DNA from: a virus
Reading direction: 5' to 3' (one strand)
Length of the DNA: 54,314 bases
IMG/VR virus record: IMGVR_UViG_3300002145_000153
Span: 1 to 54,314 of that record
Shown here: positions 1-54,314 of the stretch, piece by piece
How positions within the stretch are numbered: the stretch's first letter is position 1
How the letters are laid out: the number at the start of each line of letters is the position of its first letter
Notes under the pieces: model-generated
Told to the model about the DNA's origin: nothing
What the model saw: the letters and a program-made list of their open reading frames with translations, nothing else
Databases searched by the model: none
Made by a program: the position numbers and the translations under genes

Positions 1-5835: not shown

Positions 5836-6249
5836 ATGAAAACATTGCAATTTAATCGCAACAGTTGGCACTTTAAATTAGTACATAAACTTTTTGGTTA
5901 TAGTGTTTATGATAATCAAGATATCTGTTCATACACAAGAGCAGTATTATTTTCTTTGTTTTTGGTAACTCTATTTGCAATTCTAATCGCATTTGGTGTC
6001 TTTCTAATTGGGGATTTTTTAGGATACCTTATTGCATCGATATTGAACTTTACTTTTATTGACCCTGAAGGTACTGCTAATGTAGTTATGATGGTACTTT
6101 TTATATCTTCAATAGTTGGAATTGGATATTCAATAGGTAAGTTTTCATCTAGAACTTTAGAAAAAGTATCTGATAGTTTTATTGCTGAATCCTACAAATC
6201 TTTTAAAGGAAAATATTGTGCGAAGATTGAATTCATTAACAAAGAATAA
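5836..6249 (+). CDS. Phage membrane protein, 137 aa
   Basis: Two strongly hydrophobic segments, at about residues 35-65 and 78-97, predict an inner-membrane protein. The N-terminus (FNRNSWHFKLVHKLFGY) is a conserved phage start I recall from several T4-like genomes. The function is unknown; its place among early genes suggests an effect on the host envelope. Confidence 0.75.
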   Translation: MKTLQFNRNSWHFKLVHKLFGYSVYDNQDICSYTRAVLFSLFLVTLFAILIAFGVFLIGDFLGYLIASILNFTFIDPEGTANVVMMVLFISSIVGIGYSIGKFSSRTLEKVSDSFIAESYKSFKGKYCAKIEFINKE

Positions 6250-6427
6250 GACTGAAAAAGTAAGATTTGATCCTCTCATGACAGTGCATCTCATTCTTTA
6301 TGCTAACTATGTAAAAACTCGAAAGTGGAGTAGTGGTTGTCCTTTTATTCTTGAAGATGGTTTTGAAACCATTCCAGGTATGATCGATCATAAAATTTCC
6401 ATGAGTATTCTCGAAAAATTTGCATAA
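6218..6427 (+). CDS. Hypothetical protein, 69 aa
   Basis: GTG at 6218 is chosen because AAAGGA lies 8 nt upstream; the frame overlaps the previous gene by 32 nt. The product contains a CPFILEDGFE stretch and no known motif. Its stop overlaps a late-promoter-like CATAAATA at 6423. Confidence 0.55.
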   Translation: MRRLNSLTKNKTEKVRFDPLMTVHLILYANYVKTRKWSSGCPFILEDGFETIPGMIDHKISMSILEKFA

Positions 6428-6433
6428 ATAATC

Positions 6434-6482
6434 TGTGTAGAAAAATAGATTTCTACACATAACCTATAGGAGTTATAGGAAC
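6434..6482 (+). promoter_or_regulatory. Structured leader of nadM: two hairpins, ribosome-binding site in the second loop
   Basis: Hairpin 1 is a perfect 10-bp stem (6434-6443 / 6450-6459) with loop AATAGA. Then come AACC and hairpin 2, CCTATA (6463-6468) paired with TATAGG (6474-6479), whose loop GGAGT is the ribosome-binding site. The leader of nadV at 7553 has the same architecture and the same AATAGA loop. I infer a shared cis-regulatory RNA, possibly sensing NAD or a precursor. Confidence 0.55.
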
Positions 6483-7511
6483 ATGAAACAATACGACATT
6501 CTTGTCTACATCGGAAGATTTCAACCAGTTCATAATGCTCACGTTGAAATCATCAAACGAGCACATTCTCTTGCTGAAAAAGTAGTAATTATTGTTGGTA
6601 GTGGGTGGCAACCACCTACATACAAAAATCCATGGTCTTCTAAAGAACGGCATAAAATGCTTTTGGATGTGATCCATAAAGTAGCAGACCCTAAAACTGT
6701 TACTATAGAACATAATCACGACACAATTTATAATGACGAGGCATGGGCTATTCGAGTTCAAAATATCGTAAAACAATACGAACAACAATACTCGTATAAA
6801 CTAAAAATTGGTATCATCGGTCACGATAAAGATGAAAGTACATTTTATCTAAAAATGTTTCCTCAGTGGGAACGTGTAGAAGTTGATTTGATTGAACCGT
6901 TAAACGCAACTGATATTCGTGATTTGTACTTCCGTGATGGAATGAATCTCAAGTTTATCGATAGTGTAGTTCCTGATACTACTAAACAATTTTTAGAAGA
7001 CTACTCAAAAAGTTCAACATATAAGCAAATTATTGCTGAGAGAAAGTTTATTGAACAATACAAAAAGCAGTTTAGCGGACTAGCATATCCTCCAGTATTT
7101 GTGACGGTAGATGCAGTTGTTATTCAAGCTGGTCACGTATTGATGGTGAAAAGAAAATCAGAGCCAGGAAAAGGTCTTTGGGCACTTCCAGGTGGATTTC
7201 TCAATGCAGCAACAGATAAGTCCATACAGAATGCAATGATCAGAGAACTGAGAGAAGAAACAGGTATCAAAGTTCCTGCTCCAGTTCTTGTAGGTAATAT
7301 TAAAGATGTACGTGTTTTCGATGCTATTGGTCGTAGCACTCGTGGCAGAACTATTACTCATGCTTTCAAAATTCAATTGCCTGCTGGTGGTGATTTACCA
7401 AAAGTTAAGGGTTCTGATGATGCAGAGAAAGCAATGTGGATGTCAAACATAGATTCTAGTTTCTGCTACGAGGATCACTATGAAATTATTCAATGGGCAA
7501 TAGGTGGATAG
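6483..7511 (+). CDS. nadM: Bifunctional NMN adenylyltransferase / Nudix hydrolase
   Basis: The N-terminal domain has GRFQPVHNAH (residues 11-20), the nucleotidyltransferase HxGH-type site that joins NMN and ATP into NAD+. The C-terminal domain carries a Nudix box, with LPGGF near 235 and RELREETG at 254-261, and would hydrolyse ADP-ribose or related compounds. The glutamate before the RE part is not at the canonical spacing. The 342-aa length fits NadM-Nudix fusions of phages and bacteria. With nadV next door it completes a two-step nicotinamide salvage route. Confidence 0.92.
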   Translation: MKQYDILVYIGRFQPVHNAHVEIIKRAHSLAEKVVIIVGSGWQPPTYKNPWSSKERHKMLLDVIHKVADPKTVTIEHNHDTIYNDEAWAIRVQNIVKQYEQQYSYKLKIGIIGHDKDESTFYLKMFPQWERVEVDLIEPLNATDIRDLYFRDGMNLKFIDSVVPDTTKQFLEDYSKSSTYKQIIAERKFIEQYKKQFSGLAYPPVFVTVDAVVIQAGHVLMVKRKSEPGKGLWALPGGFLNAATDKSIQNAMIRELREETGIKVPAPVLVGNIKDVRVFDAIGRSTRGRTITHAFKIQLPAGGDLPKVKGSDDAEKAMWMSNIDSSFCYEDHYEIIQWAIGG

Positions 7512-7514
7512 GGC

Positions 7515-7543
7515 TTGACATTTAGTTATAGTTGTGTTATTTT
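7515..7543 (+). promoter_or_regulatory. Promoter of nadV
   Basis: TTGACA at 7515-7520, a 17-nt spacer and a weak TATTTT at 7538-7543. It lies at the end of nadM, so nadV has a start of its own with the leader at 7553-7594. Confidence 0.6.
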
Positions 7544-7552
7544 ATATAAAAT

Positions 7553-7594
7553 CCTAACAATAGAGTTAGGTAATTAACCGTAAAGGAGCTTTAC
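7553..7594 (+). promoter_or_regulatory. Structured leader of nadV: two hairpins, ribosome-binding site in the second loop
   Basis: CCTAAC (7553-7558) pairs with GTTAGG (7565-7570) around loop AATAGA. AACC follows at 7576-7579. Then GTAAAG (7580-7585) pairs with CTTTAC (7589-7594) around GAG, hiding the AAGGAG ribosome-binding site directly before the ATG. This repeats the design of the nadM leader with different stem sequences. Confidence 0.6.
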
Positions 7595-8977
7595 ATGTCA
7601 ATAATTCTCAATACAGATAGTTACAAACTTTCCATGTATACGCAGTATCCTCCTGGTACTGAACATGTCTTTAGTTACATTGAATCTCGTGGAGGTGAAT
7701 ATGATCGAACCGTATTCTTCGGTCTACAAGCATTTATTAAAGAATACCTGCTAAAACCTATCACTCAAGCTGATATTGATGAAGCAGAAGAAATTATCAC
7801 TGCTCATGGTGAACCTTTTAATCGTGAAGGATGGGAATACATTCTTAATACTCATGGTGGAAAACTTCCACTATTGATTAACGCTGTGCCTGAAGGTACT
7901 GTGGTTCCTGCAAAGAATCTACTTGCTTATGTCTTTAATACGGATAAAAAGTGTTACTGGCTAACTACACATATAGAAACTGCTCTACTACGTGCGATCT
8001 GGTACCCCACTACTGTTGCAACTAATAGTTGGACGAGTAAAAAGATTATTAAACATTATCTGGAGAAGAATGGTGATCCTACTCTTATTGGCTTTAAATT
8101 GCATGATTTTGGCGCTCGTGGGGTTTCTTCTATGGAAAGCGCAGGGATTGGAGGCGCAGCACATCTCGTCAATTTTATGGGTACAGACACGATATCGGGG
8201 ATCCTATTTGCTCGCAAGTATTATGGGGCTGGTGTTTCTGGATTTAGCATTCCTGCTATGGAGCATTCTACAGTAACTTCTTGGGGGCGTGAAAATGAGA
8301 TTGAAGCTTATCGAAATATGGTACGCCAGTATGGCAAACCTGGATCTTTGCTTGCATGTGTTAGTGACAGTTACGACATCTTTGCTGCTTGTCATAAGTG
8401 GGGCACTGAATTAAAACAAGAAGTAATCGATTCTGGTGCCACTGTTGTAATTCGTCCTGATTCTGGTGATCCTGCAATTGTAGTTCCAGAATGTGCAAGG
8501 ATTCTTGATAGTCACTTCGGTCACATTGTTAATAGTAAAGGATACCGTGTACTGAATAATGTTCGTATTATTCAAGGTGATGGCATCGACCACGAAACAA
8601 TTAGAAAGATTCTATATCAACTTGACATTGCTGGTTATAGCGCTGATAATGTTGCTTTCGGGCAGGGTGGTGCACTGTTGCAACAACTAAACCGTGACAC
8701 TTGTAAATTTGCTATGAAATGTTCAGCGATCTACATTAATGGTGAATGGCGTGATGTATATAAAGACCCCATTACTGACATTGGTAAACGTAGCAAACGA
8801 GGTCTTATTGATCTGTACTTCAATAACAAAACTGGATCATTTGAAACACATAGAATGGAAAGTGTAAAATATACAAATTGCGATCTTGAAGTTGCAACAA
8901 GAGGATATTTTCTTAACGGTGAACTAATTCGTGATGCACACTTTGATGAAATTCGTAAACTTGCGGATCGTTTTTAA
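7595..8977 (+). CDS. nadV: Nicotinamide phosphoribosyltransferase
   Basis: It makes nicotinamide mononucleotide from nicotinamide and PRPP, the first step of a salvage route finished by NadM. The start MSIILNTDSYKLSMYTQYPP, the GARGVSSMESAGIGG stretch (about residues 172-186) and the phosphoribosyl-binding RPDSGDP (about 287-293) are typical of NAMPT/NadV. At 460 aa it is close to full length. I recall NadV in T4-like phages such as Vibrio phage KVP40. Its stop codon overlaps the next gene's ATG. Confidence 0.95.
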   Translation: MSIILNTDSYKLSMYTQYPPGTEHVFSYIESRGGEYDRTVFFGLQAFIKEYLLKPITQADIDEAEEIITAHGEPFNREGWEYILNTHGGKLPLLINAVPEGTVVPAKNLLAYVFNTDKKCYWLTTHIETALLRAIWYPTTVATNSWTSKKIIKHYLEKNGDPTLIGFKLHDFGARGVSSMESAGIGGAAHLVNFMGTDTISGILFARKYYGAGVSGFSIPAMEHSTVTSWGRENEIEAYRNMVRQYGKPGSLLACVSDSYDIFAACHKWGTELKQEVIDSGATVVIRPDSGDPAIVVPECARILDSHFGHIVNSKGYRVLNNVRIIQGDGIDHETIRKILYQLDIAGYSADNVAFGQGGALLQQLNRDTCKFAMKCSAIYINGEWRDVYKDPITDIGKRSKRGLIDLYFNNKTGSFETHRMESVKYTNCDLEVATRGYFLNGELIRDAHFDEIRKLADRF

Positions 8978-9432
8978 TGAATACAATTGATAACAAATGG
9001 GATTCTAGATTCATTGATCTAGCATATCATATAGCTCAGTGGTCCAAAGATCCCTCAACAAAAGTTGGTGCTGTTATTGTTGATGAACAAAGACGCATCA
9101 TCTCAACTGGCTACAACGGGTTTCCACAAAAATTACACGATTCACCAGAAAGATATCTAAACCGTGAACAAAAGTATGAGATGATTATCCATGGCGAAAT
9201 TAATGCTATTCTTTTTGCACAAAGACCTTTGCATGGGTGTACTCTATACACAGTACCACTTCTACCTTGCTCAAGATGTGCTGCTATAGTAATTCAATCG
9301 GGAATTAGTAGAGTATGCGCCCCTGAATATCTCGGAGAAAGATGGAAGCAATCTCTGGAACTTTCTAAAAATATGTTCAAAGAAGCAAATATAGAAGTTG
9401 TTGAGTTCAATACTTTAATGATGAGTAAATAA
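8977..9432 (+). CDS. dCMP deaminase family protein
   Basis: A zinc-dependent deaminase of 151 aa. HGEINAILF (about residues 71-79) gives the first zinc ligand and catalytic Glu, with Gly replacing Ala in H-[AG]-E. PCSRCA (about 95-100) gives the two Cys ligands. It probably converts dCMP to dUMP and so feeds the ThyX encoded at 33385. It overlaps nadV by 1 nt. Confidence 0.9.
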   Translation: MNTIDNKWDSRFIDLAYHIAQWSKDPSTKVGAVIVDEQRRIISTGYNGFPQKLHDSPERYLNREQKYEMIIHGEINAILFAQRPLHGCTLYTVPLLPCSRCAAIVIQSGISRVCAPEYLGERWKQSLELSKNMFKEANIEVVEFNTLMMSK

Positions 9433-9433
9433 T

Positions 9434-9796
9434 ATGAAACCTCTTCTGCACGCTAATATCAGTGTTAAAACACATGGTGGAAATGTTGATGATTATCTTC
9501 CAATTCATAACTTTATCGATTCTTCAAAAGTTGCCATGCCTGATATGCGTCATCGTGCCATACTACATTCAGCATTTGGATGTTTCCTAGTTGAACAAAT
9601 GTTTGGTACCTACATCGTCAACAGTGCAGGGAAAAAGATCAGTACTCGAGATATAGCCGAAGAACACATTCTTCAAGACTTAGGTTTCATACCTACTATG
9701 GAACACTATCTCAAAAATATGCAACTGCAACCTTGGATGTCAGGCACAGAAAAAGGTAAAATGAGAAAAACTAAACATATCTCATTGGAGGACTGA
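9434..9796 (+). CDS. Conserved phage protein, 120 aa
   Basis: It starts MKPLLHANISVKTHGG and continues with DYLPIHNFIDSSK and MRHRAILHSAFG, a pattern I recall from a widespread family of unknown function in phages and bacteria. The conserved histidines (H50, H55) hint at metal or phosphate binding. It overlaps the next ATG by one base, so it is in the same operon as the deaminase. Confidence 0.8.
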   Translation: MKPLLHANISVKTHGGNVDDYLPIHNFIDSSKVAMPDMRHRAILHSAFGCFLVEQMFGTYIVNSAGKKISTRDIAEEHILQDLGFIPTMEHYLKNMQLQPWMSGTEKGKMRKTKHISLED

Positions 9797-10099
9797 TGGA
9801 GCTTGAAAGAAAAATCAAACAAAAAGAATCATTGATTCAAAAGCATCAAAATGAACTTAAAAAACTTTTTGATTCTTGTACACATAAAACTACAGCAGAA
9901 AAAGTTATTATTTTTCTGGTAACTATAACGATACTGCCTATACTAATTATTGGGATGAATGTATCATTTGTGGTAAACAATTGGTTGTGGATTGGCTGGA
10001 TATAAGTACAATCAAATTGCTCCATTTTTTGAAAATTGTCCAGAAAACTGCAAACTACCAGAAGAATTTAAAAAGATTAAAAATGTTGTTGACAGCTAG
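9796..10099 (+). pseudogene. Zinc-binding CxxC protein with two frameshifts
   Basis: The frame at 9796 gives a plausible start (MELERKIKQKESLIQ, coiled coil) and then drifts into a false hydrophobic tail ending at 10005. Reading on in the +1 frame after the A-run at 9899-9903 gives SYYFSGNYNDTAYTNYWDEC and IICGK. A second shift at the A-run 9975-9977 restores GYKYNQIAPFFENCPENCKL to a TAG at 10097. Both shifts need one extra A. So the original protein was about 100 aa with a C-x2-C pair. It is either a real pseudogene or a case of homopolymer sequencing errors. Confidence 0.65.
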
Positions 10100-10117
10100 A
10101 TATAGCTGATATATAAT
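10089..10117 (+). promoter_or_regulatory. sigma70-type promoter of RNA element E
   Basis: TTGACA at 10089-10094, 17-nt spacer, TATAAT at 10112-10117. It would start transcription about 10 nt before the 5' stem of element E, with no gene in between. Confidence 0.85.
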
Positions 10118-10133
10118 AGTCATGTAGTTAATT

Positions 10134-10307
10134 AGGATGGATACAGCAAGAAATCAATTACTTAGAGAGTCGGTAGATGCAGGGTCCCTCTCTTGGATGT
10201 TTATTCCGACAAACAAAGGCGATAGTTATCTGTATGACAAAACAGAATATGGCAGTAGGCGATAATTGGTACTGCGAGAATAAATTAATGACCAGCCAAC
10301 CATCCTG
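10134..10307 (+). ncRNA. Y RNA-like structured RNA, element E (own promoter)
   Basis: AGGATGG (10134-10140) pairs with CCATCCT (10300-10306), and TACAGCAA follows the 5' strand. Inside are GTCGG/CCGAC enclosing a GAGAG/CTCTC region, and a GCAGTA/TACTGC hairpin. The 3' end of the closing stem runs into GTTTTTT, so the stem plus T-run could also terminate transcription. At 174 nt it is the longest copy. It sits 1.3 kb upstream of the Ro-like gene. Confidence 0.65.
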
Positions 10308-10333
10308 TTTTTTATATTTTTTATAGGTGATTA

Positions 10334-11305
10334 ATGAAGCGTAAAACAATAGCATTTCTTTGTGGTATGATTTTTGTATCAAATGTATATTCTCAGCAAT
10401 CAAGTGCAGTGAAAATTGATGGAAGTTCAACTGTTTTTCCCATTACAGAAGGTATTGCTGAAGAATTTCAAAAGCAAAAAAAGACTAGAGTAACTGTTGG
10501 AATTTCTGGAACAGGTGGGGGTTTCAAAAAGTTTTGTCGCGGTGAAATTGATATTCAAAATGCAAGTAGACCCATTCAAAAATCAGAAATGGATTTATGT
10601 GAAAAATCTGGGATTAAGTACTATGAGTTACCTGTAGCTTTTGATGCTTTAACAGTCGTGATTAATCCTAAAAATAATTTTGCAGGTACACTAACTGTTG
10701 AACAACTAAAACGCATGTGGGAACCTGCTGCACAAGGAAAAATTACTAATTGGAACCAAATTGATGAAAAGTTTCCAAATATTAAATTGAGTTTATTTGG
10801 AGCAGGTACTGATAGTGGTACATTTGATTATTTTACAGAAGCAATTGTTGGCAAATCAAAATCAAGTAGAGGAGACTTTACTGCATCTGAAGATGACAAT
10901 GTACTAGTTCAGGGTGTAAGTAGAAATTCAAATGCAATTGGGTATTTTGGTTATGCTTATTATATTGAAAATGCAGATAAGCTAAAAGCAGTTGCAATTG
11001 TTAATGCCAAAGGGCAAGCTGTTTTGCCAAGTGGCAAAACAGTAATGGATGGTAGCTATAATCCTCTTTCACGACCAATTTTCATCTATGTTTCTGAAAA
11101 AAGTCTTGAGAAGAGTGAGGTTAAAAACTTTGTTGAGTTTTATATGAAAAATGCAACAAAGATTGTGAAGGAAGTAAAATATGTTCCTTTTTCTGAATCA
11201 GTGTATAAAGGAAATATGGATCTGATTTCTAAAAAGAAAACTGGAACAGCATTCAATGGTCACAATAAAGTTGGAATTACTGTTGACGAGATGATGAAAA
11301 GGTAA
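10334..11305 (+). CDS. pstS: PstS-like periplasmic phosphate-binding protein
   Basis: A signal peptide (basic MKRK, hydrophobic core, cleavage near VYS-QQ at residue 21) sends it to the periplasm. The mature start has DGSSTVFPI and ISGTGGGFKKF, the phosphate-contact loops of PstS, and a GAGTDSGTFDYF loop near residue 155. It would bind phosphate for the host Pst ABC transporter, presumably to help under phosphate limitation. I recall pstS in marine T4-like phages. No pho box is evident upstream; the start follows a GGTG ribosome-binding site just after RNA element E. Confidence 0.92.
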   Translation: MKRKTIAFLCGMIFVSNVYSQQSSAVKIDGSSTVFPITEGIAEEFQKQKKTRVTVGISGTGGGFKKFCRGEIDIQNASRPIQKSEMDLCEKSGIKYYELPVAFDALTVVINPKNNFAGTLTVEQLKRMWEPAAQGKITNWNQIDEKFPNIKLSLFGAGTDSGTFDYFTEAIVGKSKSSRGDFTASEDDNVLVQGVSRNSNAIGYFGYAYYIENADKLKAVAIVNAKGQAVLPSGKTVMDGSYNPLSRPIFIYVSEKSLEKSEVKNFVEFYMKNATKIVKEVKYVPFSESVYKGNMDLISKKKTGTAFNGHNKVGITVDEMMKR

Positions 11306-11311
11306 TATAAT
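11283..11311 (+). promoter_or_regulatory. sigma70-type promoter of the Ro-like gene
   Basis: TTGACG at 11283-11288, 17-nt spacer, TATAAT at 11306-11311. It overlaps the pstS stop and predicts a start near 11318, at the very edge of RNA element F. Confidence 0.7.
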
Positions 11312-11319
11312 AGTAGTCT

Positions 11320-11378
11320 AGATTGAGTTCCGCAACCAAAAAAAATCAAACTGTAAATTTGACTAAAAGTTCAATCTG
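11320..11378 (+). ncRNA. Degenerate Y RNA-like element F in the Ro-like gene leader
   Basis: AGATTGA (11320-11326) pairs with TCAATCT (11371-11377) and is followed by a G, as in the other copies. The internal motif reads TTCCGCAA instead of TACAGCAA. The element would form the very 5' end of the Ro-like mRNA, 17 nt before its start codon. It may be a separate small RNA or an autoregulatory site. It is the weakest family member. Confidence 0.4.
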
Positions 11379-11395
11379 TTAAAAAGGTGATAATT

Positions 11396-12823
11396 ATGAA
11401 TAGTTTTGTAAATGCGATAGCGAATCAAACTCAACGCACCGCTAACGGTATGAAGGCTCGTAAGAGCACAGCTAGTGCTTGCGTAGATCTTTTCTTTAAG
11501 ATTGGTGCAATGCGTGGTAAAAATGTTGTCCCATCATTTGTTGCTGCATATGCAGAAAATGAGGAACTAGCTCTTCGTATTGTGCAATGGGTGAGAGATG
11601 TTCGTGGTGGAGCAGGAGAGCGTCAGATCTTCCGTGATATCATGCTGTGGCTAGAAAAGAATGATCCACTAAAGATTCCACTTTTTCTTAGAAAAATTCC
11701 AGAACTTGGTCGTTGGGATGATGCTTTAATCATTAGAAATGATCCATATCTAAAGGATCTTTCTTTCAGCATGATTGGTGAAGCCATTGCAAAGGGAGAT
11801 GGGCTAGCTGGCAAATGGATGCCTCGAAAAGGCGCTGTAGCCAATGAACTACGTGAATTCCTTGGAATGACTCCAAAGCAATACCGTAAGACTCTGGTCA
11901 ATCTAACCAAAGTTGTCGAGCAACAAATGTGTGCTCAGGATTGGGATAACATCAACTTCTCTCATGTTCCTTCACTAGCTCATGCTCGTTACAAGAAGGC
12001 GTTTGGTCGCCATACACCAAAGTATGGTGAGTATGTTCAAGCCCTTGTAAAGGGTGAGAAGGGTGTCAAAGTCAATGCTGGTGCTGTATATCCATATGAT
12101 GTTCTAAAGGGTCGTATTGCTCACTATGTTAACAGTAATTGGACTAAGACAGAACTTGATCTAATTCAAAAGCAATGGGAAGCTCTACCAGATTATATCG
12201 GTGATAAGAACGTTCTACCTCTTGTCGATGTATCTGGATCAATGACATGCTCAGCAGGCGGTCCGCTCTCAAAGAGCAAGCTATCTTGTCTAGAAGTTGC
12301 AGTATCTCTAGGTTTGTATTGCGCAGATAAGAACACTGGTAAGTTCAAAGATTTTTTTCTAACCTTTAGCTCAACACCAGAACTTCTGCATCTACGCGGA
12401 GATATTAACAAGAAGATTGATCAGATGGTTAAAAGTTCTTGGACTATGGGTACTAATCTTCATGCAGCATTTGAGAAGATTCTTACCACAGCAGTAAATG
12501 GTAAAGTACCACAGAGCGAAATGCCAGAAATGCTATTGATTTTTTCTGATATGCAGTTCAATCAATGTGCAAGATACGATGATTCTGCTATGGAGATGAT
12601 TGAGCGCAAGTATAAGAATGCAGGCTATGAGCTTCCAAAGATTGTTTTCTGGAATCTTAATGCAAACGATAATGTACCAGTAAGTTTTGATAAGCATGGT
12701 ACTGCGTTGGTGTCAGGTTTCAGTCCTGCAATTATGAAGGCATTGTTCTCGGGTAATATTGAGAGCTTTACACCAGAGTACATTATGCGTCAAGCAGTTT
12801 GTATTCCACGTTATGATGTTTAG
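11396..12823 (+). CDS. Ro60-like RNA-binding protein (helical repeats plus vWA domain)
   Basis: ATG at 11396 follows AAAGGTGATAATT. The first 270 residues are helical and include RIVQWVRDVRGGAGERQIF (about 63-81), like the TROVE/DUF2828 ring. From about residue 280 a von Willebrand A domain begins with the MIDAS motif DVSGSMTC, followed by TMGTNL and SDMQFNQ. Ro60 proteins bind Y RNAs and aberrant RNAs and, in bacteria, can tether exonucleases. TROVE or DUF2828 membership cannot be settled by eye, but the fold order is the same. RNA elements E and F lie just upstream, and four more lie in the tRNA clusters. Confidence 0.85.
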   Translation: MNSFVNAIANQTQRTANGMKARKSTASACVDLFFKIGAMRGKNVVPSFVAAYAENEELALRIVQWVRDVRGGAGERQIFRDIMLWLEKNDPLKIPLFLRKIPELGRWDDALIIRNDPYLKDLSFSMIGEAIAKGDGLAGKWMPRKGAVANELREFLGMTPKQYRKTLVNLTKVVEQQMCAQDWDNINFSHVPSLAHARYKKAFGRHTPKYGEYVQALVKGEKGVKVNAGAVYPYDVLKGRIAHYVNSNWTKTELDLIQKQWEALPDYIGDKNVLPLVDVSGSMTCSAGGPLSKSKLSCLEVAVSLGLYCADKNTGKFKDFFLTFSSTPELLHLRGDINKKIDQMVKSSWTMGTNLHAAFEKILTTAVNGKVPQSEMPEMLLIFSDMQFNQCARYDDSAMEMIERKYKNAGYELPKIVFWNLNANDNVPVSFDKHGTALVSGFSPAIMKALFSGNIESFTPEYIMRQAVCIPRYDV

Positions 12824-12832
12824 GGAGATTGA

Positions 12833-13003
12833 ATGAAAGCAACGAGTTCCTTTAAATTAGATCGCACTACAAAACGAGTTTTATCTCTAATGCCTGATAA
12901 AGAAAGACGCAATAGTTATAAAGCTCTGATGATCAAAGCTCAACTAATCTTTGAAGAAAATCAGAAACGAAATTTTCGAAAAGAAAAAGAAACAGAAGTG
13001 TAA
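12833..13003 (+). CDS. Small basic hypothetical protein, 56 aa
   Basis: ATG follows GGGAGATTGA 9 nt after the Ro-like stop, so it is in the same transcript. The product is basic and helical, with no cysteine and no membrane segment. The sequence LMPDKERRNSYKALMIKAQL could be a small ribbon or helix DNA/RNA-binding unit. It ends right before a strong terminator, so it closes the Ro operon. Confidence 0.7.
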   Translation: MKATSSFKLDRTTKRVLSLMPDKERRNSYKALMIKAQLIFEENQKRNFRKEKETEV

Positions 13004-13005
13004 CT

Positions 13006-13029
13006 AAAAGGCAGCGAAAGCTGCCTTTT
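13006..13029 (+). terminator. Intrinsic terminator after the Ro-like operon
   Basis: A perfect 10-bp stem AAAAGGCAGC / GCTGCCTTTT with a GAAA tetraloop (13016-13019) and a trailing T-stretch. It separates the Ro operon from DNA polymerase. Confidence 0.9.
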
Positions 13030-13083
13030 CTATTGATTGATGTTTTAAATAATGTTAAAATATAATTTTTACAAGAAAATATA

Positions 13084-15576
13084 ATGGAAACATTCTACAC
13101 TAATGTAGTTCAATACGGTAATAAAATTCTCTATCGAGGTATCGATAGAAATATGCCTACTCGTGGTCGAAAAGATTTCTCCCCCACTCTATTCATTAAG
13201 ACAAACAAGAAAACTAAGTATACTTCTTTGTTTGGTGATCATCTCGATTCTATGGAATTTGCAGACATCAATGAGGCAAAGGACTTCATTAAGCAATATT
13301 CTGGGGTAGATAATTTCAATATCTTTGGTAACACAAATTTTGCTTATCAATACATTACTGAAAAGTTTTCTGATGATATTGCATTCGATATCTCCAAGAT
13401 TAATATTCAAACAATCGATATTGAGACAACTTCAGAGAATGGATTTCCTAATGTGAATAATCCTATCGAGGAGATTCTTCTAATCACATTGCAGAATGCT
13501 GATACAAAAGAACTCATTACCTTCGGTACACAATCATATAAAGCAAAGAAAAAGAATCACACTTACATTACATGTTCTAGTGAAAAAGATCTGTACTTCA
13601 GATTTTTAAACTATTGGCAAGAAAACTATCCAGATGTTATCACTGGATGGAATTGCGACACTTTCGATATTCCATATATGGTTAATCGTATTAAAAGAGT
13701 TATGGGTGAGGAAACTGTAAAGAAGCTTTCACCATGGAATATCATCAAAGATAAATCATTCAATCGAAATGGTAAAGAAGTTACATCATTTGAACTAGTT
13801 GGTATTGCCACACTAGATTATCTAGATCTTTACAAGAAGTTTACCTATACGACAAGAGAATCATACAAGTTAGATTATATTGCTAAGGTTGAATTGGGTA
13901 AACAGAAGTTAGAGAATCCTTATGAATCTTTTCGTGACTTTTATACTAAGGGTTGGGAACTTTTTGTTGACTATAACGTAGTAGACGTTGAACTAGTAGA
14001 TGAGTTAGAAGATAGAATGAAACTCATTGAACTGATTATTACTATGGCATATGATGCTAAGTGTAACTTTGTAGATGTTTTCTCTGCGGTGCGAACCTGG
14101 GACTGTATTCTATTCAATCATTTTTGGAAGAAGAATATCGTAGTTCATCAGCGAGATACCACAAGAACAGGTCGGCAGATTGTGGGTGCGTATGTTCAGG
14201 AACCAGTACCAGGAAAGTATGATTGGGTTGTTTCATTTGATGCTACATCATTGTATCCATCTATCATCATGCAGTATAATATGTCTACAGAGACAATTGT
14301 AGAAAATGATGCGAAAGATGTCACCGTAGATGGATTGCTAGAGAAAAAGTATGATACTACAGATCTGATCAATAAAAATTATTGTATGGCAGCGAATGGG
14401 CATATGTTTCGCCGCAACAAACAAGGTTTAATGCCTGAGATTGTTCAAAAGTTATTCGATGATCGACAGAAGTACAAAAAACTAATGCTTACAGCACAGC
14501 AAAAGTATGAAGAATCTAAGGATAAAAAGTATCAGAAAGAGATTGCTAAGTACAATAATTTTCAGATGGCAAGAAAGATTCAACTAAATTCTCTCTTCGG
14601 AGCCTGGGCAAATGAATGGTTCCGTATGTACGATGATAGAATTGCTGAAGGTATTACTATCACTGGTCAGTACATTATTCGTACTGTAGGTGAAGCATTG
14701 AATGTATATCTAAACAAAGTGTGCGGTACAAAGAACTTTAACTATTCATTTTACTCTGATACGGATAGCTGCTATATTACATTAGATCCTCTAGTGCAGA
14801 AGTTTTTCAAAAATCTAAGTAAGGAAAAGATTATTGATGCTCTAGATAAAATTTGTGAAGATAAAATTGTTAAGGCTATCAATGCTGCATGTGTAAAGTT
14901 ATTTGACTACACCAATGGTTTTGATCAGAAGATTTACTTCAAGCGCGAGGCGATCAGTGATCGAGGCATTTGGGTAGCAAAGAAACGCTATGCACTTAAT
15001 GTCTACGACAATGAAGGTGTTAGGTATGCTGAACCTAAGTTAAAAGTAATGGGGTTGGAAATCGTTCGATCATCCACGCCAGAGCCCATTCGCAATGCTT
15101 TAAAAGAAGCAGTCAAAATTGCTCTGACTAAATCAGAAAATGATCTACAATCTTTTATTGAACAATCAGAGCAAGAATTCAGAAAGATGCCCGCTGAACA
15201 GATAGCATTTCCTCGAGGTGTCAATGGAGTAGAAAAGTATAGTTGTCCAAATAACATCTACAAATCAGCAACACCAATGCATGTTAGAGGATCTTTGCTG
15301 TATAATAACTTCATCAAAGTAAATAAATTAGAAAAGAAATATGAGGAGATTCAGGAAGGTGATAAGATTAAGTTCATATATCTTAAAGAGCCTAATCCTC
15401 TAGGTGAAAACTGTATTGCCTTTATGTCTAAGATTCCTGAAGAAATGGCATTGAATAATTTTATAGATTATGATACAATGTATCAGAAGGCATTCATCGA
15501 ACCCATAACAACTATTCTAAATGGTGTTGGTTGGTCAGCAAGACCCCAAGCATCTTTAGAATCACTATTTGCATAG
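13084..15576 (+). CDS. 43: DNA polymerase, family B (T4 gp43-like)
   Basis: The replicative polymerase, 830 aa against about 900 for T4 gp43. The 3'-5' exonuclease site shows DIET at residues 112-115 and a DIPYM motif further on. The polymerase site shows DATSLYPSII starting at residue 386, KIQLNSLFGAW, and YSDTDS with D559 and D561. All catalytic acids are present, so it should be active and proofreading. UvsX and the gp41 helicase follow directly. Confidence 0.97.
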   Translation: METFYTNVVQYGNKILYRGIDRNMPTRGRKDFSPTLFIKTNKKTKYTSLFGDHLDSMEFADINEAKDFIKQYSGVDNFNIFGNTNFAYQYITEKFSDDIAFDISKINIQTIDIETTSENGFPNVNNPIEEILLITLQNADTKELITFGTQSYKAKKKNHTYITCSSEKDLYFRFLNYWQENYPDVITGWNCDTFDIPYMVNRIKRVMGEETVKKLSPWNIIKDKSFNRNGKEVTSFELVGIATLDYLDLYKKFTYTTRESYKLDYIAKVELGKQKLENPYESFRDFYTKGWELFVDYNVVDVELVDELEDRMKLIELIITMAYDAKCNFVDVFSAVRTWDCILFNHFWKKNIVVHQRDTTRTGRQIVGAYVQEPVPGKYDWVVSFDATSLYPSIIMQYNMSTETIVENDAKDVTVDGLLEKKYDTTDLINKNYCMAANGHMFRRNKQGLMPEIVQKLFDDRQKYKKLMLTAQQKYEESKDKKYQKEIAKYNNFQMARKIQLNSLFGAWANEWFRMYDDRIAEGITITGQYIIRTVGEALNVYLNKVCGTKNFNYSFYSDTDSCYITLDPLVQKFFKNLSKEKIIDALDKICEDKIVKAINAACVKLFDYTNGFDQKIYFKREAISDRGIWVAKKRYALNVYDNEGVRYAEPKLKVMGLEIVRSSTPEPIRNALKEAVKIALTKSENDLQSFIEQSEQEFRKMPAEQIAFPRGVNGVEKYSCPNNIYKSATPMHVRGSLLYNNFIKVNKLEKKYEEIQEGDKIKFIYLKEPNPLGENCIAFMSKIPEEMALNNFIDYDTMYQKAFIEPITTILNGVGWSARPQASLESLFA

Positions 15577-15584
15577 GATATAAT

Positions 15585-16490
15585 ATGTCGTTACTAGAAA
15601 AACTTAGAAAAAATTCTACAATCAAAGAAACAGAACTATTATCCGAATCAAAATTCTTTAATGAAAAGGATATGATTCCAACTCCTGTTCCAGTGCTAAA
15701 TGTTGCTTTATCAGGTAGTTTAAATGGTGGTTTAGCTCCTGGCTTGACTGTTTTTGCGGGACCTTCCAAGCACTTCAAAAGTGCTTTCTCATTGTTACTT
15801 GCAAAATCATATCTGAACAAGTACGAAGATGCAGTTGTACTATTTTATGATTCAGAATTTGGTTCTCCTCAATCTTATTTTGAAAGTTTCGGTATTCCTA
15901 CTGACAGAGTTCTACATACACCGATTACTGATATTGAACAACTAAAACATGATTGTATGGCACAATTGAATGATATTGCTCGAAATGATCGAGTTATTAT
16001 TGTTGTTGACTCAATTGGTAATCTAGCTTCAAAGAAAGAAGTTGAGGATGCATTAGAAGGTAAATCAGTTGCGGATATGTCTCGAGCAAAGCAACTTAAA
16101 TCTCTTTTTAGAATGATTACTCCACATCTTACTATCAAGAATATTCCGATGGTTGTAGTCAATCATACTTACAAAGAGATTGGTATGTTTCCGAAAGATG
16201 TTGTTTCTGGTGGTTGTATTGTTGCAGATACTAAGATTAAAACTCCTGAAGGTCTTAAGTTTGTGCAGGACTTTAAGGTGGGGGATAAAGTAATTACTTT
16301 AAGTGGAGAAAAGTCTGTAACACATGTATGGAATCCTGAGACTTTAGAAAATGGAACACCTGAATGTTTTGAAATAGAATTTGAAGATGGATATAAAGTA
16401 GTATGCTCTGACAAACATAAGTTTCGTATTTCTGATAAATGGGTTGAGGCAAAAGATTTAACTGTAGGCATGGAGTGTGAAACCATGTAA
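15585..16490 (+). CDS. uvsX: UvsX recombinase N-terminal part with N-terminal half of a split intein
   Basis: ATG at 15585 follows an AGGAT site. Residues 1-210 are UvsX, a RecA-type strand-exchange ATPase, with Walker A GPSKHFKS (59-66) and Walker B IVVDS (D142). At Cys211 an intein begins (CIVADTKIKTPEG). It has a block B-like SDKHKF, and the frame ends 91 residues into the intein. The other half, with the intein C-terminus and UvsX C-terminus, is at 17255-17788. The break falls at the conserved SGG|TG position of UvsX. Trans-splicing would restore a protein of about 348 aa. Confidence 0.92.
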   Translation: MSLLEKLRKNSTIKETELLSESKFFNEKDMIPTPVPVLNVALSGSLNGGLAPGLTVFAGPSKHFKSAFSLLLAKSYLNKYEDAVVLFYDSEFGSPQSYFESFGIPTDRVLHTPITDIEQLKHDCMAQLNDIARNDRVIIVVDSIGNLASKKEVEDALEGKSVADMSRAKQLKSLFRMITPHLTIKNIPMVVVNHTYKEIGMFPKDVVSGGCIVADTKIKTPEGLKFVQDFKVGDKVITLSGEKSVTHVWNPETLENGTPECFEIEFEDGYKVVCSDKHKFRISDKWVEAKDLTVGMECETM

Positions 16491-16553
16491 ATCAGCACAA
16501 TACTAGAGATTTCCTTTTTAATATATATTATTATGCCGATAAAGGAGATTTCT

Positions 16554-17258
16554 ATGAATTATATAAAGCATTATAATCTTTTAATTGAAAAACGAAAAAC
16601 TAATCCAATTAATAATGAGTATACAGAACTTCATCATATAGTACCTAAATGTATGGGAGGAACTGATGAAAAAAATAATTTAGTTAGACTTACTGCGAGA
16701 GAACATTATATTGCACATGCTTTATTATATAAGCATTATCGCACTTCAAAATTAGCGCATGCTTGGTTTAGTATGACAAGATGTGATCCCAACCAAGAAA
16801 GATTTTTTACATCTAGACAACATGAAACTGCAAAAAAAGCACATATTAAAGTATTAAAAGAATCTATGATAGGGGAAAACAATCCTTTCTTTGGAAAAAC
16901 TCAAAGTGAGGAAACTAAACTTGCTATATCTGAAAAGGTTAAAACTTGGTATCGTGAAGTTGGCAAAACTAAAGAACAAATTCAAAACTGGATTGATAAA
17001 GTAGCTTCAAAACCTGCGAGTGAAAAACAAAAACAAACTGTAAGCCGTTTATCTAAAAATAAAGTTATGCTTAAACATATTATAACAGGTGAGGTTAAAA
17101 AAGTTGATAAAAAAGACTTACATCTGTATAATAGGCAAGAATGGAAAAATCCTTCAGCTATAAAGCAAAGAAGAGATATTTGCATATATTGTGGTAAAGA
17201 AAGTGTTGCGGGTAATATTAAAAGATGGCACAATAACAATTGTAAGGAAAAACCATGA
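16554..17258 (+). CDS. HNH homing endonuclease between split-intein halves
   Basis: ATG at 16554 follows AAAGGAG. Near the N-terminus is ELHHIVPKCMGG with a downstream N-LV-L and H (about residues 30-60), an HNH nuclease core. Near 110 lies GENNPFFGKTQSEETKLAIS, a NUMOD3-type DNA-binding repeat. A late C-x2-C / H-C tail could bind zinc. It is a free-standing gene, not fused to the intein, and its stop overlaps the intein C-half start (ATGA). It presumably spreads the split intein by cutting intein-free uvsX. Confidence 0.9.
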   Translation: MNYIKHYNLLIEKRKTNPINNEYTELHHIVPKCMGGTDEKNNLVRLTAREHYIAHALLYKHYRTSKLAHAWFSMTRCDPNQERFFTSRQHETAKKAHIKVLKESMIGENNPFFGKTQSEETKLAISEKVKTWYREVGKTKEQIQNWIDKVASKPASEKQKQTVSRLSKNKVMLKHIITGEVKKVDKKDLHLYNRQEWKNPSAIKQRRDICIYCGKESVAGNIKRWHNNNCKEKP

Positions 17259-17788
17259 AAGTAAAAAACATAAAACGTGTTGGGAAAAAACCTGTATATG
17301 ATTTATCAGTAAATTCTGATATTTATGATGACCAACATTATGTACTTGAAAATGGAATTATAACTCATAACACTGGTGTATACTATTCTGCTGACAATAT
17401 CTACATTATTGGTCGTCAACAAGAGAAAGATGGTACTGAACTGACTGGATATAATTTCATCATCAATGTAGAAAAGTCTCGTTATGTTCGTGAAAAGTCT
17501 AAGATTCCTGTTTCTGTTTCATTTGAAGGTGGAATTAGTAAGTGGTCTGGTTTACTTGATATTGCTCTAGATGGTGGTTTCGTAGTTAAGCCTAGTAATG
17601 GATGGTATCAAAAGAAAGATGAAACTACAAAATATCGTCTAAAAGATACAAACACTAAGGAATTTTGGCAATCTATCATTGAATCTGAAGAATTTAACGA
17701 CTATATTGAAAAGAAATATCGTATCTCTGGTGTTATGAGTAGTGATATCACTGATGCAGATATCGCTGAGGAGTATGAAGATGCATAA
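17255..17788 (+). CDS. uvsX: Intein C-terminal half plus UvsX C-terminal part
   Basis: Residues 1-39 are an intein C-half ending in GIITHN, with the catalytic Asn at 39. Thr40 is the +1 extein residue. From TGVYYSADNIYIIGRQQ on, the sequence is UvsX: YNFIINVEKSRYVREKSKIP and a GGFVVKP stretch. The C-terminus is acidic. Start and stop overlaps with the endonuclease and the next gene indicate coupled translation. It is useful only after trans-splicing with the product at 15585. Confidence 0.92.
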   Translation: MKVKNIKRVGKKPVYDLSVNSDIYDDQHYVLENGIITHNTGVYYSADNIYIIGRQQEKDGTELTGYNFIINVEKSRYVREKSKIPVSVSFEGGISKWSGLLDIALDGGFVVKPSNGWYQKKDETTKYRLKDTNTKEFWQSIIESEEFNDYIEKKYRISGVMSSDITDADIAEEYEDA

Positions 17789-18071
17789 TTCACTATACAA
17801 AGTATGGACAAAGGATATCAAAGGAGAGAATCATTGGGGGTTTGAGATTCTGCAAGGTAAATTTAAGAATACTATTGTTGAGGTTTCTGAACTTAAATTT
17901 GATGAAAAAGATGAGGGACTTCTTCAAGCAGACTTTCATTTTATCAATGTTCCTGATACAATGACGGCAGATGATCTAAAAACACCAGAGTTTGATATTG
18001 TAATAGAAGATGTTATTTGTGACATTTTGCAGTGTGCAGTAGAGAATGCTAAAAAGGAACAAAACGAGTGA
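17781..18071 (+). CDS. Conserved small phage protein, 96 aa
   Basis: ATG at 17781 is chosen because GAGGAG lies 8 nt upstream; it overlaps the uvsX stop. The product (YKVWTKDIKGENHWGFEILQGKF) is acidic and beta-rich. It sits between uvsX and helicase gp41, the place of gene 40 in T4, but I see no clear likeness to gp40. Function unknown. Confidence 0.7.
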   Translation: MHNSLYKVWTKDIKGENHWGFEILQGKFKNTIVEVSELKFDEKDEGLLQADFHFINVPDTMTADDLKTPEFDIVIEDVICDILQCAVENAKKEQNE

Positions 18072-19444
18072 CAATTGAGCATACAATTTTATCTAATCTA
18101 GTACATAATGAAAATTATATGAGAAAGGTTTTTCCCTTTCTCAAGTACGAGTACTTCACAGAGATTAAGACAAAGATTCTCTTTGAAAAGATTCAAGAGT
18201 TTATTAGTAAGTACAATACTCTTCCATCTAAAGAAGCTCTAGAGATTAATGTACACAATGATAAGAATGTATCTGAGGATCTGTTTTCTGATGTAATGAA
18301 CTATATTACTTCACTAGATTTATCTGATTCAAACATTGAGTGGCTAGTTGATGAAACAGAAAAGTTTTGTAAGGATCGTGCTGTATATAATGCAATTGTA
18401 GATTCAATTGGTATCATTGATGGACGAAACAAACTAAAATCTAAGGATGGTATTCCTGCTTTATTGCAGGAAGCATTGAGCGTTTCTTTTGATACTTCTA
18501 TTGGTCATGACTATATCGATGATGCTTTGAATCGTTATGAGTTTTACAATCGAAAGGAAGAAAGAATTCCTTTCGATCTAGATTACTTTAACAAGATCAC
18601 GAATGGTGGATTACCAGGAAAAAGTTTGACAATCGTTTTGGCGGGAACTGGAGTTGGAAAGAGTCTTTGGCTTTGCCATGTTGCTGCTTCATATCTAGAA
18701 CAAGGTAAGAATGTTCTCTATATTACATTAGAAATGGCTGAAGAAAGAATCGCAGAACGTATTGATGCTAATCTAATGAATATTGATATTCATCAACTCA
18801 AAGATCTACCTAGAGAGACGTTTGAATCTCGCGTAAAAAAGATTCAAAATAAAACTCAGGGTAAGTTGATCATTAAAGAATATCCTACTGCGTCAGCACA
18901 TTCAGGACACTTTAAAACTCTTTTAAATGAGTTGTCACTGAAACGAAAGTTTAAACCTGATGCTATCTTTATCGACTATCTAAACATATGTTCTAGCGCT
19001 CGATATAAAGCTGGATCAAATGTAAACACTTATATGGTAGTAAAGGCAATTGCAGAGGAACTAAGAGGACTAGCAGTTGAATACAATGTTCCTATTCTTT
19101 CTGCAACACAAACTACTCGATCTGGTTATGGAAACACTGATGTTGAACTTACAGATACATCAGAGAGTTTTGGATTACCTGCAACCGCTGACTTTATGTT
19201 TGCTCTAATCTCTACAGAAGATCTAGAGAAGATGGGGCAACTTATGGTTAAACAATTGAAGAATCGTTATAATGATCCTTCACTGTACAAGAGATTTCTT
19301 ATCGGTGTGCAGAGATCAAAGATGAAGTTATATGATCTAGAGGAAACGGCACAGCAAAACATCTCTGATTCTGGACACGCAGATGATACTGATAATTCTA
19401 TGAACAGAAAATTCAAAAAGGACTTCTCTAACATTAAAGTATAA
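18068..19444 (+). CDS. 41: Replicative DNA helicase, DnaB family (gp41-like)
   Basis: It starts with GTG in a GTGA overlap with the previous stop. Length 458 aa, close to T4 gp41 at 475. The RecA-type core has Walker A AGTGVGKS (192-199), a Walker B region FIDYLNIC and a conserved SATQTTRSGYG arginine-finger region. It unwinds the lagging strand and would work with the primase encoded at 32006. Confidence 0.95.
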   Translation: MTIEHTILSNLVHNENYMRKVFPFLKYEYFTEIKTKILFEKIQEFISKYNTLPSKEALEINVHNDKNVSEDLFSDVMNYITSLDLSDSNIEWLVDETEKFCKDRAVYNAIVDSIGIIDGRNKLKSKDGIPALLQEALSVSFDTSIGHDYIDDALNRYEFYNRKEERIPFDLDYFNKITNGGLPGKSLTIVLAGTGVGKSLWLCHVAASYLEQGKNVLYITLEMAEERIAERIDANLMNIDIHQLKDLPRETFESRVKKIQNKTQGKLIIKEYPTASAHSGHFKTLLNELSLKRKFKPDAIFIDYLNICSSARYKAGSNVNTYMVVKAIAEELRGLAVEYNVPILSATQTTRSGYGNTDVELTDTSESFGLPATADFMFALISTEDLEKMGQLMVKQLKNRYNDPSLYKRFLIGVQRSKMKLYDLEETAQQNISDSGHADDTDNSMNRKFKKDFSNIKV

Positions 19445-19447
19445 ATA
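19440..19447 (+). promoter_or_regulatory. T4-type late promoter, TATAAATA
   Basis: An exact TATAAATA overlaps the helicase stop and lies 27 nt before the next gene. This is the -10-only late promoter sequence of T4-like phages. Confidence 0.55.
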
Positions 19448-19473
19448 CATTGTCAGGAACTTAAGGAGGCATT

Positions 19474-20127
19474 ATGTATCTAGGATCCAAGATATGGAGA
19501 AGATTAAATAAGCATTCCGACAAGTTGAATGGACTATTAACTCACAAACAGTTGCAGGAAGAAGTACAGAAACTACTAAAACCGTTCGGTGCTAAAGTAG
19601 AGATCAAGCAACAAGAAATGAAAACTAAAAAATTCTGTATTGTGGGTGGTGAATTTACACCAGGAGTAGTTAGAACTCCTATAACAATTTTTCTCCACGT
19701 AGATTCTAACAAGTCACAAATATACATCAGTAAACAAAAATTGCGAGACTTTTTATTTGTTTTGAGTCAAACTCTACAGCATGAATTAGTACATAAGTAC
19801 CAATATCAACGTAGTGGAAATCAACGTTTTTATACCACAACATATTATTATACTATGGGTGCTGCTAAAAGCGGTTGCCGTGACATGGAGTATCTTGCAA
19901 TGGTTGAAGAAGTAGATGCATATGCACATGATCTGGCTATGGAGATTCGATATCACTATTCTGAGTTAGATCCCAAATATGTCTTAAAAAATCTAAATAA
20001 CTTTAATGAGTTAACTACATGGGGGATATATAGAAAGGTATTCAGAAAAACACGTTGGAAACATGTTCGCAATGAGTTATTAAAGAAGACCTACAAATGG
20101 CTTCCATACGTGCAGGAAAAGTTCTAA
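19474..20127 (+). CDS. Putative zinc metallopeptidase-like protein (HELVH)
   Basis: ATG follows AAGGAGG. Residues around 101-110 read LQHELVHKYQYQ, the HExxH zinc site of gluzincin and SprT-type proteins. A downstream EEVDAYAHDLAMEI with Glu could supply the third ligand. It is 217 aa, cytosolic and basic. I recall similar HELIHQYQ proteins in T4-like phages without a proven substrate. Confidence 0.75.
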   Translation: MYLGSKIWRRLNKHSDKLNGLLTHKQLQEEVQKLLKPFGAKVEIKQQEMKTKKFCIVGGEFTPGVVRTPITIFLHVDSNKSQIYISKQKLRDFLFVLSQTLQHELVHKYQYQRSGNQRFYTTTYYYTMGAAKSGCRDMEYLAMVEEVDAYAHDLAMEIRYHYSELDPKYVLKNLNNFNELTTWGIYRKVFRKTRWKHVRNELLKKTYKWLPYVQEKF

Positions 20128-20150
20128 GTAAATCAATGGTTTAACTGGGC

Positions 20151-20178
20151 TTGACATTTAGTTTAGAACCTGTATAAT
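20151..20178 (+). promoter_or_regulatory. Early promoter, 16-bp-spacer family
   Basis: TTGACA 20151-20156 and TATAAT 20173-20178, 16-nt spacer with TG before the -10. It is preceded by a half copy of the AATCAATG repeat. Confidence 0.88.
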
Positions 20179-20199
20179 ATCGTTAGAAATTGAGGAGCA

Positions 20200-20382
20200 A
20201 TGATGAGAAAAGTACTGTTTTCAGCTGCAAGCGAAGGTATTCTTGTTTCGGTGATTGATCGTGTATCTACGACAATCGAAAAAGTTGTTTACAAAGGGTT
20301 CTTTCTATCATATAATGACGCGGTGATGTTTTTGCGTGAGTACAATTTGACTACCAATAAACACTTTACTTTTATCAAGTAA
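20200..20382 (+). CDS. Hypothetical early protein, 60 aa
   Basis: GAGGAG is followed by ATGATG; the second ATG at 20203 is equally possible. The product is a small alpha/beta protein with no motif I recognise. It is directly behind an early promoter and 4 nt before the next gene, so it is probably made soon after infection. Confidence 0.6.
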   Translation: MMRKVLFSAASEGILVSVIDRVSTTIEKVVYKGFFLSYNDAVMFLREYNLTTNKHFTFIK

Positions 20383-20386
20383 ATCA

Positions 20387-20803
20387 ATGCAATCTATACC
20401 TATGGTTGGTTCTGAGGTAGTTGTTGTCACTAAATTTCCCGAGAGCTACTTGTTTTCTAAGGAAAAATTTAGATACGATACTTTTCGTGGTGTTGTAATC
20501 AGCTCTGAGCGCTGGTTGCAACCCCATGAATTTAATGTAAAAACTGGTAATCCTCGGTATCCAGTGTCTACTATCTCATTGAAAAATGTGGATAAAATCA
20601 CATATCTAAGTGGTTCTAGCCGTGAGATTTCTACAGATTCTAATACAAGACAATTTAAAGTTCTAAGTAAATCAACGAGTAAGACGTATATTGTCACCGT
20701 TATTGGTACTAAAGTTACTTGTAACTGTACGGGGTACACTTTCCGTCGGGCATGTAAACACTCAGATGGTGTTGCACGAAAAATCGGGCTAAAAAAGGCT
20801 TGA
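20387..20803 (+). CDS. SWIM-type zinc-finger protein, 138 aa
   Basis: The last 40 residues contain VTCNCTGYTFRRACKHSDG, a C-x-C-x8-C-x-H pattern typical of SWIM zinc fingers that bind DNA or protein. The N-terminal part (VGSEVVVVTKFPE) is beta-rich. I recall this small SWIM protein from early regions of several phages. Function unknown. Confidence 0.8.
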   Translation: MQSIPMVGSEVVVVTKFPESYLFSKEKFRYDTFRGVVISSERWLQPHEFNVKTGNPRYPVSTISLKNVDKITYLSGSSREISTDSNTRQFKVLSKSTSKTYIVTVIGTKVTCNCTGYTFRRACKHSDGVARKIGLKKA

Positions 20804-20827
20804 CAATTAGTTCAGAACCTGTATAAT
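20800..20827 (+). promoter_or_regulatory. Early promoter, 16-bp-spacer family
   Basis: TTGACA 20800-20805 and TATAAT 20822-20827. The -35 box overlaps the stop codon of the SWIM protein gene. Confidence 0.88.
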
Positions 20828-20861
20828 GTGGTTATAGTGATTGACAACGTGAGGATATAGT

Positions 20862-21122
20862 ATGAATATTATACCTGTAGACATTCCTGGATCGCACCGC
20901 ACTGGTACTTTAACTGGATATAGTGCGAAAGAGATCGCTAAGATTCTGGGGTTTCGTGCTAACGTTCCAGATGATCCCGATAAGGTCAGTCATAGTTGGG
21001 GATTCCTAGCAGATGGTCGTCAATGTGGCATCTGGAGCTACAAGGGTAGCGAACATTATAACAGTTTCAGTACTTATGGTCCTCAAGAAATCTTTTATCA
21101 ACTGTTTCCTGCTAAAATTTAA
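20862..21122 (+). CDS. Conserved phage protein, 86 aa
   Basis: It begins with ATG after GTGAGGATATAGT. YSAKEIAKILGF and HSWGFLADGRQCGIWSYKGS are stretches I recall from a recurrent phage family without known function. It is the first gene of an overlapping early operon reaching to 22583. Confidence 0.72.
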   Translation: MNIIPVDIPGSHRTGTLTGYSAKEIAKILGFRANVPDDPDKVSHSWGFLADGRQCGIWSYKGSEHYNSFSTYGPQEIFYQLFPAKI

Positions 21123-21124
21123 TT

Positions 21125-21385
21125 ATGATTGACATGTCTAAAATTGAAAAGGTCGAAAAAGAAGCAGATGCTCATAGTATGATTTTCTCCACACTAGAGC
21201 ATAGTAGAAAGACGCTGTTTCGTAAAAAGTTTGCTGAATTGCTGATCAAAGAGTGTATTCAAGAACTGCGCTCTATTGAAAAAGAAGCTGATCGAGCCTA
21301 TGAGGCAGGAGAAGTTTCGGGGCGGCAAGTATTCAATGGTCATGATTTTGCTGAAATTTTGGAAGAGCGATTCGGTCTGAAATAA
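21125..21385 (+). CDS. Hypothetical helical protein, 86 aa
   Basis: The product is charged and predicted all-helical, with no motif recognised. It overlaps the next ATG by one base. Start choice between 21125 and the ATG four codons later is open; no strong ribosome-binding site distinguishes them. Confidence 0.62.
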   Translation: MIDMSKIEKVEKEADAHSMIFSTLEHSRKTLFRKKFAELLIKECIQELRSIEKEADRAYEAGEVSGRQVFNGHDFAEILEERFGLK

Positions 21386-21699
21386 TGCCTAAATCTCGAC
21401 AGAATATAACTGCAGTGATCTATGATAAACGTGGTCGTGTTTTGTCAATTGGAAAGAATCAATATCTAAAAACCCATCCACTACAAGCTAAACATGCTCA
21501 TGCAGTTGGTCAGCATGAAAGAATGTTTCTGCATGCGGAAATTCATGCAATAGTACGGTGCAAACAATTACACAAGGCGTATAAAATACTGGTATCTCGT
21601 TGGGATAGAAAAGGTAATCCGATGCTAGCAAAACCTTGTATAATTTGCCAGAGTGCTATCAAAGCAGCTGGTATCAAAATAGTGGAGCATACCGTATGA
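21385..21699 (+). CDS. Small cytidine/dCMP deaminase-fold protein, 104 aa
   Basis: It has both zinc motifs of the deaminase fold: HAEIHAI (about residues 51-57) and PCIICQ (about 84-89). At 104 aa it is shorter than the dCMP deaminase encoded at 8977 and has a different N-terminus (TAVIYDKRGRVLSIG). The substrate could be a free nucleoside or an RNA or DNA base. It lies in a tightly overlapping early operon. Confidence 0.75.
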   Translation: MPKSRQNITAVIYDKRGRVLSIGKNQYLKTHPLQAKHAHAVGQHERMFLHAEIHAIVRCKQLHKAYKILVSRWDRKGNPMLAKPCIICQSAIKAAGIKIVEHTV

Positions 21700-21926
21700 C
21701 TCTAGAAGAAGCCATCAAGATTAAGGATTCGCTGCTGGAGCTTTCTCCTAGTGTGGAAGATTTCAGCTGGGGACCAAGTTGGGAATTTGCTCAGAAACGT
21801 CGTAAAGAAGCATTGAAAATTATTCAGTCTGAGATTAAAAGGATCCAAAATGAACAAATATCAGAGAATTCTTCAGCTAGAAAAAGAAATAGCGCAAAAG
21901 AAAAAAGAACTAAAGCAACTTCTTAA
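21696..21926 (+). CDS. Hypothetical protein, 76 aa
   Basis: ATG at 21696 overlaps the deaminase stop (ATGA). The first 50 residues (MTLEEAIKIKDSLLEL) form a likely helical domain. The last 25 overlap the next gene in another frame and are low complexity, so the end of this gene may be an accident of a frameshift. Confidence 0.55.
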   Translation: MTLEEAIKIKDSLLELSPSVEDFSWGPSWEFAQKRRKEALKIIQSEIKRIQNEQISENSSARKRNSAKEKRTKATS

Positions 21927-22122
21927 CACAAAAGAGCACGTCAAAAGAGGTGATAAAGTAATTATTCTTAGAGAATATGAATGGATATGTTCTAAAGGAT
22001 CTGTTATGATAGTAGATGAGATTGCAGAAGGGCGTATCTACTGTACTGCAAGAGGACATAAAAGTGAAGGTGTATATTGGATCGGCGATGGTGATTATGT
22101 AAAGGTGCCTGATAATGAGTAA
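21850..22122 (+). CDS. Coiled-coil plus SH3-like small protein, 90 aa
   Basis: ATG follows AAAAGGATCCAAA. Residues 1-30 are a short coiled coil rich in Lys and Gln. Residues 32-88 (RGDKVIILREYEWICSKGS) look like a small beta-barrel. It overlaps the previous gene by 77 nt and the next by 8 nt. Confidence 0.62.
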   Translation: MNKYQRILQLEKEIAQKKKELKQLLNTKEHVKRGDKVIILREYEWICSKGSVMIVDEIAEGRIYCTARGHKSEGVYWIGDGDYVKVPDNE

Positions 22123-22330
22123 ATGTAAATTTAGTTTTCACAAAAAAGATCTCAAGAAAATTATGGAGATCATGGAGCATTTTGAAGAAGATACTGTAAC
22201 ATTGAGTGTTGATCAGAGTTCTGGTATAGGTTGTAATATTACTTGTGAAGTAGACTATCATGACTTAGGTCTTAAACATTCTGACAAAGCTACTGTAGTT
22301 ATTCCTATTTCAGACGAGGAGGATTGGTAA
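22115..22330 (+). CDS. Hypothetical protein, 71 aa
   Basis: It begins inside the previous gene. The product is acidic, with a beta-rich second half ending in SDEEDW. I see no known motif. It is part of the early operon. Confidence 0.6.
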   Translation: MSKCKFSFHKKDLKKIMEIMEHFEEDTVTLSVDQSSGIGCNITCEVDYHDLGLKHSDKATVVIPISDEEDW

Positions 22331-22331
22331 T

Positions 22332-22583
22332 ATGAAAATCGTTGAATGTTGGGAAGTTCGATCTTGGGTTGGTGGTGATGTACACAACCACAAATTCTAC
22401 CTCTTAAGCGAAGCAGAAGCACAAGCATATAAAGCTGTCAATAAAAACGATTCAGTTTCTAAGAAACAAATATTCACATTTTTTGACACAGTAGCCGAAG
22501 CAGAAGAACATTCGATGCAAAAGGCCCGAGAAAGAGCCCTTGCAAAACTGTCTGCTTTAGAGCGAAAAGCGTTAGGTTATTGA
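22332..22583 (+). CDS. Hypothetical protein, 83 aa
   Basis: It begins 1 nt after the preceding stop behind GAGGAGGAT. Its C-terminal half is a long helix with an ALAKLSALERKALGY end. The stop codon region merges into an ATTGATT repeat arm before the next early promoter. Confidence 0.65.
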   Translation: MKIVECWEVRSWVGGDVHNHKFYLLSEAEAQAYKAVNKNDSVSKKQIFTFFDTVAEAEEHSMQKARERALAKLSALERKALGY

Positions 22584-22615
22584 TTTTTCAGTGGTTTTTC
22601 TTATGTCTAAAAGGC

Positions 22616-22643
22616 TTGACATTTAGTTCAGTAACTGTATAAT
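22616..22643 (+). promoter_or_regulatory. Early promoter, 16-bp-spacer family
   Basis: TTGACA 22616-22621 and TATAAT 22638-22643 with a 16-nt spacer. Confidence 0.88.
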
Positions 22644-22674
22644 ACAAGCATAAGTTAACGACAAGGAGTTGAGA

Positions 22675-22929
22675 ATGAACCGTACGCAAATCGTTGAACT
22701 GCTCAAGAACAATGATCGTGCTATTGCTCGTGCCCTTGTGGTGCTGAATCAACGAGGCAAACTTAAAATGAATCACAATACTGCACCACTGCAATCTGTA
22801 ACTGCGGAACAGGCATATGAATGGGTAAAAACTGGTACATGGTCGAAAGCAGTTTTCGTCAAGTGGTTTCGTGCGCAAATAAACCATGCGTACGAGTGCA
22901 CACATGAACCAGGTGGACTGCATCAATGA
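22675..22929 (+). CDS. Hypothetical early protein, 84 aa
   Basis: ATG at 22675 follows AAGGAGTTGAGA; a TTG two codons earlier is less likely. The product starts MNRTQIVELLKNNDRAIARA and is helical and basic, with a YEWVKTGTWSKAVFVKWF segment. No family is recognised. The stop overlaps the next gene. Confidence 0.68.
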   Translation: MNRTQIVELLKNNDRAIARALVVLNQRGKLKMNHNTAPLQSVTAEQAYEWVKTGTWSKAVFVKWFRAQINHAYECTHEPGGLHQ

Positions 22930-23081
22930 TTCTAGAATACTATCTTCTGATCTCGTTTCTGTTTTTTTCGCTATACTTTTTTGCTCTTTTTGCAATACCC
23001 GACAAAAGTGTGTGGATATATTTTCTTCAATTCGTGTTTCTGGCTCTATCGTTGTCGGGTGGTATGTTATATTTCGGTTAA
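22926..23081 (+). CDS. Small membrane protein, 51 aa
   Basis: ATGA overlaps the previous stop. Two hydrophobic stretches (residues about 4-24 and 30-50) separated by PDKS predict a two-pass membrane hairpin. The end lies in the first unit of a 24-nt tandem repeat. Confidence 0.6.
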   Translation: MILEYYLLISFLFFSLYFFALFAIPDKSVWIYFLQFVFLALSLSGGMLYFG

Positions 23082-23104
23082 GGTGGTATGTTACACTTCG
23101 GTTA
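23056..23104 (+). repeat. Tandem repeat of about 24 bp, two units
   Basis: Two adjacent units each contain GGTGGTATGTTA and CTTCGGTTA or TTTCGGTTA. The first encodes the last residues and stop of the small membrane protein; the second is non-coding. Confidence 0.75.
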
Positions 23105-23109
23105 TCTTT

Positions 23110-23218
23110 AACTCATTGATTTACCAGTACTTTTTGATTTTTAAAATTTCCTTTAGAATCAATGGATTACAGAATTTTGGGCGCTACAGAGCGGTTTCAG
23201 GGTTGCTAGCGGCTCTGA
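23110..23218. repeat. Intergenic palindromic repeat, copy 1
   Basis: The arms AACTCATTGATT (from 23110) and AATCAATGGATTA (ending 23169) form an imperfect palindrome. A GC module containing CAGAGCGG follows and can fold with GCTCTG at its end. Related copies are at 44238 and 47429. It ends 29 nt before an early promoter. No gene is seen in 23082-23303. Confidence 0.8.
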
Positions 23219-23246
23219 ATACACGAGAAAAAGTTTAAGAAAAAGC

Positions 23247-23274
23247 TTGACATTTAGTTTAGATCCTGTATAAT
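23247..23274 (+). promoter_or_regulatory. Early promoter, 16-bp-spacer family
   Basis: TTGACA 23247-23252 and TATAAT 23269-23274 with a 16-nt spacer. Confidence 0.88.
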
Positions 23275-23303
23275 ATGGTTTCAATGTGACGAAAGGAATA
23301 GTT

Positions 23304-23369
23304 ATGGATATGGACAAAGTTATTGCTATCATGGCTTTTGTTTTGTTTCCGATTCTTTTTATTCTTTAA
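23304..23369 (+). CDS. Possible 21-aa membrane microprotein
   Basis: An early promoter is followed by AAAGGAATAGTT, an ATG and only 21 codons. The product is almost entirely hydrophobic (VIAIMAFVLFPILFIL). A strong promoter and ribosome-binding site serving nothing else support a real microprotein, but it could be a leader. Confidence 0.5.
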   Translation: MDMDKVIAIMAFVLFPILFIL

Positions 23370-23372
23370 TGC

Positions 23373-23401
23373 TTGACAATAGTAGTATTTTTTGTTATCA
23401 T
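23373..23401 (+). promoter_or_regulatory. sigma70-type promoter
   Basis: TTGACA 23373-23378, 17-nt spacer, TATCAT 23396-23401. It drives the gene at 23431. Confidence 0.7.
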
Positions 23402-23430
23402 TATTTTTTTATTATAATGGAGTATGGAAT

Positions 23431-23868
23431 ATGTCTGCAAAGTATAACTTTGGTGGTATTTCTAAGTATCTAGGTGTTTTCAAGGTGCGAGTGGGTCAGG
23501 GTGATATGGCTACTCGAGTTAAAAGTATGCACAAAAAGGGGCATACTGACATTGATATGCTAGAATTCGACAAGAAGATGACTAAGGCAGAGATCTGCCA
23601 GGTCCTTATCAAACATGAGCGGTTTACTAAGTTCACCAAGGAAATTCAAGAGACTTACGACAAGAAGACGGGTCTGGCGGTCGCAAAGAAGGCTTCGCCA
23701 GCTAAATCCGCAGTAGCAAAGCAAGAGAAGGTGGCTAAGGAAAAGCCAAAGAAGCAAGAGAAGAAGGTTTCCGCAAAGAAGCCTAAGCTAGTTATTCAGA
23801 AACCAGCTCCAGTTGTTGATGAAGATGATGATCTGGAGATCGAGGAGCTGAAGAAACTAGCAGTATAA
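23431..23868 (+). CDS. Histone-like basic-tail protein, 145 aa
   Basis: ATG at 23431 follows GGAGTATGGAAT. Residues 1-80 are a compact domain (FGGISKYLGVFKVRVGQGD). Residues 80-130 are Lys, Ala and Pro rich, like histone H1 tails. The end is acidic (DEDDDLEIEEL). It probably binds nucleic acid. No closer family is recognised. Confidence 0.75.
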   Translation: MSAKYNFGGISKYLGVFKVRVGQGDMATRVKSMHKKGHTDIDMLEFDKKMTKAEICQVLIKHERFTKFTKEIQETYDKKTGLAVAKKASPAKSAVAKQEKVAKEKPKKQEKKVSAKKPKLVIQKPAPVVDEDDDLEIEELKKLAV

Positions 23869-23893
23869 TCAATCATTAATAATGGAGAAGTAT

Positions 23894-24133
23894 ATGACTC
23901 AAACACAACAATTAGCATCACTTTTTAAAGCAGGTGTCACTCTAACCCAAGCAGACGCTGAGCGTACTCTTGGTTGTAAGAATCTACGTGCTCGGGTTGC
24001 AGAGCTACGTAAAGAGGGATTGTGTATCTACACTAATAAGACTAAGCGAGGAACCTCGTACCGTCTTGGTACACCCAACCGTGACATGGTCTCTGCGGTT
24101 TACAATTTTTTGGGGACAAAGCTGTTTAGCTAA
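23894..24133 (+). CDS. Small helix-turn-helix protein, 79 aa
   Basis: ATG at 23894 is chosen because GGAG lies 6 nt upstream; an ATG four codons earlier overlaps that site. The sequence LTQADAERTLGCKNLRARVAELRKEG and YTNKTKRGTSYRLG reads as a winged-helix DNA-binding domain. It is the last gene before a strong terminator and may regulate early transcription. Confidence 0.72.
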   Translation: MTQTQQLASLFKAGVTLTQADAERTLGCKNLRARVAELRKEGLCIYTNKTKRGTSYRLGTPNRDMVSAVYNFLGTKLFS

Positions 24134-24138
24134 ACAGC
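24121..24138. repeat. 18-bp perfect palindrome at a gene end
   Basis: GCTGTTTAG / CTAAACAGC is perfectly self-complementary and includes the stop codon of the helix-turn-helix gene. It could be an operator for that protein. Confidence 0.55.
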
Positions 24139-24152
24139 ACTAATGTTCTATC

Positions 24153-24176
24153 AAGGGCGCTTCGGCGCCCTTTTTT
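24153..24176 (+). terminator. Strong intrinsic terminator
   Basis: AAGGGCGC (24153-24160), loop TTCG, GCGCCCTT (24165-24172), then T-run to 24176. It separates the early region from the late structural genes. Confidence 0.95.
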
Positions 24177-24180
24177 ACTG

Positions 24181-24188
24181 TATAAATA
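24181..24188 (+). promoter_or_regulatory. T4-type late promoter, TATAAATA
   Basis: Exact TATAAATA, 4 nt after a strong terminator and 25 nt before a virion-region gene. It fits a sigma55/DsbA-type late system. Confidence 0.75.
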
Positions 24189-24213
24189 TTGAAATAAACC
24201 ACGGATTACGTAG

Positions 24214-25440
24214 ATGGCTTCATCTGGACAAGCAGCTTGGGTAAAATACTTTCAAGGAAAAGGAGATATTCCCACCACTTTGAAGAAACCTAGTCCTCTT
24301 TTTGATGCAGCAGATTCTAATAAAAAGATAGGTGAACTACCTGCTGGGACACAAGTTGTTTATCTAAAAACAACAAAATATGAATCTAAAGCTCTAGTTC
24401 AGTATAAGAAGTTACCCACGGATAAAAAATTAAATCTGGGTAGAGTTACTTTTGATATGTTGGCTAAGCCAGGTGTGAAATCATCGGGTGCTGTTTCGCT
24501 CAAACCACAATCATTTAATGTAAAAGATCGCAAGTATTCATTACAGGATTATAAAAGAACTGTATTAGAAGCTATAGAAGAACATAAAAATCTTCCACCC
24601 AATCTAAAGACATATCTAACCGCAATTTTTGATTACTATGCGAATGGATCTACAACTGCAGCAAAAGTCACAAGTATCTTTAATAAACTTAAGAATGATC
24701 TGCCTCTAAATGATATCAATAAAGATTTCGGTGAGGTTTTAGGCCCTGTTGCTATTTGTTTCAAAAAAGTTATAAATTTTAATGGTAAAAAGCTATCAAC
24801 TAGTGGACAAGTATATGTTCCAGAAAGACCCAATGAACCATTAATGGACTATGCTATCTATGAGAATAATCGTCAGTATATTATATCAGCAAAGAGTGGA
24901 ACAACAACAAACGTAGTAAAGCCAGGTGATATTATTTCTCTTTTGTCGAGAGTTCCTGCTAAATTAAACAAGTGGAAAAAAACAAAAGAGTTTGCTATAC
25001 TTCAAATTTTAGCTGAGAATAGTATCATTTTAGGTCCTATAAAAGCCGTAAGTTCACTATTTCCAAATTTAATTGATACTAAAATTGCAGATACAGTTAC
25101 TCCACAAAATTATAAGCCGACAATGTTTGCTGCCTTTATACGTCAAAATGATTATCTAAAAACTAAATCCTCACCTACATTGAATGAGATCATGTATGAA
25201 TGTGAAAAAATTCTTCAAAAAGAAACTAAAGAAGGATCTCTAAATATGAATGCTATCTTTGCAGCTGCAATTGATAGTATAGTTTATTATGTTAAATTTG
25301 AATTAGATTCTACTGGTATAGGAAAATGGTCTTCTGCAACTGCATCTGAAATTAAAAATGTTAAAACATACGGTAGAGTTTATTTAAGATCTAAGAACGG
25401 ATACACCAGAGCATCTGACAGAATGGGAATACAAGTATAA
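24214..25440 (+). CDS. Late protein of unknown function, 408 aa
   Basis: It starts MASSGQAAWVKYFQG directly behind a late promoter. A beta-rich N-terminal segment (GTQVVYLKTTKYESKALVQY) resembles a small SH3-like barrel. Residues 170-260 include DYAIYENNRQYIISAKSGT, which recalls the core of restriction-like nucleases with its D...SAK pattern. Whether it is a virion protein or a nuclease is not decided. It ends immediately before the next ATG. Confidence 0.75.
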   Translation: MASSGQAAWVKYFQGKGDIPTTLKKPSPLFDAADSNKKIGELPAGTQVVYLKTTKYESKALVQYKKLPTDKKLNLGRVTFDMLAKPGVKSSGAVSLKPQSFNVKDRKYSLQDYKRTVLEAIEEHKNLPPNLKTYLTAIFDYYANGSTTAAKVTSIFNKLKNDLPLNDINKDFGEVLGPVAICFKKVINFNGKKLSTSGQVYVPERPNEPLMDYAIYENNRQYIISAKSGTTTNVVKPGDIISLLSRVPAKLNKWKKTKEFAILQILAENSIILGPIKAVSSLFPNLIDTKIADTVTPQNYKPTMFAAFIRQNDYLKTKSSPTLNEIMYECEKILQKETKEGSLNMNAIFAAAIDSIVYYVKFELDSTGIGKWSSATASEIKNVKTYGRVYLRSKNGYTRASDRMGIQV

Positions 25441-26616
25441 ATGTTATCATTTCAAATATTTTTAACAGAAGCTGCTACAGAAGAAAAGTTAAAACATCTG
25501 GAGCATGCAGAAGATCATCCGATCAATGCTGGCTCAGCAGGATTTGAGCATGCACATAACACTTTGCAGAGCATACATAATTCACTACGAGGTGGACACG
25601 GTCCCCACCGTGTAACCATCTCTACAAAGTATGATGGTTCACCTAGTGTTGTTTTTGGTTATCATCCAGAGAACAAAAGATTCTTTGTTGCCTCAAAGTC
25701 AGCTTTCAATAAGAATCCAAAGCTAAACTATACGTCAGATGACATAGAAAAGAATCACGGACATGCACCAGGTTTAGTATCAAAACTAAAATCTGCTATG
25801 ACACATCTACCAAAAGTTACTCCACATGCAGGTGTGTATCAAGGTGACTTTATGTATTCTAAAGCAGATGGTGATGTGTCTAGCTCACGAGACTCATATC
25901 ATTTTAAACCAAACACTATCACATATGCTGCAAAAAAGAATTCAGAGCATGGGCAAGCAATAAAGAATGCTAAGATCGGCGTGGTGGTTCATACTGCATA
26001 CCATGGCGATAATCTTCTTGATATGAAGGCAGAATACAATGCGAATTTAGATAATTTTGGTAAGCATGCAGATGTTCATGTAATCAGCCCTAAGTTTGAC
26101 ACTAAAAAAGTTACATACTCACCTGAACATCAAAAAGAATACGAATCGCACATGAAAAGTGCTGCAAATGAACATAAGAAACTAGGTGATTATGAGCATA
26201 CAACTGGTCATGTAGATACAATGAAGCAATATATAAACAGTGCCGTCAGAGATGGTACTACTCCTGATACCCAAGGATACCAGTCGTTTCTACAAATGCA
26301 TCACAATAAAAAGATAGCTGATGTAAAGACAGAATCTAGTAAGGCAAAAAAACGTGAGGAAGCTAATCAAGCTTTATCTCACGTTGGATTAAATAAAAGT
26401 TTGTTTGATGCTACATTTAGAATGCACCATTCCTTACAAAAAGCTAAAGATGTTCTAGGTAATGCTTTATCGTCAGCTGAGCAACCATTTCATCACAGTA
26501 TTGAAGGTAAACTAGCTAAACCAGAAGGACATGTAGCAGTAATTAATAATCGACCAACAAAAATTGTTGATCGAGCAGAATTTAGTCGAGCAAATTTACT
26601 AGCACGCCCACGATAG
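25441..26616 (+). CDS. Ligase-like nucleotidyltransferase-fold phage protein, 391 aa
   Basis: STKYDGSPSVVFG (about residues 61-73) matches the KxDG nucleotide-binding motif of DNA/RNA ligases. GVYQGDFMY (about 137-145) fits motif III, and a later conserved Lys could complete the site. I recall a widespread phage family of this kind (DUF6267, to be confirmed). The N-terminus LSFQIFLTEAAT looks like a head-targeting peptide with a possible protease cut after TE. It may be packaged in the capsid and act early on nucleic acid. Confidence 0.75.
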   Translation: MLSFQIFLTEAATEEKLKHLEHAEDHPINAGSAGFEHAHNTLQSIHNSLRGGHGPHRVTISTKYDGSPSVVFGYHPENKRFFVASKSAFNKNPKLNYTSDDIEKNHGHAPGLVSKLKSAMTHLPKVTPHAGVYQGDFMYSKADGDVSSSRDSYHFKPNTITYAAKKNSEHGQAIKNAKIGVVVHTAYHGDNLLDMKAEYNANLDNFGKHADVHVISPKFDTKKVTYSPEHQKEYESHMKSAANEHKKLGDYEHTTGHVDTMKQYINSAVRDGTTPDTQGYQSFLQMHHNKKIADVKTESSKAKKREEANQALSHVGLNKSLFDATFRMHHSLQKAKDVLGNALSSAEQPFHHSIEGKLAKPEGHVAVINNRPTKIVDRAEFSRANLLARPR

Positions 26617-26624
26617 GAAACTAA

Positions 26625-26969
26625 ATGAAAACATATAAAGAATTAGTCCACTCTATTAATGAAGCAACTAGTACAGGTAGAACTGATTTAGTTGCACACA
26701 TGAAGAAATTAGGTAAACAATCTTCTTATGAATCCCAAGGTGGTGCTCATGCTTATTGGTTTAAAAATGACTCTAAATTAAGCCCAGCAGAAGTACACCA
26801 ACATATGAAGAAACTGGATAAAAAAGCTTCTTTAGATAAAGAATTTAATGACATTTCAGGTAGTCATAAAGGTCAATCTTACTCTGTTGAACATCAAGGA
26901 AGTAATATTCATATACGAATTCATAAAGCTGGTAGCGCTGGTGCTGCAGATATTGCAGGTAAGGATTAG
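26625..26969 (+). CDS. Hypothetical head-region protein, 114 aa
   Basis: It begins MKTYKELVHSINEATSTG, again a short amphipathic peptide ending in Glu, similar to the neighbours at 25441 and 27300. The rest is rich in His, Lys and Ser with a DISGSHKGQSYSVEHQGS beta segment. The function is unknown; packaging in the head is a guess based on the N-terminus. Confidence 0.65.
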   Translation: MKTYKELVHSINEATSTGRTDLVAHMKKLGKQSSYESQGGAHAYWFKNDSKLSPAEVHQHMKKLDKKASLDKEFNDISGSHKGQSYSVEHQGSNIHIRIHKAGSAGAADIAGKD

Positions 26970-27053
26970 TGTTATCCACATCATTCGCTACATAGCAATT
27001 TTATAACAGTTGTCAATAGATGTCAATAACAAATATAACTTTTTAAAAGTACA

Positions 27054-27263
27054 ATGAAAACGATCAAAGAGAAGATTCTCTACATAAAGTTTGCAAAAAG
27101 TTTAGGTATGCCTGTTGATGCCGCTTTAGAAGAAGAGGTAACAAATTACCTTACGCTTCAAAAAGAAGCAGCAGAAGTAAGTGATATTGTTACTATTTGT
27201 GCAATTACTGATACAGCAGGGGCAGATTTAGGTGCTATTATAGGTTGGAACGAACTACTTTAA
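27054..27263 (+). CDS. Hypothetical protein, 69 aa
   Basis: The ATG is preceded by an AT-rich 80-nt gap without a clear ribosome-binding site. The product is helical with a hydrophobic end (DTAGADLGAIIGWNELL). No family is recognised. Confidence 0.6.
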   Translation: MKTIKEKILYIKFAKSLGMPVDAALEEEVTNYLTLQKEAAEVSDIVTICAITDTAGADLGAIIGWNELL

Positions 27264-27299
27264 TAAATAAGTAATAAGTTTATTTTTACGGAAAAAGTA

Positions 27300-29072
27300 A
27301 TGAAATTTAGAGATTTTATTGTAGAAGAAAAAGAGAAAACAACAGTTTTCGCCTTTGGTCGCATGAATCCAGGTCCTACTACTGGTCATGAGAAATTGAT
27401 CAATACTGTCAAATCTCTTTCTAAGGAACATAAAGCAGATCATCTGATCGTTATGTCTCATTCCCAAGATCCAAAGAAAAATCCTCTAAGTCCAGAGCAG
27501 AAATTAAAGCATGCTAAAAGATTTTTTCCTAAGATTAACTTTAAGACATCATCTAAACAATCCCCATCATATCTAACTCATGCCGCAGAGCTACACAAAA
27601 GTGGTACTAAACATCTAGTCATGGTTGGTGGATCTGATAGAGCAGAAGAATACCATAAAACACTACACAAGTATAACGGCGAGGGTGAAGGTAAACTCTT
27701 TAACTTTAAATCTATTAAAGTGGTCTCCTCTGGAGAAAGAGATCCTGATGCTGAAGGTGCTGAGGGAATGTCTGCATCGAAGATGCGTGCTCATGCAGCA
27801 TCAAATAATTTTAAAGAATTTCGTAAGGGTGTTCCATCACATGTATCAGATGCTCATGCAAAAGAGCTCTTTCACGATACACAAACAGGAATGAAATCTG
27901 CACCCAAATCTGTAAGAGAACAGTATCTAAACGGTGAAATTTTTACACTCGGTAATATTGTATACTTTGATGAATCAGAAGGTACAATCATTAATTGTGG
28001 TAAAAATTACGTGGTTGTTGAATCTGAAACTGGTGTAGATAAAAAGTGGATTTCTGATATTACAGAAACAAAACCTTTACCTATTGTTGATCTAGAAGAA
28101 GATACTGAGATAAAAAGATTTACTCATTTTAAAAATTCAGTTGAGAGAGAAATACCTCGTTTGTTAATGACTCAAAAACAAATAGAGGAATATAATGAAA
28201 AATTACAAAATAGAAACAATGTATCAGAAGATTTAAGAAATTGGTTTGATTCTAAACATCCTAAAGGCGGATGGAAACGAATTAATACTAAGGGTGAGGT
28301 TGTTGGGCCTTGCGCAAGAGAAGAAGGTGAACCAAAACCAAAATGTATGAGTAATGAGAAAATTGCCTCTCTTTCTAAATCTGAAAGAGCTGCAGCAGTT
28401 CGAGCAAAGAGAAAACATGATCCTAATCCTGAAAGAAAAGGTGACCCTATTAATGTTTCAAATTATGGTAAAGGTAAGATAGGTGAAGAAGTAGAGCAGA
28501 TTGAAGAAAAGAATGTACCTACGAATCCTGAACTATGGTCAAGAGCTAAAACTTTAGCTAAATCAAAATTTGATATCTATCCATCAGCGTATGCCAATGG
28601 TTGGGCTTCAAAATGGTATAAGTCTAAAGGTGGAGGATGGAAAACTGTTAGTGAAGAAGTTGAAGAAATTGATGTTGATGAAAATGATTTAGATTGGGAA
28701 GATATTGAAGATACTTATGATTCAGAAGATTTTATTTCTGAGGAAGTATTAGATGAAAAAATCTCCGCATCTTCTAGATTGAGAAAACGAATGAATTTTG
28801 CCAGATCATCTACAAGAAGGCAAACTGCAGCTGCAATTAAATTAAGAAGACCATCTACGCAGGCGCAACTGCAAAAGCGTGCTACTGTTGCAGCAAGACG
28901 TATGTTATTGAAAAAATTACTACATGGTAGAGATAAAGCATCTATGTCAGCACAAGAAAAGGACATGATTGAACAGCGTCTAAAACAAATGACTAAAATT
29001 CAGTCAACATTGGCTACACGTCTAGTTCCACGTATCAAGGAACTAGAAAGAAAGCGGTTGAAAACAAAGTAA
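27300..29072 (+). CDS. Multidomain late protein: nucleotidyltransferase, basic repeat domains, Arg-rich tail
   Basis: The N-terminus MKFRDFIVEEKEK is a likely head-targeting peptide. Then FAFGRMNPGPTTGHEKLI (about residues 18-35) and GMSASKMR (about 159-166) give a cytidylyltransferase-type domain. Two segments, WFDSKHPKGGWKRI to KPKCMS and YPSAYANGWASKWYKSKGG, are small basic domains common in phage and virus proteins. The last 100 residues are Arg-rich and helical, suited to bind DNA. At 590 aa it is a mosaic, perhaps an internal head protein. Confidence 0.78.
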   Translation: MKFRDFIVEEKEKTTVFAFGRMNPGPTTGHEKLINTVKSLSKEHKADHLIVMSHSQDPKKNPLSPEQKLKHAKRFFPKINFKTSSKQSPSYLTHAAELHKSGTKHLVMVGGSDRAEEYHKTLHKYNGEGEGKLFNFKSIKVVSSGERDPDAEGAEGMSASKMRAHAASNNFKEFRKGVPSHVSDAHAKELFHDTQTGMKSAPKSVREQYLNGEIFTLGNIVYFDESEGTIINCGKNYVVVESETGVDKKWISDITETKPLPIVDLEEDTEIKRFTHFKNSVEREIPRLLMTQKQIEEYNEKLQNRNNVSEDLRNWFDSKHPKGGWKRINTKGEVVGPCAREEGEPKPKCMSNEKIASLSKSERAAAVRAKRKHDPNPERKGDPINVSNYGKGKIGEEVEQIEEKNVPTNPELWSRAKTLAKSKFDIYPSAYANGWASKWYKSKGGGWKTVSEEVEEIDVDENDLDWEDIEDTYDSEDFISEEVLDEKISASSRLRKRMNFARSSTRRQTAAAIKLRRPSTQAQLQKRATVAARRMLLKKLLHGRDKASMSAQEKDMIEQRLKQMTKIQSTLATRLVPRIKELERKRLKTK

Positions 29073-29073
29073 A

Positions 29074-29081
29074 CATAAATA
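29074..29081 (+). promoter_or_regulatory. Late-promoter-like CATAAATA
   Basis: CATAAATA 26 nt before the next late gene. It differs in one base from TATAAATA. Confidence 0.4.
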
Positions 29082-29106
29082 CATAGTAACTATTTTTGGA
29101 TGAACC

Positions 29107-29508
29107 ATGCCTAGAACTTTTAGAGAATTTAGAGAAAATCTGCATGATTTAGATGATTCCTTAGGATTTACTGAAGAGGAATTTGAGATTACTGGTGATG
29201 AAATCTATGAAGAATGGAGCGATGATCTTGTAGAAGAAGCTGAATCTGGTGGTAGAAAGGTAAAATTAGGAAAGCCTTTTCTTACACCAGGAGGCCCTAA
29301 AAAACGTGCTGTATATGTAAAGAATGATAAAGGAAACGTTGTAAAGGTTAATTTCGGTGATCCCAATTTAGAGATCAAAAGAGATAATCCTGAAAGACGT
29401 AAAAGTTTTAGAGCTAGACATAATTGTGATTCTCCAGGCCCACGCTGGAAAGCAAAATATTGGAGCTGTAAGTATTGGTCATCTACACCAGTTAGTAAAC
29501 TCGATTAA
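29107..29508 (+). CDS. Conserved late phage protein, 133 aa
   Basis: The acidic N-terminus (MPRTFREFRENLHDLDD) is followed by KLGKPFLTPGGPKKRAVYVK and RRKSFRARHNCDSPGPRWKA. The second block is a recurrent C-terminal domain I recall in virion-associated proteins of T4-like phages. Two Cys in the last 35 residues may bind metal. It probably belongs to the particle. Confidence 0.75.
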   Translation: MPRTFREFRENLHDLDDSLGFTEEEFEITGDEIYEEWSDDLVEEAESGGRKVKLGKPFLTPGGPKKRAVYVKNDKGNVVKVNFGDPNLEIKRDNPERRKSFRARHNCDSPGPRWKAKYWSCKYWSSTPVSKLD

Positions 29509-29519
29509 GGAAAAAAGAA

Positions 29520-30134
29520 ATGCGTAATTTAGTAGAAGCTGCAGAAAAAATTCTTAAAGGTGAGGTAGATGAAGCCAAGAAACCACTTCATCCAAATCAA
29601 CAAAAATTAGATGTTCATGAACCAGAGAAAGATGAGTTGACAGCAAAAGACTTTGAAATGCTTCGTAAAGGTAAGAAAGTAACTAAAGAAGAAAAAAACG
29701 TTAAAGATCTTACTGATGACGATGATATGGATGATATGGATGATATGGATGATGAAGATATGGATGATGATAAAGATGAAAAGAAAAGCAAATTAAAAGA
29801 ATCCTCACGCTCTTCAGCCCGTGCAGATAAAGATTATGCTTTCTATGTTAAATCCTATCTTCAAAGTGAAGGTATAGAATCTCTCGGTCAGATTTCAGAA
29901 AAAGAATTAACAGTTGCTATGGATATTATTGAGATGGCATTTCAACAACAGGTAGAATCTTTTGATCAACTTGATGAAATTTCTGTTGCTACAATGCTTC
30001 GCGCTAAAACTGCTGCAAAGAAAAGAGTAGCAAAAGCTGAAGAAGAAGGTGATGAACCTACATTCATGAAGCGTTCAGCACAGGCAGCAAAGTTTGATAC
30101 TGCTGCTAAGAAGAAATACGCACAGAATAAATAA
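29520..30134 (+). CDS. Acidic late protein with DDM repeats, 204 aa
   Basis: It has an N-terminal MRNLVEAAEKILKGEVDEA, a central run of Asp and Met in a DDM repeat (about residues 62-82) and a basic Ala/Lys C-terminus. The highly charged, helical composition is like phage head core or scaffolding proteins, but I see no direct homology to T4 gp22. Confidence 0.68.
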   Translation: MRNLVEAAEKILKGEVDEAKKPLHPNQQKLDVHEPEKDELTAKDFEMLRKGKKVTKEEKNVKDLTDDDDMDDMDDMDDEDMDDDKDEKKSKLKESSRSSARADKDYAFYVKSYLQSEGIESLGQISEKELTVAMDIIEMAFQQQVESFDQLDEISVATMLRAKTAAKKRVAKAEEEGDEPTFMKRSAQAAKFDTAAKKKYAQNK

Positions 30135-30173
30135 TTGTTGATGCCCACTAAAAAGACACAATAGGAGAAAATA

Positions 30174-30725
30174 ATGTCAGGATGGGGAAAATTAGACAGC
30201 AAGCAACTTTCTGGTAACGTGACAGTTACCAATGGTAGCGCTACTGTTTCAAATGCAACTGGTAATGCTACTATCTTTCTTAATGAGGTAGAACCAGGTG
30301 ATTACTTTGTTTTAGGACTAGTTACAAGTAACTCAAACGTCAAATACTATGTTCTAAATGTCAACTCAAATGTTTCATTGACACTTGATCGAGCATATGA
30401 AGGGGCTAATGCTAGTGGTAAAGCAAACGTTCAACAAGGTCCTAAATATATTAACTATACTGGTACCAGTGCAAATGTTGGTATGTATTCAATTCAAAAA
30501 GTATATGGTATTGACTATGTTGAGGCAAATGTACCAGGTAACAAAGCAAATGGTATTAGTCAACCTGGTTGGTCATATCAGACAAGATACATTGATGCTT
30601 ATGCTCAGGTTCGTGTAAAGACAGAAGTGCTTGTCGCAACATCTAAATACTTTAATCGTGATGTTTCTACAGGTAATCTTTTCATTGACGCCAATGATGA
30701 CACTGTAGCTAGAAATAGTCAATAA
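30174..30725 (+). CDS. Virion structural protein, beta-rich, 183 aa
   Basis: ATG follows TAGGAGAAATA. It starts MSGWGKLDSKQLSGNVTVTN and is rich in Asn, Ser, Thr and Val, as in phage surface or decoration proteins. GDYFVLGLVTSNSNVKYYVL is a typical segment. I recall similar structural proteins from T4-like phages of aquatic bacteria. Confidence 0.78.
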   Translation: MSGWGKLDSKQLSGNVTVTNGSATVSNATGNATIFLNEVEPGDYFVLGLVTSNSNVKYYVLNVNSNVSLTLDRAYEGANASGKANVQQGPKYINYTGTSANVGMYSIQKVYGIDYVEANVPGNKANGISQPGWSYQTRYIDAYAQVRVKTEVLVATSKYFNRDVSTGNLFIDANDDTVARNSQ

Positions 30726-30731
30726 TAAAAA

Positions 30732-31010
30732 ATGGCAGATTCTAAATTATCTGAATTAACTAATGTAACTACTGCTAACTCGACTGATCTACTATATCTA
30801 GTTCAGTCGAGTAGTAGTAAGAAGATTACCGCAAGCAATCTTCTTATTAGTTTAACACAACTAAAATCTGCACCTGCGAATGCTTTTGGTATTTCTACAG
30901 ATAAAGCAGGTATGATTGCCTTTGACTCCAATTATTTTTATATTTGTACTACTAATTATTCATCTGGTAATGTAAATATTTGGAGAAGAGTTAGTATCAC
31001 TACATGGTAA
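30732..31010 (+). CDS. Small tail-fibre-like structural protein, 92 aa
   Basis: The start MADSKLSELTNVTTANSTDL and LLYLVQSSSSKKITASNL are typical of the N-terminal connector of phage fibre or baseplate proteins. Here it ends after 92 residues, so it is a free-standing short version. It is 6 nt after the preceding structural gene. Confidence 0.72.
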   Translation: MADSKLSELTNVTTANSTDLLYLVQSSSSKKITASNLLISLTQLKSAPANAFGISTDKAGMIAFDSNYFYICTTNYSSGNVNIWRRVSITTW

Positions 31011-31013
31011 TAG

Positions 31014-31397
31014 ATGCAATTTGATTTGACTAAAGATACATTTTTATTGTATGCAATAAAATGTTATGATACATCTGGGTTTAGAGGAAAACAGGAGTTT
31101 CTTGAGGATATTAAGCGCTTTCGCTATATCAAAAAACTTCTGAATCGATTTAAAACTAGAGGTGATCTGAAAGAGAGATTGATACTAAATCATATCATCA
31201 TTCTTTATAATATGTTTGGAGCAGAGGCTACAGTGAAAATGTTGTTTTATAAACTTGATGAAATTTATTGGTCAGAGATAAAGACTTTTTTACTTTATTT
31301 GAATCTCATGCCTTCTAATGTTATACTTTACAATGGTCAGTCTGAATCAGATATACCTGTTTGTAATGAAATAGCAAATAAACTAAGAGAACTATAA
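31014..31397 (+). CDS. Conserved T4-like phage protein, 127 aa
   Basis: DIKRFRYIKKLLNRFKTRGDLKERL and ILNHIIILYNMFG are segments I recall from a small helical protein in many T4-like phages. No enzymatic motif is visible. It overlaps the next ATG by one base. Confidence 0.75.
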   Translation: MQFDLTKDTFLLYAIKCYDTSGFRGKQEFLEDIKRFRYIKKLLNRFKTRGDLKERLILNHIIILYNMFGAEATVKMLFYKLDEIYWSEIKTFLLYLNLMPSNVILYNGQSESDIPVCNEIANKLREL

Positions 31398-31954
31398 TGC
31401 CAGTTTCAGCTCTAGCAGACAATTTAATAGCATATAGAATTCTTCGTATGCTAGTTACACCGTTTGAAAAAACCGATGCTTATAGTCTAGGTATTATTGA
31501 TGAAAAAGGTAAACCTATTAAAAAAGCAAAGGATTTAAGAACTGGTAAAGAGAAAGCAGCTTATACCTATCTTCATAGAATAGTATTTCGCCTAAAACGT
31601 ATCATTAACATGCTGCCAACTCAAAGCAAACAATTTGCTACTTATGCTGCAGCTTATGCTCTAATCAAAGAATGTGCTGAAACAAATCAAGAACCATATA
31701 ATCTTGAATCAATATTTTTAGAAGCATTAGAATACGAGTATGATACCACATTAGTAGAAGAATTCTTTAAAAACGATATGAAAACTTTTAAACTATTTTT
31801 AGAAGATACTGGTGGTGTTAGTGGAGTACCAGCAAATACAGCAACAGTTACTCCAGGAATCTCTGGTATCGGTAGAACTCCCGATGATATTGCAGTTCCA
31901 GCAAAGAACAAACTGACTAAAAAACTTTTTAAACGAAAGAAAATTATTCAGTAG
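31397..31954 (+). CDS. Conserved T4-like phage protein, 185 aa
   Basis: DNLIAYRILRMLVTPFEKTDA and YTYLHRIVFRLKRIINML are shared, as I recall, with T4-like phage proteins encoded next to the previous family. The C-terminus is a flexible Pro/Thr linker and a basic tail (KKLFKRKKIIQ). A structural or assembly role is likely but unproven. Confidence 0.75.
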   Translation: MPVSALADNLIAYRILRMLVTPFEKTDAYSLGIIDEKGKPIKKAKDLRTGKEKAAYTYLHRIVFRLKRIINMLPTQSKQFATYAAAYALIKECAETNQEPYNLESIFLEALEYEYDTTLVEEFFKNDMKTFKLFLEDTGGVSGVPANTATVTPGISGIGRTPDDIAVPAKNKLTKKLFKRKKIIQ

Positions 31955-32005
31955 TATTGATTTTTTGCATCATAAATGTTATGATTGTGTTAAGGAGAAA
32001 CAATC

Positions 32006-33034
32006 ATGGCATTATACATCGATCTAAAATTTATAAACTTTATCTCTAATCAACTACGCAATTTCAAGCGTAAGGATGATTATCTTTTTAACTTTTCTTG
32101 TCCTATCTGTGGTGATTCTTCTACAAAGAAAACAAAGGCAAGGGGTTACTTTTATAAGATAAAAAACGACATGTTTATGAAGTGTCATAATTGTAGTGCG
32201 TCTCTACATTTTGGTACATTTCTTAAACAAATAAGTCCTTCTTTACATTCCCAGTACTGTTTTGAACGATACGCCGAGGCTGTACCACAGAATAAACCAC
32301 ATAAAGATCCTGTATTGAAATTTACTGAACCTGTAATAACTGAGACTAAACAGGAAACATTACTTGATTCTCTTTTAGATCGTTTAGATACTTTACCTGA
32401 GAATCATGTTGCAGTACAGTTTTGCAAAGGAAGATTGATTCCCGAGTCTGCTTATAAGCAGTTATATTTCATTGAGAATATGAGTAACATAGGGCAGATT
32501 AGTCCTAAGATGCGTGAAAAAATCACGACAAAGGAATCTAGATTAGTTATTCCATTCTTTGATGAAAAGTTACAACTTACAGGGGTAACTTGTCGTGCTC
32601 TAGGTAATGAGACATTAAGATATGTGACGGTGCAGATTAAGGAAAATGTTCCACAAATCTTCGGTGTTGATACCGTAGATACCTCTAAACATATATACGT
32701 AGTAGAGGGTCCTATAGACAGTTTGTTTCTTCCCAACGCAATCGCGGTTACGGGTACATCTTTTGGTAAATTAGATAAGTTAAATCTTAATAGTGATAAA
32801 CTCACTGTAATTGTGGACAATCAACCACGAAATAAAGACGTTTGCAAGGTTTTAGAAACTTTAATTGATAAAAATTATGCTGTAGTTATTTGGCCTCAGT
32901 ATTTAGAAGAGAAAGATATCAATGAAATGATTCTTTCTGGTAAAACAAAAGAAAAAGTTCTTAAAATGATCAAAGAAAGAACTTTTAGAGGATTAGAAGC
33001 TAAGGCTAATTTTGTTGCATGGAAGAGGTGTTAA
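32006..33034 (+). CDS. 61: DNA primase (gp61-like)
   Basis: An N-terminal zinc-binding region, FSCPICGDSSTKK (about residues 29-41) and MKCHNCSASLHFG (about 57-69), is followed by a TOPRIM-like region with VVEGPIDSLFL (about 233-243) and VIVDNQPRNKD. The length of 342 aa equals T4 gp61. It makes RNA primers for the lagging strand with the gp41 helicase. Confidence 0.95.
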   Translation: MALYIDLKFINFISNQLRNFKRKDDYLFNFSCPICGDSSTKKTKARGYFYKIKNDMFMKCHNCSASLHFGTFLKQISPSLHSQYCFERYAEAVPQNKPHKDPVLKFTEPVITETKQETLLDSLLDRLDTLPENHVAVQFCKGRLIPESAYKQLYFIENMSNIGQISPKMREKITTKESRLVIPFFDEKLQLTGVTCRALGNETLRYVTVQIKENVPQIFGVDTVDTSKHIYVVEGPIDSLFLPNAIAVTGTSFGKLDKLNLNSDKLTVIVDNQPRNKDVCKVLETLIDKNYAVVIWPQYLEEKDINEMILSGKTKEKVLKMIKERTFRGLEAKANFVAWKRC

Positions 33035-33035
33035 T

Positions 33036-33395
33036 ATGAGTAGTAATGGATGGATTGGTGTTGATTTAGATGGTACATTGGCACATTATGATGGATGGAA
33101 AGGTTGGCATGATGCAAGAATTGGCGCACCGATAAAACCAATGGTAGAAAGAGTTATATCATGGTTAAGAGAAGGCAAAACGGTAAAAATTTTTACCGCT
33201 CGCATCAGTGATGGTAAAGAAGAAACTATTAAAAATATTGAGAATTGGTGTGTTGAACATATAGGTTTTAAACTTGAAGTAACTAATGTTAAAGATTTTA
33301 TGATGGTAGAACTTTGGGATGATCGTGCTGTTCAGGTTGTTCCCAATACTGGGTTGGACATTGTCAGTTATTTGGAATCACAAAATGCACGTTAG
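33036..33395 (+). CDS. HAD-type phosphatase-like protein, 119 aa
   Basis: ATG at 33036 follows AGAGGTGTTAAT. GVDLDGTLA (about residues 7-15) is the DxDGT nucleophile motif of HAD hydrolases. KIFTAR gives motif II and LWDDRAVQV motif IV. The short form resembles phosphatase domains of polynucleotide kinases, but no kinase is fused. The substrate may be a nucleotide or a 3'-phosphate end. Confidence 0.85.
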   Translation: MSSNGWIGVDLDGTLAHYDGWKGWHDARIGAPIKPMVERVISWLREGKTVKIFTARISDGKEETIKNIENWCVEHIGFKLEVTNVKDFMMVELWDDRAVQVVPNTGLDIVSYLESQNAR

Positions 33396-34074
33396 ACTTT
33401 TATCATTCTCACAACTGAATCCGTTTCTGTTATCTACAGCAGATGAACATCCACCAGTATTAGAAAGTATTCGTGATCTAGTTGCTTTTTGTGCTCGTGT
33501 TTCTAATCCATCTAATCAGATGAATATGGAAACTTCAGAAAAACTTCTGAAGTATTTGATCAACCATAAACATTGGAGTCCCTTTGAATTAGTATCACTA
33601 TGTTTAGAGATAACTACAACTAGGGATATCGCTAGACAGATTTTGCGCCATAGATCATTTTCTTTTCAAGAATTCAGCCAGCGTTATGCCAATCCACTAG
33701 AAGATCTGCAGTTTGTAACTCGTGAAGCTCGATTACAGGATACAAAAAATCGCCAAAATAGTATTAGAGTAGATGATGAAACTTTACAACGCGAATGGAC
33801 AATGATGCAGGAAGATGTTATTCGTGTTGCTCGTAGTGCATATGATTGGGCTTTGAGTAAAGGAATTGCTAAAGAACAAGCTAGAGCAGTTCTGCCAGAA
33901 GGATTAACTGAAAGTAGATTATACATGAATGGTACTCTCAGATCATGGATTCATTATTGCGAACTTAGATCGGCTAATGGTACACAATTAGAACATATGA
34001 AAATTGCAAAGGCGTGTGCTGAAGCAATTGCAAAAGTATTTCCACAGATTGAGGATTTTACAAATGAACACTAG
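33385..34074 (+). CDS. thyX: Flavin-dependent thymidylate synthase
   Basis: ATG at 33385 overlaps the previous stop. RHRSFSFQEFSQRY at residues 88-101 is the ThyX signature RHRxxSxnxxSxR. LPEGLTESRLYMNGTLRSW matches the second conserved block. It methylates dUMP with FAD and methylenetetrahydrofolate. At 229 aa it is full length. With dCMP deaminase and ribonucleotide reductase it forms a complete dTTP route. Confidence 0.96.
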   Translation: MHVRLLSFSQLNPFLLSTADEHPPVLESIRDLVAFCARVSNPSNQMNMETSEKLLKYLINHKHWSPFELVSLCLEITTTRDIARQILRHRSFSFQEFSQRYANPLEDLQFVTREARLQDTKNRQNSIRVDDETLQREWTMMQEDVIRVARSAYDWALSKGIAKEQARAVLPEGLTESRLYMNGTLRSWIHYCELRSANGTQLEHMKIAKACAEAIAKVFPQIEDFTNEH

Positions 34075-34468
34075 AGATGATGTAAAACAATTTATGCTTG
34101 CTGCTGATCAAGTAGTTAAATCAGAATTTAAACCTGAATTTAATCCTGAATTTAATTGGCAAGCTACATTGTACATGGATCTAATCAAAGAAGAGTTTTT
34201 AGAACTGCAAACTGCATTTAAAGATTTTGATGCTGTAGAAGTTGCTGATGCTTGTGCTGATTTAATTTGGGTTATTGAGGGTTTAGCACACACTATTGGT
34301 ATTCCAATGCAACAAGTATGGAATGAGGTTGCGCGCTCAAATCATTCAAAAGTAAGTGAAACGGGTAAAGTTTTAAAACGCGCTGATGGTAAGATTCTTA
34401 AACCAGATACATATTCACCACCCGATATTAAAACAGTATTGGAAATTTCTAAGAATGATAAACCTTAA
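34064..34468 (+). CDS. MazG-like NTP pyrophosphohydrolase, 134 aa
   Basis: ATG at 34064 overlaps the thyX stop. KEEFLEL and DACADLIWVIEG give the ExxE...ExxD-type metal site of the all-alpha NTP-PPase superfamily. I recall such enzymes in phages that trim (d)NTP pools or alarmones. An imperfect repeat (FKPEF, FNPEF) lies near residue 23. Confidence 0.82.
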   Translation: MNTRDDVKQFMLAADQVVKSEFKPEFNPEFNWQATLYMDLIKEEFLELQTAFKDFDAVEVADACADLIWVIEGLAHTIGIPMQQVWNEVARSNHSKVSETGKVLKRADGKILKPDTYSPPDIKTVLEISKNDKP

Positions 34469-34513
34469 AATTCTTAGCATTGTAATAGGATATACAATAG
34501 ATGGTATGAAACA

Positions 34514-35527
34514 ATGACTATAGTTAACGATAAATTACTTTCAAATATGCAGCAAGATTTGCTCGATGTTAATACTTTCTACGTAGATCGTGGGATGAAA
34601 TATGGATGGGTCTCTAATAAAAGTAAAAAACATTATGATTTTGGGCATTGGAATAATCTTATTCTTAAAGATAATAGAATGTTTCTTTTTGATCATGGAA
34701 AAATGCCATATATAAACTATCATCCCGAACTCGCACGAATATGGAACAGAATACAAGAGTTACTTCCAGGTCGTGCCTTAGTCAGAGCGTATGTTAACGG
34801 TTACACATACGGCACGGATGCATATTATCATCAAGATGATAATTGGTTAAATAAAAAATATGGTGCGGATATTCTTTCTGACACAGTTATAGTTTATTTA
34901 AATAAAGAGTGGGATAAAGATTGGGGTGGGGAAACGTCGATAGTAAAGAATGAGGAAATTGAACTAGCAGTTCTTCCTAAATTTGGACGCTGTCTGATAT
35001 TTGATTCATCGAAACTGCATTCCGCAAGACCTCTCTCTCGGGCATGCCCAGTTTTAAGATCTGTTCTGGTGTTTAAGACATTTGATGCAAAATATAATGA
35101 TCCGAGAATAGAAGCATTGATAGAAAATAACTTTGATAAGTTAAAACATTCTGGTAAAACTTTTTTTGAACATCTTTATAACACTAGTTTCATTTTAAGT
35201 AAACAGGGATGTGTTGAAGATATTTGTGCTGCGGGTCTTTATCATTCTGCTTATGGTACAGAACATTACGAATCGGCGTGCAATCTGAATCTTACAAGAG
35301 AAAAAGTAAAAGAATTAATTGGAGAAGAATCTGAAAATCTCGTATATTTATTTTGCACATTGAAAAGTAGAACATCAGCAATTATAGATAACACATATCA
35401 TCTTGATAATGAAACTATCCATAAACTTAGATGGATAGAATATGCTAATCTCATTGATCAAAACACAAATGGTAAGTATAATGGTGCTTTAATAGCGCTG
35501 AAACAAAAACTAAAAGAGTTTGAGTAG
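34514..35527 (+). CDS. 2OG-Fe(II) oxygenase fused to an HD-like domain, 337 aa
   Basis: The first 200 residues form a prolyl-hydroxylase type oxygenase: YYHQDDN gives H and D, and LHSARPLSR gives the second His and the 2-oxoglutarate Arg. The C-terminal 130 residues contain FEHLYNTSFIL and AAGLYHSAYGTE, with paired histidines like an HD/DUF6817-type domain. Substrates may be DNA bases or nucleotides. The gene sits between MazG and NrdA. Confidence 0.85.
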   Translation: MTIVNDKLLSNMQQDLLDVNTFYVDRGMKYGWVSNKSKKHYDFGHWNNLILKDNRMFLFDHGKMPYINYHPELARIWNRIQELLPGRALVRAYVNGYTYGTDAYYHQDDNWLNKKYGADILSDTVIVYLNKEWDKDWGGETSIVKNEEIELAVLPKFGRCLIFDSSKLHSARPLSRACPVLRSVLVFKTFDAKYNDPRIEALIENNFDKLKHSGKTFFEHLYNTSFILSKQGCVEDICAAGLYHSAYGTEHYESACNLNLTREKVKELIGEESENLVYLFCTLKSRTSAIIDNTYHLDNETIHKLRWIEYANLIDQNTNGKYNGALIALKQKLKEFE

Positions 35528-35536
35528 GGTAAGTAA

Positions 35537-37327
35537 ATGAAAAAAACAGTACACGGTATTGAGATTGATCTTTCTAAGGATATTCTTTTTGATGAATTAG
35601 GAATTAAGAGGCTACGTGAGTCTTATATGTTAGACAGTGAAGAATCACCACAAGAAAGATTTGCTGCTGTATCTGCAGCTTTTGGCTCTAACAAAGAACA
35701 CGCACAAAGATTATACGATTACTCAAGTAAACATTGGTTGAGTTATAGTACTCCTATTCTTGCTTTTGGAAGAACAAAGAAAGGTCTACCTATAAGCTGC
35801 TTTCTTCCATATCTACATGATTCAGCAGAAGGATTGGTAGATTGTCTTTCAGAAGTAAACTGGCTATCAATGTTAGGTGGAGGTATTGGTATCGGTGTTG
35901 GTATTCGTTCATCCGATGATAAATCTGTGGGTGTTATGCCGCATCTAAAAACATATGATGCTAGTTGTCTCGCGTATCGTCAAGGAAGAACACGCAGAGG
36001 ATCTTACGCAGCATATCTTGATATCTCACATCCAGATATTTTAATCTTCCTAGAGATGCGTAAGCCTACTGGTGACCAGAATATGAGATGCTTGAATCTT
36101 CATCATGGTATTAATATCACAGATGACTTTATGAAGATCATCGAAAACTGTATGCTCGATCCAAAGGCAGATGATACTTGGGAACTAAAAGACGCTAACA
36201 GTGGTGAGGTTAGAGAGAAAGTATCTGCAAGAGAACTTTGGCAACGTATTATTGAGATGCGTATGCATACTGGAGAACCTTATCTACACTTCATTGATAC
36301 TAGTAACAAACATCTTCCTGGGTTTCAAAAGCAATTGGGGCTGTCTATAAAACAGTCAAACTTATGTTCGGAGATAATTTTGCCGACAGATAAGAATAGA
36401 ACTGCAGTGTGTTGTTTATCATCTGTTAATCTAGAATACTTTGATGATTGGAAGAATGATAAGTTATTTTTACGTGATATAGCAGAGATGCTTGATAATG
36501 TTCTACAGTACTTTATCGATAATGCACCCAACGGTATAGAAAGAGCGCAATACTCAGCAAAGCGTGAGCGTAGTATTGGTGTCGGTGCGTTAGGATTTCA
36601 TGCCTATCTACAAAAAAATAATCTTCCCTGGGAATCCGCATTAGCTAGTTCAGCAAACAGAAGAATGTTTAAACATATTAGAGAAAGTTTAGATGTTGCA
36701 AATATTGAATTAGGTTCTGCGAGGGGTGAGGCCCCAGATGCTGAAGGAACTGGATTGAGATTTAGTCACGTTATGGCAGTGGCTCCAAATGCGTCGAGTT
36801 CAATCATTATGGGTAATACTTCTCCTTCAATCGAACCATGGAGAGCTAATGCTTATAGACAAGATACTCTTTCGGGTGCTCATCTAAACAAGAACAAATA
36901 TCTTGATCGTCTATTGAAAGAAAAGATAGAAGGTGATAAACTAGCAGAAGTATGGTCATCTATCATTTCAAATGATGGATCAGTTCAACATCTGGATGTT
37001 CTTACAGATTATGAAAAAGATGTGTTTAAGACTGCTATGGAAATTGATCAACGTTGGTTGGTTCAACATGCTGCAGATAGACAGACATATATCGATCAGG
37101 CACAATCTTTAAATCTTTTCTTCCGTCCAAATGCGAATATTAAGTATCTACATGCAGTACATTTTCAAGCATGGAAACAAGGTCTGAAAACATTGTACTA
37201 TTGTAGATCAGAAAAGATTGGTAGGGCTGATAAAGTTTCAAAACAAATTGAAAGACAAGTTATCGAGGAGCTTGATCTAAAAGCACTTGCCTCAGATGAA
37301 GAAATTTGTTTATCTTGCGAAGGCTGA
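35537..37327 (+). CDS. nrdA: Ribonucleotide reductase, class I large subunit, short form
   Basis: It reduces ribonucleoside diphosphates together with NrdB. The active site shows the first cysteine in LPISCFLPYL, NLCSE with the thiyl Cys and Glu, the second redox Cys in AVCCLSSVNL, and the Tyr pair TLYYCRSEK. The C-terminus ends in CLSCEG, the thioredoxin-reduced pair. At 596 aa it is much shorter than T4 NrdA (754) because the N-terminal ATP-cone is absent, so dATP inhibition is probably lost. Confidence 0.94.
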   Translation: MKKTVHGIEIDLSKDILFDELGIKRLRESYMLDSEESPQERFAAVSAAFGSNKEHAQRLYDYSSKHWLSYSTPILAFGRTKKGLPISCFLPYLHDSAEGLVDCLSEVNWLSMLGGGIGIGVGIRSSDDKSVGVMPHLKTYDASCLAYRQGRTRRGSYAAYLDISHPDILIFLEMRKPTGDQNMRCLNLHHGINITDDFMKIIENCMLDPKADDTWELKDANSGEVREKVSARELWQRIIEMRMHTGEPYLHFIDTSNKHLPGFQKQLGLSIKQSNLCSEIILPTDKNRTAVCCLSSVNLEYFDDWKNDKLFLRDIAEMLDNVLQYFIDNAPNGIERAQYSAKRERSIGVGALGFHAYLQKNNLPWESALASSANRRMFKHIRESLDVANIELGSARGEAPDAEGTGLRFSHVMAVAPNASSSIIMGNTSPSIEPWRANAYRQDTLSGAHLNKNKYLDRLLKEKIEGDKLAEVWSSIISNDGSVQHLDVLTDYEKDVFKTAMEIDQRWLVQHAADRQTYIDQAQSLNLFFRPNANIKYLHAVHFQAWKQGLKTLYYCRSEKIGRADKVSKQIERQVIEELDLKALASDEEICLSCEG

Positions 37328-37935
37328 TAACAACAGAAAAACAAGTGTGGTTTGCCTATCCATGGGCACGCCACACTTATTTGAATAAGTTATGGTTATC
37401 AGAAATGTTGGGATATATTTGTGGACCGAGTGGTATACCAATACCAAAGACAGGTGAATATATCGTTCGTCCCATCTACAATCTCGATGGAATGAGTAGA
37501 GGTGCGGAGTGTAAGTTTTTAGATATAGGTGATGAATCTACTCCACCTGGGTATTTTTGGTGTGAGTATTTTAACGGAAACCATTATAGTGTAGATTACA
37601 TTAAAGTAGATGACATATGGAAATCAGATCTTGTAGTACAGGGATATAAAGTATCACCACAAAAATTTACAAAATGGGAAATTGTTGATAAACAGTTTAC
37701 TATACCAAAATTTTTATATGATGTGAAAGTTCCTGTTATCAATATAGAATATATTGATAACAAGATTATAGAAATTCATTTTCGCGGTAATTCTGATTTT
37801 AAGAATCATAAGTTTAAAACTCTTTTGGTTCAGTGGAAATCAGAACCTGAGCTTGAATTAGATAGTACATGGACTTTTATACCATCATATGAAGAAACAG
37901 ACAAAGATACAAGGATAGGATTTTATGGAAAATAA
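37306..37935 (+). CDS. Conserved phage protein, about 200 aa, start uncertain
   Basis: The frame overlaps the nrdA end. TTG at 37306 is the longest start; a GTG at 37345 or an ATG at 37405 are alternatives, none with a convincing ribosome-binding site. YIVRPIYNLDGMSRGAECKF followed by PPGYFWCEYFNGNHYSVDYI recalls a family in T4-like phages that looks like a reduced ATP-grasp fold. Function unknown. It ends overlapping the next small gene. Confidence 0.7.
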   Translation: MFILRRLITTEKQVWFAYPWARHTYLNKLWLSEMLGYICGPSGIPIPKTGEYIVRPIYNLDGMSRGAECKFLDIGDESTPPGYFWCEYFNGNHYSVDYIKVDDIWKSDLVVQGYKVSPQKFTKWEIVDKQFTIPKFLYDVKVPVINIEYIDNKIIEIHFRGNSDFKNHKFKTLLVQWKSEPELELDSTWTFIPSYEETDKDTRIGFYGK

Positions 37936-38083
37936 CGAAAAACAAGTACTAGCAGAATTTTATACCGATGTAGTGAAACAATGTAAAGAAGAAGGTTTGA
38001 CAGACGAGGAACTAAAAGAACTCGAAACCCCTCTAAAAAATTTCGCACAGGCATTATTAAAGGCAAGTAAAAAGAATGGTTAA
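37925..38083 (+). CDS. Small acidic helical protein, 52 aa
   Basis: ATG follows AAGGATTTT and overlaps the previous stop; its end overlaps the nrdB start. The product (MENNEKQVLAEFYTDVVKQC) is a charged helix with no known motif. The overlaps on both sides support translation. Confidence 0.6.
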   Translation: MENNEKQVLAEFYTDVVKQCKEEGLTDEELKELETPLKNFAQALLKASKKNG

Positions 38084-39059
38084 GAAGAAATTACGGTTAA
38101 CAGATGAGAGATCATATTTTCGCCCATTTCAATATGAATGGGCGTATGGAGCTTGGCTAACACATGAGCAAGCGCACTGGATTTTTTCAGAAGTACCGAT
38201 GGCTGAAGATGTTAAAGATTGGAAGAATAAACTATCAGATTCTGAAAAGAAGTTTCTGACGCACATCTTTAGATTCTTTACTCAGGGGGATATTGATGTT
38301 GCTGGTGGTTATGTAAAGAATTATCTACCACATTTTCCTCAACCTGAAGTTAGAATGATGCTAATGGGATTTGCTGCTAGAGAAGCAGTGCATATTGCTG
38401 CCTATAGTCATCTAATTGAAACTTTAGGTATGCCTGATACTACTTATAATGAATTTTTGAGTTATCAAGCAATGCGTGACAAGCATGAGTATTTCAATGA
38501 TCTTTCGATGAATACTGGTACAAAGGAATCTATTGCTACTAATATTGCTGCGTTCTCTGCATTCACCGAGGGTATGCAGTTGTTTTCATCGTTTATTATG
38601 TTATTAAACTTTCCTCGGCATGGACTAATGAAGGGTATGGGTCAAATAATTGGCTGGTCAATTTTGGATGAAACTATACACGCCGAATCTATGATTAAGT
38701 TGTTTAGAACCTACATTGAAGAAAACCGTGAGATTTGGAATGATAATCTTAAGGGGCAAATTTATACTATTGCTACAAAGATGGTTGATCTAGAAGATAA
38801 GTTTATTGATCTGGCTTTCGATATGGGAGAGATGCCCAATCTTACTAGTGCAGATGTCAAACAATATATTCGCTACATTGCTGACAGACGTCTTATTTCT
38901 CTGGGGCTTAAAGGTATCTTTAAAGTAAAAAAGAATCCTTTACCGTGGGTTGAGGAAATTATAAATGCTCCTACTCATACTAATTTCTTTGAATCAAGAG
39001 CAACAGATTATGCTAAAGGAGCCTTAACTGGTGATTGGGCAGATATTTGGGCAGCATGA
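38076..39059 (+). CDS. nrdB: Ribonucleotide reductase, class I small subunit
   Basis: The 327-aa diiron subunit of the reductase. REAVHIAAYSHLIE (about residues 106-119) holds the Glu and His ligands and the radical Tyr. EGMQLFSSF and DETIHAES give the remaining Glu and His ligands. It pairs with nrdA upstream. Confidence 0.95.
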   Translation: MVKKKLRLTDERSYFRPFQYEWAYGAWLTHEQAHWIFSEVPMAEDVKDWKNKLSDSEKKFLTHIFRFFTQGDIDVAGGYVKNYLPHFPQPEVRMMLMGFAAREAVHIAAYSHLIETLGMPDTTYNEFLSYQAMRDKHEYFNDLSMNTGTKESIATNIAAFSAFTEGMQLFSSFIMLLNFPRHGLMKGMGQIIGWSILDETIHAESMIKLFRTYIEENREIWNDNLKGQIYTIATKMVDLEDKFIDLAFDMGEMPNLTSADVKQYIRYIADRRLISLGLKGIFKVKKNPLPWVEEIINAPTHTNFFESRATDYAKGALTGDWADIWAA

Positions 39060-39065
39060 TAAATA
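39058..39065 (+). promoter_or_regulatory. Late-promoter-like GATAAATA
   Basis: GATAAATA spans the nrdB stop codon. It lies 71 nt before the next gene, farther than usual. Confidence 0.3.
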
Positions 39066-39135
39066 ATATGATAACTATGAAATAGATTATCCTCCATGAT
39101 TTTCGTTATATTTTTAAAACAAATAGAGGAAAATC

Positions 39136-39642
39136 ATGGATCCAATTACCATAATGGCAACAGTAACTGCTGCCTTTAATGGAATTAAGAAGGCAGTAGA
39201 ATTAGGTAGAGAAGCTCAAGATATCTTTGGGCAACTAGGAAAATGGGCAGAGGGTGCGGGTCAACTTTCTGCCTACATTAACGCAAATAAAAACAGAAAA
39301 CCAAGTATATTTTCTAGTCTTAAATTTGGTAAAAGTGCAACATCAGAAGCAATGGATATGATTGCTGCTGAAGCTAAACTTAGAGAAATGGAAAAAGAAA
39401 TACGTGTTTTGTTTTACTACGGTCCGCTACAAAGTATGGGTGCCGATGGATATAGAGAGTTTATTCTTCTCAGAAGGAAAATAAAAGCAGAACGCGAAAA
39501 AATAATCATTGATCAAATGGAAAGAAGAAAAAGTTTTTTCATTAATAGTTTGTATATAATTGCTCTGTGTGGAGTTCTAATAGCATTAGGTTATGTTTGT
39601 GCAATCACATACCAGATGGGCGTTGATGCGGGAAAATGGTAG
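39136..39642 (+). CDS. Membrane-anchored phage protein, 168 aa
   Basis: ATG follows AGAGGAAAATC. The N-terminus MDPITIMATVTAAFNGIKKA is a helical start I recall from a T4-like phage family. A long charged helix runs to residue 135, then one transmembrane segment (about 137-158) ends the protein. It has an odd tail-anchored topology. Function unknown. Confidence 0.78.
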   Translation: MDPITIMATVTAAFNGIKKAVELGREAQDIFGQLGKWAEGAGQLSAYINANKNRKPSIFSSLKFGKSATSEAMDMIAAEAKLREMEKEIRVLFYYGPLQSMGADGYREFILLRRKIKAEREKIIIDQMERRKSFFINSLYIIALCGVLIALGYVCAITYQMGVDAGKW

Positions 39643-39646
39643 TATA

Positions 39647-39844
39647 ATGAATTATTCTGAAATAAGATATGAAATATGTAAGCATTGTGAACATTTTAGT
39701 AAGATGCTTAAGATTTGTAAAAAATGTGGTTGTTTCATGCCTGGTAAAGTATTAATGAAAAACACCAGATGCCCTATGAATAAATGGGTTGAAATTAGTG
39801 ACAGTAGAAGTTCTGATAATACATGCTGTCAGGAGAAAAAATAA
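39647..39844 (+). CDS. Zinc-ribbon phage protein, 65 aa
   Basis: ATG at 39647 sits 5 nt after the preceding stop. CKHCEHF, CKKCGC and CPMNKW provide several cysteines in a rubredoxin-like pattern that I recall from a common small phage protein. It stops exactly before the next GTG start. Confidence 0.75.
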   Translation: MNYSEIRYEICKHCEHFSKMLKICKKCGCFMPGKVLMKNTRCPMNKWVEISDSRSSDNTCCQEKK

Positions 39845-40006
39845 GTGTCAAGAAAAGGTTACGAATGCTTTAGTTGTGATGCCGCATTTAAACTTTCGCA
39901 TGATTTGGATGATGGTTACTATAAGGTAACCTATTGTCCATTTTGTGGAGAAGAGTTAACTGACGAGCAAGAATTTTCTTTTTATGATGAAGAAGAAGAT
40001 TCATAA
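39845..40006 (+). CDS. Zinc-ribbon protein, 53 aa
   Basis: GTG start after GGAGAAAAAATAA. CFSC (residues 8-11) and CPFCG (31-35) form a clean four-Cys zinc ribbon; the tail is acidic. It resembles rubredoxin-like or transcription-factor ribbons. It directly follows another zinc-ribbon gene. Confidence 0.7.
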   Translation: MSRKGYECFSCDAAFKLSHDLDDGYYKVTYCPFCGEELTDEQEFSFYDEEEDS

Positions 40007-40025
40007 ATACCTCAAAGGGGTAATT

Positions 40026-40439
40026 ATGGATTGGTTATACAATGGGCAAATTTTCACGAACCCTACTTCAGAAGATGTGGGGTTTGTTTATCTTATAACC
40101 TGCATACCTACTGGTAAAAAGTATATAGGTAAGAAACTGTTTTGGAGTTCTAAAACAAGACAGATCAAAGGTAAAAAGAAACGTTTCAAGGTAGAATCTG
40201 ATTGGCAAAAGTATTGGTCATCCTCTGATGAACTAAAAGCAGATGTGCAAAGATTGGGTCCAGAAAACTTTCGCCGTACTATTCTTTACATATGCAAAAG
40301 CAAGGGAGAAGCAAACTATCTCGAAGCTCGGGAACAATTCGTGCAGGGCGTGCTGGAGTATCCTGATCTTTGGTATAATGGTTGGATCATTGTCAAAGTA
40401 TCCTCCTCACATATCAAACGTCTACAAGTAAAACTCTAA
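40026..40439 (+). CDS. GIY-YIG-like nuclease-fold phage protein, 137 aa
   Basis: ATG at 40026 follows AAAGGGGTAATT. GFVYLITCIPTGKKYIGKK (about residues 19-37) matches the GIY-YIG core with VYLI and YIGKK. The conserved downstream Arg and Glu are plausible in KGEANYLEARE. It lacks DNA-binding modules of homing endonucleases, so it may be a conserved phage nuclease rather than a mobile element. Confidence 0.75.
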   Translation: MDWLYNGQIFTNPTSEDVGFVYLITCIPTGKKYIGKKLFWSSKTRQIKGKKKRFKVESDWQKYWSSSDELKADVQRLGPENFRRTILYICKSKGEANYLEAREQFVQGVLEYPDLWYNGWIIVKVSSSHIKRLQVKL

Positions 40440-40474
40440 TAAAATCAATGAGTTAGCGACGCCTAAGAAAAAGC

Positions 40475-40502
40475 TTGACATCTGGATCAGTTCATGTAAA
40501 AT
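40475..40502 (+). promoter_or_regulatory. Early promoter, 16-bp-spacer family
   Basis: TTGACA 40475-40480, TAAAAT 40497-40502, 16-nt spacer; half an AATCAATG repeat lies just upstream. Confidence 0.8.
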
Positions 40503-40536
40503 GTAGTCATATTGTTGATAACAAGGATTTGTTGAC

Positions 40537-40704
40537 ATGGACTACTTCCCGCATTTCATGTGTGCAGAAGGTTCTTATATTTTGTGGCAGAAGGGGCACT
40601 ATCATTATGAAATCACTAAGCGGGCTCAGCCATTTGAACATGTGAAAACTATCATGAATTCTTGCTCAGAAGCAGTAAAAATCTTTAAAAATTTTAAGGG
40701 TTAG
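40537..40704 (+). CDS. Hypothetical early protein, 55 aa
   Basis: The ATG lies 35 nt after an early -10 box; AAGGATTTG upstream is the ribosome-binding site. The product (MDYFPHFMCAEGSYILWQKG) is a small alpha/beta protein with no known motif. It is followed 3 nt later by the next gene. Confidence 0.6.
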   Translation: MDYFPHFMCAEGSYILWQKGHYHYEITKRAQPFEHVKTIMNSCSEAVKIFKNFKG

Positions 40705-40707
40705 ATT

Positions 40708-40929
40708 ATGAATAGAATCAAAGAGATAGTTGATGAGATTGAAGATATGTTGTATGATGGTTATACTGTCAATGAAGTTGCAAACAAATTGATAGTACCC
40801 CTTGATTGGGCACAAGAAGTCGAAACATTTTTGTTTCAGAAAGCAAACGAAGAATCCTTTGTAACTCAAGGAGTTACTGATGGTGAAAATCTTTCTATTA
40901 TCGAGGAGTTTAGTGATGATCTTTATTGA
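40708..40929 (+). CDS. Hypothetical protein, 73 aa
   Basis: The product is acidic and helical; YTVNEVANKLIVPLDWAQEV could be a small helix-turn-helix. It overlaps the next start. Confidence 0.62.
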   Translation: MNRIKEIVDEIEDMLYDGYTVNEVANKLIVPLDWAQEVETFLFQKANEESFVTQGVTDGENLSIIEEFSDDLY

Positions 40930-41194
40930 TAGTGTTATGACTGACGCATCTAAAAAATGGTTGCGAGATACTCTGCATAATCAAGAGGTTATCGTAACTT
41001 TCAAAAAGAAAGATGGCACTATTCGAGACATGCGGTGTACTCTAAGTGAAAAACTCATACAACCATATGAGCGAAAAGAGAATTCTACACCCAAGCGTCA
41101 GGCTGACGACGTTCTACCAGTTTTTGATCTAGACAAAAATGAATGGCGCAGCTTTCGCCTTGATTCTGTTAAGAAAGTTGAGATATCAACCTAG
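40916..41194 (+). CDS. WYL_2/SH3-like phage protein, 92 aa
   Basis: ATG at 40916 follows CGAGGAGTTTAGTG. VTFKKKDGTIRDMRCTLS and FDLDKNEWRSFRLDSVKKVE are the two strands-turn blocks of a small SH3-like barrel often found in phage and bacterial regulators. It probably binds nucleic acid. Confidence 0.8.
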   Translation: MIFIDSVMTDASKKWLRDTLHNQEVIVTFKKKDGTIRDMRCTLSEKLIQPYERKENSTPKRQADDVLPVFDLDKNEWRSFRLDSVKKVEIST

Positions 41195-41236
41195 AAGTAC
41201 TGTAGAATCAATGATTTAGCGATGCATTAAAAATGC

Positions 41237-41264
41237 TTGACATTTGGTTCAGTCCCTGTATAAT
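41237..41264 (+). promoter_or_regulatory. Early promoter, 16-bp-spacer family
   Basis: TTGACA 41237-41242, TATAAT 41259-41264, 16-nt spacer. A half AATCAATG repeat precedes it. Confidence 0.9.
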
Positions 41265-41291
41265 ACCAGCATATTGTTTCGGATGAGGAAT

Positions 41292-42356
41292 ATGGCAAAG
41301 AAAGCGATTGTTGTGAATATGGGGTCTGAACCCGATGCTAAGTTGATTGTTGCAACGAATGATGACTATAGAATTCGTCTTGCTTCGACATTCAATTGGT
41401 ACAATCTAGAAAAAGAGCGTAAAGATGCTCGAAAGTACCTTACTGATTTTGCAAACCAGCAAGGTGTCGATATCTCGTCAGCGTCTGATTCTGACATTAT
41501 TCCTACCTATGGATGGGTTGCGCGGATTGTGATGCGCGGAGCGGTCATATCTGAAAATGACATGAAAAAGCTTACCAATCATGTGCAAAAAATTGCTGGT
41601 CGCAATCAAAAAGTAACTGTCACATCTGAGCAAACTAATCGCTTTTCCATACAAGAAGCAATTAACAATAAAGTGCAGGAATATCTAGGTGAACTAGAGG
41701 GTGTTCTTGACGAGTTGTTTCTGGGTAAACTTAAAGAGTTTGATCTTGCAAAAAACATGCAAGAGAAGCAGTTGCCCAAGCAAGCGGTGCCCATCGTCGA
41801 GTCATGGGTTAAGATGAAGATCAAGGAATTTGTAGAGGTTTACGAAAATAAAGAAGTTGCTGAGACTTATATTCGTAGTCGCAAAGAGATAGCGGCTCTG
41901 CTGAAAGCTCTCGGTACCTTTATTCCCTCATTGAGTAAATTCTCTGAGATCAAGAAGGCGAATCGTAAGCCGCGCAAGCGCAAGGCAAAACCTGCTGCTC
42001 AGCAGATTAAAAGCATGAAGTACAAGAAGTCAGATGATGAATTGAAAATTAGTTCTGTCATTGCAACTGATATTGTCGGTGCAGCTCAAGTATGGGTGTA
42101 CAATACAAAGACGCGAAAGCTAGCAGTATACAAAACTGAAAGTGCAGCTGGCATTCAGGTTAAAGGTAGTACTCTGCAAAATTATGAACCAGAACTTTCT
42201 TCTCAAAAAACTCTACGCAAACCCGAAACACAGTTAACGGATCTTGTCAACGCTGGCAAGGTTCAATTGAGAAAATTTATGGATAATATTAAGGCGAAAG
42301 CTCAACCAGTACGCGGTAGAATGAATGCCGATACACTAATCGTGAGGGTAGTATGA
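41292..42356 (+). CDS. Conserved phage protein with basic hinge, 354 aa
   Basis: ATG at 41292 follows GATGAGGAAT. The N-terminal 200 residues are helical. A basic linker (NRKPRKRKAKPAAQQIKSM, about residues 225-243) leads to a beta-rich domain (VWVYNTKTRKLAVYKTESAA). It overlaps the RNase H start, so it may act in replication and bind DNA through the linker. Family function unknown to me. Confidence 0.75.
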   Translation: MAKKAIVVNMGSEPDAKLIVATNDDYRIRLASTFNWYNLEKERKDARKYLTDFANQQGVDISSASDSDIIPTYGWVARIVMRGAVISENDMKKLTNHVQKIAGRNQKVTVTSEQTNRFSIQEAINNKVQEYLGELEGVLDELFLGKLKEFDLAKNMQEKQLPKQAVPIVESWVKMKIKEFVEVYENKEVAETYIRSRKEIAALLKALGTFIPSLSKFSEIKKANRKPRKRKAKPAAQQIKSMKYKKSDDELKISSVIATDIVGAAQVWVYNTKTRKLAVYKTESAAGIQVKGSTLQNYEPELSSQKTLRKPETQLTDLVNAGKVQLRKFMDNIKAKAQPVRGRMNADTLIVRVV

Positions 42357-43228
42357 TAGTTGTAGATTATAGCCAGACTGCAATCTCTAATCTAATGGCA
42401 GAGATTGGTGGAAAAAAGAATATAGATATTAACGTGCCACTATTGCGGCATATGATTATTAATTCAATCAGAGGGTATAAACAGAAATTTGGCTCGAATT
42501 TTGGTAATATTGTTCTTGCTTGTGATAATAAAAATTACTGGCGTAAATCAGTCTTCCCCTATTACAAAGCACACAGAAAGCGCGACAGAGATAACTCAGG
42601 TCTTGACTGGAAAACAATCTTCGAGGCGCTGAATCTCATTCGTGAGGAGATCAGTCAGTTCTTTCCATACAGTGTACTCAATGTCGATGGTGCGGAGGCA
42701 GATGATATCATCGCCGTTCTTGCTGAATGGTCACAGACAAACGATCAAAAAGTAACTGTGTTTGACTCTGAACCTAAACCAATGCTGATCATTTCTGGTG
42801 ATCATGACTTCTATCAGTTGCAAAAGTATTCTAATGTGCAACAGTACAGTCCGATTCAGAAAAAGATGTTAAAGATTAATAAATCCCCAAAAGAATATGT
42901 CTTTGAACATATCATCAAGGGTGATACTGGTGATGGGGTTCCGAATGTGCTCTCAGCAGATGATTCTATTTTTGCTGGTGAACGTCAAAAGCCTATTACA
43001 GCAAAACGTCTGGCAGAGTGGAGAAAGAAACTACCTGAAGATGATACCTTTCAGCGAAACTTTCAACGTAACAAAGTGATGGTTGATCTGACAATGATTC
43101 CTACTGAGATCAAGAACAACATCATAAATACTTTTATTTCACAACCACAAAAAGACAGAAGCAATCTTATCAACTATTTCATGGCAAATAAGATGAAGCA
43201 GATGTTAGAATGTGTGCAGGAGTTCTGA
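42353..43228 (+). CDS. rnh: RNase H / 5'-3' exonuclease (T4 Rnh-like)
   Basis: A FEN-1 family nuclease of 291 aa (T4 Rnh 305). The acidic metal site is made by IVVDYSQ, DGAEADDIIAVL, SGDHDFYQL and KGDTGDGVPNV. It removes RNA primers from Okazaki fragments before ligation. It overlaps the preceding gene by 4 nt. Confidence 0.95.
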   Translation: MIVVDYSQTAISNLMAEIGGKKNIDINVPLLRHMIINSIRGYKQKFGSNFGNIVLACDNKNYWRKSVFPYYKAHRKRDRDNSGLDWKTIFEALNLIREEISQFFPYSVLNVDGAEADDIIAVLAEWSQTNDQKVTVFDSEPKPMLIISGDHDFYQLQKYSNVQQYSPIQKKMLKINKSPKEYVFEHIIKGDTGDGVPNVLSADDSIFAGERQKPITAKRLAEWRKKLPEDDTFQRNFQRNKVMVDLTMIPTEIKNNIINTFISQPQKDRSNLINYFMANKMKQMLECVQEF

Positions 43229-43229
43229 T

Positions 43230-43757
43230 ATGAGATTACTATTACCCGAAATTTTTGACCGAGTTGAAAAGGCTGCAACAGTAGAGGAACGTAAAAAAAT
43301 TCTTCTACAAAATAACAATCCCGTACTACAAGATGTATTAAGATTTAACTTTCATCCTCAAGCTAAGGCAAATCTACCAGAAGGCGCCCCGCCATATAAA
43401 CGAGAGCAGGATATTCCTCTGGGGTATAGTGCAAGTAATCTATATAAAGAGGCACGAAAGTTCTACATTTGGTATCAACCAATAAATCTAAACAAGATTA
43501 AATTAGAGGCTCTTTTTATTCAATTGTTGGAATGTATTCATTGGCAAGAGGCAGATATTGTCATTGCAATGAAGGACAAAAAGTTATCCACAATTTACAA
43601 AAATGTTACCGAAGATTTGATTCGTGAAGTATATCCCCAAATGTTGCCACCACGTGATCAAATGCCAGTTCAGGAGGCCTCCGTTACGGAGGAGCCTAAA
43701 AGAAAACGTGGTCGCCCAGCTAAAGCGAAAACTGAAACTGTTACTGAACAAGTATAA
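43230..43757 (+). CDS. AT-hook-containing phage protein, 175 aa
   Basis: ATG at 43230 sits 1 nt after the rnh stop. The N-terminal part (VEERKKILLQNNNPVLQDVL) resembles the N-terminal domain of the DNA ligase encoded at 45691. The C-terminus carries KRKRGRPAKAK, a classical AT-hook for the DNA minor groove. Its place between rnh and dsbA suggests a DNA metabolism role. Confidence 0.78.
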   Translation: MRLLLPEIFDRVEKAATVEERKKILLQNNNPVLQDVLRFNFHPQAKANLPEGAPPYKREQDIPLGYSASNLYKEARKFYIWYQPINLNKIKLEALFIQLLECIHWQEADIVIAMKDKKLSTIYKNVTEDLIREVYPQMLPPRDQMPVQEASVTEEPKRKRGRPAKAKTETVTEQV

Positions 43758-43776
43758 TTGAGGAAGGAATTATATT

Positions 43777-44049
43777 ATGAGCAAAGTTCTATCCAATCCA
43801 GCCGACAAGAAAGCCATTCGAGATGCACTACGTGAGATCTCGGGAGCATTGACTCGAATCGAAAGTGAACGCACTTTAATTAGTGAAGCAATCAAGAACG
43901 TGGCTGAGAAGTATGAAATTCCTAAGAAGACTTTTCGGCGCATGGCTAAGGTGTATCACAAGCAAAACTTCAATGAGGAACAGGAAACCCACCAAGAGTT
44001 TGAACTTCTCTATGAGACAGTTATGACTACTGGTGCACCAGATGCTTAA
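43777..44049 (+). CDS. dsbA: Double-stranded DNA-binding protein (DsbA-like)
   Basis: A 90-aa helical protein. The C-terminal part FRRMAKVYHKQNFNEEQET and EFELLYETV resembles T4 DsbA, which binds late promoters. It follows rnh as in T4. A TATAAATA late promoter elsewhere (24181) is consistent with this function. Confidence 0.85.
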   Translation: MSKVLSNPADKKAIRDALREISGALTRIESERTLISEAIKNVAEKYEIPKKTFRRMAKVYHKQNFNEEQETHQEFELLYETVMTTGAPDA

Positions 44050-44230
44050 TACAACTATCTTTATTGTCGAAGCCATGCTGATAGATTCTCTCAATCGAGT
44101 AAAAAAGTCCCGAATCATCGGAGTCTGGCGCGCACTTGAGGATGTTCCTGTGGATAAGATTCGTCGCGCAAATGAGATCGCTCATCCAGACAAAAAAGTA
44201 ATGGTGAAAATTCATCCATACACGCAATGA
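44042..44230 (+). CDS. Hypothetical protein, 62 aa
   Basis: ATG at 44042 overlaps the dsbA end; GGTG upstream may serve as ribosome-binding site. The product is a small mixed protein (IFIVEAMLIDSLNRVKKSRI) with no known motif. Confidence 0.58.
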   Translation: MLNTTIFIVEAMLIDSLNRVKKSRIIGVWRALEDVPVDKIRRANEIAHPDKKVMVKIHPYTQ

Positions 44231-44237
44231 TCGTAAT

Positions 44238-44337
44238 CTATTGATTTTAAAGGACTTTTTCAGAACTAAAAAGTACTGGTAAATCAATGAGTTATAGAAA
44301 TTTGGGCGCCACAGAGCGGTTCTGGGGTCGCTGCTGT
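44238..44337. repeat. Intergenic palindromic repeat, copy 2
   Basis: Arms CTATTGATTTT (44238) and AAATCAATGAGTTATAG (44281-44297), then a GC module GGGCGCCACAGAGCGG. The palindromic half resembles the reverse complement of copy 1. It precedes the early promoter at 44372. No gene is seen in 44231-44429. Confidence 0.82.
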
Positions 44338-44371
44338 GCACTAGGCCACTGAAAAATTTTGCCTAAAAGGC

Positions 44372-44399
44372 TTGACATTTAGTTCAGTCCCTGTATAAT
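44372..44399 (+). promoter_or_regulatory. Early promoter, 16-bp-spacer family
   Basis: TTGACA 44372-44377, TATAAT 44394-44399, 16-nt spacer. Confidence 0.92.
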
Positions 44400-44429
44400 G
44401 TGGTTATACATTGAACAACGAGAGCAACA

Positions 44430-44630
44430 GTGAAGACCAAGTATACTATGTACATCTACAAGACGGACCGTCGTACCAAGAGCGGAGAGCGGTTAGTGAG
44501 TACCACTGTGTGGGCAGATCGAGACGATGCATGCATGCAACGAGAAGTAAACGAGCTCTATGGTAACCTGTATCCTCGTAAGCTCTTCCGCATTGAGTTT
44601 GTGGCTACTAGCCCATTGATTTGCCAGTAG
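44430..44630 (+). CDS. Hypothetical early protein, 66 aa
   Basis: GTG start after GAGAGCAACA; an ATG six codons on is possible. The product (YIYKTDRRTKSGERLVSTTV) is basic and mixed alpha/beta. Its last residues SPLICQ and stop are encoded by an ATTGATT arm of the intergenic repeat. Confidence 0.62.
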   Translation: MKTKYTMYIYKTDRRTKSGERLVSTTVWADRDDACMQREVNELYGNLYPRKLFRIEFVATSPLICQ

Positions 44631-44650
44631 TTTTTTTCGGTAAAAAAGGC

Positions 44651-44678
44651 TTGACATTTAGTTCAGTCCCTGTATAAT
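44651..44678 (+). promoter_or_regulatory. Early promoter, 16-bp-spacer family
   Basis: TTGACA 44651-44656, TATAAT 44673-44678. From -35 to -10 it is identical to the promoter at 44372. Confidence 0.92.
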
Positions 44679-44711
44679 ACCAGCATAAGTTGACGACACA
44701 AGGAGATCGGA

Positions 44712-45119
44712 ATGGCTTACGTTAGTAAAGAACTGAAGGCAAGATTGGCTCCTCAAATTAAGGCAATTTGCAAGAAATACGGTGTCAAGGCTTCTCTGGC
44801 AGTGCGGCATCACAGTACTCTGGTGCTCAACGTCAAGAGCGGAACACTTGATTTCTTTGAGGAATTTGCAAGGGGTGAAGATGCTCGGAAATTCGGAATT
44901 TCCGAGCATGCTCGGAAATTCGGTATTCAAGTCAACCCCTATCACTATGAGAAACATTTCACTGGTAACTCATTGAAATTTCTCACAGAAGTGTTTACTG
45001 CAATGAATGACGGTAATCATGACCGTAGTGATATTCAGACCGACTACTTTGATGTTGGCTGGTACTCCGATGTTAACATCGGCAAGTGGGACAAACCTTA
45101 CGCATTGATTTCTAAGTAG
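44712..45119 (+). CDS. Conserved small protein with a palindromic insertion, 135 aa
   Basis: KAICKKYGVKASLAVRHHST and RSDIQTDYFDVGWYSDVNIG match a small family common in phages and bacteria, function unknown to me. Between residues 57 and 71 the segment DARKFGISEHARKFG is an in-frame insertion made by a DNA palindrome plus a third half copy (44881-44923). The last residues YALISK come from a repeat arm. Confidence 0.8.
   Translation: MAYVSKELKARLAPQIKAICKKYGVKASLAVRHHSTLVLNVKSGTLDFFEEFARGEDARKFGISEHARKFGIQVNPYHYEKHFTGNSLKFLTEVFTAMNDGNHDRSDIQTDYFDVGWYSDVNIGKWDKPYALISK
44881..44923. repeat. Palindrome plus direct repeat inside a coding region
   Basis: ATGCTCGGAAATTC (44881-44894) and GAATTTCCGAGCAT (44896-44909) are perfect inverted repeats around one base. 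GCTCGGAAATTCGG (44910-44923) is a third copy in direct orientation. The whole block keeps the reading frame. Confidence 0.9.
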
Positions 45120-45138
45120 TTTTTTCGGTAAAAAAGGC

Positions 45139-45166
45139 TTGACATTTAGTTCAGATCTTGTATAAT
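45139..45166 (+). promoter_or_regulatory. Early promoter, 16-bp-spacer family
   Basis: TTGACA 45139-45144, TATAAT 45161-45166, 16-nt spacer. Confidence 0.92.
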
Positions 45167-45196
45167 GTGGTTATACATTGAACGGAGCAGGCAAAA

Positions 45197-45310
45197 ATGC
45201 GATACACCCTCGTTACTGCAAGTGGTAAAGTGATGCAATTTTTCATTCGCGAACTTGCTGAAATGTATCAGATTTTTGAGGGTGGTACTGTAGTCGAAGA
45301 AAAGGCTTGA
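45197..45310 (+). CDS. Small early protein, 37 aa
   Basis: ATG after CGGAGCAGGCAAAA, 30 nt behind an early -10. The product starts MRYTLVTASGKVMQFFIREL, and its beta-hairpin then helix recalls tiny phage proteins of this kind. Its stop TGA is inside the -35 box TTGACA of the next promoter. Confidence 0.62.
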   Translation: MRYTLVTASGKVMQFFIRELAEMYQIFEGGTVVEEKA

Positions 45311-45334
45311 CATTTAGTTCAGATCTTGTATAAT
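45307..45334 (+). promoter_or_regulatory. Early promoter, 16-bp-spacer family
   Basis: TTGACA 45307-45312, TATAAT 45329-45334, 16-nt spacer; it overlaps the stop of the 37-aa gene. Confidence 0.92.
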
Positions 45335-45363
45335 ACTTAAACATTGACGACATAGGATTAGAG

Positions 45364-45552
45364 ATGAAAAAAGAACTTCTGAAGTTGGTCAAAGCTGCGA
45401 AGGCTCCGAAAGAAATGCTTAAGGAGGAATGGTTTAAGGAATTCTGCGAGAACTTTGCTAGCGTAATTCTGACTGAGGCAGAAGCTGAGTGTGAGAAAGA
45501 ATACCAAGTCGCTCTTGCGCAAAAAGAAGTAAAAAACTACGCAATCAACTAG
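45364..45552 (+). CDS. Hypothetical helical protein, 62 aa
   Basis: ATG after AGGATTAGAG behind an early promoter. The product is fully helical, rich in Lys and Glu (FKEFCENFASVILTEAEAEC). No family recognised. Confidence 0.65.
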   Translation: MKKELLKLVKAAKAPKEMLKEEWFKEFCENFASVILTEAEAECEKEYQVALAQKEVKNYAIN

Positions 45553-45560
45553 AGAATGAA

Positions 45561-45704
45561 ATGGCTAAGACCTTCAAACTGCGTGATCCTTATGCCCGCG
45601 AACTATTGACGAGCGGCAAATACAGACAACGAGTAGTGTCTCTGAAGAAAGTTTACAAGCGTAAGTATCGTACTCAAAAGGAAGCTCTGAATGAACTGCA
45701 ATGA
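45561..45704 (+). CDS. Small basic protein, 47 aa
   Basis: MAKTFKLRDPYARELL and KKVYKRKYRTQKEALNELQ match a tiny basic protein I recall from phages and bacteria. ATG at 45561 is preceded by GAGAATGAA. It overlaps the ligase start by 14 nt. Confidence 0.7.
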   Translation: MAKTFKLRDPYARELLTSGKYRQRVVSLKKVYKRKYRTQKEALNELQ

Positions 45705-46998
45705 TATTCTGGAAGCACTTGCTGCAACCTCCTCTCGTCTAGAGAAGGAAGCAATTCTGCGGAAGAATAATGATAATGCTGATCTAAAACAAGTGTTTTT
45801 CCTTGCTCTCAATCCGATGGTTAACTTCTACATTCGGAAGATACCAGAGTATACATCTCGTCCTGCTGCAGCTCGACCAATGACATTGAGCTGGGCTCTG
45901 TCAGAGCTGAATCGATTTTCTAGTCGTGAGATGACGGGTAATGCTGCCATCTCACATCTGCAAGTTGTACTTAGTTCATTAAAGGAGTGTGATGCTAGTG
46001 TCATTGAAAAAGTCATTAAGCGAGATCTGCGCTGCGGAGTATCAGAGGCAACAGCGAACAAGATTTGGAAGAATCTCGTCCCAGAATACCCCGTTATGCT
46101 GGCTTCCAGCTTCGACCAGAAAGCAGTTGACAAAATCAAATTCCCCGCCGTTGTCCAACACAAGTTGGATGGTATGCGCTTTAACGCAATCGTCAAAGAC
46201 GGTAAAGTAGAGTTTCGTTCGCGGAATGGTAAAGCAATTGATCTTCTTGGTGAGCTAGAAGAAGATTTTCTGCAATTGTTTCAGTTGCAACCAGGCAAGG
46301 GTATGGTGTATGATGGTGAACTGCTGGTGAAATCTGCAGCGGGGATTCTTGATCGCAAAACTGGCAATGGTATTCTAAATAAAGCGGTGAAGGGTACTAT
46401 CACCAAGAAGGAAGCTATTCTTGTTTGTGCGACACTCTGGGACATTATTCCTCAAGAAGATTTTGAGAAGGAAAAATGCTCTCTGACGTATAAGCAGCGA
46501 TTCTATGAGGGTCTTAAGGATGCTAAGTTCACACCTCGAGTCGGAATAGTTACTTCGCACGAGGTTAAGTCTCTGTCAGAAGCAAAAGATATCTTTCTCT
46601 CTTATCTAGAGTTAGGAGAAGAGGGTATCATTCTTAAGGATCTAAATGCACCATGGGAAGCGAAACGTGCAAAGCATCAAGTGAAATTTAAGGGTGAACT
46701 AGAGTGCGATCTAAAGTGCGTAGAGTGGGAAAAGGGTACTGGCAAGAACGCTAATCGCCTAGGTAATCTGATTCTTGAGTCAGCGGACGGTAAGATTTGC
46801 GTCTCCGTTGGCACGGGTTTCACCGATGCAGATCGAGATTCGATTAAACGCAAGGATGTAGTCGGTAAGATTATAGCAATCAAGTACAATGCTCGAATTC
46901 AGGATAAAAATGGTGGACCAGAGTCTCTGTTTCTTCCAGTGTTTTTAGAGATTCGGGAGGATAAAACAGAGGCTGATTCTGCAAAGGATATTAAATAA
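45691..46998 (+). CDS. 30: ATP-dependent DNA ligase (gp30-like)
   Basis: The adenylated lysine lies in HKLDGMR (K158), motif III is in GMVYDGELLV, motif IV EEGIILKD and motif V QVKFKGE. Length 435 aa against 487 for T4 gp30. The N-terminal 55 residues are shared with the AT-hook protein at 43230. It seals Okazaki fragments and repair nicks. Confidence 0.95.
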   Translation: MNCNDILEALAATSSRLEKEAILRKNNDNADLKQVFFLALNPMVNFYIRKIPEYTSRPAAARPMTLSWALSELNRFSSREMTGNAAISHLQVVLSSLKECDASVIEKVIKRDLRCGVSEATANKIWKNLVPEYPVMLASSFDQKAVDKIKFPAVVQHKLDGMRFNAIVKDGKVEFRSRNGKAIDLLGELEEDFLQLFQLQPGKGMVYDGELLVKSAAGILDRKTGNGILNKAVKGTITKKEAILVCATLWDIIPQEDFEKEKCSLTYKQRFYEGLKDAKFTPRVGIVTSHEVKSLSEAKDIFLSYLELGEEGIILKDLNAPWEAKRAKHQVKFKGELECDLKCVEWEKGTGKNANRLGNLILESADGKICVSVGTGFTDADRDSIKRKDVVGKIIAIKYNARIQDKNGGPESLFLPVFLEIREDKTEADSAKDIK

Positions 46999-47231
46999 TG
47001 GCCAGATGGAAGTATGTAGAAGTAGAAGTTGATCTGAATGAGTTTGATACTGATGATCTGATTGAGGAAATTGAGTCGCGTGGTTATGTTGTTTTAGGTG
47101 AAACTGAACTATCACCAGACGATGACGATGACCTTGAGCTGCGCAAAATTTACGATACCAAAAAAATCGGTGGCAATGTTGATCAACTACTTGCTGATTA
47201 TCTGTACAGAAAATTAGGTGTGATTCTTTAA
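46998..47231 (+). CDS. Acidic hypothetical protein, 77 aa
   Basis: It starts on the last base of the ligase gene (TAATG). DLNEFDTDDLIEEIESRGYVVL is a motif I recall in several phage proteins; the middle is an Asp run. Function unknown. Confidence 0.7.
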   Translation: MARWKYVEVEVDLNEFDTDDLIEEIESRGYVVLGETELSPDDDDDLELRKIYDTKKIGGNVDQLLADYLYRKLGVIL

Positions 47232-47237
47232 GGATAG

Positions 47238-47432
47238 ATGATGAAATCTGCACTAGACCAGATTGAAGATATGAAGTGGTACATTACTGATCCTCGCATG
47301 GATGGATTTTCTACATGGGGTAAAAAGCAGAAGTTATATCAAATCATGTGGGCCGCTCAGGACGCTCTCCAACGTTGTTCGACATTTCATGGTGAGGAAC
47401 AATGGGTCGAGGAAAATAAGCCGAAGCAGTAA
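47238..47432 (+). CDS. Hypothetical protein, 64 aa
   Basis: AAGGATAG precedes ATGATG. It contains YITDPRMDGFSTWGKKQKLYQI, aromatic and amphipathic. Its stop overlaps the start of the palindromic repeat region. Confidence 0.62.
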   Translation: MMKSALDQIEDMKWYITDPRMDGFSTWGKKQKLYQIMWAAQDALQRCSTFHGEEQWVEENKPKQ

Positions 47433-47660
47433 CCCATTGATTCTTAAGTAATTTTTTCTACTATAAAATCAATGAGTTACAGACAGTGGTTGTGGTGATG
47501 AGTAGTGCACTGTCGTCCACAGAACCGCTCTGTGGCGCCCGAATTTTTGTAACCCATTGATTCTAAAGCGTTTTTGTGGAAGCATGTGGAAGCAGAAACC
47601 ACTGAAAAATCAATAGGTTAGTAGAATCTAGGCGCCACAGAGCGGTTCTGGGGACGCTGG
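47429..47660. repeat. Intergenic palindromic repeats, copies 3 and 4 in opposite GC-module orientation
   Basis: Two palindromes with arms GTAACCCATTGATT (47429 and 47549) pair with AATCAATGAGTTAC (to 47480) and AATCAATAGGTTAG (to 47621). A GC module lies at 47514-47545 as CCACAGAACCGCTCTGTGG (a perfect hairpin) and again at 47631-47660 in inverted orientation. No gene is seen in 47433-47686. Confidence 0.85.
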
Positions 47661-47686
47661 TGACCTCCGATGCACTAAAACTGGGC

Positions 47687-47714
47687 TTGACATTGAGAAG
47701 CAGGCATGTATAAT
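47687..47714 (+). promoter_or_regulatory. Promoter upstream of the boxA transcript
   Basis: TTGACA 47687-47692, TATAAT 47709-47714, 16-nt spacer. It is the first of two tandem promoters. Confidence 0.88.
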
Positions 47715-47763
47715 ATGGTCTGTTCGATGCAGTAACGCAGCGCCAGAGCAGTAGAAAAAAAGC

Positions 47764-47791
47764 TTGACAGGCGCAGCGAGTAATGTATAAT
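47764..47791 (+). promoter_or_regulatory. GC-rich second promoter of the tandem pair
   Basis: TTGACA 47764-47769, TATAAT 47786-47791, 16-nt spacer, with a GC-rich spacer unlike the other early promoters. A GATG...AACGCAG sequence follows both promoters, so they are a duplication. Confidence 0.85.
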
Positions 47792-47815
47792 AGCAGCATC
47801 GATGTAACGCAGTAC

Positions 47816-54314: not shown

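Follow-up and report, generated by a model that had tools for sequence, protein, structure and literature searches.

A two-hairpin leader RNA before the NAD-salvage genes nadM and nadV of phages and bacteria, a candidate translational operator

The phage record studied here (hereafter the window, meaning the whole stretch of DNA analysed) is tRNA-rich and 54,314 bases long. Its genes nadM and nadV are adjacent, and the initial annotation proposed that both are preceded by the same leader RNA, in which two hairpins precede the start codon and the second masks the ribosome-binding site. This raises the question of whether two genes of one pathway share a regulatory element, how widely that element is kept, and what would read it.

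Anatomy of the two leaders

The features of the locus are as follows.

6434..6459, + strand: hairpin 1 (H1) of the nadM leader, read from the sequence; 10 bp stem, loop AAUAGA at 6444-6449
6463..6479, + strand: hairpin 2 (H2) of the nadM leader; stem CCTATA/TATAGG around GGAGT, with the Shine-Dalgarno sequence GGAG in the loop
6483..7511, + strand: nadM, bifunctional NMN adenylyltransferase / Nudix hydrolase, 342 aa (Pfam CTP_transf_like and NUDIX)
7515..7543, + strand: promoter-like sequence TTGACA-17-TATTTT just 5ʹ of the nadV leader (weak evidence)
7553..7570, + strand: H1 of the nadV leader, read from the sequence; 6 bp stem, loop AAUAGA at 7559-7564
7571..7579, + strand: linker of the nadV leader, UAAUUAACC; linkers are variable and G-poor in relatives
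7580..7594, + strand: H2 of the nadV leader; stem GTAAAG/CTTTAC around GAG, ending at the ATG (7595)
7595..8977, + strand: nadV, nicotinamide phosphoribosyltransferase, 460 aa (Pfam NAPRTase and NAMPT_N)

The shared design was present as first described: the loop AAUAGA is common to both copies of H1, and their stems are unrelated. Folding gave -10.6 kcal/mol (z -5.4) for H1 of nadM and -5.9 kcal/mol (z -4.1) for H1 of nadV, and the z-scores of the whole leaders were -5.3 and -2.3, respectively. The nadM ATG at 6483 lies 3 nt past the H2 stem. In the nadV leader, half of the Shine-Dalgarno sequence AAGGAG is in the H2 loop and half is paired. The ribosome-binding site is thus partly masked, which the relatives strongly support; the H2 hairpins (-5.0 kcal/mol for nadM and -2.0 kcal/mol for nadV) are by themselves too weak for a firm lock. 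A further detail of the initial annotation, AACC as a fixed element shared by the two leaders, did not hold: it is not kept in relatives, and the CC of the nadM copy belongs to the H2 stem.

The arrangement is rare within the window. When both strands of the 54-kb sequence were scanned for a paired ANRGA loop with a paired GGA loop no more than 45 nt further on, only these two leaders were found, against a mean of 0.08 such sites in block shuffles. A covariance model built from relatives likewise matched two sites only, 6435-6480 and 7551-7596, with E-values, which are approximate, of 4e-4 and 0.007. Promoter-like sites of the kind listed above were as many in the region as expected from shuffled sequence. 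Elsewhere in the window, positions 10334-11302 encode a phage-carried substrate-binding protein (PBP_like_2) that looks PstS-like by eye.

Conservation, distribution and gene specificity

Relatives of nadV and nadM were collected from IMG/VR, and the design was found at nearly every one checked. In most of them the H1 loop was GAUAGAC and a short linker led to an H2 around GGAG, and their stems were unlike in nearly every case. Covariance models made from 10 leaders (R1) and 78 leaders (R2) were used for further searching; the records found are mostly fragments. In 63 distinct leaders, 92.2% of base-pair cells were paired, double changes were found in 333 cells (102 in shuffles), and covariation scored 0.85, with slid controls reaching 0.11 at most. 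The values for 126 distinct leaders from profile searches, on contigs mostly outside the building of R1 and R2 and with a few contigs common to both sets, were 91.7%, 641 against 201, and 0.82 against at most 0.12. These alignments were fitted to the model and are biased toward it, and stems called by plain scripts agree with them. The H2 stems of both nadM and nadV covary in relatives, which bears out the earlier remark that the stem had changed while its pairing was kept.

The family has a constant loop on variable stems, with up to six pair types per stem position. H1 has a stem of 3-11 bp of free sequence, often with A-A mismatches 3-4 bp under the loop, and a closing pair that is mostly G-C (118/126). 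Its loop is AUAGA in 124 of 131 leaders, with AAAGA, ACAGA and AAUAGA as variants; AUGGA and ACGGA (both rare), AGAGA and AGUGA were seen outside that set, so that the loop rule is about A-N-R-G-A. The linker is 6-14 nt by the model and consists of A, U or C at 95% and G at 5%; H1 lies between a few nt and approximately 18 nt upstream of H2. In H2, the inner pairs beside the Shine-Dalgarno site are mostly A-U, as in AAG-GAG-UUU, the loops are GGAGU, GGAUU, GGAAC and the like, and the outer pairs are free and covarying. Neither a third helix nor, across the family, recurrent pairing between strands of H1 and H2 was found, except in Methylococcales, where the two stems are complementary to each other. 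The family therefore has no built-in alternative fold. A seeming second class of H1 in one nadV clade, CAGGTGTC(ATGCC)GATGCCTG, was rejected, as it is really the 3ʹ end of the nadM coding sequence.

Among the named phages, of which fewer than 30 regions were examined, the AUAGA form precedes nadM and nadV in Synechococcus phage B23 and Xanthomonas phage LucasX. The same two-hairpin design occurs with GNUGUA or GUGGA loop types in Eneladusvirus, K64-1 and Hallingskeid, and with the loops AAAGA, GGGGU and CAAGAG in BUCT-ZZ01, Ochrobactrum phage OC and BcepSaruman, respectively. The nadM genes of the T4-like phages RB43 and KP15 have H2 without H1. Both hairpins were absent from all seven checked nadV genes that adjoin a Prs-like gene and have no nadM near (Felixounavirus, ICP1, Staphylococcus 676Z, Listeria P61, Pakpunavirus, Mycobacterium Thibault and ctSlx955). 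These nadV and Prs-like pairs resemble the Adps-Namat route, in which NAD+ is made without NMN (PMC12774641). On the 25 nadV contigs tested for it, nadM was also present in every case.

The element was also found in bacteria. It precedes nadM in ten assemblies of Methylococcales or related bacteria and in Kordiimonas, the isolate DSM 19435 of the latter included; the chromosomal nadM-nadV genes of Methylococcales and Kordiimonas have the same leader design, and the contexts of the bacterial carriers look like chromosomal ones. A nadM of this type is sporadic, being present in 6 of 81 genomes in the order of one carrier (G077) and in 7 of 289 in the class of another (G084).

Since most loci had been fetched via nadM or nadV, the specificity for these genes was tested in three ways. 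When 35 virus records were scanned whole, 45 matches were obtained, mostly one to three per record even at 250-380 kb, and each distant match that was inspected fell at a nadV remote from the nadM of its record (G018, G016, G024, G013 and G033); R2 gave 49 matches in 29 records. A gene-agnostic pattern scan of all IMG/VR contigs returned well-formed instances before nadM or nadV, and two before an ORF of 108 aa. Matches of that scan before a 470-aa family, terminase-like by eye, were dismissed as chance within one coding sequence, with four contiguous H1 pairs only. In a control comparison, Shine-Dalgarno hairpins of at least 6 bp were present at 74% of labelled nad genes and at 8% of other genes of the same loci, several of which match nadM in length and place and had missed the label. 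In the third test, 243 model matches, in which some contigs are counted twice, comprised 109 before nadM, 108 before nadV and 26 before other ORFs. One of these other ORFs is a phage-encoded quinolinate synthase NadA (Pfam E 1e-83) with a well-formed leader at L206:1362-1409; the others include several small unnamed families (phrog_12218, phrog_33851 and others) and phrog_1843. We regard the two-hairpin structure and its specificity for NAD genes as solid.

Several neighbours of the element were recorded on the way. The leader is borne by phrog_12218, a 108-aa protein with the motif HTDGCGWFYE, near nadM (L030:2229, L163:1922, L248:1099, L004:4551 and L500), and the role of this protein is probably NAD-related. 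Two more small unnamed families beside NAD genes are preceded by the leader, one at L030:2622, L074:2592, L151:2126 and L211:2017, and the other at L032:2646, L232:3819, L301:73 and L197:2149. A phrog_1843 protein of 215 aa, oxygenase-like by eye, has a well-formed leader as well (L218:1827). At L033:4018-4066, a high-scoring leader is followed by an ORF of five codons (MSINK), where the gene is possibly broken or mis-assembled. A GOLLD RNA (E 2e-57) lies close to nadM in a 350-kb phage (L058:5237-5648). In Xanthomonas phage X1 (L115, 1-586), a gene annotated as NAD(+) synthase lies in the neighbourhood of nadM and nadV, which suggests a longer NAD pathway in this phage.

What reads the loop

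The loops of the two genes change together. Automatic calling put the nadM and nadV leaders of one genome into one loop class in 78 of 80 cases; the two that disagreed (L132 and L278) proved on inspection to be misreadings. At least three independent joint switches from ANRGA to GNRGU or GNUGUA, affecting both genes, were placed on both protein trees: in the Eneladusvirus/K64-1 group, in Ochrobactrum phage OC, and in Caulobacterales/Hellea bacteria. Copying of one leader over the other is unlikely because the stems differ. A protein reader that co-evolves with its site would be expected to produce such joint changes in a short loop, which would be unusual in an aptamer whose metabolite is fixed; the pattern thus favours a protein. 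The trees do not single out either enzyme. A first count of 4 loop-type changes on the NadM tree against 9 on the NadV tree, for which labels had been taken partly from nadM leaders, was dropped after a fair subset gave 3 changes on each.

Taken together, the covarying hairpins, their specificity for NAD genes and the joint loop types lead us to infer a conserved translational operator for NAD salvage, by which nadM and nadV would be controlled together. In this model, at roughly even odds (about 0.5), a protein encoded by the carrier genome reads H1 and holds the ribosome-site hairpin shut. H1 would be the recognition part, with a stem of free sequence that presents a specific loop of 5-6 nt (for most lineages, ANRGA), and H2 would be the small weak hairpin around the Shine-Dalgarno site, ending at the start codon. 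The trans-acting RNA-binding protein, most likely from the carrier genome, would bind H1 and probably H2 too, block ribosome entry on nadM and nadV at once, and so provide feedback on NAD synthesis. NadM and NadV are the first candidates for the reader because no other gene was seen to carry the element in phages as well as in bacteria. NadM might exert autogenous control, perhaps with its active sites as sensors of NMN, NAD+ or ADP-ribose, or NadV may be the reader in its place. The fuller version, in which NadM has a second role as an RNA-binding repressor, responds to the NAD pool and closes both its own mRNA and that of nadV through a co-evolving loop code, is speculative and, judged from sequence, rather unlikely.

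A protein reader agrees with the anatomy: conservation is strongest in the short H1 loop, and, as in a protein operator, this conserved loop sits on a freely varying stem near the ribosome site. The absence of the element from the seven nadV genes beside Prs-like genes also speaks for an operator. Against it stand RB43 and KP15, with H2 without H1, and the number of joint loop-change events, which are only three. A host protein may instead be the reader, since the G-type loops were seen mostly in alphaproteobacteria or their phages. We considered phrog_12218, a common small ORF beside the cluster, as a universal reader and rejected it, as it is found in only 3 of 30 genomes.

The initial annotation had left the choice between a ligand- and a protein-controlled switch open, with NAD+ or NMN as ligands. 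The link of the leader to NAD genes is real, and its features speak more for an operator read by a protein than for an aptamer of a metabolite. In a metabolite riboswitch of a new class, the H1 loop, perhaps with H2, would bind NAD+, NMN, nicotinamide or ADP-ribose, stabilise H2 and close the ribosome site. The gene set, nearly pure NAD biosynthesis (nadM, nadV and one nadA), the occurrence in phages and bacteria alike, and the precedent of guanidine-II, which also has two hairpins, short conserved loops and a variable spacer (PMC5486947), would suit it. The conserved part is, however, only one loop of 5-6 nt and the Shine-Dalgarno site, there is neither a third helix nor a recurrent alternative pairing between the hairpins, and the linker is free. 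The joint change to GNRGU or GNUGUA loops in both genes of a genome is hard to match with a fixed ligand, and the element is missing where nadV adjoins a Prs-like gene, though a pathway of this sort also yields NAD+. We therefore consider a riboswitch somewhat unlikely and favour the protein-read operator over it.

Fixed expression without any switch, in which H1 guards the 5ʹ end of the transcript and H2 sets a constant level of translation, would explain the weakness of H2, and several nadV leaders lie closely 3ʹ of promoter-like sequence by eye, which places H1 at the 5ʹ end. This is nevertheless improbable, because a fixed loop that sits on freely varying stems, is nearly confined to the leaders of NAD genes and changes jointly needs something that recognises it; moreover, Shine-Dalgarno hairpins are rare at the other genes of the same loci. 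A host dimer of the CsrA/RsmA type bridging the H1 loop and the Shine-Dalgarno hairpin is quite improbable. The layout is that of a CsrA-repressed leader, with an upstream hairpin-loop site and a Shine-Dalgarno site bridged over 10-63 nt (PMC7652899), H2 contains AAGGA, and the distance from the end of the H1 loop to GGA, mostly 18-29 nt, is within reach. GGA was, however, 100% conserved in selected CsrA sites (PMC7652899), yet AUAGA is the prevailing H1 loop, and no match to the family exceeded the cut-off in 27 phage genomes of the set. It is very improbable that H1 is a transcription terminator or attenuator: both copies were flagged as terminator-like, on the minus strand, but such flags were near the shuffled expectation (2 against 1.2), the coding strand has no U-tract after H1, and the conserved loop would be left unexplained.

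Comparison with known systems

NAD depletion is a main bacterial defence against phages, and some phages restore NAD (PMC12774641). A widespread RNA element with joint control over nadM and nadV would add a regulatory layer to NAD salvage in phages and give cells and viruses a new means of sensing their NAD status. Where it precedes small unnamed genes, of which there are several, it predicts functions related to NAD.

No Rfam family matched the leader at any threshold used in a scan of the leader region with all of Rfam, in line with the earlier failure to place it among known NAD riboswitches. The comparison with the two NAD+ riboswitches, proposed at the outset as a check, showed that the element matches neither. 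NAD+-I (nadA motif, RF03013) is similar in being a leader of NAD biosynthesis genes, and its model exceeded the gathering score in none of eight genomes, namely the window record and seven other carriers. NAD+-II (pnuC motif) is similar in preceding an NAD-related gene and in acting on the ribosome site near the start codon. By its published description, it consists of P1, P1a and a possible pseudoknot using the ribosome site, lies upstream of pnuC in Streptococcus, and is conserved at most positions (PMC7749635); the present element differs in having two separate hairpins, free stems and other genes.

The guanidine-II (mini-ykkC) riboswitch resembles the element in that a variable spacer joins a pair of hairpins close to the ribosome site, each with a short conserved loop (PMC5486947). 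Both of its loops are ACGR and pair together, whereas the element has ANRGA in H1 and the Shine-Dalgarno sequence (GGAGN-like) in H2, and no complementarity between its H1 and H2 loops was seen. Operators of CsrA/RsmA, such as that of glgC, share the upstream hairpin-loop site and the Shine-Dalgarno site (PMC7652899), but most H1 loops lack their GGA core. No report of the element was found in the open-licence literature searched.

Within the window, the ribosome site of the gene for a family B DNA polymerase (from 13153; Pfam) is covered by a hairpin of 8 bp, UCUAUCGA/UCGAUAGA (13110-13170), which recalls the autogenous operator of T4/RB69 gp43. In the operators of gp43 and of the MS2 coat protein, a phage protein reads the ribosome-site hairpin of an mRNA through its loop. 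The element differs from these in being placed on two or more genes of one pathway, and its reader is here a candidate only. As a family of cis-regulatory RNA the element is new, and its general kind, translational control by ribosome-site hairpins, is known.
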